Positions 1 to 64,000 of a stretch of DNA of 64,000 bases are shown here, one piece after another; positions within the stretch are counted from its first letter, which is position 1, and each line of letters begins with the position of its first letter. The position numbers and the translations under genes are program-made. The stretch is from contig RSEH01000070.1 of the NCBI GenBank assembly GCA_006503475.1, forward strand, positions 109,503 through 173,502. The letters are read 5' to 3'. The stretch is from Stentor roeselii (taxonomy: Eukaryota; Ciliophora; Heterotrichea; Heterotrichida; Stentoridae). The notes under the pieces were generated by a model. The model made no database searches. It was not told the origin of the DNA and worked only from the letters and a program-made list of their open reading frames with translations.

Positions 1-1272
1 TAATAAAGAAACCCTATAAGCAAGGTAATGATAGAATGCTTGAGGATATTCTTTGATTTTTCCTAAAGCTTCAACTATAATTTTCCAGAGTTCAATCATT
101 TCAAAATTATTTGGACTTGTATTCATGAGCTTGTTATTCAAAATATAATTCACAGCCTTGGAACTAACATTAATAATATCTTTTAAACAGTCAATCAAAA
201 TCTCAATACTAACTTGTTTTGGATCACATTCCTGTAAATTTTCAAAAAGATACTGAATGCTATCATTCACCATCTTTTGCTTGTTTGGGTCCTGTTCTTT
301 TTCGACTTCTTCTGATTTGCTTTCAGATTCATACCGCTCTTGACGATAATTTTGAATTGATTTATTAAGTCTTCCCTGATTATCTCTTAATGCATTCTGA
401 TAAGGATTTGAACTCAATTTATTTAACTTGAAAGGATTGTATGAAATTTCAGGACCTTGTTCAAAAATATTCTCAAAGTCTTGATTTTTTAACCCAATTC
501 CTTGTTTTATGATTTTATTATAAAATTCTCTGAATCTGAAGACTTGTTTCGGTGAAAAGTTTTGTCTATAGCGCAAAAGATTGACAATCACTTTATTAAA
601 ATCAATGTTAATCTCTTTTTCAATACAAAATGTTAAAAATTCCAGAAGTTTATTGAAAACAACAATACTTAAAATGTCACTCCAATTAATTTTTTTTTCA
701 AAGACTATTTGACAGCCTTTTAATAATAAATTCGTCAATCTGAAGTAGTCATCACTTTGAGGACTATATGAAATGGCTTCCAATTCTCTTAAATCTAAGT
801 AGAATAATGAAGATTCCAAAGAAAGTATTTTTTTAAGAGGATATGCGTGGATCGCGACAGTGATTAATTGATCACTTACAATAAATTTCTTATGATATAG
901 GCTAAAAAGAGCTTTGTAGTTTTGGATCAGTTCATTTTTGTAATGTTGAACTTCATCTAGAATCTCAAAAAGGATTTGACTTGAATGATTCATTTCAGTG
1001 ATTTTAAGTGCTTGAGATACCTTGTCTCTTTCATTTGTTATTGGTACTGTTTTTAGCAAATACTTTAGAATCTTTAATAGAAAAATTGCCCTGTATGATG
1101 AGTCGAGATCCCTGTTTTCGCTGAGACTTTTGATGAAATTTGGAGAGATTTTGTTGATTTTCTCGAGACTTCCTATTATGATCCCAAGGCTGATTTCATT
1201 GTAATCTGAAGTATTTAGTTCAAAGTCAGTCAGGTCTTCATTTAGTAAGAACGTGTCAATGAAATGAAGCAT
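1..1272 (-). CDS. Unknown protein, paralogue of the next gene (3' end outside window)
   Basis: The minus-strand frame is open from an ATG at 1272 to the window edge, 424 codons with no stop, so the C-terminus is missing. The N-terminus matches the neighbouring minus-strand protein (1379-2740): both start with a short M-x-x-(I/V)-D-(S/T)-F segment, followed at about residue 24 by a D-Y-x-E-I-x-x-G-I-I-I-G-x-L-x-K-I motif. The rest is helical and Leu/Ile-rich, with a polar, Gln/Arg/Glu-rich disordered segment near residues 290-340 in the place where the paralogue has its RG/Y-rich segment. I recognise no named domain. The pair looks like a tandem duplication of a lineage-specific helical-repeat protein. 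No intron is needed to keep the frame. Function is unknown. Confidence 0.75.
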   Translation of the reverse strand, partial: MLHFIDTFLLNEDLTDFELNTSDYNEISLGIIIGSLEKINKISPNFIKSLSENRDLDSSYRAIFLLKILKYLLKTVPITNERDKVSQALKITEMNHSSQILFEILDEVQHYKNELIQNYKALFSLYHKKFIVSDQLITVAIHAYPLKKILSLESSLFYLDLRELEAISYSPQSDDYFRLTNLLLKGCQIVFEKKINWSDILSIVVFNKLLEFLTFCIEKEINIDFNKVIVNLLRYRQNFSPKQVFRFREFYNKIIKQGIGLKNQDFENIFEQGPEISYNPFKLNKLSSNPYQNALRDNQGRLNKSIQNYRQERYESESKSEEVEKEQDPNKQKMVNDSIQYLFENLQECDPKQVSIEILIDCLKDIINVSSKAVNYILNNKLMNTSPNNFEMIELWKIIVEALGKIKEYPQAFYHYLAYRVSLL

Positions 1273-1378
1273 TTCAAGTATTATATTTATTAATCACTAG
1301 TTAATTAAATAGAGTTGGCTATTGAAATACTTAATTTTATCTGTTATTACTAATTACTCTATCCATTTAAAGTGTTTT

Positions 1379-2740
1379 CTAGTAATAATTTTGATTTTTC
1401 CTTATATAGCTCAGGTTATATTCAAGATGATCAAGATATTCTCTGTTAAAAATATCGATTTCCCTCAAAGCATTACAAACACTTGACCAAAGAATAATAC
1501 TTTGAGTGGAATAATGCCTTTCATAATAAGATAATGATTCTAAAAATTCGTAAACAATAAACTGATCTTTTTCTACAAACGGAAACAAAAGATCACGTAA
1601 AACTGAAATATCAATATTTTCTCGAAATTTGTCCCTGATTCCAACAATGACATCTCTCAGTCCATTTTTAATATTTTCTTTTACTTGAAATTCCCTCCGA
1701 TCACTAGATCTATAGTGTTGTCTACCCCGACCTCGTCTATTAAAAGAATTTTGTCTATAGTTTCTTTTGTCATTATTTTGATACTGTCTAAACTCATACT
1801 GTCGTTCTCTTCCTTCACCTATTTCATGTTGAGAGTAGTCAAGTTCCGCTTCATAGCATCCTTCTCTTTGATACCCTTGGTTCCAATCATATTCTTCAGA
1901 CTGGTAACTCTTCTGTTCGAAGTTTTTCCTCGGTCTTTCCTCATTTCCTTCATTTCTAAACTGAAACTTAACCGAGTAGTTAATTTCAAGATTTCTCAGC
2001 ACTTCTTTAATTTTACTCGACTGGTTCATAGTGAAATGTCTGGAATAGCAGTCTAAAATCTTCTGAACATCAGAATACTCAAAATATTCCTTATTTCTAA
2101 CTAAAAAACCTAAATATTCATAAAACTGTCGATAAGCTACAATACTTATAAGTTCCTTAGGTGTTAAGTTCATGTCAGAAATCACTGAAAACGCAGTTTG
2201 AATCAAATTCAGGTTTCGACTTGGTTCATCAAAATTTCCGTTCAAAATATACTCAAGTTCCTGAGGTTCATATATAAAAATATTATTCTTTAATCCCATA
2301 ATTTCAATCAAAGGATAGGCACTGATGATAACCTTTAAAATATTCGTATTTCCCAAGAACTTGTTTACAATTAAATCAAAAGCAGAGCAAAAATTCGAAG
2401 AAATATATTTTAAAAGTTGTCCAAACTCAGAAAAACTTGCTAAAAAATCAGTAGCTTCATCAAATTCATCTATTATAAAATTCTCAACATTTCTTTCCTT
2501 TTCACCAGATAAAGTTACTTTCTTTTCAATAATATTAAAAACTTTTCCAATTAGAATAATTTTAATATCTCTTCCAGCATCTTCATTATTTCTGAGATTT
2601 CTTAAAAAGTTCTGAGAAAATTCTGTGATTTTGTCAAGATTTCCAATAATTATTCCAAAAGCGATTTCTGAATAGTCAGCATCATCAAGTACGAAGCCTT
2701 CGAATGACTCTTGTGCGATAAAGGAATCAACAAGGCTCAT
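1379..2740 (-). CDS. Unknown helical protein with an RG/Tyr-rich disordered segment
   Basis: The frame is open to 2779, but the ATG at 2740 is preferred because it gives M-S-L-V-D-S-F, which aligns with the start of the paralogue at 1-1272. The protein is 453 residues. Residues 10-270 are helical and share the D-Y-x-E-I-x-x-G-I-I-I-G-x-L-x-K-I motif with the paralogue. Residues of roughly 275-365 are low complexity, rich in Arg, Gly, Gln, Tyr and Glu, and include an RRGRGR stretch typical of RNA-binding disordered regions. A helical tail of about 90 residues follows. It is divergent from the OXR1-like gene, with 58 bp between the start codons. A role in RNA binding is only an inference from composition; no domain is recognised. 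Confidence 0.75.
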   Translation of the reverse strand: MSLVDSFIAQESFEGFVLDDADYSEIAFGIIIGNLDKITEFSQNFLRNLRNNEDAGRDIKIILIGKVFNIIEKKVTLSGEKERNVENFIIDEFDEATDFLASFSEFGQLLKYISSNFCSAFDLIVNKFLGNTNILKVIISAYPLIEIMGLKNNIFIYEPQELEYILNGNFDEPSRNLNLIQTAFSVISDMNLTPKELISIVAYRQFYEYLGFLVRNKEYFEYSDVQKILDCYSRHFTMNQSSKIKEVLRNLEINYSVKFQFRNEGNEERPRKNFEQKSYQSEEYDWNQGYQREGCYEAELDYSQHEIGEGRERQYEFRQYQNNDKRNYRQNSFNRRGRGRQHYRSSDRREFQVKENIKNGLRDVIVGIRDKFRENIDISVLRDLLFPFVEKDQFIVYEFLESLSYYERHYSTQSIILWSSVCNALREIDIFNREYLDHLEYNLSYIRKNQNYY

Positions 2741-2798
2741 ATTAAATAATATCCGAACAAAATTTATCCTAATTCTCAAAAGTTCCTATTTTTTTATA

Positions 2799-4025
2799 AT
2801 GTCTGAGTACATCGTGAAAGACAACGACTCACTGATCGGAATATCTTTAAAGTGCAATATAAACCTTTACTCCCTTCTCCGAATGAACAGCTTAAGTGAA
2901 GATTCTCTGATTTTTCCCGGAATGAAACTAAAACTCGCGCCATCTGCTGTAGAAGAGAAAAAAAAAGACTACATCTTACAACAAACTGCTACTTTTTGCA
3001 CAGTTGAAGGTCAAATCGAAGGAAGTTTGACACTTTTTAAGAACCACCTTAAGTTTCTCCCTTCTTCTTTGAATAACCAGTCAACTTTAAGGTTTTCAAA
3101 CGAGTCTTTAAAAGTGAATCCAGAGGACTTTCAAGTGACTTTGAATTATTTAGACATATTTGACGTACAGCTGCTTGATAATCAAGGATATCGTTCACGT
3201 GAACATGTTTACATCGTGCAGATCCTCATTCGCTCTACAGGCAAAGAGCCTCGAAGTGAAAGAGCCTTAGCCCGAGTGTACTTCAAGGTACTTTCCATTC
3301 AGGTATCAAGTAAAATCTGCGACGTCAACAAGAAAAACCAAGAAGCTCTTGACAAGTCTCATGAAATAATTGACAAACTAGCAGAACTCATTCTTAACAC
3401 CCAGGAAGTCTCTGAAAACGCAACAAAAGTCCCTTTTCCTGAGTACCTCGAACACCCTGCAATAGAACAAGAAACACCTTTACAAGTTTCCAACTCGCAA
3501 ATACTTGAAATTCATTCTGAAATCTTGAACACTCAAGAAACAAGTCAAATTTATGAACTACTTCCAGATGTGCTTAAGTTCTCATCATGTAAAATCATGT
3601 ATTCTAGTCAACAACATGGATTTTCACTTAGAACTCTTTTCAATCGATGTGAAGAGTCAGGACCTTTCATTATCCTCGTTGTTGATGCAGATCGTTACAA
3701 GTTTGGAGCTTTTATTCCAATGTCTTTGAAGTGTTGCAACGAGTTTTATGGAGATGGGACTGTTTTTGTGTTTACCTTTAAGGAGAAGGAGAAAATTAGG
3801 GTGTTTCGGTCTAAGTGGACGAGTGAAAAACTGGTATCGACGTATTATGAAGGGATTATTGTTGGAAAAGGGTGAGGAGTATTTAGGAATAACCCGGCTT
3901 TTTGTATTGAGGCGGATTTACTTGCAGGGTTTAGCAAGGAAAGCTTGAGTTTCAGGAATCAGGTTCTGAGTAAAAATGAAAATTTCACTGTTTTGAACAT
4001 AGAAATTTGGGGATTTTTTAATTAA
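2799..4025 (+). CDS. OXR1/NCOA7-like protein (LysM, GRAM-like, TLDc)
   Basis: The CDS is join(2799..3871, 3887..4025), 403 residues. The intron GTGAGGAGTATTTAG (15 nt) interrupts the last domain; unspliced, the frame hits TGA at once. Residues 4-47 are a LysM domain (YIVKDNDSL start, N-x-L and PG-x-x-L end). Residues of about 63-170 look like the GRAM/PH-like domain of OXR1 proteins (T-F-C-x-V-x-G-x-x-x-G-S-L start). Residues of about 245-403 are a TLDc domain that ends in the family hallmark LNIEIWGFF once the intron is removed. LysM-GRAM-TLDc is the classical OXR1 order. Metazoan OXR1/NCOA7 proteins protect from oxidative stress and bind V-ATPase; the same role here is inferred. The stop lies 6 bp before the small Tim start. 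Confidence 0.88.
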
Positions 4026-4031
4026 TATAAT

Positions 4032-4256
4032 ATGAGTGGAAAAGTTGAAGATGAAGTACAGAAGATGGTTCATAAGGAGATTAAGAAGTAAGAGATATGA
4101 AGTATTGATAGGATTTGCAATAAAATGTGTAGACTTTTGAATAATAGTGAAAGTTTGAATCATGCTGAAGAGAACTGCTTGGATCGATGTGTGATGAAGT
4201 TTTATCACTCTAGGAATTTGATGAATCGAATGACACAAGAAGGGTTATTAAAATAA
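4032..4256 (+). CDS. Small Tim chaperone (Tim8/9/10/13 family)
   Basis: The CDS is join(4032..4087, 4103..4256), 69 residues. It is split by the 15-nt intron GTAAGAGATATGAAG, so no single long frame exists. The spliced protein has the twin CX3C motif of small Tims: Cys24-NKM-Cys28 and Cys44-LDR-Cys48, with 15 residues between. The CLDRC box in the second motif is typical. These proteins form hexamers in the mitochondrial intermembrane space that escort hydrophobic precursors to the TIM22 and SAM complexes; the Cys pairs make disulfides through Mia40. Which of Tim8, 9, 10 or 13 it matches cannot be decided by eye. The start lies 6 bp after the OXR1-like stop. Confidence 0.87.
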
Positions 4257-4483
4257 GGGGTTATTTTGAATGTTTCATGAATCTTAATCATTTCCCTGAC
4301 TTCAAATCAAAACTCTTTTCTATAGATTTCTTATAAATCGTGTAGTTGGAAAAAAATTATTTATATCATCACTCTTTTAGCTAGACTTCCCATTAATTGT
4401 CTGAAATTGAAAAAAACAATTAATATAAATCATTTTCAATCCCTCAAAGTTCTTCAATACTCTTCAATTCAAAATAATAATTT

Positions 4484-5542
4484 ATGGGTATTCATTGTTC
4501 ATGCATAAAATACTGCTCCTTGAATCCAGACCAGCCAGATCAAAACGAATTCTGCGAAAAATCCAGTTTAGCCCCAACACCTCGACCCCCAACAAACGTT
4601 TTAAACTTCGATTCAAAAATCGGAGAAATTCTATTTTTACAGAGATTTATTCGTTCTTACATCGTTTTACGTAAAATGAGAGAGCAGTCAACACACAGGT
4701 CCTACGGAACTGAAAACCATTCAATTAGCACCCGCGCTGCTTTCCAAGAAACTAAACCAAAGATGAAGTTCATTGAAATCAAGTTCAATTCAAGTCGAGG
4801 TGATTCAATTCTTTCAGCTTTAAACTCTGAAAGAGAAACAAGCAAAATAACAATTTTCGATCGCAAAGGGGAGTATTCAGGTGATGTTAATGAAGAAGGA
4901 CTTTTTCATGGATTTGGGATTTTTAAGTACAAAGATGGATCGGCTTATGAAGGGAATTGGGTTAATGGAAAAGCATCTGGATGGGGAAGGCTGGTTAATT
5001 CTGATCTTAGTGGATATGAAGGGGACTGGGTTGATGACAAAGCGACCGGTAAAGGCAAATACATCTTCAAAGATGGATCAGTTTACGAGGGTTCCTGGAA
5101 AAACGACAGAAAGCACGGTTTCGGAGTAGAAACCTGTCCAAAAGGTTCAAAATTCGAAGGATTCTACAAAAACGGATCAAAAACCGGTAAAGGCAATTTC
5201 TCATGGATCGACGGTGCATCCTACTCCGGAAGTTTTAAACAAGGAAAATTCGATGGACCTGGAAAATACGAGTGGCCCGACGGCAGCTACTACGACGGCG
5301 AATGGAAAAAAGGCCTGAAACACGGCTCCGGGGTCTTCGTGTGGCCTGATGAAAGGCATTACCAAGGCGCATTCAAAAAAGGACATCGCCACGGATTCGG
5401 AATTTTCACCTGGCCTGACGGGCGGAAGTTTGAAGGCTTTTGGAAAAACAACAAGCAGCATGGCGAAGGAACTTTTACATCAAATGATGGAAAAATCACA
5501 GCAGGTTTCTGGAACAGTGGAAAGTTAATTAACCAAGTGTAA
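4484..5542 (+). CDS. MORN-repeat protein with probable N-myristoylation site
   Basis: A protein of 352 residues. The N-terminus M-G-I-H-C-S-C is a plausible myristoylation plus palmitoylation signal. Residues of about 48-65 resemble a degenerate IQ calmodulin-binding helix (LQRFIRSYIVLRKMRE). From about residue 125 there are nine MORN repeats of the form (Y/F)-x-G-x-(W/F)-x-x-G-x-x-x-G-x-G, ending in a partial tenth. MORN arrays bind membrane lipids or scaffold complexes; in ciliates they occur in cortical, basal body and axonemal proteins. No kinase domain follows, so it is not a PIP5K. Attachment to the membrane or cortex is inferred from the lipidation motif. It is 7 bp upstream of the phosphofructokinase. 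Confidence 0.88.
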   Translation: MGIHCSCIKYCSLNPDQPDQNEFCEKSSLAPTPRPPTNVLNFDSKIGEILFLQRFIRSYIVLRKMREQSTHRSYGTENHSISTRAAFQETKPKMKFIEIKFNSSRGDSILSALNSERETSKITIFDRKGEYSGDVNEEGLFHGFGIFKYKDGSAYEGNWVNGKASGWGRLVNSDLSGYEGDWVDDKATGKGKYIFKDGSVYEGSWKNDRKHGFGVETCPKGSKFEGFYKNGSKTGKGNFSWIDGASYSGSFKQGKFDGPGKYEWPDGSYYDGEWKKGLKHGSGVFVWPDERHYQGAFKKGHRHGFGIFTWPDGRKFEGFWKNNKQHGEGTFTSNDGKITAGFWNSGKLINQV

Positions 5543-5549
5543 TTAATTA

Positions 5550-7037
5550 ATGAAACCAGGGAAAATTCTTCGAAATTTCACATCAAAAAGCTCAAAATTC
5601 TCTCAAATCCTGAAACCCTTTCCATTCACCTCAAAAAACACCTTAACCCGTTTTTTTTCTACTCAAACTGACAGGTTTCTCCCTCCTCCGCTTCAAAAGC
5701 ACCCAGAAGGAAAGACCTTTGAAAGTCCTCTTCTAGGAGAAGGTCTAAAGCAAGACATATCAAACGGTCAAGGTTTCATGCCAAGTTCTCAGTTATCCAC
5801 AAGTCCCGAGTACTTCAACGCGAGTTCATCCTTTTCCACAGATTTTCTAAAGTCCGGTTCCGTTCATTTCGTGAAATCTTGTCCACCCAGGGTGTTAGCG
5901 ATGGACCCATCATCAGTAAAAGCGGCGATTGTGACTTGTGGAGGTTTATGTCCAGGTCTAAACGTAGTGATTCGAGAACTGGTGATGTCTCTTTACTACA
6001 ACTATGGAACAACGCAGATCTTCGGGATTTTAAACGGGTATAAAGGCTTTTACACTGAAAATAGCATCGTTTCGCTTAACCCGCAAAAGGTTTCTGAGAT
6101 CCATACCAAGGGAGGAACTATTCTCAAGTCCTCAAGGGGCGGGTGGGACTTGGACCGCATCGCCGGTACCATCGATTTGCATGGGTTTAACCAGATTTTT
6201 ATCATTGGAGGAGATGGCACTCATCGTGGCGTCACTCTTTTAGTCAATGAAATGAAAAAAAGAGGAAAATTTGTTGCTGTTGTCGGAATTCCGAAGACTA
6301 TTGATAATGATATTCCGATTATTGATAAAAGCTTTGGATTTGATACTGCTGTTGAAGAAGCTCAGAGAGCTATTGAGTCGGCTAATGTTGAAGCTACTTC
6401 TGTTGATAATGGAGTTGGACTTGTCAAGTTAATGGGAAGGAATAGTGGGTTTATTGCCTTACATGCGGCCCTTGCTAGTAGAAATGTGAATTTGTGCTTG
6501 ATTCCTGAAGCGCAGTATGAACTTTTAGGGAAATTTGGGGTTTATAGCTATGTCATTAGTCGGCTTAAGGTTAAGGGACATGCTGTTGTTGTCTTGGCGG
6601 AAGGCGCAGCATCAGGTTGTAAAGATGAGCACCTGACCACCTCCGGAAAAGACGCTTCGGGAAACTCGACTCTATTCGACATAGCGAATCACTTCAAAGA
6701 AGGTTTATCCCGTACAGCTAAATCAATCGGCGTTGATTTCACATTAAAATACTTAGACCCGACCTACATGATCCGTTCACTTCCAGCAAACAGTTCAGAC
6801 CGAGTACTATGCACAACTCTAGCTCAAAGTGCAGTTCACGGTGCATTCACAGGCTTCACCGGTTTTTCAGTCGGAACAGTTTCAGGCCAAGCAGTGTACA
6901 TCCCAGTGTCCCTGCTTACTTCGATTTGCGAAGGAAAATCAGCGATTCCAGGTCAAAGAAAAGTGGACACCGAACGAGACTTGAACTGGTGGCGACTGAT
7001 GGCTTCCACTGGTCAACCTAGTTTTAGAAGTTCTTAA
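5550..7037 (+). CDS. 6-phosphofructokinase, ATP-type, plant-like group
   Basis: A protein of 495 residues. It has the PFK glycine-rich start (GGLCPGLN, about 131-138), the nucleotide motif GGDGT (220-224), the catalytic PKTIDND motif (248-254), and KLMGR with PE further on. Gly in GGDGT, rather than the Asp of PPi-dependent enzymes (GGDD), predicts ATP as phosphoryl donor. The long insert and the SFGFDTAVEEAQRAI block match plant-like group III enzymes. The reaction is fructose 6-phosphate to fructose 1,6-bisphosphate in glycolysis. The first 40 residues are rich in Lys, Arg, Ser and Phe with no acid and end in RFFSTQ, which looks like a mitochondrial presequence; residues 40-110 are poorly conserved. 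Codon choice moves from G/T-rich to A/C-rich near 6600. Confidence 0.93.
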   Translation: MKPGKILRNFTSKSSKFSQILKPFPFTSKNTLTRFFSTQTDRFLPPPLQKHPEGKTFESPLLGEGLKQDISNGQGFMPSSQLSTSPEYFNASSSFSTDFLKSGSVHFVKSCPPRVLAMDPSSVKAAIVTCGGLCPGLNVVIRELVMSLYYNYGTTQIFGILNGYKGFYTENSIVSLNPQKVSEIHTKGGTILKSSRGGWDLDRIAGTIDLHGFNQIFIIGGDGTHRGVTLLVNEMKKRGKFVAVVGIPKTIDNDIPIIDKSFGFDTAVEEAQRAIESANVEATSVDNGVGLVKLMGRNSGFIALHAALASRNVNLCLIPEAQYELLGKFGVYSYVISRLKVKGHAVVVLAEGAASGCKDEHLTTSGKDASGNSTLFDIANHFKEGLSRTAKSIGVDFTLKYLDPTYMIRSLPANSSDRVLCTTLAQSAVHGAFTGFTGFSVGTVSGQAVYIPVSLLTSICEGKSAIPGQRKVDTERDLNWWRLMASTGQPSFRSS

Positions 7038-7042
7038 TAAAA

Positions 7043-7672
7043 ATGAAAGCTGAAAGAATCACCACACTCAAAGCTGACGATTTGAAAAATGTAGAAAAAA
7101 GCAAGTTTGAGAGATTTTTATCGGAGTATAGTGAAATCGCTTTTATTTATACTGCGGTTCCTGCTTTTTTACTTATGATGGTTGGACAGATCACTGGGAT
7201 TTTACTGTTTGTTCATAGAGATGAGTATTATAACTGTAAGAACACGGATGATATGTTGATGGGATTTTTAATTGGACAGATGATTTTTTACTATTCTTTT
7301 ACTATTATTTATGCGAATCTTCTCTTTCAGCTAGTTCCTTATTTATATAGCTTGACTGCTTCTTTTATTTCTGTAAGCAGCTACTTTCTAGCTAATACTG
7401 CTTGGAGCTTGTGGGGAATCGATGTCCTTGTAGAGACTGGATGTGATGAATCGGTTTATGCTGGAATTGCAAGTTTTACTATCGCCTTTTCATTGATGAT
7501 TGATCTTGTTTTAGCTGTTTCTTTTGTTGTCTTGGTTGTTTTAAAGAGAAGGAGTCAACCGGCTCAGCAGGAAAAAGAGGAAAATAAGATAAAAGAGCAG
7601 AAATCAGCACCGGGAGAAAAAGAAGTTCATGATAATTCTGGCTGGAATGAAGAAAATTTGGATGATTTTTAA
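7043..7672 (+). CDS. Four-helix membrane protein, unknown
   Basis: A protein of 209 residues. Four hydrophobic segments are visible at about residues 32-56, 72-97, 100-120 and 142-168, followed by a charged Lys/Glu/Gln-rich cytosolic tail of about 40 residues. Two Cys, in the loop after helix 1 (YYNCKN) and before helix 4 (TGCDE), could form a luminal disulfide. The layout resembles tetraspan proteins, but the CCG motif of true tetraspanins is absent. The start is 5 bp after the phosphofructokinase stop and the stop is 12 bp from the tRNA. No family is recognised. Confidence 0.75.
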   Translation: MKAERITTLKADDLKNVEKSKFERFLSEYSEIAFIYTAVPAFLLMMVGQITGILLFVHRDEYYNCKNTDDMLMGFLIGQMIFYYSFTIIYANLLFQLVPYLYSLTASFISVSSYFLANTAWSLWGIDVLVETGCDESVYAGIASFTIAFSLMIDLVLAVSFVVLVVLKRRSQPAQQEKEENKIKEQKSAPGEKEVHDNSGWNEENLDDF

Positions 7673-7680
7673 GTATTTTA

Positions 7681-7684
7681 AAAA
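7681..7684 (-). terminator. RNA polymerase III terminator of tRNA-Leu
   Basis: Read on the minus strand, the tRNA 3' end is followed at once by TTTT, the usual Pol III stop. It lies in the 12 bp between the tRNA and the stop codon of the neighbouring plus-strand gene. Confidence 0.65.
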
Positions 7685-7689
7685 TGGCT

Positions 7690-7720
<31 letters not shown>

Positions 7721-7764
7721 ATAGCGCCTTAAGCTACCGCCTTAGACCGCTCGGCCAAACAACC
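7685..7764 (-). tRNA. trnL-AAG: tRNA-Leu (anticodon AAG)
   Basis: The minus strand folds as a class II tRNA of 80 nt. The acceptor stem GGTTGTT pairs with AGCAGCC (two G-U pairs), with discriminator A and no encoded CCA. The D arm contains the A box TGGCCGAGCGG. The anticodon stem GTAGC/GCTAT encloses a loop with anticodon AAG, reading CUU (and CUC by inosine). A long variable arm of the leucine type is present, and the T arm GTGGGTTCAAATCCCAC carries the B box. No intron is seen. It lies between two protein genes without a spacer of its own. Confidence 0.95.
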
Positions 7765-8338
7765 TGAATGGTTTTTAGCCGAGGTTTTTGCTTTAAGAGT
7801 TTAGGATTTTTTGGGTGGATTGATTTATCGGGGTTAATTTAGGACTTTTTGAGGTGAATGGGTTTTAGGTAAGTTTGGGTTTTAGGTTATTGATGAGTGA
7901 TGATTTAGAGGTTTTGGTGGTGGTTGGAAGTTGGATTATGTTGTTTTAGGATATTGCAGTGATATTGAATATCTTTAAATTAACTTTAAATACTATTATT
8001 AAACTTTATCACCATAAACTTAAAATCTCTTGACGTCACACAATCAGTAAAATAATTATTTAAATCCTATCCTCAATTCCCTTCAACTATTAAAATTTAA
8101 TCAAACCATCCAAACATCAAAATATAAATCTTGTCCCAAATTCCAATCTAAATTTATTCCTTACTAAAATTTCCATTTTAAACCATGGCCTTGATTCCCC
8201 ATCCAAAACTCTAAAAATCTCAACAATTCATCCTAAAAAAATCATATTTCTATTCAGTCTTCTTCCTTCAACCAAAAAAGACCTATTTCCTAAATTTTGT
8301 AAGATTCGCGAGATTTATATTTCCTCGGGTTGATATAA
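7765..8338. other. Intergenic region with an abrupt strand-composition switch
   Basis: There is no supported gene. The plus strand is G/T-rich from about 7790 to 7945, then turns A/C-rich from about 7980 to 8335. This fits a general pattern in the window: the flank downstream of a plus gene is G/T-rich and the flank upstream of a plus gene is A/C-rich. The last bases, TTGATATAA directly before ATG at 8339, are the start-proximal TATA-like motif seen at many genes here. Confidence 0.5.
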
Positions 8339-8605
8339 ATGGCTATTAGAAATACAGACACTAGTGAATGCAAAAATAACTTTGGAACATTCTCTTCAGA
8401 TTCGAAAAGTATTTTAACGATTGACATCCTGCTTGAAAATAAGAGAAGCACATGCTCATCTGAAGATCAGGACGATACTCCCATCACTAATAACTTTGAT
8501 TCGAGGTCCATGGTCACTATTTCGTCTTGGCATTCAAGAAGTATGAAAAGGAAGATTGAACACTTTCCAATTGAAGATAAAAAGTGTGAATGTGTGATTT
8601 ATTGA
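8339..8605 (+). CDS. Small Ser-rich protein, unknown
   Basis: An 88-residue frame with Ser and Thr at about one residue in four, and no hydrophobic segment. The start is backed by the window-wide context ATATAAATG. The C-terminus reads K-K-C-E-C-V-I-Y: Cys is at position -4, followed by two aliphatic residues, which is the CaaX layout, although Tyr is an unusual last residue. A second Cys and two Lys precede it, as in prenylated and palmitoylated tails. No family is recognised. The gene stands alone between the tRNA and a convergent coiled-coil gene. It could be a regulatory phosphoprotein, but nothing in the sequence proves expression. Confidence 0.5.
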   Translation: MAIRNTDTSECKNNFGTFSSDSKSILTIDILLENKRSTCSSEDQDDTPITNNFDSRSMVTISSWHSRSMKRKIEHFPIEDKKCECVIY

Positions 8606-8858
8606 AACAAAGATATAGTAAACCTTTTTATTTAAAGTAACCAAACGCTTTTAAATTTTATCTTTTGTTGGATGGTTTATTAAATATCGCATTAAAATTT
8701 GAATTTTTTACTGAATCAGTAAATAACTCCCATTTGAGTCATTTAAGAGTGATTAAGGTATTTTTTTATTTCAACCTGCAAACGTTTCAATCATAATTCA
8801 AAAACAATTTAACACTTAAAAACTTAACCTCACTCTCTCCTACCTAATCATTCACTTA

Positions 8859-10109
8859 TTACGAAAGACAAGCCCATTCAATTCCATGCTTTCTTATACA
8901 AGTTTCACATTGTTTATGAGGAATCTGTTGACGAAGTCTTGAACTGGATCTGCCTGAAGGACTAGAAACTTCATTCCTTGTAGGCGATTTGCTACTATTG
9001 GAACCTTTGCCTTTGCTTCGACTTAAACTTGATGGATTGGAATCTTTGAAGTTTCTTGCAGTACTTGTCGGGCTTTTTCCAGAGCGTGCGGAACTTCTAC
9101 CAGTGTCAAGTTTATAAGAGGGTGACCCAGTGAATGTTCTTAAAGTGCTGTAAGGAGACTGTCCCCTTGGACTTACATCCCTTCTTGGACTCCCCCCTCT
9201 AGAAGAAAGTCTCGGCACCCTTCGAGCCAAAGCCCTTTCATTATACTCCGACTGTTGGGCAAGTTTTCCTTGTAAAACATTAAGTCGCGCTTCAATTTCC
9301 CTGAGCCTAGCATCAGAAACCTCTTCAGTATTCCCAGGTATTTTTTTTTCCAATTCTCTAACTTTTTCCCGATAATCATTTTTGATATTCCTGATTTTTT
9401 CTTGCATGAGTCCAGCTTCTTCCAAATCAGAATTTTCAAATCGATGAAGAATTTGTTGAAGTCTTGCTTCAAGATGAACTTTTTCATTAAACAGTTCTTC
9501 GAAGCGGGTCTTTTGAGATGCGACGTCTTTTGCGTAGTTTTTTCTCAGCTCTTCGTAAGCGTCTTTGAATTCGCGCAGCTCGCGAAGGAGTTCTTGGGTG
9601 TTTCTTTCTTCTGTTTCAAGCTTTTCTTTTAGTCTTCTGGTATCGGAATGGTTTGAGAGGTGCTTTCGAAGCTCATCGTTTTCTTCTGTCAGGATTTTTA
9701 GTTTTGCTTTTAAGGAATCGATGTCTGGAGTGATGTAGGACTTTGGATTAGTTGATGAAAGCTTTTGGGAGTTTTGAAGGTCTTGAAGGTACTTTTTTAG
9801 ACGATCGTTTTCGTCTTCTGCGAGTTTTCGAAGGTTTTTTTCGGATTCTAATTGGCTTAGAAGGTCGAGTTCTCTTGCTTTTGAGACTCTTTGTAAAGAA
9901 TCCTCCTGTGAAGAAAGTTCAAAATTAGCATAAGGATAAGGCACAATATCCGGCTTTTTAAAAAATCTGCTAGACTTCAAAGGATCCTCAAAATTCTGTT
10001 CATTCCAAGCACCAGTTGCACTTCTCCATTCTTTCTGCCCCTTAAATCGATCAACCTCTTCCAACTTCTCCAATCGATTAGTCCTCAAATTATCATAAAG
10101 GTTTGCCAT
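8859..10109 (-). CDS. Coiled-coil protein with basic Ser-rich tail
   Basis: A protein of 416 residues from the ATG at 10109. The frame is open further upstream, but that part overlaps the divergent channel gene and looks unlike protein. Residues of about 65-290 form long heptad coiled coils (KLKILTEENDELRKHL-like segments, Glu/Lys/Leu-rich). Residues of about 295-390 are a basic Ser/Arg/Pro-rich disordered region with many SPxR sites, resembling microtubule-binding or phosphorylated cytoskeletal tails. The last 20 residues carry C-x-x-C and another Cys near W-A-C, possibly a small metal-binding or lipidated end. This layout is common in ciliate basal body and cortical proteins, but the family is not recognised. 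The start lies 31 bp from that of the channel gene. Confidence 0.8.
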   Translation of the reverse strand: MANLYDNLRTNRLEKLEEVDRFKGQKEWRSATGAWNEQNFEDPLKSSRFFKKPDIVPYPYANFELSSQEDSLQRVSKARELDLLSQLESEKNLRKLAEDENDRLKKYLQDLQNSQKLSSTNPKSYITPDIDSLKAKLKILTEENDELRKHLSNHSDTRRLKEKLETEERNTQELLRELREFKDAYEELRKNYAKDVASQKTRFEELFNEKVHLEARLQQILHRFENSDLEEAGLMQEKIRNIKNDYREKVRELEKKIPGNTEEVSDARLREIEARLNVLQGKLAQQSEYNERALARRVPRLSSRGGSPRRDVSPRGQSPYSTLRTFTGSPSYKLDTGRSSARSGKSPTSTARNFKDSNPSSLSRSKGKGSNSSKSPTRNEVSSPSGRSSSRLRQQIPHKQCETCIRKHGIEWACLS

Positions 10110-10140
10110 AATAATGAAAGTAAAAAATTCTAAATAATAA
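10110..10140. promoter_or_regulatory. Divergent promoter, coiled-coil gene / K+ channel
   Basis: Only 31 bp of A/T-rich DNA separate two divergent start codons. The plus side ends in AATAATAA before ATG. All core promoter and 5' leader sequence for at least one gene must lie here or inside the other gene. Confidence 0.5.
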
Positions 10141-11973
10141 ATGAAATCCGAAGAAGACTTTGAAGTTGAATCAGAATTACTTCCGACTTCAGGACCTCGA
10201 TCAGGCTCCGAGCTTTGGAGCATCGCAAAGCGCAAGTTCAAAGTATTAGGAGCGATGAGATTAAACATCATGCATCACGCGGACACCCTGGTGATAAAGA
10301 ACGGGCTTAACCAGAGCATAAGCGAGTCACAAAAGATTGGAAGTCTTTTTCATCCACGAAAAGGTCTGAAGTCGCATTGGGACCTGTTCATATCTCTTGT
10401 TCTTCTTTATTCTTTAATCCTTAGTCCTCTTTTCTTGGCTTTAAACTACACGGAATTTGGATCTTTTTCGTATTTTTTAGACCTGATCAGTGATTTTTTT
10501 ATGATTTTTGATATTCTTGTCAATTTTAACACTAGTTTTTATGATACTGAAAAAAATCTTACTAAATCAAGGATTTTTATTGTTAAGAAGTATGTCAGGG
10601 GAAGGTTTTTTTTTGATCTTGCTGCTAGTTTTCCTTATGAACTCTTAAGTTTTGGAAGAAAAAATCATGGACATCTTGCAAATGTGGTTATTAGGATACT
10701 TGTCAGTCAAAGAGTTTGGATGATTACTAGAATTTTAAGGCTTTTTAAGTTATTGAAATTTATACCGAAATTGATGAAAAAAGTAGGAGTTTTTGGATTT
10801 TCTCACTCTTTTCAGATGCTAGTTGAAACTGTTTCTAGGGTGTTAATTGCTATGCATTTGTTTGCGTGCTTTTTGCTTATTGCTGCAAGGATTGAGGAAT
10901 TCAGTCCGGATAGCTGGTTAAGTCGAGCAGGACTCTTAGACGACAGTGCTGAGCTTCAATATCTTCACTCATTTTACTTCATAATGACCACAATGAGCAC
11001 GGTAGGTTACGGAGACCTGACCCCTCGAACATCTTTCGAAATCTTCATCTCAATAACATGGATGTTCATCGCAATCTACTTCTTAAGTTTCAACATCAGC
11101 AGCATCAGTAACTTGGCGGCCGAAGCAGACTACAAGAAAAACTTATTAATCCAAAAAATGAACATAATCGAATCCTACTCAAAAAACGAAGGAATCAACA
11201 AATCAACTCAAAGTAAAATGAAAGTCGAAGTAACTGAAAAATCAACTCGAGTGACTCACACAGCAGAAGACCGTCAAGAGCTTCTTTCTTATCTTCCAAT
11301 GGATTTAAAATTTGAAATCGCTTTTAACATGCAAAAAGGAGTCATAAGCGACTTTCGTTTTTTCCGAGATAAGCCAAAAGAGTTCATAAGTAACGTGTTT
11401 CCTCTTTTATACCAAAAATACTTAATTGAAAAAGAAATCGTTTACATGCAAAATCAAGATTCAAACGAGATTTACTTCATTTCTGAAGGAAAAGTCAGTC
11501 TTGTCTACAGTAGTTTTAATGTCCCTTTTCGCTACCTGGTCTTCGGGGAGTATTTCGGCGACTATGAAGTCACAAATGAAGCGAAAAGGGTCTTCGGGGC
11601 AATAAGCACAAGATATACAAAATTACTTGTGATGAGCAAAGACACTGTTGAAAAGTTCAAAAGAGACTTTCCATCACTTTGGAGTGAATTTCGGGAAAAG
11701 GCTAAATATCGACATGAGGTCAACATTCGTGCAATGTCTGAAATGATGGTCATTAAAAAGATCAACTCGGAAGGGGTTATCAAAAATATCACTTCTAAGA
11801 AAATTAAAGAAATGATTCAGGTACAAGCTGGAATTTTAACTCATAAAAGTCTTGACTTTAGTCTTGAAGAAATCAGGAAAAGAGAAGTAGTTGATTTAAG
11901 GAAAAATATCTTGGAACAGCGAAATGTGATTTTTAATATTTTGCATGGAACTAAGTATTTAAAGTTAAGTTGA
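10141..11973 (+). CDS. Voltage-gated K+ channel with cyclic-nucleotide-binding-like domain
   Basis: A protein of 610 residues. Helices S1 (about 81-102), S2-S3 (112-165), S4 (about 188-213, with regularly spaced Arg/Lys: R-x-x-x-x-x-R-x-x-R-x-x-K-x-x-K), S5 (224-249), a pore loop with selectivity filter TVGYG (287-291) and S6 (300-325) are clear. S4 charges plus GYG mark a K+-selective channel of the EAG/KAT/CNG-related group. After a linker, residues of about 390-540 form a CNBD beta-roll (Y-F-I-S-E-G-x-V). The phosphate-binding cassette is altered (FGDYEV instead of FGE-L/I-x-L), so nucleotide binding is doubtful. Ciliates have many such channels for membrane excitability. The 3' end overlaps the convergent hydrolase gene by 23 bp. 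Confidence 0.93.
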   Translation: MKSEEDFEVESELLPTSGPRSGSELWSIAKRKFKVLGAMRLNIMHHADTLVIKNGLNQSISESQKIGSLFHPRKGLKSHWDLFISLVLLYSLILSPLFLALNYTEFGSFSYFLDLISDFFMIFDILVNFNTSFYDTEKNLTKSRIFIVKKYVRGRFFFDLAASFPYELLSFGRKNHGHLANVVIRILVSQRVWMITRILRLFKLLKFIPKLMKKVGVFGFSHSFQMLVETVSRVLIAMHLFACFLLIAARIEEFSPDSWLSRAGLLDDSAELQYLHSFYFIMTTMSTVGYGDLTPRTSFEIFISITWMFIAIYFLSFNISSISNLAAEADYKKNLLIQKMNIIESYSKNEGINKSTQSKMKVEVTEKSTRVTHTAEDRQELLSYLPMDLKFEIAFNMQKGVISDFRFFRDKPKEFISNVFPLLYQKYLIEKEIVYMQNQDSNEIYFISEGKVSLVYSSFNVPFRYLVFGEYFGDYEVTNEAKRVFGAISTRYTKLLVMSKDTVEKFKRDFPSLWSEFREKAKYRHEVNIRAMSEMMVIKKINSEGVIKNITSKKIKEMIQVQAGILTHKSLDFSLEEIRKREVVDLRKNILEQRNVIFNILHGTKYLKLS

Positions 11974-12691
11974 TGAGAAATTCGTTAATTTTTTCTAGAA
12001 GCTCTGAAATTCTTTCTGTGAAAAAATGGTCTGCAGATGGAAGAAGGTGAAGAAATTTTGAATCGATTTCAAGATTTTCGAATATCGATTCGCTGTCTTT
12101 GAATGGAATTATTTTGTCGCATGTTCCGTGAATTAAGAGGATTTTTCCTGATACTTTTTTTATTATTGGGTCCATGTCGAGAGTTAGTCTTTCTCGGACA
12201 CCTTCTCGGTCGATTTTAAAGGTTTTTTCATTGAAGGTGTGAAAAGCTTCACCTTTTTCGATGGCTTGGTTGTAAATGTCTCTCATTGGGCCTGGCACAC
12301 TGGTCATGTCGTATCGGGCAGCTAAGGAGATGATGGAAGGTACTCCAGGGTAAAGGGCTGAATGCATCAAAACGATGTTGCCTCCTTTTGAATGGCCAAT
12401 CAAGCTAACCACCTCAAATCCCATTTCTTGTGCCCATTTCACTGCTGCTTGAACAGCCATGACTTCTTTAGCATACCCAGCAATAGAAAAAGTTCCTTCA
12501 CTCCTTCCATTCCCAGGCAAGTCAATCTTAAGACAATTAACAACCAAGTTCTTGCTAATCTGTTCATAAAGCCAATTTTCCTTAGTAACCATAGTTCCAT
12601 GCACAACAATTGCCAACTCCTTACCCAAAGGTCTTGAAATACTCAAGTCAAAAGAAAGATATTCTCCAGATTCAAGTCTAATCGGAATCAT
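11951..12691 (-). CDS. Alpha/beta hydrolase (serine esterase/lipase-like)
   Basis: A protein of 246 residues with the complete catalytic set of the alpha/beta hydrolase fold: the oxyanion-side VVHG (29-32), a D-L-P-G-N-G-R-S loop, the nucleophile elbow GHSKG (Ser101), Asp192 in HGTCDKIIPF and His222 in SADHFF. There is no signal peptide or membrane segment, so it is probably cytosolic. The fold resembles small esterases and acyl-glycerol or carboxyl esterases; the substrate cannot be told. The last 7 codons and the stop lie inside the 3' end of the K+ channel CDS on the other strand. The start codon is only 6 bp from that of the divergent DUF2039 gene. Confidence 0.9.
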   Translation of the reverse strand: MIPIRLESGEYLSFDLSISRPLGKELAIVVHGTMVTKENWLYEQISKNLVVNCLKIDLPGNGRSEGTFSIAGYAKEVMAVQAAVKWAQEMGFEVVSLIGHSKGGNIVLMHSALYPGVPSIISLAARYDMTSVPGPMRDIYNQAIEKGEAFHTFNEKTFKIDREGVRERLTLDMDPIIKKVSGKILLIHGTCDKIIPFKDSESIFENLEIDSKFLHLLPSADHFFTERISELLEKINEFLINLTLNT

Positions 12692-12697
12692 TTATAA
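12692..12697. promoter_or_regulatory. Six-base divergent promoter, palindromic CATTTATAAATG
   Basis: The two start codons and the six bases between them form the perfect palindrome CATTTATAAATG (12689-12700), so both strands present the same TTTATAAATG start. No longer spacer exists, and each gene's upstream DNA is the other gene's coding DNA. Confidence 0.6.
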
Positions 12698-13087
12698 ATG
12701 AAAAAAGGTAAAAAGCAAGCCCATCAGAATGTTTTCGCCTTTAAACACAACAAAAACTCTAAACTTACTAAAAAAATCGCTGAAGAACCTTTAGACGTTC
12801 TTTGTAGACGATGCATTGCAAAACTCAGCTGGAGGGTGAAGTATCGCAAGTTCAAACTTCGCACTGTTCCTGGAAGATGCAACGTTTGTCATGAAAAAAA
12901 TATTCTGAAGGCTTATCGGACTTGGTGTGATCCTTGCGCCCTTGCAAGAGACTTGTGTGCTAAATGTGGAAAAGAACCGATTTGCAAGGATACTCAAGGA
13001 ATTGATGTCGAGGATCAGAATTACTCGAGTGATGATGAGGAAAAGAAAGAGGATGATTTGAAGGGGGATGAGGAAAGTAAGGAATAA
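12698..13087 (+). CDS. DUF2039 (C9orf85-like) zinc protein
   Basis: A protein of 129 residues. The basic N-terminus contains the family signature N-x-F-A-F-K-H-N-K-x-S. It is followed by C-x-R-C (about 36-39), a W-R-x-K-Y-R-K-F-K block, C-x-x-C, and the C-x-x-C...C-A-K-C Cys pairs expected to bind zinc. The tail after about residue 105 is acidic (DDEEKKEDD). This matches the conserved DUF2039 family found from protists to humans (C9orf85), whose function is unknown. The start codon is part of a 12-bp palindrome shared with the divergent hydrolase gene. Confidence 0.88.
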   Translation: MKKGKKQAHQNVFAFKHNKNSKLTKKIAEEPLDVLCRRCIAKLSWRVKYRKFKLRTVPGRCNVCHEKNILKAYRTWCDPCALARDLCAKCGKEPICKDTQGIDVEDQNYSSDDEEKKEDDLKGDEESKE

Positions 13088-13260
13088 AAGAGTTAGAAGG
13101 ATGTTGATTTAGTTTAGCAGATTTGGATTTATCGGGATTAATGGGTTGGTATTGGGTTGAGAAGAATTATGAATATTGTTGGAGGGATTATTGGTAGGAA
13201 AGTATAGGAGGATATAAAATTAGTAGTTTTTAGGAGAATTTTACAAGATCTTCAAATAAA

Positions 13261-13410
13261 TCACAATAAAAATCATTTTTCATAAAACCATTCCCCTTAC
13301 AAGTGTTTTAAATAATTCATTATAAAAATATTTTTTCATAAAACCATTCCCCTTACAAGTGTTTTAAAACAAATCAAAAAATCATTTTTCATAAAACCAT
13401 TCCCTTACTA
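13261..13410. repeat. Three tandem copies of a ~55-bp element
   Basis: The core TTTTTCATAAAACCATTCC occurs three times, with CATAAAACC starting at 13281, 13337 and 13390 (spacing 56 and 53 bp). The first two copies also share CCTTACAAGTGTTTTAAA. They fill most of the 5' flank of the SAC3/GANP-like gene that starts at 13435, so they may be a duplicated promoter element. Confidence 0.75.
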
Positions 13411-13434
13411 ATACATCAAACACTCCTAATAATA

Positions 13435-16347
13435 ATGGACGGCTTCAATCCTCCTTCCTTCACCCCATTCCGTCCATCCTTTACACCAACAACGCAATCA
13501 TCAACTTTCAAGCCAAATTTCACATCAAATCCCTTATCACAAAAGCCTTTCACACCACAACCATCATTCAACCAAAACCCTTCCGGAAAAAAATTCACTC
13601 CAAACTTTTCTTCCTTTGATTCTTCCTCATCAAACCAAAACTTTCAAGTCAAATCAAATTTTCAGCCTTTTGGGTCAACTCACCCTTCAAACAAGTCCAA
13701 TTCAGGAAATTTCCAATCTCAAGAAATTTCTTTTCGTCCAAACAAAAACAATTCAGGAAATTTCCAATCTCAAGAAAGTTCCTTTCGTCCAAACAAAAAC
13801 AATTCAGGAAATTTCCAATCTCAAGAAATTTCCTTTCGTCCAAACAAAAACAATTCAGGAAATTTCCAATCTCAAGAAAGTTCCTTTCGTCCAAACAAAA
13901 ACAATTCAGGAAATTTCCAATCTCAAGAAAGTTCCTTTCGTTTAAACAAAAACAATTCAGGAATTTTTCAATCTCAAGAAATTTCCTTTCGTTTCTCTGG
14001 AAGGACTTCAAAAGGTTTCGAAAAAAACGAAGATGACTTTCAAAACTTTGACAAAAGAAGAAACCCAAAACCTGAAAACAATGACCGACCATCAAGAGGA
14101 GGAAAAACTTTCAATTCTTGGAATCGAGAAGGAAATCAAGTCTCTTCCACTTTCAACAACTTTAATTCCACTATTGAAAGAACTTCATCGAAACCCTTTG
14201 AAAATTCTAGAAATAGCGAAAAAAGCTTAGAAAAACTCAGAAATATTAATAAGGGTGAATTTCAGGAGGATTTCGATGAGACTGAAAAAAAACTCAGACA
14301 AAAGGCTTTAGCGACTTTCAGAGCTATTCGAGCAAAAAGGGTACCTGAGTCAAAAGTCATCAGTTTAAACCAGAGAACTCCAAAATTGACTTCCGATGCA
14401 AGTTTCAACAAATCAGAATCAAATCTGAGACCAGAACCAAAAAACAAGTCTTCAGTTCAAATCATTTCATCTTCTTCAAACCATTCAAAGTCTCCAAAGA
14501 ATCAATCATCAAAACCTTCTGAACTTCAAAAATTTAAGCCACAAAATGAAAGTCCTTTAAAAAAAACCTCACTTTACAAAATGTGTTCACAAGAAGAGTC
14601 TCTTTCACGTCAAGAGTCAAAACAACTGAATATTTTTGAAAGAATTCCAGGAACAGATCAATGTAACCCCAGCTGGACAATTAAAAAGTACCTCAGAAGC
14701 AGTGCTGATCGAGAAGAGGACCAAAGAACTGCGGAAGACTTGTCGAGTACTTTGAATTATATGATAAATGAAATTTTAGATGTGGATTCGAATGGTAATC
14801 CGAGTAGCTATGACTTTCAACAGGACCATGAAAGTCATTCTTATCAAGATATTTACCCTTTTTTATTTGATAGGATGCGAGCTGTCGTCAAGGACTGGAA
14901 AATGCTGAAGTCTGGGGAAACTGATGATTATATCAAAGATCATGAAATTATTGCAAGGTTTCTTATTATGAGTTGTGTTGAAGGATTGGTTTGTGAAAGT
15001 TTCAACTTGAACTTGAACCTGAAGTTGACTGAAGATGTTCTAACTTGCCTTGTCAGAGCTTATGAAAAAAGAAGAAAACAAGGGCTCCCCTGCGCCAATC
15101 AAGCTGAGTTCTTATGTTACTTCATAATCACCAAGCCTGACAATAAACTGCAAATTCTTTCAATGCTGAAAGCACTTCCCAGGACCTTATTACAATCAAA
15201 ATACATTCAACTGGCTATTTATCTATTGACCTGTTATCACAACGATGACTATGAAGAGTTCTTTAACACTGTTTTTGATGCGCCTTACCTCGTCGCTTGT
15301 GCCGCTTATCCCTTGTTTCATAAAGTCAGGGTCCATGTCTTTGACCTGCTCGTTCATCAAGACGTCGAAAAAGTCCCTTTTGACCTTTTTATGCAACTTT
15401 TCGCGTTTTATGATCCTGGAGAAGCTGAGGACTATCTTCGTGAATTCGCATTCGAACTCATCAAACATCAAGACCCACAAAAGTCGATGGTTTCACTTCA
15501 AAAGGTCTCAGATAAAATCAGAAGTCAATCATTTTCAGTCATTCCTGCCGCCATTCAGGAAAAAAATGAAAAAAATACTCGACTTGAAGTTATCTTGTCC
15601 TCTGAACTGTTTGAAGATGAGGAAAACTGTGAGGATCTGATTCAGCCTTTTGATGAAGAAAAAGTGGAAGAAGGAAAAGTAGATGAAAAAAAAGTGGATA
15701 AAGAAAAAATCGTTGAAAGTGAAAAAAATGAAAATTTTCTTGAAATTGTTGAGAAAAATGAAAAAATTGAAAAAATTCCTGAAAAAAAAGAGGTAGAAAA
15801 AGTGGAAGAAATTAAGAAATTACAAAATTTTCAAAAGCTGGAGCCTGCAAAAGTAACAATTTTTGAAAATAATCAGCTGAAAAGTCAAATTTTACCTACT
15901 TCAAATCTGTTCGCAGTTAAACCTGAACCAATTCCAAAGCCTTTTAATGAAACTCGCCCTGTTGTCCAGCCCCAGGAGGTTAAGCCAGTTCCAGTGCCTT
16001 CAAAAGTCATCAAAAGGCTAAAATTCGAATTTCCTTTCGAAGACAAGCAAATTTTTTCAGTCTTCCGGGAAAAGTCGCAGAAAGAAAAGATTAAAGAAAA
16101 CATCAGAAACTACAGATCTGAGAAAAAACTCAGAGAAAAGTCAAAAAAAAGACAGATTGAAAGTCTTATGAAATTAAAAGTCTTTAATGGGTGGAAATCT
16201 TTGGCGTTGAAGACGAAAGTTGATAAGTTTTTTGAGAATCGAAAATTGAATGAAATGGAAATTTTTAAGGAACAGTTTTCTTGTCTTGTCATCTCGGATA
16301 ACTTGAATTTTCAGAGGTTTTTGATGTGTGCGGAAAATATGAGATAA
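13435..16347 (+). CDS. SAC3/GANP-type protein (mRNA export, TREX-2-like)
   Basis: A protein of 970 residues. Residues 1-210 are a low-complexity Asn/Ser/Phe/Gln-rich region with an F-rich repeat (six 17-residue units, N-S-G-N-F-Q-S-Q-E-x-S-F-R-P-N-K-N) that resembles nucleoporin FG-type sequence, as in the N-terminus of vertebrate GANP. Residues of about 400-690 match the SAC3/GANP/THP3 helical domain, including the WTIKKYLR segment and F-L-F-D-R-M-R-A-V-x-x-D-W. A Lys/Glu-rich linker (about 735-810) and a basic C-terminus follow. Sac3/GANP scaffolds TREX-2 at the nuclear pore to couple transcription to mRNA export; this role is inferred. The PCI/SAC3 part supports the call well; the tail is unassigned. 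Confidence 0.85.
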   Translation: MDGFNPPSFTPFRPSFTPTTQSSTFKPNFTSNPLSQKPFTPQPSFNQNPSGKKFTPNFSSFDSSSSNQNFQVKSNFQPFGSTHPSNKSNSGNFQSQEISFRPNKNNSGNFQSQESSFRPNKNNSGNFQSQEISFRPNKNNSGNFQSQESSFRPNKNNSGNFQSQESSFRLNKNNSGIFQSQEISFRFSGRTSKGFEKNEDDFQNFDKRRNPKPENNDRPSRGGKTFNSWNREGNQVSSTFNNFNSTIERTSSKPFENSRNSEKSLEKLRNINKGEFQEDFDETEKKLRQKALATFRAIRAKRVPESKVISLNQRTPKLTSDASFNKSESNLRPEPKNKSSVQIISSSSNHSKSPKNQSSKPSELQKFKPQNESPLKKTSLYKMCSQEESLSRQESKQLNIFERIPGTDQCNPSWTIKKYLRSSADREEDQRTAEDLSSTLNYMINEILDVDSNGNPSSYDFQQDHESHSYQDIYPFLFDRMRAVVKDWKMLKSGETDDYIKDHEIIARFLIMSCVEGLVCESFNLNLNLKLTEDVLTCLVRAYEKRRKQGLPCANQAEFLCYFIITKPDNKLQILSMLKALPRTLLQSKYIQLAIYLLTCYHNDDYEEFFNTVFDAPYLVACAAYPLFHKVRVHVFDLLVHQDVEKVPFDLFMQLFAFYDPGEAEDYLREFAFELIKHQDPQKSMVSLQKVSDKIRSQSFSVIPAAIQEKNEKNTRLEVILSSELFEDEENCEDLIQPFDEEKVEEGKVDEKKVDKEKIVESEKNENFLEIVEKNEKIEKIPEKKEVEKVEEIKKLQNFQKLEPAKVTIFENNQLKSQILPTSNLFAVKPEPIPKPFNETRPVVQPQEVKPVPVPSKVIKRLKFEFPFEDKQIFSVFREKSQKEKIKENIRNYRSEKKLREKSKKRQIESLMKLKVFNGWKSLALKTKVDKFFENRKLNEMEIFKEQFSCLVISDNLNFQRFLMCAENMR
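13699..14004 (+). repeat. Six 51-bp in-frame tandem repeats
   Basis: Units start at 13699, 13750, 13801, 13852, 13903 and 13954, each 51 bp (17 codons). The first five are nearly identical in DNA, differing mainly at one T/G position that swaps Ile and Ser; the sixth has drifted at its end. The near identity of synonymous sites implies recent expansion or gene conversion within the SAC3/GANP-like CDS. Confidence 0.92.
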
Positions 16348-16679
16348 TTAGATTAAGTTTATTGATTTTATTGAGTAGTTTTTTTGGAATGGTCTAATGA
16401 TTATCAGAGGGGTGCCTGGTAAGGTTTAATTCAGTGCAAGAAACAATTAATAATCAATGATTAGTAACTCTTTCACATTAACCAAATCAAAATCTACCTA
16501 AATAAATTATCTTTATTATGCGATTTTGCAAATATCTATCTATTAAAAATCTTAATATTCTTCAGTTTAGCCTCAAAGATTCCTCAGACATTAAAATTTT
16601 CAAAACCTTCCATCAAATCCATTTCTTAATACTTGACTCTAGTAAAAATTGTAAATCTGTGATTCTTTCATCATATAAA

Positions 16680-18503
16680 ATGAAGAAATTTGATCAGTTG
16701 ACAATTCTTTTCTTCATTCTAAACCTCATAATCTTTGCAAATAGTTCTCAGTGTGAGCAAGAAATGGAAAAAATATTTGAAGATAGTATTCTTAAACGAG
16801 TTGAATCCTATTCTCAACATGGAAATGGTCTTGATTGGTTTGATTCTTTTAAAATATGCAAAGAAACCTCAGAATCAACTTATTCAGTGATTTTATGGAA
16901 AATTGACTCATCTTTCAACGCATTTTACGGTTTTTGTATCCCCCAAGCATGTGACCAAATACAATCAGAGAAAGTTTTATCTGGACTAGTTAAAGAAGAG
17001 AGATTCAAAATAAGACCATCAGATGAAGTGTCATTTTCGATATTCAACTTCAAAAAATCCTTAGAAATGCATATTTCTGGAAAGATTTTTGTCATTATTT
17101 TTTCTGTGCACTTATTTTTTACAGTTTTCTTTAGTTTTTTTAATCCATTCTTGGAAAAAGACAGTATTTTTAACCACTTCTCAATTTTTCAAAACAGCTC
17201 GAAATTCTTAATGATTTCAAATTCATCAAATTTGCAGTTTTTTGATGGAATTCGTACAATTTCATCTATTCTTTTACTGTTTTATCATGTTTTTTGCACT
17301 TTTGAAACACTACCTTTGAGAAATCGAGTTGAAATAAACTCATTTCTGAGATCTTTTCCATATACTTTAATAGTTTCGATTACATTTGTTGTAGATATTT
17401 TCTTTTTAATATCAGGTTTTTTGATGAGTTTTCTTACAATTCCAGGAATCAGAAAAAATCAAACTAACTTCAGCTGGTTCAAATTTATATTAAAACGTTT
17501 TATAAGATACATTCCATGTTACTACTTTCTAATAGGCTTAGAGCGAAGCCTAGGAGGAGTTAAGCCTGAATTAATCCAACAACTACCATTATACTCTCTT
17601 TCCACCAATACAATCAATAACTGGTTCCACAACTTATTCTTAGTCCAAAACCTTTTTTCAAAAAAAGACTTTCCACATCTAGTATGGACCTGGTCAATCG
17701 CCTGCGATTTTCAATTCTACCTAATAAGCTCTTTCATCCTCTTTCTTTACACACGGGGTAAAAATTACGGCTACGCCGCTTCATTCATCTTGTTATTCTC
17801 AAGTATCACTTACACCGGTTTAGTTTCCTATTCTTTCAACCTCAGCCCTTCTTCTCTGAAAACATCTCAAGACCCAATTCAATGGAATATTATTTATGGA
17901 AAGCCTTTTCCTAGAATTGGAACTTTTTTGATTGGATTGATTTTCGGCTTTGTTTTTCTTGAACTCAGTCAAAAGCAACAAGGAAGAAAAAGTCGAGCTT
18001 TTGAGTTCCAAAGATTTGAATTTTTTTTTAAAAGGGTTATTTTAAATGATCGATTTTTTCAAATTTTTTGCCTTGTTGGAGGATTTTTTTTAATTGGAAT
18101 CATCGCTGGACCCTTTTATTTGCAGTATTATGGAGAAGAGTCTTTAAGTGGTGGGTTTAAAGCTGTTTGGCTTGCATTGCAAAGGCCGGTATTTGGAGCT
18201 TTTGTTGGAGTTTTTATATTGTTTATGGCTTTTGGGTATCTGAAGCTGGTTAGAAGGTTCTTGTCTATGAGGATTTTTCAGTATTTTTCTAAGATTAGCT
18301 TCTGCTTTTATTTAGTTCATCCGATATCTTTTGCTGTTGTGAATTCTGATGAGATTATTGATTGGTCGATTTTTGTGGTGGTTTCTAGATCGGTTTACTG
18401 TTTTTTTATTTCTGTTTTTATTGCTCTGGCTTGTGAGATTTTTATTCAAATGCCTTTGGTTGGACTTGGGGAGAGAATTTTAGTTGGAAAATTTAGGAAA
18501 TAA
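16680..18503 (+). CDS. NRF-6-like membrane acyltransferase (acyltransferase 3 family), copy 1
   Basis: A protein of 607 residues. The frame is open from 16518, but the ATG at 16680 gives a clean signal peptide (K-K-F then a hydrophobic run ending near A-N-S-S) and has the usual ATATAAAATG context. The luminal N-terminal domain has paired Cys and the G-L-D-W-F-D-S-F...C and G-F-C-I-P-x-x-C motifs of the NRF (nose resistant to fluoxetine) domain. About ten membrane segments follow, including F-D-G-I-R-x-I-S...H, where the conserved His of acyltransferase-3 proteins sits. Worm NRF-6 proteins act in lipid or drug transport; many relatives O-acylate glycans or lipids. A paralogue lies at 57705-59513. 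The substrate is unknown. Confidence 0.87.
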   Translation: MKKFDQLTILFFILNLIIFANSSQCEQEMEKIFEDSILKRVESYSQHGNGLDWFDSFKICKETSESTYSVILWKIDSSFNAFYGFCIPQACDQIQSEKVLSGLVKEERFKIRPSDEVSFSIFNFKKSLEMHISGKIFVIIFSVHLFFTVFFSFFNPFLEKDSIFNHFSIFQNSSKFLMISNSSNLQFFDGIRTISSILLLFYHVFCTFETLPLRNRVEINSFLRSFPYTLIVSITFVVDIFFLISGFLMSFLTIPGIRKNQTNFSWFKFILKRFIRYIPCYYFLIGLERSLGGVKPELIQQLPLYSLSTNTINNWFHNLFLVQNLFSKKDFPHLVWTWSIACDFQFYLISSFILFLYTRGKNYGYAASFILLFSSITYTGLVSYSFNLSPSSLKTSQDPIQWNIIYGKPFPRIGTFLIGLIFGFVFLELSQKQQGRKSRAFEFQRFEFFFKRVILNDRFFQIFCLVGGFFLIGIIAGPFYLQYYGEESLSGGFKAVWLALQRPVFGAFVGVFILFMAFGYLKLVRRFLSMRIFQYFSKISFCFYLVHPISFAVVNSDEIIDWSIFVVVSRSVYCFFISVFIALACEIFIQMPLVGLGERILVGKFRK

Positions 18504-18807
18504 GTTAATTTTTTTTGGTTATTGATCTATGTTTAGATCTGTAATATTTTAATAGTTTTTATTGTAGGATAATATTAGAATCATTTTAAGTTTTGCAATT
18601 GTTTTAGTTTAGATTGTTTGATTTGTGTTATTAAAGAGATTCTTTAGTTTTACAGATTCAATACAATGGTTTGAATAACCTTACCTAACAATTATCAAAT
18701 GACTTTACATTAAATCATAATCTTGGATAGATAATCTTAAACTAAACATCTAACCAACCCTGATAAGATCAATTCTTTGAACCTAACATAATAAATTTAC
18801 CAAATAC
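18504..18807. other. Intergenic, convergent 3' flanks
   Basis: About 300 bp between the ends of two convergent genes. The left half is G/T-rich and the right half A/C-rich, mirroring the 3' flanks of the two genes. No ORF, RNA gene or repeat is seen. Confidence 0.5.
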
Positions 18808-20103
18808 CTAAATCCTGACCGACTTAATCAACTCAATAAACGGATTCATACACCTCTTGCAAGCGATTTTTCCTTCACCAGTATTCAAAAATCCACAAAT
18901 TTCACACAAAATAAAATTTTCATAACAACCTTTACAAAACTTCCTGATATCAAGTCCACAAACCTGACAAGTCTCTCCAGCGAAAATAATTTCTCCACAT
19001 TGTCTACATTCAACATCAAAATCTTTAAGAAATTGATGACACCGATCACAAGCAGGTCTAATTTTCTTACAGGTACAAACATTCCCTTTATTCATTTTCC
19101 CACAAGAACATTTCCAGTATTCCTTTTTAAATCCACAGACACAAACAACATGATGATTATTTTTTCCACATTCAAAACAGTTCCAAACTTCAACATTTTG
19201 ACATTTTTTCACGAAATCTAAATTTTTCAAATCATCTTTTCCCTTCAACCTCATATTTTCAAGACATACGAAATGTTCACTTTCAATGAAAAACTCAGAA
19301 TCATCCTGTTCAAAAATGACAGCGACGGGTAAAGCTCCAGATTTTATAAAATTTTTAACACCTTCTAAAAAACTCGTATTTTTTTCATCTCCAGCTTCAA
19401 CTATTTTCCACTTATGCAGTTTTTTTTCCTTTTTAAACAGAAAAATCTTCGAATTTTCCGCCATCAAAAAACCTGAAAGGTTATAATTCGACTGGTTCGA
19501 CCCTTCAATTATTTCAAATACTTCAAAATTCGACGGAACACTGGCCATGAAACTTATCAAATTCGAGTTATTCACGTTTTCAGTTAAAACAATAAAAATT
19601 TCAGGAATTTTTTCAGTGAAAAAAGTTTTGATGCAACCACAGGCGGCTTTTTTGCTGCTTTTTTTTAGCCAAGTCCTGAAAAATTGAAGTGAAACTGAGA
19701 GTTGTCTTTCTGATTCAGCAAGAGCAGGTAGATAGTCGGAACTCAAGGAAGGCAGCATTTGGTAAATTGTAGAACATTCACAGATGTGCATGAAAAATGA
19801 TGGGAAGACAAAGTGCATCAAGCAAAAGTCTTCTGACCTTCTGCAATGGTTCTGTTCGTGATCGTGGAACTCTTGGAAGACTAGGAAAAGTTGTTCTTGG
19901 AAAGAAAGACTTGTGTCGTATTTCTTTGAAAACATTGAATCGAATGAATTTATGCTTTGGGATTGGATTGTTGGTGAACTTGCTAAGGTCTTTAAAGGGT
20001 TTACTAGGCAGGAGGCTTGTGGACATGAAGTTGTTTTTTGGACTATGAACTTACGGATCTGGTCTATGCCTAGGAAGATTGGAAGAAGATTCGATGATGA
20101 CAT
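18808..20103 (-). CDS. Probable inactive ubiquitin-specific-protease-like protein with C-terminal zinc ribbons
   Basis: A protein of 431 residues. Residues 1-260 follow the order of the plant UBP-related family: an N-x-x-x-x-x-x-x-x-D-x-I-R-x-F-I helix at the very start where the catalytic Cys helix belongs, C-P-x-x-x-C-L-V (about 37-43), H-C-x-x-x-x-x-x-C-L-x-H-F-V-F (about 95-109), and a beta-rich part ending A-L-P-V-A-V-I-F-E (about 253-261). The catalytic Cys position appears to hold Ser. Residues of about 295-420 are ten or more C-x(1-3)-C knuckles (zinc ribbons). It may bind ubiquitin or recruit a complex, but cannot be a classical protease. The USP relation is an alignment by eye; the zinc cluster is certain. 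Confidence 0.6.
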   Translation of the reverse strand: MSSSNLLPIFLGIDQIRKFIVQKTTSCPQASCLVNPLKTLASSPTIQSQSINSFDSMFSKKYDTSLSFQEQLFLVFQEFHDHEQNHCRRSEDFCLMHFVFPSFFMHICECSTIYQMLPSLSSDYLPALAESERQLSVSLQFFRTWLKKSSKKAACGCIKTFFTEKIPEIFIVLTENVNNSNLISFMASVPSNFEVFEIIEGSNQSNYNLSGFLMAENSKIFLFKKEKKLHKWKIVEAGDEKNTSFLEGVKNFIKSGALPVAVIFEQDDSEFFIESEHFVCLENMRLKGKDDLKNLDFVKKCQNVEVWNCFECGKNNHHVVCVCGFKKEYWKCSCGKMNKGNVCTCKKIRPACDRCHQFLKDFDVECRQCGEIIFAGETCQVCGLDIRKFCKGCYENFILCEICGFLNTGEGKIACKRCMNPFIELIKSVRI

Positions 20104-20281
20104 TTTTCGGGGTTTATGGAGTGGTCGGTGTGGGGGTTGAAGTGAATTTTAAAATTAGAGGATTTCATGTATTTTATTCATCGAAATTTAAAATTGTCAG
20201 GAAGTATCAGAATGTGGTTGAATTTTTAGTATATGTCAGATATCATTAGCAAAACAAATAAACCCTAAACTTTCATTATAA

Positions 20282-21970
20282 ATGGTCTCACCCTACTCAG
20301 AAACAATAAAAGTTCAATTATACATTTCCTGTCGCAAGTTAAAAGATGTAGAAACCTTCAGTAAATCCGACCCATTCGTAGAAGTATTCTTGCAGGAGTC
20401 CTCACAATCCTGGACAAAACTCGGCCAAACTGAAGTAATTTGGGACAATCTAAACCCAGACTTTGTGAAATACTTTTCACTAGACTATTACTTTGAACAG
20501 AATCAACTCTTGCTCTTCAAAGTCTTCGATGCGAACATAGAAAATGGAAGAGAAGTGAAAGGTGAGCAGATAGGAGAAGTTAAATGCAGTTTAGGAGAAG
20601 TCGCAGGAGCCAGAGGACAAAAAGTAATAAAAACTCTTCGACTTGGTAATTCAAATGAAAGTACAGGAAATATAATATTAAGGATTGAACAGGTTCTTTC
20701 ACCTAATATGAGCGAAGTATGTATTAACTTTGCAGGAATTAGAATTAAAGAAACAGGATGGGGACTTTGTTGTAGTTTAAATCCTATGTTTTGTCTTTCA
20801 AGGGTCATTGAACATGGATTTCAAAGGGTTTATCTGTCTGAGACTAGCAGAGGAAAGGGACCTATTTGGAGACCTATGGTAAAAACTATGCATGATCTTT
20901 GTAATAGTGATGAAAATCAACTCATTTTATTTGAACTTTTTGATCATAGAAGAAATGGGAATCATAAGTTAATGGGAAAATTTCAGTTCTCTATTAAGAT
21001 GATGTTTGATGGGGTTAAAGTTTTTCAATTGTTTTCTGATCATTCTAGGGAAGTTGGAGAAATACATGTGAATTTTTTTGGATATACTGAAGTTCATGAT
21101 TTTCTTGAGTTTATTGCTGGAGGGTGCCAGATTAACTTGCTTATTGCTGTTGATTTTACTGAGTCTAATCGTGTTCCGACTGATATGAATTCTTTACATT
21201 TTATTTCTAGACAAGGGTATAATCTTTATCAGTCAGCACTTCATTCGGTGTCTGAAATACTGCTTCATTATGACTCAGATAAACAAGTTCCATTATACGG
21301 CTTTGGTGCTAAGATCAACGGTGCCATCAATCATTGTTTTCCACTAAACCTCGACGAAAGTAACCCAGATGTAACCGGATTATCAGGAATAATGGATGCC
21401 TACAAAGCTATCCTTCCACAAATAACATTCAGTGGTCCTACTTATTTCTCCCCAGTCATAAAGTCCGCAGTTACCATAGCTGAACAGGCTCATGTAAATC
21501 AAAATAATCAGCAATATTTCATTTTGTTAATTTTAACTGACGGAGAAATCCACGATATGAGTGAAACAATTGACTGGATTGTAAAAGGATCTCAATTTCC
21601 ATTAAGCATTGTTATTGTAGGCATTGGTAATGCTAAGTTTGATAAAATGGAAATATTGGATGCTGATGATAACCCGCTGATAAACTCGAAGGGAATTAAA
21701 ATGACGAGGGACATTGTTCAGTTTGTACCTTTTAGAAACTTTAGAAATTCATCTGCAGCTTTGACTAGAGAGGTACTTGCTGAAATACCCAGAGAAATTA
21801 CGAATTACTTTAAAATCATGAAAATTGTGCCAAATCCACCGATTCTTTCGGATTTTCCTAATGAATGCACTGATCCTAATTGTTACCCTGAGAATCAGAC
21901 TGATTTACAAGATGATTATAATGATGTTCCAGCTGTTAATTTTTGTAACAATGACCTTTCAAAAGAGTAA
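20282..21970 (+). CDS. Copine, tandem copy 1
   Basis: A protein of 562 residues. Two C2 domains (about 8-130 and 135-255) are followed by a von Willebrand A/copine domain (about 265-510). C2A has the copine hallmark S-C-R-K-L-K-D-x-E-T-F-S-K-S-D-P-F-V, whose Asp residues bind Ca2+. The A domain has the MIDAS-like DFTESN (about 289-294) and a conserved T-D-G-E-I-x-D-M. Copines move to membranes on Ca2+ rise and act in trafficking and signalling. The tail carries a V-P-A-V-N-x-x-N-N-x-x-S-K element that recurs in copy 2. It starts 178 bp from the divergent zinc protein and has the CATTATAAATG start context. Confidence 0.95.
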   Translation: MVSPYSETIKVQLYISCRKLKDVETFSKSDPFVEVFLQESSQSWTKLGQTEVIWDNLNPDFVKYFSLDYYFEQNQLLLFKVFDANIENGREVKGEQIGEVKCSLGEVAGARGQKVIKTLRLGNSNESTGNIILRIEQVLSPNMSEVCINFAGIRIKETGWGLCCSLNPMFCLSRVIEHGFQRVYLSETSRGKGPIWRPMVKTMHDLCNSDENQLILFELFDHRRNGNHKLMGKFQFSIKMMFDGVKVFQLFSDHSREVGEIHVNFFGYTEVHDFLEFIAGGCQINLLIAVDFTESNRVPTDMNSLHFISRQGYNLYQSALHSVSEILLHYDSDKQVPLYGFGAKINGAINHCFPLNLDESNPDVTGLSGIMDAYKAILPQITFSGPTYFSPVIKSAVTIAEQAHVNQNNQQYFILLILTDGEIHDMSETIDWIVKGSQFPLSIVIVGIGNAKFDKMEILDADDNPLINSKGIKMTRDIVQFVPFRNFRNSSAALTREVLAEIPREITNYFKIMKIVPNPPILSDFPNECTDPNCYPENQTDLQDDYNDVPAVNFCNNDLSKE

Positions 21971-22119
21971 AAATCTAGTTATTTAGAAGATAGGGAATAA
22001 TATAATAAATATAAAATCAGTAAGTTAAACCCCTTATAAACAAAAAAATTACTAAACTTCCTCCTAGTTATTATTCTAACATCAATCCTTAAATCCTATA
22101 AAATTAATCATTCTCATAA

Positions 22120-23886
22120 ATGGCCTCAAGAAATTCTGATGCAGCCACAGTTCAGCTCTATATTTCATGTCGCAAACTAAAAGACGTTGAAACCTTCAGC
22201 AAATCAGACCCATTCGTTGAAGTATTTGAACGCGTATCGACGCCTCAATGGACCAAGCTGGGCCAAACCGAAGTGATTTGGGATAATTTAAATCCAAATT
22301 TTGTGAAGTACTTTTCGCTTGAATATTACTTTGAAGTACAGCAGTTTTTATTGTTTAAAGTCTTTGATGCCAATATTGAACAAGGAAGGGAAGTTAAAGG
22401 TCAGCAGATAGGTGAAGTCGAATGCAGCCTCGGAGAAATCGCTGGAGCGAAAGGACAAACATTGATAAAAGATCTTCATCTTCCAAACCTAAAGAAAAAA
22501 ACAGGAAACATAATCCTTCGAATAGAAAAAGTAGATTCGATAAACATGAGTGAAGTAAAAATAAACTTCGCCGGAAGAAGACTGAAAAGTGCAGGATGGG
22601 GACTTTGCTGCGGTTTAAGTCCTCTTTTCTGTCTTTCAAGAACAATCGAAAGAGGAGTTCAACGAGTTTACATGTCCGAGGCAAGTAAAGGTCCAGAGCC
22701 GATTTGGTTGCCAATGATAAGATCTCTCCATGATCTCTGCAACGGTGATGAAAACCAGGTAATTTTATTTGAACTTTTCGATGAATCTAGAAATGGGACT
22801 CATAAGTTGATTGGAAGTTTTGAGTTCACTTTAAAAATGATCTCAGAAGGGAAGAATATTTTTCAACTGCTCTCATCGAAATCGAAGGATATGGGAGAAA
22901 TCTTCATTCATTTTTTTGAAATTACTGAAATTCATGACTTTCTTCAGTATATTGCTGGAGGTTGTCAGATTAGTCTTATGATTGCTGTTGATTTCACAGG
23001 TTCTAATGGTGATCCGATGACTCCTAATTCTTTGCATTTTATTTCTAATCAAGGGCTTAATCTTTACCAGTCTGCTCTTTATTCAGTTTCAGAAATTCTT
23101 CTGAATTATGATTCGGATAAAGTTGTTCCTTTGTATGGGTTTGGTGCAAAGTTAAACAGGAATATCAGTCATTGTTTTCCACTCAATTTTAATGAAAATA
23201 ATCCGAATGTTTCAGGATTACAAGAAATTATGGAATGTTATAAGAAAGCTCTACCTGTTTTGCAATTCAGTGGTCCGACTTTATTTACACCTGTCATCAG
23301 CACTGCAGTTAAGATGGCTGAAGCGGCTCAGGTGAATCAGTTAAATCAAAATTACTTTATTTTACTGATTCTTACTGATGGAGAGATTCACGATATGAAT
23401 GAAACTATTGATTGGATTGTCAAAGGGTCTTTCAATCCTCTGAGCATCGTGATTGTCGGAATAGGAAATGAAGACTTTTCTAAAATGGAAATTTTAGACG
23501 CTGATGAAAATCCTTTAATAGACTCGAAAGGAGTTAAAATGGCCAGAGATATTGTTCAGTTTGTTCCTTTTAGAAATTTCGGCAATTCCCCAAGTGCTTT
23601 GACGAAAGAAGTACTCGCTGAAATTCCAAGGGAAATTACTAATTTCTTTAAAATGAAGAAAATCATTCCAAATGGGTCAATTATTATAAATGATACATTT
23701 ACAGAAAATCAAATTGAAAACCATAATGAAATGAGGGAAAATCATTTAGAATGCCCAGCTGTGAACCAGCTAAATAATAATTTTTCAAAAGCGGAAAATC
23801 ATCGAGACTCCCCAGGTGTGATCCAGACCAGTAATAATTATTCAATAGTAGTGAGTTCTGATGAAAGTTCTAGTGAAAGCTCTTAG
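22120..23886 (+). CDS. Copine, tandem copy 2
   Basis: A protein of 588 residues, collinear with copy 1: C2A, C2B and copine A domain with DFTGSN and T-D-G-E-I-H-D-M. C2A again reads S-C-R-K-L-K-D-V-E-T-F-S-K-S-D-P-F-V-E-V. The C-terminus is the longest of the three: the tail element of copy 1 appears as two imperfect copies (C-P-A-V-N-Q-x-N-N-x-F-S-K and S-P-G-V-I-Q-x-S-N-N-Y-S), followed by a Ser/Asp/Glu-rich end. Only 149 bp separate it from copy 1. The basic loop of C2B is richer in Lys/Arg than in copy 1, which may alter lipid preference (inference). Confidence 0.95.
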   Translation: MASRNSDAATVQLYISCRKLKDVETFSKSDPFVEVFERVSTPQWTKLGQTEVIWDNLNPNFVKYFSLEYYFEVQQFLLFKVFDANIEQGREVKGQQIGEVECSLGEIAGAKGQTLIKDLHLPNLKKKTGNIILRIEKVDSINMSEVKINFAGRRLKSAGWGLCCGLSPLFCLSRTIERGVQRVYMSEASKGPEPIWLPMIRSLHDLCNGDENQVILFELFDESRNGTHKLIGSFEFTLKMISEGKNIFQLLSSKSKDMGEIFIHFFEITEIHDFLQYIAGGCQISLMIAVDFTGSNGDPMTPNSLHFISNQGLNLYQSALYSVSEILLNYDSDKVVPLYGFGAKLNRNISHCFPLNFNENNPNVSGLQEIMECYKKALPVLQFSGPTLFTPVISTAVKMAEAAQVNQLNQNYFILLILTDGEIHDMNETIDWIVKGSFNPLSIVIVGIGNEDFSKMEILDADENPLIDSKGVKMARDIVQFVPFRNFGNSPSALTKEVLAEIPREITNFFKMKKIIPNGSIIINDTFTENQIENHNEMRENHLECPAVNQLNNNFSKAENHRDSPGVIQTSNNYSIVVSSDESSSESS

Positions 23887-24704
23887 ATAAAGTAGTTAAT
23901 AATTAAAAACATATGTTTTTTATTATATATTATTCTAAGAAGATGCCTTGTCTTATTTAAATAATCCAGCTAATTGTCCAATATGATTCAATCAATCATC
24001 TAGTCACAGTAAATAACCCACTCAATATTTCACCTCCTTTTATTACCCTAATTACCCGACACAGAATTATAATAATGTTGATAACCTTAAGTCTCCGAAG
24101 TAATTCGATAATAAATGTAAATGCTTTGATAAAAATAGTTAAAATTAAGTTTTAGAATAGGTTATAGATTTATTCATCTTTGCAGTTTTACGGCTCGGCC
24201 AAAGACCTTTGTGCATAAATAAAGAATAATTTGTATGATAACTTCTGAGTAACGTTAAACTGAAAATGAACTGAGATTGTTAAATTTATAAATATTAGGA
24301 AGTTCTGATATTAGGGGGTTGAAGTAATTAGTACTCATCTTAAAGATAAATATGCGGTAGTCAAAATTATCTTGATGATAAAATATCATAATTGGTTTTT
24401 CTTCTTTGCATTATAATAAAGATTTTTTGCCGGAAATCATTTGAGAATATACTTAATTGTATCAAGTTTATCAGATATTTTTAGTATAAGCTTGTGATAT
24501 TGATTTAATTCATTTAAGTAATTCTAATAATGTTGTAAACAGAAAAAGAATCATCCATTCCTTTAAATCTATCTCTACCTTCAAATCCACTAATTGATTA
24601 CATATCTTACATTATCTAAGAAAGTTTTTACTTAAACCTCGAATAATCTCTTAATTTCAATTTTTCTTTTATATTTTCTTCTATAAAATTTAATATTTTG
24701 CAAG
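23887..24704. other. A/T-rich intergenic region between copines 2 and 3
   Basis: About 820 bp, much longer than the 149 bp between copines 1 and 2. I see no coding frame with or without 15-nt introns. A short stretch near 24181-24208 resembles the 5' third of a tRNA on the minus strand but has no partner arms. The DNA may hold the promoter of copine 3. Confidence 0.45.
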
Positions 24705-26366
24705 ATGGTTGCAAGAAACTCAGATACTGTTAAAGTTCAGTTATATATTTCATGTAGCGGCCTAAAAGATGTAGAAAGATTCAGCAAATCAGATCCATTT
24801 GTAGAGGTATTCGAGTCAATATCACCGAATGAATGGTTGAAGCTAGGTCAAACTGAGGTAGTTTGGAATAATTTAAACCCGAACTTTGTGAAATACTTTT
24901 CATTTGATTATCACTTTGAGGAGAAGAAACTTTTGCTTTTTAGTGTTTTCGATGCCAACATTGAAAATGGAATAGAATGCAAAGGGGAAAAAATTGGTGA
25001 AGTTGAATGCAGCCTTGGAGAAATCGTTGGAGCGCAAGGTCAAAGAGTATCAAAATCTCTCCACCTTCCAAATGATAATAAAACTACAGGAACCATTCAA
25101 TTACGACTGGAAAAAGTAGAATCATCAAACTTGAATGAACTTAAGATAAAATTTGAAGGAAGAAGACTAAAAAATAACATATGTGGATGTTTCAGGTTTG
25201 ATCCAATGTTTTATATATCAAGAATCATCGAAGAAGGTAATCAAATAATTTACAAGTCAGAGCCGAGTAAAGGAAAAGAGCCTTCTTGGAATGAAATGAT
25301 AAAATCATTTCATGATCTTTGCAATGGTCAAGAAATCCAGCCTATTTTATTTCAACTTTTTGATTACTCCCGAAGTGGAAATCATAAACTTATTGGAAGT
25401 TTCGAGTTTAACCTGAAGATGATCTTTGATGGGAAAAATGAATTTAAACTGCTTTCTAAAAATTCAAATGAAGTGGGAGAAATTATTGTTCAATCTTACA
25501 AAATAACAGAAGTTCATAATTATTATGAGTTTATTGCAGGAGGGTGTGAAATTAGTCTCATGATCGCTGTTGACTTCACAGGTTCTAATGGTGATCCGAT
25601 GAATCCTAGTTCATTACATTTTATATCTAATCAAGGATTCAACCTTTACCAATCAGCTCTTTATTCAGTTTCAGAAATTCTCTTAGATTTTGATGATGAT
25701 AAAGAAGTTCCTTTTTATGGATTTGGTGCTAAGATTGACAATAGAATTAATCATTGTTTTCCTTTAAATTTTGATGGAAATAATCCTAGTGTTTCAGGAT
25801 TATCAGGAATAATGGAAACTTATAAAAATGTTTTACCTCGATTGCAATTCAGTGGTCCTACTTTATTTACACCTGTGATAAGTAATGCAGTTACAATAGC
25901 TGAAAAGGCTAATGTGACTCAGTTAAATCAAAAATACTTTGTTTTACTGATTCTGACTGATGGAGAGATTTACGATATGGTTGAAACTATTGATTGGATT
26001 GTCAAAGGGTCTTTCAATCCTCTAAGTATTGTAATTGTTGGAATTGGAAATGAAGACTTTTCTAAAATGGAAATTTTAGGAGCTAATGAAAAACCTTTAA
26101 TAGACTCGAAAGGAGTTAAAATGGCAAGAGATATTGTTCAGTTTGTACCTTTTAGAAAATTCGGCAATTCCCCAAGTGCTTTGACGAAAGAAGTACTTGC
26201 TGAAATTCCAAGGGAAATTACTAATTACTTTAAAATGAAGGAAATAATTCCAAATGAGCTAATTATAGAAAATAATCCATTACCCGGTCCTCTTCCTTAT
26301 ATTCCCCCTTTTAATCCAAATGAAGGAGATATGTGTCAGATTCCAAACTTATCTAATAGGATTTGA
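24705..26366 (+). CDS. Copine, tandem copy 3
   Basis: A protein of 553 residues with the same C2A-C2B-A domain order. C2A reads S-C-S-G-L-K-D-V-E-R-F-S-K-S-D-P-F-V-E-V, so the helix before the Ca2+ loop differs from copies 1 and 2. The MIDAS-like DFTGSN and T-D-G-E-I-Y-D-M are intact. The C-terminal 35 residues are Pro/Asn-rich and lack the tail element of the other two copies. Residues of about 180-200 (C2B) replace the C-C pair of the other copies (GLCCSL, GLCCGL) with CGCFRF. The start is less typical (GCAAGATG). From about codon 280 onward the protein and DNA are closest to copy 2, which suggests later divergence or gene conversion there. Confidence 0.94.
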   Translation: MVARNSDTVKVQLYISCSGLKDVERFSKSDPFVEVFESISPNEWLKLGQTEVVWNNLNPNFVKYFSFDYHFEEKKLLLFSVFDANIENGIECKGEKIGEVECSLGEIVGAQGQRVSKSLHLPNDNKTTGTIQLRLEKVESSNLNELKIKFEGRRLKNNICGCFRFDPMFYISRIIEEGNQIIYKSEPSKGKEPSWNEMIKSFHDLCNGQEIQPILFQLFDYSRSGNHKLIGSFEFNLKMIFDGKNEFKLLSKNSNEVGEIIVQSYKITEVHNYYEFIAGGCEISLMIAVDFTGSNGDPMNPSSLHFISNQGFNLYQSALYSVSEILLDFDDDKEVPFYGFGAKIDNRINHCFPLNFDGNNPSVSGLSGIMETYKNVLPRLQFSGPTLFTPVISNAVTIAEKANVTQLNQKYFVLLILTDGEIYDMVETIDWIVKGSFNPLSIVIVGIGNEDFSKMEILGANEKPLIDSKGVKMARDIVQFVPFRKFGNSPSALTKEVLAEIPREITNYFKMKEIIPNELIIENNPLPGPLPYIPPFNPNEGDMCQIPNLSNRI

Positions 26367-26586
26367 TTTAATAAGATAATGATTGATTAGACTCAAGATC
26401 GGAAGGAACTTATTTAATCCTTTCTAAATTAAATCATTTAAAAATCATTTCACTAAAATCCTCATTAAAAACCCTTAAAATAACTCTAAAAAAACTACCC
26501 AATCTACACCCCTAAGCCAAAATCCACAAATAAAAGTAACCTAAACCAAATAAATTAAATCAAATCTTAAATTTCATCTTTCATAA

Positions 26587-27603
26587 ATGAAAAAACACAC
26601 TTCATCAGGTGTTCATTTAAAAGTAAGTATCGGCAAAACATCTAGAACCTGCTCATCATCCACCCTACGGAAAAAAACTCCTCTAACCCCAAGCCAAACA
26701 AATTCCCAGAAAGATCTCCACACACGTCACCTGTCTCCATTCCAACAAGCGACAAGCACAACAACAATTTACAAAAGTCTTCTTCCTTCATTTTGCCGTC
26801 TTCCAACAAGTCCAACAAGCGGTCCTCAATTACTTCAAACAACTGGAGAAAGAACAAAAGCTTTAAAAGCCTTAAAAGACAAAAGTTTAAAAATAGGTCT
26901 AAATGAAGAGACTTCCTTTATAATGAACGGAAAAAGTTCAGACCTTTCAAATTTTTTCAACTTTTCCATAAAAATCTTCGACTTGACTTTAAATTCAAGA
27001 GATCTTCTAAGTTTCCGTCTTGAAAACATGTTAACCTCAAGATCTTTCGAGGCAAGTCTAAAAATAATGGTGAAAAAAAATCGTTCTGGAATTTTTCACA
27101 AGTCTAAAAGTTTAAAAGAAACTTACATAATCCCACTTTCACTGAGTTTATCTTTATTTTCTCCAGGACAATCACCAGAGACTTTAGAAAACCTTGAAAA
27201 ACCATCGAAAAACTTAGCGAAATTCGAGTAAAAACTACTTAGAATGATTGTTTTTCCGATATTTTTCGAGTACTGGACAGTCGCTTTTTGTGACTTGACT
27301 TGCAAGTCTTTAAAGTTTTACGACCCAGTAGGAATTGAGTCTGATGACCGCAGGGTGAAGGTCGTGATCAGGAACTATCTGCAGGACCTGCAATGGCCGG
27401 GGGATAAGTCGATTTACTCTTTTAAATACGAAAATATCACAGAAACCGAAGTTTATGACCATGTCGACTCTTCTATTTATGTCTTGATGCAGGTCTTTAA
27501 ACAAAGTTTAAAGAAAGACTTCGAAGTGTCTCCAGAAAATATTGAAATGTTCAGAAGACAGATGTTGTACTACACACTTAAACATGGAAGAAGGATTAAT
27601 TAA
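26587..27603 (+). CDS. Ulp1/SENP-like protein with degenerate catalytic residues (probable pseudoprotease)
   Basis: The CDS is join(26587..27227, 27243..27603), 333 residues, spliced by GTAAAAACTACTTAG. Residues 1-110 are a basic Ser/Thr-rich tail. Residues of about 127-330 follow the Ulp1 protease fold in order: F-D-L-T-L-N-S-R-D-L-L-S-F-R-L-E-N, then V-F-P-I-F-F-E-Y-W-T-V-A-F-C-D-L, F-Y-D-P, D-H-V-D-S-S-I-Y-V and a final F-R-R-Q-M-L-Y-Y-T-L helix. In active enzymes these hold H-W, the catalytic Asp, and Q...D-C-G. Here Tyr224 stands for His, Asp241 is kept, and Ser290 stands for Cys. SUMO or NEDD8 binding without cleavage is inferred. The stop codon overlaps that of the convergent F-box-VLRF1 gene. 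Confidence 0.78.
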
Positions 27604-28600
27604 GTACACGAAGTAACAACCTGCATTTCGATATCTCTGAAAAAACTCTTTCAGCTTCTTGTAACTTCGCTTTTCCTGTAGTGATCCCGACAGCTCTGAC
27701 CTTATCTTTCCATTTCTGTAGAAGTCCATCTTCTCCAATAAAAGTGAAATAATTGATTCCAGGAGCATGTAAAAAAATCAGACTTGCTTTATCCAAAACA
27801 TTTTCACATCCTCCCAAGATACTTTCAATATTTTCCGCATGTTTTTTTTCATTTTCTCTTCGAATGCTGGCTCCTTTCGAATGAATTCCTGATCCTTGCT
27901 TATCAGCAGTGGACTGTCTTCCACCCTGTTTTTTCCTAGCAACGTATTTATGATCAGAATGACTTTTATCCAGTTGCCCATTTGCTTTAAAAGAAGCGAT
28001 GTTGAAATTGCCTCCATGACAAAGAATCACAACAGTCTCTCGCCAGTTCCTTACATGTTTCATCGCGTTTTTCTTTTGATATTCAAAAATTTCTTCTCTG
28101 TTCTTTTTGACCTTCTCCAGAAGTTTCTGCTGTCGTCTAAGAAGCATGGCAGGGTTGGAAAAGTCGATGTCTTCGTTTAAGTCGCTTGCATCGGCCAAGC
28201 AGTTAAAAGATGAAGAGTCTTCAATTGATGGAACTTCGACGAGAGATGAGTGAAGGACCAGCTTGTCTCCGAAATGATTTGAAAAGATGGAAGTCCCATT
28301 TTCGCTTGATTCATAGGTGAATGGCATATGCTTTAAAAGTAAAGGCAGGGAAAATAGTTGAAGGTCGATCGGGTGGTAGGTCATGGAATGGAAGTTTATA
28401 GTTGAGAATTTTTTACGGTTTTTCGGGTATAGGTGAGAAAGTCGGAAGGATTCGTATTTTAGTTCTATGTCGAAGAGTGGCGAAAGTGTGGACTTTAGCA
28501 GGAGGTGAAGTGACCTGCTCGTTGAAGCCAGTTGTACCCGATCTTGATGTGTTAGGAACTTCGCCACTTGGCAAAGTGGCAGATTGTTGAAAGATGTCAT
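27596..28600 (-). CDS. F-box plus VLRF1 domain protein (Vms1/ANKZF1-type peptidyl-tRNA hydrolase)
   Basis: A protein of 334 residues. Residues 4-40 look like an F-box (L-P-x-x-x-V-x-x-F-L-x-x-x-D-R-V-x-L-A-S-T-S-R). Residues of about 185-332 are a full VLRF1 domain: V-V-I-L-C-H-G-G-N-F-x-I-A-S-F, H-K-Y-V-A-R-K-K-Q-G-G-R-Q-S (Gln229 at the catalytic GG-x-Q), D-K-Q-G-S, S-K-G-A-S-I-R-R-E-N-E and I-F-L-H-A-P-G. In yeast Vms1 and human ANKZF1 this domain frees stalled nascent chains from 60S-bound tRNA in ribosome quality control. The usual zinc finger, ankyrin repeats and VIM (p97 binding) are absent. Linking VLRF1 to an F-box would join it to SCF ligases (inference). Confidence 0.85.
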   Translation of the reverse strand: MTSFNNLPLCQVAKFLTHQDRVQLASTSRSLHLLLKSTLSPLFDIELKYESFRLSHLYPKNRKKFSTINFHSMTYHPIDLQLFSLPLLLKHMPFTYESSENGTSIFSNHFGDKLVLHSSLVEVPSIEDSSSFNCLADASDLNEDIDFSNPAMLLRRQQKLLEKVKKNREEIFEYQKKNAMKHVRNWRETVVILCHGGNFNIASFKANGQLDKSHSDHKYVARKKQGGRQSTADKQGSGIHSKGASIRRENEKKHAENIESILGGCENVLDKASLIFLHAPGINYFTFIGEDGLLQKWKDKVRAVGITTGKAKLQEAERVFSEISKCRLLLRVLN

Positions 28601-28640
28601 CAGTTTATTATGTAGTTAGGCTAAAAATGGAAAAATCTCA

Positions 28641-29243
28641 CTAGTACCCGTTCTCGCGTTCATGTTCTTCAAGGTGGCTTAGGCTGTAATCTCCATTTAC
28701 TTGACTTTCTGACCTGTGCAAAGATATTGCCAAGTTTGTGCTGTTTAACTCGTTTAGCTCGAAGGCTGGAAATATTTTGTATTTGAATTCGACTTGGACT
28801 AGACATATTGACTTTAACAGTTTTACCATTATACCCATCGAGCAGAAGAATAAAAAGAAAAAACCCAGGATTATTCCTAAAAACATACCGATGCTTTTTT
28901 TGGGGTTTGCATAGTCTTTTTGGATTACAACATACAGAAGTACCAACAAAATAGATACAATCATCACTAAAATACAACAATAACACACTTGTTGAGGGTT
29001 CCTATCAATACAATTCCTCGGATCACAAATAACTTTCTTCAAAGAATGAATTTTATAAAAATACTTACAAACTTCACATTGTTTCCTTGAAATTCCTCCA
29101 TCCCTATCCCTAATCCAAGATTTCAAGCAATTTTCATGTATAAACTTCGAAGACCCGTTACATTTACAAGGTGTAAACAAAGGATTATCTTGACTTTCCT
29201 CTTCAAAGCAGATTCTACAGACCCTCGAAGCATCTTGTTCCAT
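28641..29243 (-). CDS. MARCH-type RING-CH E3 ligase, two membrane helices
   Basis: A protein of 200 residues. Residues 8-61 form a C4HC3 RING-CH (RINGv) finger: Cys9, Cys12, Cys26, Cys28, His36, Cys39, Cys56, Cys59, with the family's W-I-R after the His-Cys pair. Two hydrophobic helices follow at about 87-107 and 119-145, then a 55-residue cytosolic tail. This is the standard MARCH layout: an E3 that ubiquitinates membrane proteins of the endosomal, ER or Golgi system. The substrate is unknown. It lies 40 bp downstream of the start of the F-box-VLRF1 gene. Confidence 0.93.
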   Translation of the reverse strand: MEQDASRVCRICFEEESQDNPLFTPCKCNGSSKFIHENCLKSWIRDRDGGISRKQCEVCKYFYKIHSLKKVICDPRNCIDRNPQQVCYCCILVMIVSILLVLLYVVIQKDYANPKKSIGMFLGIILGFFFLFFCSMGIMVKLLKSICLVQVEFKYKIFPAFELNELNSTNLAISLHRSESQVNGDYSLSHLEEHERENGY

Positions 29244-29315
29244 TAAAAATTAATAAGTCTTACCCTTTTCATCACTCATTAAAAATGAAGGCTTAAATAA
29301 TTTCAATTAACAACT

Positions 29316-30497
29316 TCATTCATTACTAAACAAACCTCTAGCAATAATCATTCTCATAATTTCATTGGTCCCTTCAACAATTTGCAGAATTCTAAGATCC
29401 CTCAAAGCTCTTTCAACTCCAGTGCTCTTGATGACGCCCATTCCGCCATGATACTGAACAGCCAAATTAGCGACTTCATAACAAAGCTCAGTAGCGACGA
29501 GTTTTGAAATAGAAGCCAAGACACTTCTATCAGAATTGTCCTGATCAATCATTTCCGCTGCATGTCTTACAACAATTCTCGAAGTCGTCAGTTGAGAGAG
29601 ACTTTCAGCCATTTTAAACCTGAGATACTGAAAATCCTTTAATTTCTTTCCAAATTGTTCTCTTTGTTCTAAGTAATCTCGAGTTTTTTCTAATGCGAAC
29701 CAAGCACCACCAAGTCCACAACTTGAAATATTGACTCTTCCCCCTTCCAAGGCCTTTAAAGCGATTTTCAGTCCTTGTCCTTCTTCTCCAACAAGGTGTT
29801 CTTTAGGGACATGGACATTTTCAAAGGTGATAAAGTTTGTAGGATGTGAATTCCATCCATGTTTTTCTTCATTTGGAGAAATGTGGACTCCTGTTGTTTC
29901 TTTTTCAACTGCAAGACAAGAGACTGACTTTGGTCCTGTCTTGCACATGACAAGCATCAAGTCCCCAGCAGCGCCTCCAGTGATGAACATTTTCGAGCCG
30001 TTAATAACATAATGTCCTCCTTGAAGCTTTGCCGTTGTTTTCATAGCGGCAGCGTCGCTGCCGCTCGACGGTTCAGTCAAACAATACGCTCCAAACCGGT
30101 TGAAAGAAATGAGACTTGGAAGAAACTTTTCCTTTAAATACTCAGAAGCGAAGGTGTCTAACACCCAGGCCACCATGTTGTGGACTGACAAGTAAACTGC
30201 GAAGCTGACGTCTCCTTTGCTCAGACATTCAAATATCAGAGAAGCTTCTAGTCTTGATAGGCCACTTCCTCCATAGTCAGGCTTTAGGTATATTCCTCCG
30301 AAGCCAAGACTTGCTGAATGTCGAAAAGTCTCCACTGGGAAAAGGCCTTTCGTGTCCCATTCGTAAGATTTTGGACTTAGTTCTTTTTCAGCGAATTTCA
30401 AGGCCAAGTCGTGAAGATGTGACTGGTCTTCTGATAGACTCCAGGTCCCGGATAAGACTTTGGAAAACTTTCGGCTGAGAGATGGGAAATTTTTCAT
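29316..30497 (-). CDS. ACAD8: Isobutyryl-CoA dehydrogenase (acyl-CoA dehydrogenase 8-like)
   Basis: A protein of 393 residues. The body reads like ACAD8 throughout: L-F-P-V-E start of the helical domain, Y-C-L-T-E-P-S-S-G-S-D-A-A (FAD/substrate contact), I-N-G-S-K-M-F-I-T-G-G, G-W-N-S-x-P-T, E-G-G-R-V-N-I-S-S-C, and the catalytic Glu375 in I-V-E-G-T-N-E. The first 20 residues are basic and Ser-rich without acid, so a mitochondrial presequence is likely. The enzyme oxidises isobutyryl-CoA to methacrylyl-CoA in valine breakdown and passes electrons to ETF. The BCKDHB gene in this window acts one step earlier. Short/branched-chain ACADs are the main alternative, but the motif wording favours ACAD8. 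The start lies 16 bp from the divergent Myb gene. Confidence 0.9.
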   Translation of the reverse strand: MKNFPSLSRKFSKVLSGTWSLSEDQSHLHDLALKFAEKELSPKSYEWDTKGLFPVETFRHSASLGFGGIYLKPDYGGSGLSRLEASLIFECLSKGDVSFAVYLSVHNMVAWVLDTFASEYLKEKFLPSLISFNRFGAYCLTEPSSGSDAAAMKTTAKLQGGHYVINGSKMFITGGAAGDLMLVMCKTGPKSVSCLAVEKETTGVHISPNEEKHGWNSHPTNFITFENVHVPKEHLVGEEGQGLKIALKALEGGRVNISSCGLGGAWFALEKTRDYLEQREQFGKKLKDFQYLRFKMAESLSQLTTSRIVVRHAAEMIDQDNSDRSVLASISKLVATELCYEVANLAVQYHGGMGVIKSTGVERALRDLRILQIVEGTNEIMRMIIARGLFSNE

Positions 30498-30513
30498 TTA
30501 TTTAGGAGGATAA
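30498..30513. promoter_or_regulatory. 16-bp divergent promoter, ACAD8 / Myb
   Basis: The start codons of the minus-strand ACAD8 and the plus-strand Myb gene are separated by TTATTTAGGAGGATAA. Each side ends in a TAAATG-type start context (ATAAATG on the minus strand, GGATAAATG on the plus strand). AGGAGG looks like a bacterial ribosome site by chance and has no such role here. Confidence 0.5.
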
Positions 30514-31017
30514 ATGTCAGGCCATAAACATAAACCTTTCAAGGTTGGTAATGAATTGTGGATTGTTCCTTGTATCACTTTAAGCAATCAAAATGTGTAT
30601 GAACCGCTTTTTAGACCTGCCAAGGATGAAGTTATTGTTGGAAAGTTGCAGACCAGGCAAGCCTGGTCTGAGATGGAAGATTTGGTGCTTGTGGAACTTG
30701 TTAGTGAACATGGCCCGAAAGCTTGGAATTTTATTTCTGATCAGTTGAATGATAGGGTTCATGAAACTTTTCCTGTTCGCAAAGCCAAGCAGTGTAGAGA
30801 ACGATGGACTAGCAATTTAGACCCGGAAATCAACAAAGAGCCATGGAGTCTTCAGGAAGATCTAATGTTAAAGGAAAAACATGAAGAAATCGGTAATAAG
30901 TGGAGTGAAATCGCGAAGTTCTTGAAGAACAGAACTGAAAATCAGGTAAAAAACAGATTCAATCACTTGAAGCGAAAAACTTTAAGTGAAAAGGTGAAAA
31001 ATGAAGGATTTTTCTAG
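30514..31017 (+). CDS. Two-repeat Myb (R2R3-like) DNA-binding protein
   Basis: A protein of 167 residues. Repeat 1 (about 49-102) and repeat 2 (about 107-152) each carry the spaced aromatic core of Myb/SANT helices: W-S-x-x-E-D-x-x-L-V-E-L-V...W-x-x-I-S...R-K-A-K-Q-C-R-E-R-W, then P-W-S-L-Q-E-D...W-S-E-I-A-K-F-L-K-N-R-T-E-N-Q-V-K-N-R-F-N. The recognition-helix N-R-T-E-N-x-V-K-N-R is canonical for R3 and predicts binding to an AAC-core site. No activation domain is apparent. It is probably nuclear; its targets are unknown. Confidence 0.93.
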   Translation: MSGHKHKPFKVGNELWIVPCITLSNQNVYEPLFRPAKDEVIVGKLQTRQAWSEMEDLVLVELVSEHGPKAWNFISDQLNDRVHETFPVRKAKQCRERWTSNLDPEINKEPWSLQEDLMLKEKHEEIGNKWSEIAKFLKNRTENQVKNRFNHLKRKTLSEKVKNEGFF

Positions 31018-31569
31018 AAGTGGAAATTTGAAGAATAATTAATTGTTTTTTTAGTTTATAGGAATTTTATCACCTTTTGGTCATTGAGCGATATCAGGAT
31101 TTTGGAATTTTCTTATTTTTCAAGAGAATTTATACTTCTAAGTAATTGAGAATTAAAATACGTCTAGACAACTGAAAATATTGGCTAAACTATTATTCGT
31201 CATATTATTCTAGCTTTCTAGATTTGTCAAAAGAAACCAGTAAGTCTATTCTCTTTCACAAATAACTGCAGAAGTTTCAAAACTCAATAACATCTAAAGC
31301 ACTACTCCTATCTTTTAAACATTGATCAAATCTATCTTTCAACCTTTTCAGATCATTTTAAATTCTACCAGAATCACTGAATAGTACTCCCCAATAAATC
31401 CCTAATTTTCAACAAACCATAATCTTAAAAAAACCCTGAAAAATTCAAACTTTCCTTCCTCCAAATCTCTTCTCAATCCAAATCCTTCAACACATAAACC
31501 CTTGAAATCTCAAATAAATCCAAAATGGAAACTTCTATTTAAACTCTCTAAACCCCCACCTATCAAGTT
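31018..31569. other. Intergenic region, no gene seen
   Basis: About 550 bp between the ends of convergent genes. The composition passes from mixed A/T to strongly A/C-rich (about 31260-31565), as in other 3' flanks of minus-strand genes here. No coding frame or RNA fold is recognised. Confidence 0.45.
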
Positions 31570-32229
31570 CTAATCATTAACTAAATTCCAATCCACACCT
31601 TCAACAGCATCAATGATTAACTTGCAGTACTTTTCATAAACCCCAGCAAAAACTCTAAGAGTTTCAACAACACCCTGAACATTCACATTCCTTTTACAAG
31701 GTTGAACCAAATCAGTACACAAATAACTGAAATACAAATCCCAGTTTCCCTTAAAGTTCTTCCTGGGCAGCTTGATGCATCCATACATGACGATCCAAGC
31801 CACAAAATTTCTTGAAAAACTTGAGTTCCCAAAGAGAAAATCTTTATAATTTTTGCTATAACTTAAAAATTTCCTCTTTTTTCCTGGGTTTCCAGCTCGA
31901 CTTAAAAAAAAATCCCAGAATTTTTTATCATCGAGACTTGTCTTTAATTCAATTTGATTCATTCTCATGAATTCTCTGAAACCTCGAAGCCAAAACTTGT
32001 CCATTATTTCTGTCTTTGTTGGATTCAAAGGACGAATCGGCTTTCGACCTCGCTTTCGAGGGTTCAGGACGAAGTCGAAGATGTGGTTGTCGTGGGTGAA
32101 GTTCAGGAATAACTCTAACTGAACTTCGAGCTGCCCCTCGGCTAGGGATAGACAAGGAGGAGTTGTGTTGGAATTTGAAGAAAATTGAGGAGATAAAGAT
32201 TCTGGAAAGATGTCAAATTTTCTCTCCAT
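31570..32229 (-). CDS. Unknown protein with AT-hook-like motif
   Basis: A protein of 219 residues. A basic K-R-G-R-K-P-I-R-P segment at about residue 59 matches the AT-hook core (R-G-R-K-P), which binds the A/T minor groove. The following 150 residues are rich in aromatic and basic residues (W-L-R-G-F-R-E-F-M-R, R-N-F-V-A-W) and look helical, but match no family I know. A nuclear role is inferred only from the AT-hook. A polypurine tract lies about 40-85 bp upstream of its start. Confidence 0.6.
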   Translation of the reverse strand: MERKFDIFPESLSPQFSSNSNTTPPCLSLAEGQLEVQLELFLNFTHDNHIFDFVLNPRKRGRKPIRPLNPTKTEIMDKFWLRGFREFMRMNQIELKTSLDDKKFWDFFLSRAGNPGKKRKFLSYSKNYKDFLFGNSSFSRNFVAWIVMYGCIKLPRKNFKGNWDLYFSYLCTDLVQPCKRNVNVQGVVETLRVFAGVYEKYCKLIIDAVEGVDWNLVND

Positions 32230-32266
32230 TTTTGTATTTCAAACAATTATTTGATAGATCGGGATT

Positions 32267-32313
32267 GGAAGGGAAAGAAGGGGAGAGAAGGGAGAGAAGG
32301 GAGAGAAGGGAAG
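32267..32313. repeat. 47-bp pure purine tract with GGGAGAGAA repeats
   Basis: Every base on the plus strand from 32267 to 32313 is A or G, built from repeated GGGAGAGAA units. It lies 38 bp upstream of the start codon of the minus-strand AT-hook-like gene, which therefore sees a polypyrimidine tract. Such tracts can adopt triplex DNA. Confidence 0.85.
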
Positions 32314-33682
32314 TGGAAAGGCTTGGAGAAGTGATTTGAGGATTTTGGAGGATTTTAGGATTTTTTTTTAGATGGCGTTGATTATGGGTTGAAGGGTTTT
32401 GAGTATTGATGGGTTTAAGAGGGGTTTGATTTGCGGCTTTTGTGGTTTAACTCTGAAGGTACTTAGAATTAAGTCATCTAGTATTATTAGCATAAAATAT
32501 TATAATGGAATAAATGTCAGAATGGGTTATATTGAAAAATTATTTCTTGGAAAAGAAGGTTTTTATTGAAGATTTAATATTTTAATTTGTTTGAATAGTT
32601 TTTTAGGTTTAATTCAAGAATATTGTGAAAATTGAAAGATTTTGATTGTTTCTGAATGCACCATTTATCAATATGCATCTTTTTATAGGCAAGGTAATTT
32701 AAACATAGACAGTGAACAAATATTGGTTTTGGTAGAATTCATTGAGTAATGAGTGAGTTTGTTTCTGATGATGGGAAGATATACTTTTAACGAGTTTCTT
32801 GTTGGTCTATTCGATAGTTTATAAAGTCCTTCACAGTTTAAGATGGTTTTCATTTTCGGGACCTCTCACTTCAAAGATAAAAACTTTACTTTCTCAAAGT
32901 AGTCTAAAAATGTAAAAAACCAGTCAATCAATAATGATAATCTTAGATATTCTTATACATCAAGAGGTAAACCTACTTGCTCAATATCAGTAATGTTATT
33001 AAAATATATTACTGATAATCATTTAACTTATTAACTTATTTATATTAGTCTAAGTTAATTTATCTAAATAAAAGATACAGACCACAAAATATATCAGAGA
33101 TGTGCAGTCCCCGGAATCATAATAAACCCGCAAGTAAGACTTTTCGGTTTGCAAGAAAATTTTAGTTCTAGCTAATCTTTGTCTTTTTAAATGGGATAAC
33201 TTTAGTTAAATCTTTTAAACTTCTTGATCTATATACATACTTTAGCGGTTAAAGGAGATAGAGAAGTGTGTAATAGGAAAATAAAAGTAGGTATTCAACT
33301 GGCTCATATTCATTTACATAATCACCGAAGCAAGATTATAAAAATTTAAAAATATTTAAAAACAAAAAGGCTCTAAAAAATCTTTATTCGAAGCGAGAAA
33401 CTTTTAATGAAATATCTGCTTTATTCATCACTTCTTGAAAGAATTTTTTCAAAGTTTTTCAAGATCTTTGCAATCTAATTTTAAGTAGTTATGATTATTC
33501 AAAGGAAGACTGATATAGTTATTAACTTGAGGTTTATGGATTCGGAATAGACTGGAGGCACCAAAAAATTGATTATGGTATAAGTGTGCTTTTAGAGTTG
33601 TCTTGGGGTTGAGACTAATAAATTATTGAAGATTAGCTTAATGAAAATAATCTTAATATTTGTTTTCGTCAATAAACTACAA
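32314..33682. other. Long gene-poor A/T-rich stretch
   Basis: About 1.37 kb, the longest interval without a supported gene. The left part (32330-32460) is G/T-rich. A perfect inverted repeat, TATCAGTAAT / ATTACTGATA, lies at 32985-32994 and 33008-33017 with a 13-nt loop. A 23-codon ATG frame at about 32514 in an AATAAATG context is too short to support. I find no conserved protein fragment, even allowing 15-nt introns, and no clear RNA gene. Confidence 0.4.
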
Positions 33683-34444
33683 ATGGAAAACAACTCTTTA
33701 GATGACCAGGCAGACCGAGAGACATGTGCTCCAGAAATCCTTTACGAAACCGGTTCAATTTCATTTAACGAAAGTGAAATTTCATTTGACTGCCCAGTAA
33801 TTGATTCTGCCAACCAGTTTTCCCCTTTCTCCCCCAACCTTAACCCTTCCCATCGGCCAGGGCTTAGCCCTGGCCCCCTTAATTCACCTATTCCAAGGCA
33901 ATCAATAAAAAATTCAAGTAATCCATTCGTTCATTCAATTGCAACTCTTTGCTTGACCTGCAAAAGTCTTTACAACCCAAACTTCAACCCTCATGGTTCT
34001 TGCATTTTTCATAAAGAACGATGGAATTCAGGATCTTATACTTGTTGTGGCTCGCCTGTTAAGAATTCTTCAGGATGCTGTATTTCTCGACATTCAGCTG
34101 AGACAAGGGCTGAAGTTGAGACGGAAACTTTGAAACTTTGCTCAAATTGCAAAGAATTGGGACATTTGAGTAAATTGTGTCCGAAGGACCCGAATACTAG
34201 AAGTGGAGTTGATCCTAAGGTGGAACTTGAAAGAATTACTAAGTTGAAAACTCCGAAAATACAGCCGAAGAATATTCATGGGAATTATGAGGTGGACAAA
34301 GAAGGTTTCAAAGACATCGAAAAACTAAAAGCAAAAATCAAAGAAAAGCGTTCACTTTTCACAACAGTCCCATCATCCAACGACCGATGCCTAAGTCTTT
34401 CAACAGAAGAAGCAGAAAGACATCGTCTAAGATCATTCAAATAG
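33683..34444 (+). CDS. Zinc-knuckle protein with CHORD-like Cys/His cluster, unknown
   Basis: A protein of 253 residues from the ATG at 33683. An in-frame ATG at 33641 would add 14 residues with a short hydrophobic run (IILIFVFV). Residues of about 85-125 read L-C-L-T-C-K-S-L-Y-N-P-x-F-N-P-H-G-S-C-I-F-H...Y-T-C-C-G, a C-x-x-C...N-x-H-G-x-C-x-x-H...C-C cluster like CHORD and related zinc folds. Residues of about 151-165 are a CCHC knuckle (C-S-N-C-K-E-L-G-H-L-S-K-L-C). A Lys/Glu-rich helix ends the protein. CCHC knuckles bind RNA or ssDNA; that role here is inferred. A Pro/Asn/Ser-rich disordered segment fills residues 40-80. Confidence 0.75.
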   Translation: MENNSLDDQADRETCAPEILYETGSISFNESEISFDCPVIDSANQFSPFSPNLNPSHRPGLSPGPLNSPIPRQSIKNSSNPFVHSIATLCLTCKSLYNPNFNPHGSCIFHKERWNSGSYTCCGSPVKNSSGCCISRHSAETRAEVETETLKLCSNCKELGHLSKLCPKDPNTRSGVDPKVELERITKLKTPKIQPKNIHGNYEVDKEGFKDIEKLKAKIKEKRSLFTTVPSSNDRCLSLSTEEAERHRLRSFK

Positions 34445-34497
34445 TGTAAAATCAAATACCTCAACATTAAAAACTCTTCTAAAACCTATAAAAATAA

Positions 34498-37104
34498 ATG
34501 CTGTTCCTTTTATTTCAAATCGTCTCATCCTGCGAGAAGACCTTCGAATTCAGTGAATGTTCCGAGGGTTTAATGGCGCTTCTGATAACCCCAATAAACT
34601 GTTCAGACTCATCCTTATCAATAAAAGAATCTCTTCCCTGCGACTTTTCCTGTTCATCAGGTCAATTCCTAACATTCGACGAAGATACCGAGTCCTTAAA
34701 ATGTTCTTTATGTCCAGAAGGGACCTACAGCATCGGAGGAGGCGTCGAGTACAACAACTGGAATAATTTCAAAGAAAATTTCCACTCTTACTGCTGGGTG
34801 CTCTTTGAAGAAGGCTGGGAAATGAACGAGGAGTGCCTCGGCTGGCATTCAAATTCCGACACCCTGCTCGTCACAGGCACTGCTCCTCAAAAGCTCTGGT
34901 ACGAAGCAGATCTTATTTTTTACCCGGTCCTTGTCAAAGACGGGTACTTAGAACTTAACTACCGCAAAGAAACCACGTCAATCGAAGGACTTGAAATCGG
35001 CGATTTTTACATCTTCGTCGATGAAAACCTCGCACATTTCGACTACTCAGTCGACGACTACGACTGGAAAAATGTGAAACTTCCTTTAAGTTCAGGAGTG
35101 CATAAAATCAACGTGGTTTTCGCGAAATTCGTAACAACCTCTACTTCAGAAGCACAAATTCGTGATATTCAAGTAAGAGGTACGAAATTCTCTGATTATT
35201 CCTGTAAAAAATGTGAAGTCGGTCATAGTCCTATCGGCGCTGATAGTTGTCTTTTATGTGAAGTTGGAAGTTACCTTGACATTGAAGAAAAAATATGCAA
35301 AAAGTGCCCGGAAGGGTCGATTTCTTACCCTGGGGCTTTGAGGGTCGATTCTTGCTTTGACGCTCCTGTCTGTCAAGAGATTGACTGGCATTTTTACTAC
35401 TCTCCTTGTGAAGCAGGTAAACAGAAAAAAGTCTTTGAATGGAACTCGCCAATGATTTGTGACCCGGTACCTGTTTTCTTACCGAATGATGAAGAAGTCA
35501 ACTGCTTGCCTTGTGGCGCTGGAAAAGTCTACCTCGAAGGCAAATGTCAACCCTGCCCCACTGGCACCTTCACAACCAGTGGGAACTTCGGAGATTCCTG
35601 TAAAGTTTGCCCTGCAGGGAAATACGCTCCTAAAGTTGCAGATTTTCATGAATGGACCACTTTTCCTCTTGAATTTCAGTCACTTTGTATTCATGCTGAT
35701 AGAGTTGAATGCTCTTATGACTGGGAAACTCGAGGAACTTTCATTGTTTCTTCACCGATTTATGAAGTAGGTTCTAAAGTGATACTTCAAAGCAATTTCG
35801 AAATCACTGAAAAAAATGCGAGTCTTTTTTTTACATTCAAAGTTTCTGGACCTGCTACGAAGTTTCAATTCGTTGTTAATGGAAAAAAAGTTTTTGAAAA
35901 AATTGGATTTGGTGAAGGGTCTGAAAAATTTTTACTTAAAGTTGGTGAAAATTCTTTTAAGTGGATTTGTGAACATTTTCAGAAGGATGTTGAAAGTTGT
36001 GAGATTTCGAGGATTGTTGTTGATGGATGTGTCAATGGAGGGGCTCAATATTGTCTTGATTGTCCGAATGGCTTGATTTCTGAAGAAGGTTCTGATAGTT
36101 GTGAGAGATGTGAAGTTGGAATGACTTCGAATGGGAATCATACTAAATGTGTTGATTGTCCTGAGAGGTCTTTTATGGATGTTAATGGGATTTGTAAGGA
36201 TTGTCCTGAAGGGCTGAATGCTTCGACACATCATAAGAGTTGTGTGTTGTCATCGGAAATGTTAAGAATAGAGAATGAAACTTATGTTTTAAAGAACTTT
36301 TCAGGAACACCTGGGGAGTCTCCTTTTTATTGTTCGGAACAAAAACTTCAGATGTTTTGTTATGGAACATTTTATGGACCGGCACAAGGCGATGATCATT
36401 ATTTTTATATCTCAGTGCTTAACCCTAGTCAAATTTATATGCCGAGTTATACTCAGCTATCGAAAAGCTCTGGTTATGCTTTCGGAATAATCAACTATGC
36501 TGCACTTGGACTTGATTATTTTAATTTAAACAAACCTGGAGATGGATGCAATATTACTTCTTCGAAAGTCGTCGCGAATCTTGGAAGTGAAATTTCAGTT
36601 CTTCAAAATGATAAGGATTATGGTTCGGGTTTTAAAGTTAGGTATTCTGAAGGTGATAGATGTACAAATAGTTCAAGATTCTCGACTCTTATTCATTTTG
36701 CTTGCAATAAAGAAGATGAAGAAGGATGGCCTATTCTTCTTAAGTATGAAGACTGTGAGTTTCACTTTTACTGGCCTACTGTACATGCTTGTCATGTATG
36801 CACTGAATCAACAGTAATTGTTCACAACTCAACATGTCAAGACGGTAAAAAAACAGTCCACACCTTTGAAAGCTCAAGTTGCATATTTGAAAACCGAATA
36901 AATTACATCGAAAAAATCGAGAACTGCAACTACAGCCAAGTTTACAAGACCTGGCCATTTATTTTAAGTCTTTTATTATCAGGCATCATGCTATTTGTCG
37001 TAACTTTGACAATAATCTTAGCCTGTAAAAAACGCTCAGGTTATAAAAAACTGATTCAATATCGAATGGAAGGCAAAAATGTTGAACTTCAAGTAAATAA
37101 ATAG
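34498..37104 (+). CDS. ELAPOR/EIG121-like receptor with Cys-rich repeats and MRH domain
   Basis: A protein of 868 residues. It has a short N-terminal hydrophobic signal, then repeated C-x-x-C-P-x-G-T/S-Y/F and C-x-x-C-P-A-G modules (GCC2/GCC3, TNFR-like) interleaved with jellyroll-like beta segments that share an F-x-S-Y-C-W start. Residues of about 600-770 match an MRH (mannose-6-phosphate receptor homology) domain ending C-E-F-H-F-Y-W-P-T-V-H-A-C. A single membrane helix (about 822-846) is followed by a basic cytosolic tail. This is the layout of the human ELAPOR1/2 (KIAA1324/EIG121) family of endosome-lysosome type I proteins. A role in sorting glycoproteins is inferred. Codon choice switches from A/C-rich to G/T-rich near 35200 and back near 36780. 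Confidence 0.88.
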   Translation: MLFLLFQIVSSCEKTFEFSECSEGLMALLITPINCSDSSLSIKESLPCDFSCSSGQFLTFDEDTESLKCSLCPEGTYSIGGGVEYNNWNNFKENFHSYCWVLFEEGWEMNEECLGWHSNSDTLLVTGTAPQKLWYEADLIFYPVLVKDGYLELNYRKETTSIEGLEIGDFYIFVDENLAHFDYSVDDYDWKNVKLPLSSGVHKINVVFAKFVTTSTSEAQIRDIQVRGTKFSDYSCKKCEVGHSPIGADSCLLCEVGSYLDIEEKICKKCPEGSISYPGALRVDSCFDAPVCQEIDWHFYYSPCEAGKQKKVFEWNSPMICDPVPVFLPNDEEVNCLPCGAGKVYLEGKCQPCPTGTFTTSGNFGDSCKVCPAGKYAPKVADFHEWTTFPLEFQSLCIHADRVECSYDWETRGTFIVSSPIYEVGSKVILQSNFEITEKNASLFFTFKVSGPATKFQFVVNGKKVFEKIGFGEGSEKFLLKVGENSFKWICEHFQKDVESCEISRIVVDGCVNGGAQYCLDCPNGLISEEGSDSCERCEVGMTSNGNHTKCVDCPERSFMDVNGICKDCPEGLNASTHHKSCVLSSEMLRIENETYVLKNFSGTPGESPFYCSEQKLQMFCYGTFYGPAQGDDHYFYISVLNPSQIYMPSYTQLSKSSGYAFGIINYAALGLDYFNLNKPGDGCNITSSKVVANLGSEISVLQNDKDYGSGFKVRYSEGDRCTNSSRFSTLIHFACNKEDEEGWPILLKYEDCEFHFYWPTVHACHVCTESTVIVHNSTCQDGKKTVHTFESSSCIFENRINYIEKIENCNYSQVYKTWPFILSLLLSGIMLFVVTLTIILACKKRSGYKKLIQYRMEGKNVELQVNK

Positions 37105-37166
37105 AGCTAATCGATAGTTTCTTCATAATCCTTAATGACAAGGGCACTTTTAATACTTTATTGAAA

Positions 37167-37712
37167 ATGAACAGTCCACTCTACACTTTCCCTTCAGACA
37201 TCAGTACTCCAAAGCCAGAACACGTCTATCGACATGAAGAGTTCAACAACGAAGAGTTCACCCGATACCTGACCTCCTTAGTCGATGACATCAACGCCCT
37301 GGGAAAGCAAACTGAAAACCTGAGAACTGAAAACCAGATGCTTAAAAAACAACTTGAAATCTCTCAGCGGGAAAAAGAAAAACACATAAATTTTCATGCT
37401 AGGGAAAAATTTGAACTAGAAAAAACCATCGCGGCTCTTATGTCTGAAAAGAAGGAATTGATGAGAGATCTCAAGTTTTACAAAGAAAAGTTTGAAGATC
37501 GTCAGGAAAGACAGAGATTTGAAATGGATTCAGGGGTGAAAGAGTATTTCAGTGAAAAAAGCTTGAGAAGTGCAAAAGTTAGGACGAATTTGGATATTAA
37601 AGGAAAAATTAACAAAATGGAAAAAGAACAGAAGGCTTTAAAGAAAAAGGTCAGGGAACTTGAGAACGGCGGAAATAAAAGTGGAATTTTAAGGTGGAAT
37701 ACTGAAGTTTGA
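37167..37712 (+). CDS. Coiled-coil protein, unknown
   Basis: A protein of 181 residues from the ATG at 37167; TTG at 37161 is in frame but is not a start. After a 30-residue polar lead, residues of about 40-130 form a continuous coiled coil with regular Leu heptads and Glu/Lys pairs (alpha-helical, highly charged), and a second short coil follows near 150-170. There is no membrane segment or known domain. It resembles small ciliary and centrosomal coiled-coil proteins, which cannot be assigned by eye. It begins 62 bp after the ELAPOR-like gene, and the tandem repeat described separately begins at its stop codon. Confidence 0.75.
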   Translation: MNSPLYTFPSDISTPKPEHVYRHEEFNNEEFTRYLTSLVDDINALGKQTENLRTENQMLKKQLEISQREKEKHINFHAREKFELEKTIAALMSEKKELMRDLKFYKEKFEDRQERQRFEMDSGVKEYFSEKSLRSAKVRTNLDIKGKINKMEKEQKALKKKVRELENGGNKSGILRWNTEV

Positions 37713-37886
37713 TTATTTAGGTTACATAATTTTTCATGATTTACAAGTTTAAGATTATTTAGATTATATAATTTTTCATGATTTACAAAAGTTTCAGATT
37801 ATTTAGATTACATAATTTTTCATGATTTACAAAAGTTTCAGATTATTTAGATTATATAATTTTTCATGATCTACAAAAGTTTCAGC
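37711..37886 (+). repeat. Four tandem 42-44-bp repeats, each carrying an ATG
   Basis: Units begin GATTATTTAG at 37711, 37753, 37797 and 37841 (spacing 42, 44, 44 bp) and contain ATAATTTTTCATGAT(T/C)TACAA. The last copy supplies the real start codon of the next CDS (ATG at 37866). The three earlier copies hold the same ATG followed by near-identical codons (M-I-Y-K-S-F in the two copies closest to the gene), then stop. The repeat therefore multiplies the start region into short upstream ORFs. Confidence 0.9.
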
Positions 37887-38648
37887 AGTTTTAAGCCTAA
37901 TGAAAAACCTGAAATCAAAGATATTAGAGTTGTTTTCAAGAAAACTAATTGGCTTGTTGTCAAGGAAACCTCGGAATTACAAGTGAAATCAAGTAATGCA
38001 AAAGATTTTTCAAGAAACAAGAGAAAAACTGAGGAAATTTTAAGTAATTTTTCTCCAGAACTCTCGAATCAGACGATTCTGGAGCCTTTAAAGTTGAAAT
38101 CAAAATCACAGCCTCATTCAAAACTAAAAGCCCAGATCCTACCCAACAAAAATTATTTTAAAACCAACCACGACGATATCCTTTTAAGCAATATCAAATC
38201 CTTAGAAAAACAAATCGAGTTCTACGAGTCCCAAAACCATTTCCTAAAATCATCCCTATCAACCTTCCCAAACTCCTCAAAAAGCCGAATCGAGTCGTTA
38301 AAATCAGAATCTCTCAAATTAAAAACTCGCATTCTTGATTTAAACCGTTTAATATCTGAAGACAAATCAATCCTCAACAGTTTCTCCTTCCCAGACCCTC
38401 CTGATGAATCCCCATCAAACTCCTCCAAACATTTGAATTTAAAATTCGAGATTTCAAGACTCTTTTCCAAAAAATCCTCCAAAATTTCATCATGGAAGTC
38501 AAGACTTTCAAAAACCAAAGAAAAAATCCATTCCTTAACCTCAGAAATCACTTCATTATCATCATCTTTAAAAGCGAAACAGCTGACCTGCCGTAAGATG
38601 GTAGTTTTAATTAACACCCAAGCACGACTTCGACGAAAGTCGCCTTAA
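37866..38648 (+). CDS. Coiled-coil protein, unknown
   Basis: A protein of 260 residues, rich in Lys, Ser and Leu. Residues of about 100-150 and 195-240 are predicted coiled coils; the rest is basic and disordered. No domain is known to me. The start codon at 37866 lies inside the last unit of a tandem repeat that also supplies earlier decoy ATGs. The stop is 14 bp before the next ATG, so it is tightly packed with the FYVE-like gene. A small structural protein of cilia or cortex is possible, without proof. Confidence 0.7.
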   Translation: MIYKSFSSFKPNEKPEIKDIRVVFKKTNWLVVKETSELQVKSSNAKDFSRNKRKTEEILSNFSPELSNQTILEPLKLKSKSQPHSKLKAQILPNKNYFKTNHDDILLSNIKSLEKQIEFYESQNHFLKSSLSTFPNSSKSRIESLKSESLKLKTRILDLNRLISEDKSILNSFSFPDPPDESPSNSSKHLNLKFEISRLFSKKSSKISSWKSRLSKTKEKIHSLTSEITSLSSSLKAKQLTCRKMVVLINTQARLRRKSP

Positions 38649-38662
38649 TCATACTTATCAAA

Positions 38663-39706
38663 ATGGAAAAAGACGATGGATACAGTTCAGGAGACTCAGA
38701 GTCAAATGTGAGGTCTTCAATGATCCTGAACGTCTCTAATCTGACTTTCGGCGAAGACCCCAACGCGTATAAAAAGGACAAAAACTGCCTGGTCTGCAAG
38801 AAATCCTTCTCCATCATGGGGGCGATGAAAAAGCACTACTGCAAGTTTTGCTTTCGAGGAGTCTGCGCAGGGTGTTCCAAGCACCGAGCACCTGACGTGA
38901 CGAATAAAAATGTGAGGATTTGTGACAGCTGCTATCAAAGAGCCATTCAGGAACAGGTCAGAGATAATCTCCAGAAAGACCTGGATAAGGTCAATAAGGA
39001 ACTCAATGACCTTAAAAATGCTTTCGCTTCGGAAAAAGAACAGAGAAGACATGAAAGTCTTAGAAGGGATGCTCTTGAACAGAAACTTAAGGAAGTCAAG
39101 TTTGAAAATGAAAGAAGGGAAAAGGAACTTAATGATATTTCTGATAACTTGAAAAAGGAAATTAAGGTCATGGAAGAGGAAATTGAAGAACTTACTCGGA
39201 TTTTAGCATCTGCTGAAAGTGAGAAAAAAGAAAGAGAAGCGAAAATCACGGCTTTAAAAGTGGAAATTAACTTGATGAAAAATGAAACTCAGAATGACAC
39301 TGTCAAGATTAATGACTTGAAAAGACTTATTAGTGAACAGGAACTGGAAAATGAGAACTTGACAAAAGAACTTAATTCAAGGGCTGAGTTGCCTTCTGAT
39401 CTTGAAGACCCTCTTAATAGGACAAGTCTTTTAGATGGACTGAAGACGAAATGCGCACAGGCTAAGGACCAACATAAGGATTTGAAGAAGGAAAATGAAA
39501 GTTTGAAGAAAAAACTTGCAGTTATTAGGGAAGAGAACTCGAATAAAAAAGCGGAACTTGCTAAAGTTGAGGAGGCTGGAGCTAAGAAGAGGACTTATAG
39601 CAAAGTTACTAGTGATGTCAAGGACTTGGAAGATCAGATTGCTTATCAGGAACAGGAAATTAAAAGGCTGCAAGATAAACTGCAGGGGACTATCACTCCT
39701 AAGTAA
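38663..39706 (+). CDS. FYVE-like zinc finger plus long coiled coil
   Basis: A protein of 347 residues. Residues of about 43-93 hold eight Cys in four C-x-x-C pairs: C-L-V-C...H-Y-C-K-F-C...G-V-C-A-G-C...R-I-C-D-S-C, spaced as in FYVE and FYVE-related fingers. The basic R-R-H-H-C patch that binds PI3P is replaced by M-K-K-H-Y-C, and the W-x-x-D lead is missing, so PI3P binding may be weak or absent. Residues of about 100-340 are one long coiled coil. Similar FYVE-coil proteins act as endosomal tethers or adaptors; this is an inference. The closest alternatives are FYVE-related or RPH3A-like zinc fingers. Confidence 0.8.
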   Translation: MEKDDGYSSGDSESNVRSSMILNVSNLTFGEDPNAYKKDKNCLVCKKSFSIMGAMKKHYCKFCFRGVCAGCSKHRAPDVTNKNVRICDSCYQRAIQEQVRDNLQKDLDKVNKELNDLKNAFASEKEQRRHESLRRDALEQKLKEVKFENERREKELNDISDNLKKEIKVMEEEIEELTRILASAESEKKEREAKITALKVEINLMKNETQNDTVKINDLKRLISEQELENENLTKELNSRAELPSDLEDPLNRTSLLDGLKTKCAQAKDQHKDLKKENESLKKKLAVIREENSNKKAELAKVEEAGAKKRTYSKVTSDVKDLEDQIAYQEQEIKRLQDKLQGTITPK

Positions 39707-39817
39707 GTAATCAGATGTGAGGAATAATAGATAGTTTTTTTATGGAATGTATTTTGAATATATTCAACAAATAGTTTGTTGATTAGCTCGGGATTAATTA
39801 ACAGACAATAATTTTAG

Positions 39818-40207
39818 TTAGACTTCACTTTTTCTACAGCAGCAGTAACTTCCCATATAAACCACCCCAACCCCAGCAAACCCAGCAGCAAGTGCGAAAT
39901 TAACAACATCAGTGCGAATCAAGCAAAAGCTTGCAAGACTATTGACTATTTACAACAAATAAAACATTCCCCTACTGATCCAGTTCCTCATATACTTGAA
40001 CTTCTTAAGCATGAACCTGATCGGTACTTCAGCACTGATAATAATAACACCAAAGAGCCTACCTGAGCCTTACACATAATAAAAAGGCAAAAGGACATCC
40101 ATCGGCCTAACAACAGAAAATCTCCAAATATTCCAAACCCCAAATCCAATAACAGCAAATCCAAGTAAAATACTCACGATTCTCAATCCAAAATGCAAAG
40201 ATTTCAT
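39818..40207 (-). CDS. COPI-associated Golgi membrane protein (TVP15-like)
   Basis: The CDS is complement(join(39818..39938, 39954..40058, 40074..40207)), 119 residues, with two 15-nt introns GTAAGGCTCAGGTAG and GTAAATAGTCAATAG. No exon alone is long enough to stand out. The protein has four hydrophobic stretches: L-R-I-V-S-I-L-L-G-F, Y-Y-V-L-F-G-V-I-I-I-S-A-E, W-I-S-R-G-M-F-Y-L-L-F-L-A and a G-F-A-G-V-G-V segment. This matches the COPI-associated family (Pfam COPI_assoc, yeast Tvp15), whose hallmarks are the LRI start, a mid-protein FG...E and the G/S-R-G-x-F-Y turn. It ends C-C-C-R-K-S-E-V. Golgi location is inferred. The ATG is 7 bp from that of the divergent PDI gene. Confidence 0.82.
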
Positions 40208-40214
40208 TATAAAA
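40208..40214. promoter_or_regulatory. Seven-base divergent promoter, TATAAAA
   Basis: CAT (40205-40207, minus start) and ATG (40215, plus start) are separated only by TATAAAA, a textbook TATA-box core. It serves the COPI-associated gene on one side and the PDI gene on the other. Confidence 0.55.
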
Positions 40215-40613
40215 ATGTCTAAAATTTTAGGTTTCATTTTCCTAGGTCTTTTATTTCAAATCTCCGCCAGTCATTACGTTTTAGAACTGACTGACAAGAA
40301 TTTTCAAGAAGCTCTCGACTTGAACCCGAGTCTCATGATTGACTTTTACGCTACCTGGTGTGGACACTGTCAACACTTTAAACCGATTTATGAAGAGACT
40401 TCAAAAGAGCTGAAAGAGAAGAACATGAAGACGGTGCTTGCGAGGATCGACGCTTATTATTACACTGATATCAAACATGCCTGGAAGGTCGGAGGGTATC
40501 CAACTATTTTGTACTTCCAGAATGGTCAGCTCATCGAAAAGTACCCTGGCGCCAGGAAGGTAGAAGCCATTGTTGAGTACCTTGCTGAGAAGGAAAGCGG
40601 CTTGGCTAATTAG
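40215..40613 (+). CDS. Single-domain protein disulfide isomerase
   Basis: A protein of 132 residues. An N-terminal signal peptide (residues 1-18, cleavage near S-A-S) leads to one thioredoxin fold with the active site W-C-G-H-C (about 49-53), D-F-Y-A-T before it, and the cis-Pro loop G-Y-P-T-I. The CGHC site is that of oxidising ER PDIs rather than reducing thioredoxins (CGPC). There is no KDEL-type ending (it ends E-S-G-L-A-N), so it may be secreted or kept in the ER another way. Multidomain PDIs are the norm; this is a one-domain version, as in several protists. Confidence 0.92.
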   Translation: MSKILGFIFLGLLFQISASHYVLELTDKNFQEALDLNPSLMIDFYATWCGHCQHFKPIYEETSKELKEKNMKTVLARIDAYYYTDIKHAWKVGGYPTILYFQNGQLIEKYPGARKVEAIVEYLAEKESGLAN

Positions 40614-40669
40614 GGTAATTACTAGAAGATAATTCTTTATAGTTCTATTGTTTTTTACCTTTGTGGTAA

Positions 40670-42007
40670 ATGTTTCATGAGGATAACGTGCAAGTAATTT
40701 TTGAAGGATTTTCTGAGGTGGTTTCAGCACTTTTTGTTAATTTTTACAATTTTCTGGCTGCTGGAACTCTTGATGGCGCTGTTAGTCTTTGGGACTTGAC
40801 TAGAAATTTAAAGGTTTTCGAGCGAAAAGTGCATGAATCTCGAGTAAATTCAGTACTTATCTGTAAAAACTATGAAATCATCAGCGGAGCTGATGATGGA
40901 CTAATAAAAATCACTGAAAAATCAGGTAAAGTCTTTACAATTGATGCTCATTTCAGTGAAGTGAATTGTTTATCTTTAGGAAAAGGTCATTTTTTTTCAG
41001 GTTCTTCAGACAAAACGATAAAAATCTGGAGTTTTTCTTCAAGTCACTCAAGGATTTCAGTGCTTCACGGGCATAAACTTGCAGTACTTTCAATGCTGAC
41101 AACGAAAGACAAGGAGACTCTGATCACCTCATCTTATGACGGCGATATAATCGTCTGGGACGTGGGAAGACTAAGAATAGACTCAAAGCTCGAAGGGCAC
41201 AACAGTTACATCAACTCTCTTGCATTGAACGACTCTGAAAGCCAATTATTCTCCGCAGGGGCTGAAGGGCTTGTCAAGGTCTGGCATTTGCCAAAGCGTA
41301 AGTTTTTATACAACTTTCGAGGACACGAAGGGCAAGTACTTCATTTAGGAGTCATTCAAAATCACTTGTTTTCATTAGGAAGTGACTCAAAGCTTAGATC
41401 TTGGAACTTGAATAGTAAAATCGTTGAAAACACTGTTGAAGTACTTGATGCAACTTTTATGGTCACTGGGGAAAAAATTTTCATTGCTTTTCAAGACTTT
41501 TCTTTAAAGGTTCTTGAAAGACTTGAGATGAAAGTCGTCAAAACTTTTGCTGGACATTGTGGAGAGAAGGTCTTGAAATGCGAAAAAATGATTTTTAGTG
41601 CTGGAAAGGACGGGTTTGTTAAAGTTTGGATTGATGGCCAAGTCGCTTTGAAAAGACTTGCTCATGCTGGAGGGGTCTGGGATATTCATGAGAAAGAAGG
41701 AATTTTAGCTTCTGTTGGAAATGACTTTTCTGTAAAGTTGTGGAAAATTGATGGTTTTGTGCTGGAAAAAGAAATCCCGATCAGAACTCGCCTTGCTTTT
41801 AAAGTCAAGATTTTGAGTAATAATAGAATTCTTCTTCCTTTCGATGATAAATCAATCCGGATCTTCAACTTGTTAACAGGAATTTCAACTATCTTCATTC
41901 GAGAAAATGTGAAAAAGGCGAAAGAAATCGGATTCTCTAAAACCCATCGATTTTTACTTCTAAGGAAAGGAAAAAACGAGTTTTCAACATACAAGGTCCC
42001 AAAATAA
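40670..42007 (+). CDS. WD40-repeat beta-propeller protein, unknown
   Basis: A protein of 445 residues. Repeats with GH and WD-type ends are seen, including V-S-L-W-D (about 42), K-I-W-S-F, D-I-I-V-W-D, K-V-W-H-L, R-S-W-N-L, V-K-V-W and V-K-L-W, which gives at least seven blades and probably more. No other domain is present. Such proteins are scaffolds, and the partner cannot be told from sequence. It lies 56 bp after the PDI gene. Codon choice alternates between G/T-rich and A/C-rich blocks along the gene. Confidence 0.88.
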   Translation: MFHEDNVQVIFEGFSEVVSALFVNFYNFLAAGTLDGAVSLWDLTRNLKVFERKVHESRVNSVLICKNYEIISGADDGLIKITEKSGKVFTIDAHFSEVNCLSLGKGHFFSGSSDKTIKIWSFSSSHSRISVLHGHKLAVLSMLTTKDKETLITSSYDGDIIVWDVGRLRIDSKLEGHNSYINSLALNDSESQLFSAGAEGLVKVWHLPKRKFLYNFRGHEGQVLHLGVIQNHLFSLGSDSKLRSWNLNSKIVENTVEVLDATFMVTGEKIFIAFQDFSLKVLERLEMKVVKTFAGHCGEKVLKCEKMIFSAGKDGFVKVWIDGQVALKRLAHAGGVWDIHEKEGILASVGNDFSVKLWKIDGFVLEKEIPIRTRLAFKVKILSNNRILLPFDDKSIRIFNLLTGISTIFIRENVKKAKEIGFSKTHRFLLLRKGKNEFSTYKVPK

Positions 42008-42094
42008 TAAATCTTATATGATCCACACGAATCCCTTCTTTAATCCACAACATTTAACCCACAGTGATTTTTTCGCCAGTCCATTTCTCTATAA

Positions 42095-43153
42095 ATGCTT
42101 ACTCGTCGCTTTTCATCTCTTCTCTTCAGCCTTTCCCCAGAAGTGAGTAGCTCGCTGCCGACATCGAAGAGAACAATGTTGTCAGCTATTAACAACGCAC
42201 TGGACCTGACCTTATCAAAAGACGAGAAGTAAGTCTTAGTCAGAGCCTGCATATTTGGAGAAGATGTGGCCTTTGGGGGTGTCTTTCGATGCACCGATGG
42301 TCTTAGAGCGAAGCATGGGGAAATGAGGGTTTTTAATACACCTTTGAGTGAACAAGGAATTGCAGGGTTCGCGATTGGCCTCGCGTCCTTGGGAGTGACG
42401 ACCTTGGCAGAGATTCAGTTTGCGGACTACATTTTCCCAGCATTCGACCAGATAGTGAATGAAGCAGCGAAGCTACGATACCGTACAGGAGGACAGTTCG
42501 ACTGCGGGTCTCTCACGATCAGAACTCCCTACGGCGCTGTTGGCCACGGTGCCCTTTATCACAGCCAAAGCCCGGAGGCGTACTTCGCACATACCCCTGG
42601 GCTGAAGGTGGTAATCCCGCGAGGGCCAGTGCAAGCAAAGGGCTTATTACGAGCTGCTGTTTTAGACCCGAATCCGGTCATTTTCTTCGAACCCAAAGCG
42701 CTTTACAGGGCATCCAGCTGTGAAGTCCCTGATGACGACTTCGTTATTCCACTGGGAAAGGCAGAGATACTTAAACATGGAAGAGAAATCACTGTGATCG
42801 GATATGGACTGCAACTTGTTTCACTTGAAAAAGCTGTGAAAAGAGCGGAAAAAGAACTTGGAATCGCTTGTGAACTTATTGACTTGAGGACTATTACTCC
42901 ACTTGATATGGAAACTATTGAAAAAAGTGTCAAGAAAACTGGAAGGTGCGTCGTTGCTCATGAAGCTCCCAGATTTGCTGGCTTTGGGGCGGAGATCGCT
43001 GCGAAGATACAAGAAGAGTGCTTTTTACACCTTGAGGCGCCTGTTGGAAGGGTCTGTGGATGGGATACGCCTTTTCCTTTGATCTTTGAGAAGTTTTACT
43101 ATCCTGATGAAAATCGCGCGTTTGAGGAGATTAAGAGGATTATTAAGTATTAG
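42095..43153 (+). CDS. BCKDHB: Branched-chain 2-oxoacid dehydrogenase E1 beta subunit
   Basis: The CDS is join(42095..42228, 42244..43153), 347 residues, spliced by GTAAGTCTTAGTCAG. The N-terminus is basic with Ser and Phe ([11 protein letters not shown]), a mitochondrial presequence. The catalytic region is clear: [24 protein letters not shown] (the conserved Glu contacts ThDP), [15 protein letters not shown], and [12 protein letters not shown]. It pairs with an alpha subunit to decarboxylate branched-chain oxoacids. The FGGVFRC wording favours BCKDHB over pyruvate E1 beta. Acting before ACAD8 in valine breakdown, it links the two genes by pathway, not by location. The ATG at 42095 has a TATAAATG context. 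Confidence 0.95.
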
Positions 43154-43272
43154 ATGTGAGTAATGCTGGCAAAGGTAAGTCTTTAGATAATTAACAGGTT
43201 TATTTCTTTGATTTTTATATCGCGATAATTTCTTGGATATAAAAAATTTTCATCATTGTTTTAACTATTTCA

Positions 43273-44601
43273 TTAAAACTTCTTTAAAAAGTTTTTAAAT
43301 CTTTGCATTTTGTTCCTGGCTCTGTATAAGGTTTGAATGTACTCGTAGTTCAACTGTCTCTCTATCCACAGGTGCCATTGATGGAAAGGAATCCCGTCTC
43401 TTTTCGCTTTCTCGTAGAGGACTGAGTGAGGAATCACGCAAATTGTGTCCATGTGTGGCGAGTTCGTCTTCACTGCAAGGGTCGCTAGAATGAAGTACTC
43501 TTCGTCTGGGTCTTTTCTGATATCTTTTATTTTTGAAGGTACTCCTAATGTTGAAACTTGCTCCGTTGTCAGGTTAAAACCATACTGCATCATTTTTGCA
43601 TTTGGAGTGTAGCTGAAACGTCTTTCTTGGAATCTTCCAGGTTTCGGGGAAAAAAAATCTTCTTCTGACTCATCAGTTATCTTTACACTTTCTTCTGGGT
43701 CCTGCAGCATCTGTAGTTCGGCAAGAAGTGATGATGAGTTCTGATTGCTCTCACTAGCTTTAGTCTTTTGACTATTTTCTGCGATTTTTATATCTTCTTC
43801 GAGTTTTTCTAGCCTTTCCATTAATTTTTCATTATTAAATTTAACCTGGGACAGTTTTTTTTGAAGCTTTTCGTTGGATTCAATGACAATCTTCTGAGTT
43901 TTCTGCAGTTCTTTTAGTTTATCAACTGTCTTTTTATGTTTAGAGCATAAAGAATCATATTGATCTTTATTCGTTGTCAGTAAATTATCAATTTTTTCCT
44001 TCTCATTGAAAAGTCTTGAGTACTTTTTTTCGAGTTCAACATAAGATTCTGATTAAAAGTTACTTTGTTGTTTTTCAAGTTCAGTTTGCAGAACTGCATT
44101 ATAGTCATTGTAAGACCTGTCACAACTATCAGACCCTATTAAAGAGTCAAAAGAGTTTTTACGATAGTTACTTTCTCTCTCTCGTTCAACCGACAAGCGT
44201 AGCAACTGAGTTTCTGTTTTTGTTAAAATATCAGTGGTATTTTCGTATTTTTCATCTTTTTCCCTAAGTAATTCCTGATAACTTTTAATTTCATTTAAAA
44301 GATGCTTGTGTTCAGTTTGCATCAGCTTTTCAGTATCTTTTAATTTAAATATTCGACTTTGAAGGTCCTCATTGCAGTCCAGGAGGTACTTAGCGATATC
44401 AAGCGACACTTGTAGTTCACGTTCTTTGTCAGAAAGATAAACAATTGCATCTTGAAGCTCATCTTTGATCGACTGTTTGTGGGTATTGGACAAGGCTCTT
44501 TTTTTTACATATGTGATGCTGAGTTGTTCTGAAATTTCGTTAAGCATTTTCCGAAGGTTTTTCGAGTCGACTTCTGAAGATTGAATGAAATGATCAGTCA
44601 T
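43273..44601 (-). CDS. Long coiled-coil protein with conserved C-terminal domain, unknown
   Basis: The CDS is complement(join(43273..44048, 44064..44601)), 437 residues, spliced by GTAACTTTTAATCAG. Residues 1-270 are coiled coil. A short segment D-I-A-K-Y-L-L-D-C-N-E-D-L-Q-S-R-I (about 69-85) resembles the CC1-box region of dynein adaptors, but this is a by-eye match with Ala where Gly is usual. After an acidic linker, residues of about 320-437 form a compact non-coil domain with many aromatics (H-Q-W-H-L-W-I-E-R-Q-L-N-Y-E-Y), a family I do not recognise. The stop lies 119 bp from that of the convergent BCKDHB gene. Confidence 0.78.
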
Positions 44602-45391
44602 GATTGTTTATATTATAACTTAAAAATGAATATTGAACGTCAGTGGATCAAACTATTTAGAAAAGTATTTTTTAGGAATCGGCGGAGAAATACAATATCA
44701 ATTTTTTTTTTTGAAAATAAACTGGAAAATTTTGAGGATTTATTTGGATTATTGATATGGCCTTGATATGTTGTTTTAATTATTTGGCTACTGGTTTTAA
44801 GTTGATTTTTTAATTAGGACTCTTCTATGTGCTGTAGATCTTAAGTTTATCTGAATTTTGACGATACTTAGATAGCTCTTACTGGATATAATGGCTTTCT
44901 ATCTGATTAAATCTAAAAATAAATAGCTTCTTTCCATTTATTTTCTTTAAAGTTTGTAGCTTTCTAAAAGATAACTATTTGAATTAAGAGAAGCCTTAGT
45001 AAGGTGATTTAGAACCTAAAGAAATGTAATTTCCCTGTATTTATATTCCATAAATTAGCCTCTACAGATATTTCAATTTAATAAACGCTTGATCCTAGGA
45101 AAATATCAGTTAATCTCCTTAGTCTTAAAGTATAATATAATTAAAATCTTATTAGTTTTACTAGTTCATACCTAAGATATTTATAAAAAACAATAAGTAC
45201 ATAATGACTATTCTTGATATAATATTTTGACTAAGACCATCAATAAAATATCTGATATTTATTTAGTTCATTTTGATATTCACCTAATTTAATTCAAATT
45301 CAAAGTATCTACTACCAAAGAAATATTCCAATTTTTCTAAAAAAATCACTACACCTTTCTTTTCCAATATGTTAAATTTTCATAATATTTA
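44602..45391. other. Intergenic region; one doubtful 46-codon ORF at 44626-44766
   Basis: About 790 bp between two divergent genes. A plus-strand ORF (44626-44766, 46 residues, basic then acidic) begins 24 bp from the minus-strand start in a TAAAAATG context; it has no known relative and includes a poly-Phe run, so I do not list it as a gene. The remainder is A/T-rich and holds no recognised RNA gene. Confidence 0.4.
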
Positions 45392-46816
45392 ATGAATTTG
45401 AACCTAATGAGTCAAGAAAGAGTGAAAATCGACATATCAAAGTGCCAATACCCGATCCTTAAAGAAATATTAAAAGACTTAAAATGGGACATCGACTTCG
45501 AAGACGACCCAGACATAATATGGCAAGACTCAGCCTTATCACCGACATCACTTTCACTCTTAAACTCATACCAACGAATAAACCATTTCCCAGGCATATA
45601 CGCGATAAGCCGAAAAGACTACTTAGCCCGTCACCTAAAAACGATGGAATTGTTAAACCCAGGTGAATTCCAGTTCTTTCCAGAAACCTGGGTAGTCCCA
45701 CAAGAGTTTCAGTCTTTAAAAACTTTCATAGTCTCAACGAACGCGACTCTGATAGTAAAGCCTCCAAACCTATCACAAGGCAAAGGAATCTTCCTGACTC
45801 GCTGGGCTCAGGACATTCCAGAGACCTGCGTGGTTCAGAGGTACCTCGAAAACCCTTTTTTGTTAGACGGTTTCAAGTTTGACCTGCGGATTTACGTCTT
45901 GATCACTGGCTTCGACCCTTTAAGAGTCTACATTCATGAAGACGGCCTTGTCCGCTTGGCCACTAGTCCTTATTGCAAACCGAGTGACATGAACATGTCA
46001 AATGTCTTCATGCATTTAACCAACTACGCCATCAACAAGGCAAGCCCCGGGTACCTTGTCGGGAGAAAAGGAGAGGATTTCACAGGACATAAAAGAAGTT
46101 TCAAAGTTTTTTTAGAAAAACTTGAAGAGGATGGACTTAACTCCAGGAAGTTAATCAGGAGAATTGATGATATCATCTTGAAAACTCTTTGCACTGTACA
46201 GCCATTCCTTGCTCATCAGTATCGCGCTTGTCAACCGAATGACTCGTATTCGGCGATTTGCTTTCAAATTCTTGGATTCGATATTTTTCTTGACTCGAGG
46301 TTGAGGCCACATTTGTTGGAAGTCAATCATACTCCAAGCTTTTCGACTGACTCTAATCTTGACTTTCAGATAAAAAAAGCAGTGATTAAAGATTGTCTCA
46401 AAATGGTCGGGGTCAGAGCTGAATGTTCTAAAATTTTTGAACAGGAAAAAAATAACTTTTTGAATGAAAAGGTTTATAAAAGCTTTGGAAAGGTCAGAGA
46501 TTTGAGGACTGAGAGGAAAGATCGGTTTCTTCAGCAGCAGATTGAAAATGAGAATTGTAATATGGGAGGGTATCGAAGAGTCTTTCCATGTGAAAATAAG
46601 GAGAGATATCAAAAGTTCATGAATGATGCTCAAGGAATTTTCAGTAATAAAACCATCGTTAAAAAGAATAAAATTGAAATGAAAGAGACTCCGAAAATTC
46701 GAAAGAGTACAGTTCATAGATTTATTCGTTCAAAAGAACCAGTTCAGGTTCAAAGACGGAAGAGTTGCATAACAAAAGTCTCTTTGCGTCCAACAATAAT
46801 CCAACTTACTTTGTAA
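45392..46816 (+). CDS. Tubulin tyrosine ligase-like enzyme (probable polyglutamylase)
   Basis: A protein of 474 residues. Core TTLL blocks are visible: N-H-F-P-G (about 65), the ATP-grasp segment I-V-K-P-P-x-x-x-x-G-K-G-I (about 120), V-V-Q-R-Y-L-x-N-P-x-L-x-D-G-F-K-F-D-L-R-I-Y-V-L, M-H-L-T-N-Y-A-I-N-K, and L-E-V-N-H-T-P-S-F (the Mg/ATP Glu and Asn). The order and wording match the glutamylase group (TTLL4/5/6/7/13) more than the tyrosine ligase or glycylases, but the exact type needs a tree. The basic 120-residue C-terminus may bind microtubules. The enzyme adds Glu chains to tubulin in cilia and cortex. The end is 20 bp from a convergent gene. Confidence 0.93.
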   Translation: MNLNLMSQERVKIDISKCQYPILKEILKDLKWDIDFEDDPDIIWQDSALSPTSLSLLNSYQRINHFPGIYAISRKDYLARHLKTMELLNPGEFQFFPETWVVPQEFQSLKTFIVSTNATLIVKPPNLSQGKGIFLTRWAQDIPETCVVQRYLENPFLLDGFKFDLRIYVLITGFDPLRVYIHEDGLVRLATSPYCKPSDMNMSNVFMHLTNYAINKASPGYLVGRKGEDFTGHKRSFKVFLEKLEEDGLNSRKLIRRIDDIILKTLCTVQPFLAHQYRACQPNDSYSAICFQILGFDIFLDSRLRPHLLEVNHTPSFSTDSNLDFQIKKAVIKDCLKMVGVRAECSKIFEQEKNNFLNEKVYKSFGKVRDLRTERKDRFLQQQIENENCNMGGYRRVFPCENKERYQKFMNDAQGIFSNKTIVKKNKIEMKETPKIRKSTVHRFIRSKEPVQVQRRKSCITKVSLRPTIIQLTL

Positions 46817-46836
46817 ACTATTCGATAACTACTTAT

Positions 46837-47409
46837 CTAATTAGCCTTTTTCTTTCCCTTCTTTTCTTTTCTGTTCTTTTTCTCGGGCTGATTCATTACT
46901 TTACTGATAAGTAGAAACATTAGCCCAGAGAAGATGACAACAACAATCAACACATACCAAACGCCAAGTTGAGGCAGAGGAGGAGCTGGGGCAGGTGCTT
47001 CACTATACGCAATCTCAGCATCTTCCTTCATTTTCTTAATATCCTGGTAGAACTGGATAATCTCAGGCGTCATTATGTAGCCAGTTTCTTTGTAAGACTC
47101 ATAATTCACTGAAACAAGCTGGTCCAGTTCATCAGTTAAGCCAGAATCTTCTGAAGCTGTTTCCAAGACCTGAAAAGCTTGCTCAACTGAAATCGTGGTG
47201 TAACATTTGATCAGCATGTCTGAACTAACTCGCTCTCCTACTTCTTTATCTGTCGCACCTGCAGCCACCAAAGCTTTTAACTGCTCCTGGTCCAGAGTCA
47301 TCTTCAGCTTCAAAAGTTGAAGACAAGCGTTGAACTTCTCTGGCTTGTTACCAAGGTGAGCTTCTTGCCCCAATGCCAGGATTGATAAGGCCAAGATGAT
47401 GAATGCCAT
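46837..47409 (-). CDS. Type I membrane protein, unknown
   Basis: A protein of 190 residues. An N-terminal signal peptide (M-A-F-I-I-L-A-L-S-I-L-A-L-G) is followed by a helical luminal domain of about 120 residues with two Cys, a Pro/Ala stretch (A-P-A-P-A-P-P-L-P), one membrane helix (about 150-171) and a Lys-rich cytosolic tail (K-K-N-R-K-E-K-K-G-K-K-K). The dilysine-rich end could retain the protein in the ER (inference). No family is recognised. The start has an AAATAAATG context. Confidence 0.75.
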   Translation of the reverse strand: MAFIILALSILALGQEAHLGNKPEKFNACLQLLKLKMTLDQEQLKALVAAGATDKEVGERVSSDMLIKCYTTISVEQAFQVLETASEDSGLTDELDQLVSVNYESYKETGYIMTPEIIQFYQDIKKMKEDAEIAYSEAPAPAPPLPQLGVWYVLIVVVIFSGLMFLLISKVMNQPEKKNRKEKKGKKKAN

Positions 47410-48142
47410 TTATTTGTTTTTTTTGGGTTGAGCGATTTATTGTGATTGAAGGATTAGGTGGAAGTGAAAAAGATGAGATGAGGATTTATGCTTATTTGAA
47501 TGATTTAAGTGATTAGGAGAATGATATAGGTCTTAGAATAGTTTCGGTGATTATATCTTTTAGTTTTTTAAAAAATTTTTTATAGCTCGAGGAACGATTT
47601 TTTTTGTTTAAAGCTTTATCTTAGGTATAGGATAGTTATTCAACCATAAATAAACATGTGCTAATCAATCATTACCTAAATTAAAAAGTATCTCCTCATT
47701 AGCTAGAAAAACTTTTGCCTAGTTTAAAATAATCAACTTAAACCCTAAAAATTAGAACCTAAACTGAAAGATACATTTTCCATTTTAAGAACATGCAACT
47801 ATTGAGTCTTATGATGATATTTTCTATATCATTCTATATTTTTCTTGGAAATGTAAACCTAAACTGATATCAAAAATAAAAAAAAATCTTAAACAAATTC
47901 ATTTACAAATCAAAACCTAGATGATAAAGAAAAATGTAAAAATCCACAAAAATTTAGATTCTTTCAGCCAATAGCTCTCCAAACCTTAAAGCCTTATAAT
48001 CATATAAAACTCATGCTTCCAAAAATAATTTGTCTAACAATCCAATAATTTCAACATTTAAAATCATTCATTCTCATCAACCTATTCTCAATATTTCCTC
48101 ATTATTCAACTATTTCTATTCACTCAAGGTGATGACATAAAA
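47410..48142. other. Intergenic region between divergent genes
   Basis: About 730 bp. The left part (47410-47640) is G/T-rich and the right part A/C-rich, as expected for 5' flanks of a minus-strand and then a plus-strand gene. I see no coding frame or RNA gene. Confidence 0.4.
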
Positions 48143-48622
48143 ATGATCGAAGAAAACTTGATAAAACTTCTTTCAGACGAAAGCGAAAAAGTAATGGAAG
48201 AAGAATACGAGCAAAAGCTCTTATTCGACAACGAGATCTGTGCCTGGAAACACATCAGAGACCAGCAAAGCCCTGAAAAGTATTCAGTTAAACCAGCAGG
48301 TTTTCGCATTCGAGTCATCGAAAGCCGAGGGTCTCTGACGCGAAGCGCATCAAGTAAGAGCTAAACAGGTACCGTCAGTTCGAGCAATGAGAGTAGGAAT
48401 ACTTCTCCTCAGACCGATTCGAAAGCCAAACAAATACCAAAATTCCGCAAAAGGGTCTCATCATTTAACTGCGACACACAAGCTGACAAGCCTGCTAAAA
48501 GTTTTGAACAAGGAGTTCCGGTTAATATTATCAGGATTTATAAACCTCCTGTACCAAGAAGAAATCGAAAACCTATCAAAGTCTTCAGGCTTCCGAGAGT
48601 AGAGCAAGGGGAGGAAGAGTAA
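48143..48622 (+). CDS. Small basic protein, unknown
   Basis: The CDS is join(48143..48353, 48369..48622), 154 residues, spliced by GTAAGAGCTAAACAG. Residues 1-70 are acidic then mixed and helical (E-E-N-L-I-K-L-L-S-D-E-S-E-K-V-M-E-E-E). Residues 70-154 are Ser-rich then basic with an R-I-Y-K-P-P-V-P-R-R-N-R-K-P stretch, and the end is acidic (E-Q-G-E-E-E). The spliced frame stays open to a clean stop, which supports the intron. No domain is known; disorder dominates. Confidence 0.65.
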
Positions 48623-48973
48623 TTTTGATTGTTTAATTGAAATTTTTGAGATAGTTAGAAGATTGCAGTGAGATTTAAAGGGATTTAGCTGGGCTTTGGA
48701 AATTATCAGGGTTGGATATGACATGGGTCTAAGTATTGGAATGGATACGGTTGAGGTGTTTAATGAATATTGGGTTGGAGAATGATAGTAATCTTTTACT
48801 AAATCGATCACTTTTCAAATAATTTACAGTCAGATAGTTGAATGAATTGATTGAAGTGGGTTAGATCAATTAATTGATTAATTTTAAGTAGAACAAATAA
48901 TGGTATTTAGATAGAAACTTATTTTAGAGAAAGGATCAATAATAAGAGAACATTTAATCTAACTTAATTTGAA
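48623..48973. other. Intergenic, convergent 3' flanks
   Basis: About 350 bp between the ends of two convergent genes. It is A/T-rich, with a G/T-rich left part. No gene or repeat is supported. Confidence 0.4.
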
Positions 48974-51900
48974 TCAATTCTTACTCTTGCCTTCTTCTAT
49001 ATTTTTACCTTCCTCTACAATTTCAACGTCTTTCCTTAAATTTATCCTACTCCCACTTTTGATTTTCACTAATTTTTTATATTTTTCTTTGATTGTATTA
49101 ACAAATTCAACAATTCCTATTATGTGATGTATCAAAAAGTTTACCAAAATAATACTTAAACAAAAATATTCAACACCTGAAATCATCACTTCATTTTCAA
49201 GAAGCATAAAAAATATAGAGCAAGCAAAAACTAAATTGATGCAAATTTCACCTGTGAGAGTTGCTATCATAGAATAAGAATTTTTCATTGGACGATATAT
49301 GATAAGATAAATTAAACTGAATAATGAGATTGTTACTTTCACACTAACTTGAATCCAAGGGTATTCAATAAGGAATATTTGGGAGAATGCATATGCACAC
49401 CTTCTTAGTAAAAACATAGGATAATATATTGAAGATATAAAGCCTTGAGAGTTTTTGAAATCTTTTATTAAAACTCCAAACTTTCGTAGTTGTGATTCAT
49501 TTTCCATGTTCTTTCTCAGTTTTATAACTAAGTGTAAAAAGTAAAACGGTGAAATTAAGCAAAAGATCTAACTTTTTATTACAGTGAATAATGAAGCCAC
49601 AAAAAAGTTTATGTACCCACAGATTTTCTCAAAGATTTCCTAAGTGAAGCATACAGATTTTAGTTGAATTAGAGAGTAAATGCCAATATCTAAATAAGAC
49701 TGTATCCAAAATGTAATAAATAAGTTATATTTATGCTTCTCTCTGAGTAATACTAACTTTTGATACATTTGATAGCACTTTTTGGTTGTCACTAAAATAA
49801 ATATATAAATCATTAATGGAAGTAATAAATTTAAATGCGAGCCAATATTTAACAGCACCACCGATGATTCTATTCCAAATTCATAAGCATTTTTATATGG
49901 AATTGATGTGCATGTAGAACTAATAAAATATTCCAGAAAGTTAGGAAAAACAAAATAATCCAGAAAAGAAGACGATATGGTTTTAAGTTTTTCAGGATAG
50001 GTCACTGAATTTAACGGCATATAAATCAAAAGTTGAATCGTATTCAATAATGACCAAAATATCAATGGATTTGAAACTAATGAAGTTCCTAATGCTACGA
50101 AAACAGAAACTTTTATAAAATTCTTTGAAATGCTTTCCAATGAACTATCTTCTCGCTTGATTGAATTTAAAGTTCCACTGTAACTCATATTGGCTAAAAT
50201 TGAGTACGAGACACTTCTCACTACTCCGAGTTTGATGCTGAGTACAAGCCCATTCCTATTGCTACTAATTCTTTTAATTTTCGGTTTTATAAAAATAGTT
50301 GTAGAATTTTTCTCAAAGAAACTAAAGTCAATAACTTTCCCATCTAAACTCAACTCAATAATTTCAGAATCAAGTTTCGTTAAAAGAGCTTCTGTGAATC
50401 TCAACAAGATCAAGTTGTTTTCCGATATTTTTAACTCACCAAAAAAAAACATTTGCTCACAGAGGTTATTATTGAGAGTAAATCCCTTATCACAAATGCA
50501 ATTCCCTTGATCAACATGACTATCATTAGCACATAAAAAACATTGAAAGTCTTCATTGCATTTTACACATAAAACCGGGCAATTTTTGCAATTGGCTTGC
50601 TCACTAATAGAACTTTTCCAACAAAGCTTGACACAACTCTTTGAAGAATTCAATTCTCCTCTTCCTGCCTTGCACTTAAGACAAGTATCAAAAGAACTGC
50701 AGATCTCACAATCTTCATTGCAAGGCTTGCATGAATTTTTTAAGGTGAGGGCAGTTTGATTCCAAAACCCTTTCTTGCATCGACATCCAACAAACGCACC
50801 AATTTCTGCATTCAGAGACTTACAAGAAATACATTTTGAGTCTTCTTCACAACTCAAACACTCTGAATGGCAAGACAAGCATGAGTTGTTACTATCAATA
50901 CTTCCGTTTCTCCAAAACCCATTCTTACAAATGCAGTTTCTTCCTTTCACCCTAGAATTTTCACCGACACATTCAAAGCACTCAGAATCACTGCAACTCA
51001 AACACCCAAGACTACATTTTTCACAGACATTTTCTTCAAAATCAAAGAAAAAACCCTGAAAACACCTGCATTTGTTTTCAAAAATGTAAGAGTTTTGATC
51101 AATGCACTCATCACAAACTCCTCTGGTGCAGCTGGCACATTGATCATCACATTTGGTGCAGTTATCAGAACTGGGATTTTCAAAAAACCCTTTTTTACAG
51201 AAGCAGTTTCCTTGATCTTGCAGGGCGTTCAGGTCTTTGCATTGATCACAATAATCAGCAGACGAGCACTTGGAACACCCGATTCCACAAGGATGACAAT
51301 TATCAGATTTTTCGAAGTCTCCAGCGCTGTAGTACCCCTGCTTACAGACGCAGGCCCCTTCATTGTAATCAGCGTTCGATGCGAAACAAGTCGTCCACAG
51401 CCCGTCCCAGTTGCACGTCTTGCTGATTGGCGGACAACATTTGAAGTCCCTCGCTGCCAGGCCGTCAACACATTCACAGTTTACTTGGATTTCTAGAGGC
51501 TCAGAAGAAGGAGTTGGCAGTTCTTTTTTATAGCAGGATTTTGACAGGTAGTCAAATGTGCAGAATGAGTTTGGATAAGGGCATTTCAGTTTAATTGACT
51601 TTAAACAGCCTTCTGGGACTGAACAAAAAGCTCCTGATGAGTCTTGAGATGGATTTAGGTTTGTTGATAAACAGCCTGAACCTAAATCTGGATCTTTGTA
51701 TTGGATTGAGCAGGCCATACATGTTCCAGGACCATAAATGCATGATATTGAACTCCCTATTTCAATCAATGAGTTTAAGTCGATCGTTTCATCGAATAAT
51801 AGAAAATTCCAGAGGAATGACTTAAGAGAATCAGAGAATTGATGATATCCCAGGCCAATATTGTAAAGAGTCTGAGGTTGAAAAACAAATGTTCGGCTAT

Positions 51901-52387
51901 AGCACTCACTCTTATCAGCATAACCCTTTAAAATATTATTAGCATAAGCAAAGGTTACCAAAATCCATCTATCTGAATAATAATTACTTTCAGGGAAGCA
52001 ATTGGTATTTCCTAAAAAAAAATTTGTTTTACTTATGAAAAATCTGATAGTGTTGTAAGCCATTCCCCGTCCTATGGAAAAGTTATTTAATGAATCTGTA
52101 AAGTGCACTATACCACCTACTAAATCCTCAGCCAGTATCCAAACAGTTGCTGTAAATGTTAAGGGAAACGATCCTGAAGCAGTTGTTGAAATATAACTTG
52201 TTGAGTATTTCATGTAAATCCCTCGATCTGTTGACATAACCTTTGAAAGAGCATTGGAGTTGCCATTCACTCCGTATCGACCATTCATAGAATAGTCAAA
52301 GAAGTTCTCTCCATAATCACGGCCAAATCTGTATTCTACCCACTTTGAAGCCAGAACAAAAATCAAACATGCTGCTAACCTTCTCAT
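48974..52387 (-). CDS. Giant Cys-rich multi-pass surface protein
   Basis: The CDS is complement(join(48974..49567, 49583..49639, 49655..52387)), 1127 residues, with 15-nt introns GTATGCTTCACTTAG and GTAATAAAAAGTTAG, both phase 0. The middle exon is only 57 bp. A signal peptide (1-19) leads to a LamG/ConA-like beta domain (about 70-215), then eight or more furin/TNFR-like Cys-rich modules (about 230-650: C-x-x-C-x-x-x-C...C-x-C-x-x-G-F/Y), a beta domain, and at least seven membrane helices from about 760 on. Large proteins of this kind are common in ciliates; the late membrane region (I-I-Y-R-P-M-K-N...) recalls TRP-like channels, weakly. The ligand is unknown. Surface sensing is a guess. Confidence 0.85.
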
Positions 52388-52639
52388 TATAAACTTTCAC
52401 TTGAATTTAAGTTTAAACCATTGAAATCAAGGAGTAAAATTTTTAAAATAAACAGAAGCTTAGCACAGATAATAATTTCAGAATTATAAAGGCAGATAAA
52501 GAAGTGTAACTATTTATTTAAGTTATAGGAATCCTAATATTAATATAATTATTACATGAGTTGGAATTTCATCAAAACTTAATCCATAGATATTATTGAA
52601 ATATCGAATCTGAATGATTTTTTCGTTATTTAATTCAAA

Positions 52640-53812
52640 TTAACTAAACGAAAGAAATGAAAAGAATCTGCTCTTGCATTTATGCTCATCTATACAAATT
52701 GAATAACATTTGTTACAGTAACTCTTCTTACAGCAAGCCTTATACATAATCTTTTCAGTAATTTGTTCCCAGACAATAGTCCTTTCACATTTATCACATT
52801 TCAAATGATTTATGTTTTCCACGCATTCCCAGCAAACAAATTTCGAAACATTTATGTCTGGATTGAAACAAGATTCACAAACAGCATGATCACAAAGTAA
52901 ATTTAAAAAATTTAAATAATATTGATGACAGAAAACACAAACTTTTTTACAGGCTTGCTTTTTGCCGAAGTTTTTCTTGACACAGTTTTTATCATAGCAG
53001 TATTCATTCTTACAACACCTCTGACAACCAATATGAGAGCATTCTGGAAAAGAAGTGATAATAGAAGGCGAACTGCAGAAACTGCAAAACGATTGAATTA
53101 TTTCCTTATGGCAGTTCAAGCAGTTGTAATAATTTCTGGTGCAACACTTACAAACTATATGACCACAATTGAGTTTAAATGCACCCATTTCATTGCAAAT
53201 TGTGCACATGAGTTTAAATGAATCACATTTTATGCATCTTCCTTGCTTGATGCAACCAAGGCAGATTTTGTGATGGCAGTCATATGAGTATAATTCAATA
53301 TTAAACACTTTATTGCAAATATCGCATAATGATTGAATAGAGTCATCAGAAGTTGAAGGAATTTTGATAAAATTGGAAGATGGATCATCTTTCTTATTTT
53401 TTTGTTGAACTTCATTAAACTTGATTGAAGAATCTTTTTCTTCGTATAAATTAATATTTGGAATACTGTGATTCAATGTTCTTTCTTGATCAGGATTTGA
53501 TTTTAGAGGTACAACATTTATTGATATAATTTCTTTTTCCTGGTTATTTTCTAAATTCTGCATAATTTTATCTTCCTTAAAGCTATCTTGGAAGTTATTT
53601 TCTTCATATATCACTGTATCCAATATGTAATTGTAATTTTCAAAAGGAAATATGACAAAGCTAGTGCAATGAAGGCATTTCAACACACTGCTATATTTGA
53701 TTTTTAAACACGACCTACAGATTTTATGTACTTTTGAATTATTTAAAAAGAACTCTCCTTTCTGAAAACATGATAAGCATATGTCGAAACAATCATTTGT
53801 AGACACTTCCAT
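52640..53812 (-). CDS. Multi-zinc-knuckle protein (RING/IBR-like clusters), unknown
   Basis: A protein of 390 residues with an unusually high number of Cys. C-x-x-C pairs and C-x-H-x-x-C groups recur from residue 8 to 60 and from about 160 to 385, with the cadence of RING and in-between-ring clusters (C-D-I-C...C-H-H-K-I-C-x-x-C, C-T-I-C...C-G-H-I-V-C-x-x-C). Residues of about 70-160 are acidic and disordered. No RING has a clear E2-binding Pro or Ile pattern, so E3 activity is not shown. The start codon context is TTATAAATG on the minus strand. The protein could be an atypical RBR ligase or a zinc scaffold. Confidence 0.72.
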   Translation of the reverse strand: MEVSTNDCFDICLSCFQKGEFFLNNSKVHKICRSCLKIKYSSVLKCLHCTSFVIFPFENYNYILDTVIYEENNFQDSFKEDKIMQNLENNQEKEIISINVVPLKSNPDQERTLNHSIPNINLYEEKDSSIKFNEVQQKNKKDDPSSNFIKIPSTSDDSIQSLCDICNKVFNIELYSYDCHHKICLGCIKQGRCIKCDSFKLMCTICNEMGAFKLNCGHIVCKCCTRNYYNCLNCHKEIIQSFCSFCSSPSIITSFPECSHIGCQRCCKNEYCYDKNCVKKNFGKKQACKKVCVFCHQYYLNFLNLLCDHAVCESCFNPDINVSKFVCWECVENINHLKCDKCERTIVWEQITEKIMYKACCKKSYCNKCYSICIDEHKCKSRFFSFLSFS

Positions 53813-53892
53813 TTATAATCTTTTAAAATTTGTTATAAGATTACCATTAAGCTCTTTAATCTGAAATTGTTTCCTAATCCTTTAAGTTCTAA

Positions 53893-54585
53893 CTAATAAT
53901 AATAATGAGTTACTGGGTATATCTCATCATTTGGCCTATTTATACTCGAATTCAATCCCGAATTTCTTCTATTCCTTCCAGCTACCACCTTGAAAACAGG
54001 CCCGCTTTGAACCTCATCACATTCAATGCAAGGACTGAGTTGATCTGGATTATCCTTAAGATTGCTTGGAGTTCCCCAAAACCACTCCCAAATGCACACT
54101 CCAAAACAATGTTTCCTTGTATTCTTTGAATCGAGTAGCCAAATCTTTGAACATCCTTCAGTAAACCCGATGTTTTCGAAACACTCAAGCCCCCAGGATT
54201 CGGAAAATACTCCTTTAATTCCACACTTTCTTCCTGGATCTGTAAGGTCAGGGTATCTCATATAGACACTCAAGTCTTGAGTCGAGCTGCAGTAGCCGCA
54301 TGGGTTGATATGAGTCACAAAAGCACCAGCATTTTCTGCAGATTCTGCATTTTCAAAGTTTTCTAATCGGTATTCAGATCTATTCGAAGGATCTGGATAT
54401 ACCACTGCGCATACAGTGTCTAAAAGTTCAGTGTTAAAACAATTGTCAAGATAGGGGTCTTTAACAAGTGGAGGCAGAGGATTTAGAAGTTTTTTCGATG
54501 CAAATGAAGACCATACTGTTTCGTTGTAAATTGGTGGGATGAAAGCTGAACAGGAGATTTCAAGTAAGAGAAAAATAATTAGCAT
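53893..54585 (-). CDS. Secreted Cys-rich protein of unknown conserved family
   Basis: A protein of 230 residues. A signal peptide (M-L-I-I-F-L-L-L-E-I-S-C-S-A) is followed by a domain with about twelve Cys. The motif H-I-N-P-C-G-Y-C-S-S-T-Q-D-L-S-V-Y is like a C-G-x-C-S-x-x-x-D-L-A-x-Y motif I have seen in proteins of algae, oomycetes and other protists, with no function that I know. A C-x-x-C near the end and a Tyr-rich tail (H-Y-Y-Y) follow. There is no membrane anchor, so it is probably secreted or luminal. Confidence 0.7.
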   Translation of the reverse strand: MLIIFLLLEISCSAFIPPIYNETVWSSFASKKLLNPLPPLVKDPYLDNCFNTELLDTVCAVVYPDPSNRSEYRLENFENAESAENAGAFVTHINPCGYCSSTQDLSVYMRYPDLTDPGRKCGIKGVFSESWGLECFENIGFTEGCSKIWLLDSKNTRKHCFGVCIWEWFWGTPSNLKDNPDQLSPCIECDEVQSGPVFKVVAGRNRRNSGLNSSINRPNDEIYPVTHYYY

Positions 54586-54631
54586 TTATTTGAGTTTAAA
54601 AGGTGGAAGAGGTAAATTTAATAAAAAGTAT

Positions 54632-57600
54632 TTATCTAGTTCTATCAATCAACTCATATGGAATTATCATTTCCTCAACCAAACAATCAGCTAAAAAATA
54701 AGCCTTATAATCATCATGTTTCTTTCTCACATCAATCCAAATAACCTTCCACACAGAGTTATTATTTCTTAGTCTAATCATTTCAGATTTTTTTAAAAGA
54801 CACAAAAAGATTTCAAATCCACATACAACAATAACAAATTTCTCATCTTTACTTACAAAAAATGAATCAGCATCATGGAAAAAATACCAAGTTTCAAGAT
54901 AATTGTTCAATATTTTTAAGTTATTTTTACATTCAAAAATAATTTTACTACATTTTGGTAGAAAAATAACTCTTGAAATGCTTACAAGTGTGAATTCAGT
55001 ATAATTAATTGGGTTTAGTTCAGATGTCAAAACATGGGATTTTTTCTCTATTGAGTGAATTTGCAGCTTGATATTTAAGAGGTCTAATACAAAAATTTGA
55101 TCATTCAATATATCTAATATTAATGATTTAGCCAATGAATTTATATTTTGATGGTGAGTAGAGTCAAGGTTTATCATATAAAAATTTCCCTTCATAGAGA
55201 AAATTTCAATTGCTTCTAACTTTACTTTAACAATAAACTTTGAGTAAATAATATAGAATAAGTTTTTAGAATTACTTGTGTCGCTTAAGTAGCAGTTTCT
55301 TATATCCTGATTTACTTTCATCATAAATGAGTATATAAAGTGACTGTTTCTTCTATAATAAAAATCGAAATTTAAAGAATTTGGAATAAAATAATGATGC
55401 TTTCCTGACATAATTTTTTTATTGGTATAAATTTCATCATATAAGTGGTAAAAACCATCTATATCTTCCAAAAGGAAACTCAAAATAATAAGTCCTTCCT
55501 TGCATATAGTAAAGTTAAACAATTTTCCATCTTGATTTTTCAATACAAATTTAATTATTGAGGGATTTGAGCTATAATTAATAATAATAAGATTCGAATC
55601 TTTGGATAATGCGCAGTGCAGATCATTGCTTAAAAAAGTCAGGTTGTCAACAGAATTGAAAACATTATCTATTGTTTTAGTTTTATTCTCAAAGTTACTA
55701 GAGAGTATGAAAATCTTTTGAAGAGTAGCAACTACTAGTTTATCATGTGAATAGTAGAAATTAACCATTGATTTATTTGGAAGATCACAAATTTTACAAT
55801 AAATATTGGTAAAATCGTTAATTTTTATCTGATATATTGAATTACTGAAACGATAAATCAAAATTGGCTTCGATGTTTTTTCGCAGATTGCACTAAATAC
55901 ATCATTATTGCTAAAATTCATAAGATACTTTGGAAGATTCTTATAGATTAATAAAAAGCTATTGTTTTCTATGATGAGTAGATTTTTTCTACTAATAACT
56001 TTTAATTGGGAAGCACTATACTGTCCTAATGATGAGTAAAAATAATCAAATGATGCTTTTTCGATGTTCCAAGCCAAGATATCATCATTTGTTTCATCGC
56101 TTAAGTAGAGATAATCCAAATTTTTTGAAAAATTGATATTATTGAACTGATAATAGGAAAGATTGAATTCTTTATATTCTTTTGTTTTATAGTTGAAAAT
56201 AGATATTCGCCTATTTTTATAGACCAAAACAGCATTTTCATAGTTTGAATACGAATGAGTTATTATCTCTGGAGCTACCTTGGTGTATGTAAAGATTTCA
56301 GAAGAATAAAAATCATGAAACTGAAACCCAAATCTTCGGAAATTAATTGATTCTAATTGTTTTTCATCATACTCTAGATCTTGGTGGTTGATTTTTTTGA
56401 AGTAATTAGTGTCGAAAATCTGATTTTCACTGGTGATAACACAAGTTTTATTAGAGTTGAGGTAGAAACTCGTTGCAGAAGTTTCAAAAGATTTTATAAC
56501 TTTCTGTTTCTTGAAGCTAAACATGTTGATACTGTTATTGTCTTTAAATAAAAAATGATCATCATCAATTAAAAAAATTACTTCATGAGAAATTTTTTGT
56601 TTTACATTAAATTTCAATAAGATTTTTGCTTTTCTCAAATCACATAAAAAGATTTCATTATTATGGATCACTAAAATATTTTTCAAATCACTCAGCATTA
56701 AAAATCCAAAATTGCATTTCTGTTTAAATATCATATTCATTTCATAGCTTTTAGTTATCAAATTAACTATAAAAATAGTATTGTGATTATCAGCAAAGAT
56801 TACATGATTTTCATCTGATGATAGAGAAAGTCCTCGAAGCAAAAGACTTTCATCGAACTGAATTTTGAATATAGTAAACCTAGCTTCTACATCCCAAATT
56901 ACTAGGAAATTCTCTATTGTTATGAAAACAAGCTTAGAAAAGTTGTTCGTGCTTATAATTATTTTGTTCAATCTGTAATATATTATTGAGTGAATTGATG
57001 ATGAACTCGTATCAAAAATCATTATGCAGTTTGCAAGGTCTATGACATAAAAGGATTTAAAAGCAAAGAGAATATTATCAGCAGATATTTTTTTCGGGAT
57101 TAAATTGAGTCCTCTGACTTGATCAGAATATTTAAGCAAGTCAATTGTATTTGTTATAGGCTTAACTGATTTAAATAGGAATTCCTGACTGAAAAAACGT
57201 TCACTATCTTCAAAGGTTGAGTATTTAATTGATAGATTCGAAGTAAGTACTTTTTTTTGAATAACCTTAATAAATTCAAACGAAAAAGTCAATTTTTCAA
57301 GAATTTTTTCATGTAATCCTCGATTTTTTTTTAACTTTTGAATTAGCTTCTCTGCCCTTGTTGAGCTTTCTGAACTGATTTCACGTTTAAAAGATTTGAT
57401 AATTTCTTCAAGAATCCTAAAGCAATTAACTCTTTTAACAACAATTTTTTCTAAATACTTAGAAAATTCTGAATGAATTTCAATTTTCTCAAGCATCTGA
57501 TCAGCCACACGTATATGATAATGGGAGACCAGCTCTTCGAATTTCAGACAAAGAGAACACTCAGTACACTTAAAAATCAAGGGAAGATAATTTGTAGTCT

Positions 57601-57661
57601 CCCACAATAGCACAGTTGACATATTATTGTTTGATCCATAACTGATACAACCTATATTCAT
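54632..57661 (-). CDS. Large beta-propeller-like protein, unknown
   Basis: A protein of 1009 residues. Residues 1-150 are mixed, with C-x-x-C near residue 32 and then a helical, possibly coiled section. Residues of about 180-1000 show repeating beta-strands with hydrophobic-x-hydrophobic cadence and frequent D-x-x-x-F/I-D, W-D and N-x-x-x-x-I-x-D turns, like highly diverged WD40 blades; one W-D-V-E and one W-N-I-E stand where blade ends belong. Codons are strongly A/T-rich, more than in neighbours. I do not recognise the family. No membrane helix or signal is present. It may be a lineage-specific scaffold. Confidence 0.7.
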   Translation of the reverse strand: MNIGCISYGSNNNMSTVLLWETTNYLPLIFKCTECSLCLKFEELVSHYHIRVADQMLEKIEIHSEFSKYLEKIVVKRVNCFRILEEIIKSFKREISSESSTRAEKLIQKLKKNRGLHEKILEKLTFSFEFIKVIQKKVLTSNLSIKYSTFEDSERFFSQEFLFKSVKPITNTIDLLKYSDQVRGLNLIPKKISADNILFAFKSFYVIDLANCIMIFDTSSSSIHSIIYYRLNKIIISTNNFSKLVFITIENFLVIWDVEARFTIFKIQFDESLLLRGLSLSSDENHVIFADNHNTIFIVNLITKSYEMNMIFKQKCNFGFLMLSDLKNILVIHNNEIFLCDLRKAKILLKFNVKQKISHEVIFLIDDDHFLFKDNNSINMFSFKKQKVIKSFETSATSFYLNSNKTCVITSENQIFDTNYFKKINHQDLEYDEKQLESINFRRFGFQFHDFYSSEIFTYTKVAPEIITHSYSNYENAVLVYKNRRISIFNYKTKEYKEFNLSYYQFNNINFSKNLDYLYLSDETNDDILAWNIEKASFDYFYSSLGQYSASQLKVISRKNLLIIENNSFLLIYKNLPKYLMNFSNNDVFSAICEKTSKPILIYRFSNSIYQIKINDFTNIYCKICDLPNKSMVNFYYSHDKLVVATLQKIFILSSNFENKTKTIDNVFNSVDNLTFLSNDLHCALSKDSNLIIINYSSNPSIIKFVLKNQDGKLFNFTICKEGLIILSFLLEDIDGFYHLYDEIYTNKKIMSGKHHYFIPNSLNFDFYYRRNSHFIYSFMMKVNQDIRNCYLSDTSNSKNLFYIIYSKFIVKVKLEAIEIFSMKGNFYMINLDSTHHQNINSLAKSLILDILNDQIFVLDLLNIKLQIHSIEKKSHVLTSELNPINYTEFTLVSISRVIFLPKCSKIIFECKNNLKILNNYLETWYFFHDADSFFVSKDEKFVIVVCGFEIFLCLLKKSEMIRLRNNNSVWKVIWIDVRKKHDDYKAYFLADCLVEEMIIPYELIDRTR

Positions 57662-57704
57662 TTTAAAATTCTAAAAACCCTTCATTCCTATCTAACCTAT
57701 TTAA

Positions 57705-59513
57705 TTACCTAAAGAGCTTTGCAGCTAAACCGACAAATGGCATTTGTACAAGAACTTCAAGCACAAAAGCAATAAAAGTGGAATACTTAAGGACATGAAA
57801 AGACAATTCAAACCAAGTTTCAAAGTTTCCATCAATTAACTCACTTCCATTCATGAAAAGTGCTCCAAATACCATGCAGTGAATCATATAAAAGCAATAA
57901 GAAATTTTTGAGAAGTACTGAAATACCCTCATGGACAAAAACCAACTGAAAATAGGCAGATGGCCAAGAGCCATAAGAACCATTAAAAATCCAACAACTG
58001 TTGCAAAAGCAGGTCTCTGAAAAGCAAGCCATATTGCTTTGATGCCAGGATTCAACGAGTTTTCCCCATAATAGTCTAAATAGAATGGTCCAACGATGAT
58101 CCAAGCGAGGATTACTGCAGCTACAGGGTAAAATAAGTAAATAAAGACCTCATCATTAACAAGTCTTTTAAACTTCGCTTCAAATCGGTCTCCGAATCCA
58201 TTTTCGAATTCATAAGCTTGGCTTTCCTTTACTTGCTGCTTTCGACTCACTTCGAGGTAAAGCAAGCCAAAGACCAGTCCGACGAGAAAAGCTCCGAGTC
58301 GAGGAAAAGGTCTGACATAGATGGTGTTCATTTGAGGTAGGTCAAGAATATTTTTGATTGAAGAAGGACTGAAGCCATAGTGATAAGAAGCCAAGCCTGT
58401 GTAAGACATGCTCGCGAACAGTAAAGTAAAGATGGCTAAGTAGCCACTTGTTTTTCTCCTGCTGTAGAGATATAGAATAAAACTGCAGATCACGTAGAAC
58501 TGGAAATCGCAAGCAATTGACCAGGTCCAAGATAAATAAGGCACGTCTTTCCCAGAGAGAAGATGATGAATAAAGAAAAAACTTCCCCACCAGTCTTTTG
58601 CCACATCTAAAGTCGTGACATAAGGGATGACTGACCCCATTGTGCCAGGTTTTCCACCTGCTGAAGACCTTTCTAGCCCTATAACTAAAAAATAAGCAGG
58701 AAGGTATCTGATAAGTCTTTTCAACAAGAACCCGAACCATTTAAAATCGTTTTTTTTCTTTCTTATTTCCTGGATAGTCAAAAAACTCATCAAAAAACCG
58801 GACATCAAAAAGAAAATATCGACTATCAATGATATTGAAACAATTAAAGTGAAAGGAAAAGTGCTGAAAAGCGAGTTGAATTCTGAACGATTCCTCATCG
58901 GAATGTAAATCATCATGAAAAAACCATGAAAAAACAGCAAAGAAATAGAAGAAATTGAACGAATCCCATCAAAAAACTGTAAATTTCCGAAATTGTTTGG
59001 AATTGTGAAGAATTTCCACAAATTCCAAAAAATTGAAAAATAGTTCATTAAATTTTCCTTTTTGAAAAAAAGTCCTAAAATCGAGAACAGGCAGGTTAAA
59101 AGCAGCAGCAAATAAAACAAGTTCGTAAAAAGCTTACCGACAGGATGCATTTCGCTGGCGGCTGTGAAGTTGAAAAGAACGAATGTCACCTCATCTGATG
59201 GAATTTTTTTTAGCCGATCGTCTTGTAAAAGTTTGGGTAGAACTTGTTCTGATGTTGTCTGATTGCATACCGTTGGGATGCAGAAACCATAAGTCACCTT
59301 AGTCGCTGAGTTTAATTTCCATAAGACTACTGAATACGTTGACCCTTGTCTCTCTTTGCATATCTCAAAGGAATCAAACCAGTCAAGTCCAGTACCATCT
59401 GAGACACAAGAATTTACCCTTTTCAATACATTTTCTTCAATGATATGCTTTAACTCCTGCTCACAAGAGAGAAGAGCATATGAATTGGCAAGAATAAGAA
59501 TGAAGAGGATCAT
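57705..59513 (-). CDS. NRF-6-like membrane acyltransferase, copy 2
   Basis: A protein of 602 residues, a paralogue of 16680-18503 along the whole length. Both have a signal peptide, the luminal NRF domain with G-L-D-W-F-D-S-F-x-I-C-K-E and Y-G-F-C-I-P-x-x-C, then about ten membrane helices with F-F-D-G-I-R-(T/S)-I-S-S and the conserved His, R-F/L-I-R-Y-(I/L)-P at the cytosolic turn, W-T-W-S-I-A-C-D-F-Q-F-Y and F-Q-Y-F-S-K-I-S-(F/Y)-C-F-Y. The copies lie about 40 kb apart in opposite orientation, so they are dispersed rather than tandem. The donor and acceptor are unknown. Confidence 0.88.
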   Translation of the reverse strand: MILFILILANSYALLSCEQELKHIIEENVLKRVNSCVSDGTGLDWFDSFEICKERQGSTYSVVLWKLNSATKVTYGFCIPTVCNQTTSEQVLPKLLQDDRLKKIPSDEVTFVLFNFTAASEMHPVGKLFTNLFYLLLLLTCLFSILGLFFKKENLMNYFSIFWNLWKFFTIPNNFGNLQFFDGIRSISSISLLFFHGFFMMIYIPMRNRSEFNSLFSTFPFTLIVSISLIVDIFFLMSGFLMSFLTIQEIRKKKNDFKWFGFLLKRLIRYLPAYFLVIGLERSSAGGKPGTMGSVIPYVTTLDVAKDWWGSFFFIHHLLSGKDVPYLSWTWSIACDFQFYVICSFILYLYSRRKTSGYLAIFTLLFASMSYTGLASYHYGFSPSSIKNILDLPQMNTIYVRPFPRLGAFLVGLVFGLLYLEVSRKQQVKESQAYEFENGFGDRFEAKFKRLVNDEVFIYLFYPVAAVILAWIIVGPFYLDYYGENSLNPGIKAIWLAFQRPAFATVVGFLMVLMALGHLPIFSWFLSMRVFQYFSKISYCFYMIHCMVFGALFMNGSELIDGNFETWFELSFHVLKYSTFIAFVLEVLVQMPFVGLAAKLFR

Positions 59514-60278
59514 TTCTTATATTTATTAATCGTCTTATTGAGATCAATTTATCGAAATGAGAGGGATTTAGGTGCTTTTTCCTTGATTAAGATATCTAGA
59601 AAATTAAACCATATAGCTAATCTATTATAAAATAGATTATTATAAAATATTATTATTATGGAAACTATTATCTTAATCAAAAATCATATGTTTCTTGAAT
59701 AGATATAAAGATTTGCAGATATTGATTTTATGACTGAAACCAAACATAATTATTTTAAAATTGTTTGAGTTCACACCTCAGAAGTATGAAAATATTAATT
59801 AGTTATTTATAACTAGTTGAAATAAATAAAGAAACAATAAATGATATTTTCCAATTTTTGATACCTAAAATAATCTAAAGTTGCATTTTCATTATGAATC
59901 AAATATTCTTTTATCTATATGAAATGATTATCTTTAGTGATCTTTTAATAATTTTCATTAAATTTTTTCAATCCAATCCAATTTTAACCAGAAAGATTCC
60001 CGAAAAATTCTGATAAATATCTTTAAAATCATCATATGTAATTTCAGTTAGTCTTATATTTATAGAAATAATATACAATAAATGTTTCGTTTAATATATT
60101 AATTTAATTATTTTATTATTAGAAAATCGATGCCTTAAGATTAAAGGACTATTTAGTGATAGGAGATAATATTCATAAAATTGATTAAAATGTCAAACTT
60201 CTATATTGTAAGTGGGTCTAATTTTCTTTAAAATCAATAGTAAATTCGAAGATCTTAATCTAATTAATTACTAATTAT
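59514..60278. other. Very A/T-rich intergenic region
   Basis: About 765 bp between two minus-strand genes, with runs such as ATTATTATTAT near 59640-59660. There is no coding frame, repeat array or RNA gene that I can support. Confidence 0.4.
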
Positions 60279-63104
<2,826 letters not shown>

Positions 63105-63867
63105 TTTTATAAGACTATATATTCTAATATTTTCTAAGTGTTCGTAGAGATATGTGTGAATTTATTATAATAATCCTAAGATATAGCATATGAAAAATAA
63201 AATTTTAGATGATTTGTTTTTAATTAACTCAAAATCAAGAAAATGAAAAGATTACCATGAATCTTGAAGTAATTTATTAGAAGCTATTTTATTTAATTTA
63301 TATCTTTTTTATTAAACGGAATATATCAATCGTGATTTTGACAAGATCAAAGGGGAAAAAAGTGATTAAACTTATACTTAGTAAAATTATAAAAACTAAG
63401 GTAAACACTATTTCCTAAGCATTATTTTTTCTAAAATCAAACAAAGTAGTTTCTATTTTAATTAAATAGTCCTGATAGATTTAATTAAAGTAAAAGTAAT
63501 ATCAACCGACAAAATATCGATTTGGAAATACAGTTTATTGGATGGCATATAAAAATAAAAGAATGATTCCACAAGATTTTGTCTAGCATATATATTTAAT
63601 ACAATTTGATCTATTTCCAGTAATAATTTTGTTTATTTCTGAATTCCTTAGAATATGATGATATTCAAATACCAAAATTCGCTTTTAAAGATTTGTTAGT
63701 ATAAAGTAAATAAAACTGAGATAAAAAATAATTTGATCAATTTTAATCGGTATTTTTGATAGTGTTAAAAATTTGCCAAGCAATCTGTTAATTATTTATA
63801 TTTTATTCCTAACTAATTCCTTCATTAACATTTAGGATTTACCTGACCCAACTACAATAAATTTTAT
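63105..63867. other. A/T-rich divergent intergenic region
   Basis: About 760 bp between the mannosidase start and the last gene. It is strongly A/T-rich. No gene or repeat is recognised. Confidence 0.4.
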
Positions 63868-64000
63868 ATGGAAACCCAATATTCTTCATTCCTCCTAATT
63901 AGGCCGTCCTTAAATGCCAATCATGAAGGTATTAGAATCCCAGATCCCCAAGAAAATACAATTTACACAGATGAAGGAAAATTTTTTACTCTACCTAAAA
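63868..64000 (+). CDS. Start of an unknown protein (3' end outside window)
   Basis: An open frame of 44 codons from the ATG at 63868 (context TTTTATATG) to the window edge. The residues are polar and contain no known motif. The lack of a stop and the upstream A/T-rich flank suggest a gene start, but nothing else supports it. Confidence 0.45.
   Translation, partial: METQYSSFLLIRPSLNANHEGIRIPDPQENTIYTDEGKFFTLPK

Follow-up and report, generated by a model that had tools for sequence, protein, structure and literature searches.

Can a factor that frees stalled nascent chains from the large ribosomal subunit also carry its own connection to a ubiquitin ligase? The question arises from a gene of the ciliate Stentor roeselii whose predicted product places an F-box-like segment in front of a VLRF1 release-factor domain. 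The gene lies in a stretch of 64,000 nucleotides of contig RSEH01000070.1, which we analysed as a whole and call the window. In window coordinates, the gene, its parts and its convergent neighbour are as follows.

27596..28600, minus strand: predicted F-box/VLRF1 protein gene, 334 aa, ATG at 28598-28600 and TAA at 27596-27598
28490..28579, minus strand: F-box-like segment, residues 8-37, below the cut-off of PF00646 and matched by an F-box profile built from the same genome
28034..28489, minus strand: middle region, residues 38-189, without a Pfam match
27620..28033, minus strand: VLRF1 release-factor domain, residues 190-327, matched by Pfam bVLRF1 and by Vms1 in the PDB
27914..27925, minus strand: catalytic loop GGRQ, residues 226-229, with Gln229 aligned with the catalytic Gln of Vms1
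26587-27603, plus strand: relative of the ULP/SENP (C48) proteases, with a predicted intron at 27228-27242, matched by a C48 profile built from the same genome

Both profile and structure databases identify the C-terminal part of the protein. Pfam bVLRF1 (PF18826) matched residues 190-327 with 112.5 bits (E 2.1e-32), far over its cut-off of 27, and the sole matches of a PDB search at E <= 1 were three Vms1 sequences (E 9.7e-11 to 1.7e-10, residues 215-329), of which chain 5whg was the best at E 9.7e-11 over the same residues. Within the GGRQ loop, Q229 is in register with the catalytic Gln in the GGSQ of Vms1, so that both the VLRF1 domain and the intact GG-x-Q site named by an earlier, sequence-only reading of this DNA hold up. 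The residues at the place of GGQ vary within the family: yeast has GSQ and human TAQ (PMC6344382), and the S. roeselii protein has GRQ. A tRNA endonuclease activity is reported for ANKZF1 as well (PMC6344382), and a later review describes Vms1/ANKZF1 as an endonuclease cutting the CCA tail (PMC12868832). The chemistry of the predicted release factor may be either release or CCA-tail cleavage.

In the whole genome (44.4 Mb, 522 contigs), PF18826 matched a single gene, the one described here, and a search with its protein as query at E <= 1 recovered itself alone; these searches were made exon by exon, and genes split by introns could escape detection. A candidate second VLRF1 gene, an acVLRF1 match on another contig, turned out to be eRF1, with all three eRF1 domains present. 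By these matches it is the one Vms1/ANKZF1 homologue (eVLRF-1 family) that we detect in the S. roeselii genome, the F-box/VLRF1 gene.

The protein shares the VLRF1 domain and its catalytic Gln with yeast Vms1 and human ANKZF1 but differs from them in having no zinc finger, ankyrin repeats, VATC domain or VIM, and in the F-box-like segment that it carries in front. A Pfam scan of the 334 residues returned no ankyrin, zinc-finger or VATC match, and neither a C2H2 nor a CxxC pattern occurs in a protein with 5 Cys in all. The p97-binding motif (VIM), for which we assumed the pattern RX5AAX2R, was also absent from the 334 residues, its loose form included, and the protein ends 7 residues past the VLRF1 match. 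The missing zinc finger, ankyrin repeats and VIM had been part of the sequence-only reading, and the scan and the pattern search bear them out.

The same reading had presented an F-box joined to VLRF1 as a new arrangement, which it is not. Burroughs and Aravind reported in 2019 that eVLRF-1 proteins of Naegleria and some ciliates have an N-terminal F-box, setting these lineages apart from those with a Rei1-type zinc finger, ankyrin repeats, treble clef and VIM (PMC6514570, section 2.2). The F-box is named once in the main text of that paper, section 2.2 proposes no role for it, and among the literature that we searched on F-box forms of Vms1 this paper provided the only direct statement. The S. 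roeselii gene thus looks like a further example of the published domain order. Compared by domain order only, the Naegleria and ciliate proteins have in common with it an F-box on a bVLRF-1-like core, and the putative F-box of S. roeselii is degenerate. The best Pfam match of the S. roeselii domain is the bVLRF-1 family of Bacteroidetes (PF18826), and bacterial and archaeal bVLRF-1 members are described as standalone (PMC6514570). The middle region (residues 38-189) may be the site of the N-terminal extension that the same paper describes for bVLRF-1/eVLRF-1. Prokaryote genomes, viral contigs and plasmids yielded no homologue with this domain order, a result of little weight, as ciliates are not expected there and even the Bacteroidetes family went unrecovered.

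What might an F-box do on such a protein? In the family as known, Vms1/ANKZF1 acts at the 60S subunit, where it releases the stalled chain from peptidyl-tRNA, and extraction of the chain falls to Cdc48 (PMC6344382, PMC12868832). The explanation we favour, with moderate confidence, is that the S. roeselii protein is a homologue of the eVLRF-1 family in its published F-box form, which would release nascent chains from stalled 60S subunits while tethered to Skp1. On a split 60S subunit with peptidyl-tRNA still bound, the VLRF1 domain would move into the empty A site and use Gln229 to free the stalled chain, while the F-box would bind Skp1 and so keep at the subunit either an SCF ligase or Skp1 by itself. 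An SCF held there might add ubiquitin to the nascent chain beside a Listerin-like ligase, or it might govern the turnover of the release factor itself; these two outcomes are alike at the level of sequence and cannot be told apart there. A link between the protein and an SCF ligase, as the sequence-only reading had imagined it, is plausible. More doubtful is the stronger proposal that in this lineage a Skp1 link to SCF replaces the VIM link to Cdc48/p97 in the release step of RQC, with the release factor bringing a second ubiquitin ligase to the stalled 60S subunit beside Listerin.

The genome holds the partners that such a mechanism would call on. It encodes a canonical Skp1 of 161 aa (97.6 bits, PF01466 and PF03931; locus L034, 1171-1656), one of 6 Skp1-family matches, together with 8 cullin matches, 7 of them over the cut-off. 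On the RQC side we found a NEMF/Rqc2 protein of 952 aa with NFACT_N, NFACT-R and NFACT-C, two matches to Tcf25, which we take to be Rqc1, and a protein of 1416 aa whose C-terminus carries UBC_like and RING. From its domain order, the 1416-aa protein appears to be Listerin-like; a genome search with the Ltn1 N-terminal family returned nothing, and its controls were silent too. Its presence rules out SCF as a necessary replacement for Listerin, and an F-box would therefore not be needed to fill a Listerin gap.

That same inventory favours a second and less probable explanation, in which the F-box is real and serves to keep the release factor scarce, by SCF self-ubiquitination or by Skp1 binding without a ligase role, while the Listerin-like ligase alone marks the chains. 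With the Listerin-like gene, NEMF and Tcf25 all present, there is no gap for a second ligase to fill. Nothing direct stands against this explanation, which sequence does not distinguish from the one we favour; the two overlap, because our favoured explanation of Skp1-tethered release leaves the outcome of Skp1 binding undecided. A working F-box would give eukaryotes at least two couplings of nascent-chain release to ubiquitin signalling, one from VIM to Cdc48 and one from F-box to Skp1, and a compact protein of 334 aa in a genome with both RQC and SCF genes would make a workable test case.

All of this depends on whether the N-terminal helices are an F-box. We consider a degenerate F-box at the N-terminus probable, though not proven, because it is recognised by a profile made from the F-boxes of the same genome and because an F-box has been published for some ciliates. 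The alternative, that these helices form a helical cap or a leucine-rich segment with a convergent likeness to the F-box, is unlikely, though the general models speak for it. PF00646 (F-box) scores residues 8-37 at 13.8 bits (E 0.057), under its cut-off of 20.5, and PF12937 (F-box-like) gives the protein 11.9 bits, under its cut-off of 24.3. The Pfam F-box search of the genome at E <= 1 produced 57 matches (40 over the cut-off, 17 under), and the gene is absent from that list. Also on the side of a cap, the canonical Leu-Pro before helix 1 is out of register: the match starts at profile position 8, and the Leu-Pro (residues 7-8) is, by eye, separated from the helix 1 Phe-Leu by about three residues fewer than in most of the F-boxes used to build the profile. 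An alpha-helical N-terminal domain is, moreover, described in kinetoplastid proteins (PMC6514570), the same paper that places an F-box at this position in some ciliates.

Against a convergent cap stands the own-genome profile, seeded with the 30 best genomic F-box matches (L004-L033) and with the gene itself excluded. It scores the protein at 18.7 bits (E 6.6e-8 for a single sequence), with residues 8-37 on profile positions 8-37, and the maximum over 2000 whole-protein shuffles is 8.4 bits. The first 45 residues alone reach 23.2 bits, compared with 11.5 for the best of 5000 shuffles. When 195 ORFs were scored (those of at least 100 aa in the window and in 46 loci), 26 training members ranked above the protein and the other 168 reached at most 9.7 bits. 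Leaving out one seed at a time, 4 of the 30 held-out members fell below the protein in the same run, and the protein itself ranged from 13.8 to 19.5 bits over the 30 runs, its minimum coming without L033, a seed that is itself doubtful and scores 7.6 bits when held out.

The dependence of the score on the choice of seeds is a further point for the cap. Without L033, the 13.8 bits of the protein compare with 10.4 for the next ORF and 6.2 for the best whole-protein shuffle; without the four weakest seeds, the figures are 14.2, 10.7 and 5.5; and with 19 of the 30 seeds, the protein falls to 9.5 bits, the next ORF, an unrelated one that is not an F-box protein, standing at 9.2 and the best whole-protein shuffle at 8.0. 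The first 45 residues fare better, at 18.3 bits against 12.1 for the best of the shuffles without L033, 18.8 against 9.8 (best of 5000) without the four weakest seeds, and 14.1 against 9.6 (best of 5000) with the 19-seed profile. The F-box score therefore lies over background with every seed set, with a shrinking margin that is bare with 19 seeds, and is not robust. The sequence-only reading had placed an F-box at the N-terminus and had named a score below F-box thresholds as evidence against it. By the general Pfam model the helix does fall below threshold; by the own-genome profile it stands above background, if not robustly, and the pairing of an F-box with VLRF1 is the probable reading. 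AlphaFold2, run on the single sequence without an alignment, gave a model with a mean pLDDT of 38.2, which is unusable. Among the seed proteins, six of about 400 aa (L006, L010, L015, L018, L021 and L024) have similar N-terminal F-boxes and apparently form an expanded family.

The gene model that underlies these comparisons is simple. One open frame of 334 codons runs from ATG to TAA on the minus strand of the window (27596-28600), and an in-frame TAA precedes the ATG, separated from it by five codons. The next gene upstream, on the same strand at 28641-29243, encodes a RING-variant protein (PF12906, 56.4 bits), presumably MARCH-type; it ends 40 bases from the F-box/VLRF1 gene, and those 40 bases contain no GT..AG stretch of 15 or 16 bases. 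The coding frame itself has five GT..AG stretches of 16 bases and none of 15, and excision of any of the 16-base stretches would break a frame that is open throughout. Given the upstream TAA, the close upstream gene, the lack of GT..AG candidates in the gap and the open frame, the gene model is most likely complete. Exons hidden behind tiny introns could in principle mean that the usual Vms1 domains belong to a longer isoform and that this model is an artefact, which is very improbable in view of the TAA, of the short upstream gap and of the single bVLRF1 match in the genome, and also of a genome search with the VATC profile that returned nothing, the last of little weight as its controls were equally silent.

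Spacings of GTA..AG number 94 at a length of 15, compared with 55-86 at other lengths from 10 to 30, and GTA..TAG and GT..TAG spacings show no excess; the 15-base GT..AG excess is weak and no proof of heterotrich-type introns. Long uninterrupted frames occur at the NEMF/Rqc2, Listerin-like and cullin loci of the genome. Stop-to-stop frames of at least 200 codons in the window, with genes and chance frames pooled, end in TAA 17 times, in TAG 14 times and in TGA 5 times. These stop codons, the long frames and a tubulin-ligase-like gene at 45392-46816 fit a heterotrich, or more broadly a ciliate, as the source. A code in which TGA is read as Trp, as given for Blepharisma (PMC9942806), leaves no sign in the window, where TGA ends those 5 frames.

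The convergent neighbour at 26587-27603 overlaps the F-box/VLRF1 gene by 8 bases at the 3' ends (27596-27603), and beyond this adjacency we see nothing that links the two in function. From the frame and its GT..AG ends, we infer an intron of 15 bases at 27228-27242. General searches give little: a Pfam scan of the protein had no match, a genome search with Pfam C48 at E <= 10 had 10 matches that do not include it, and a PDB search reached SENP2 at E 0.29. A C48 profile seeded with 9 C48 loci of the genome (L062 was left out) scores it at 57.6 bits, with 16.8 for the best of 2000 shuffles, and the second exon alone receives 49.8 bits, the next ORF 6.8. The neighbour had been called a relative of SUMO proteases, and the profile agrees, though alignments inspected by eye have Tyr in place of the catalytic His and Ser in place of the catalytic Cys. 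Such losses are common among the seed loci as judged by eye: L053-L055 keep His and Cys, L056 keeps His only and L057-L061 have neither, so that 6 of the 9 C48 loci (L056-L061) are without the Cys and form an apparent family of pseudo-SUMO-proteases.

Elsewhere in the window, three copine-like genes stand in tandem on the plus strand (20282-21970, 22120-23886 and 24705-26366) and are alike in their C-terminal halves. The third matches Pfam Copine at 228.3 bits, and the other two were recognised by eye, as was a tubulin-ligase-like gene at 45392-46816.
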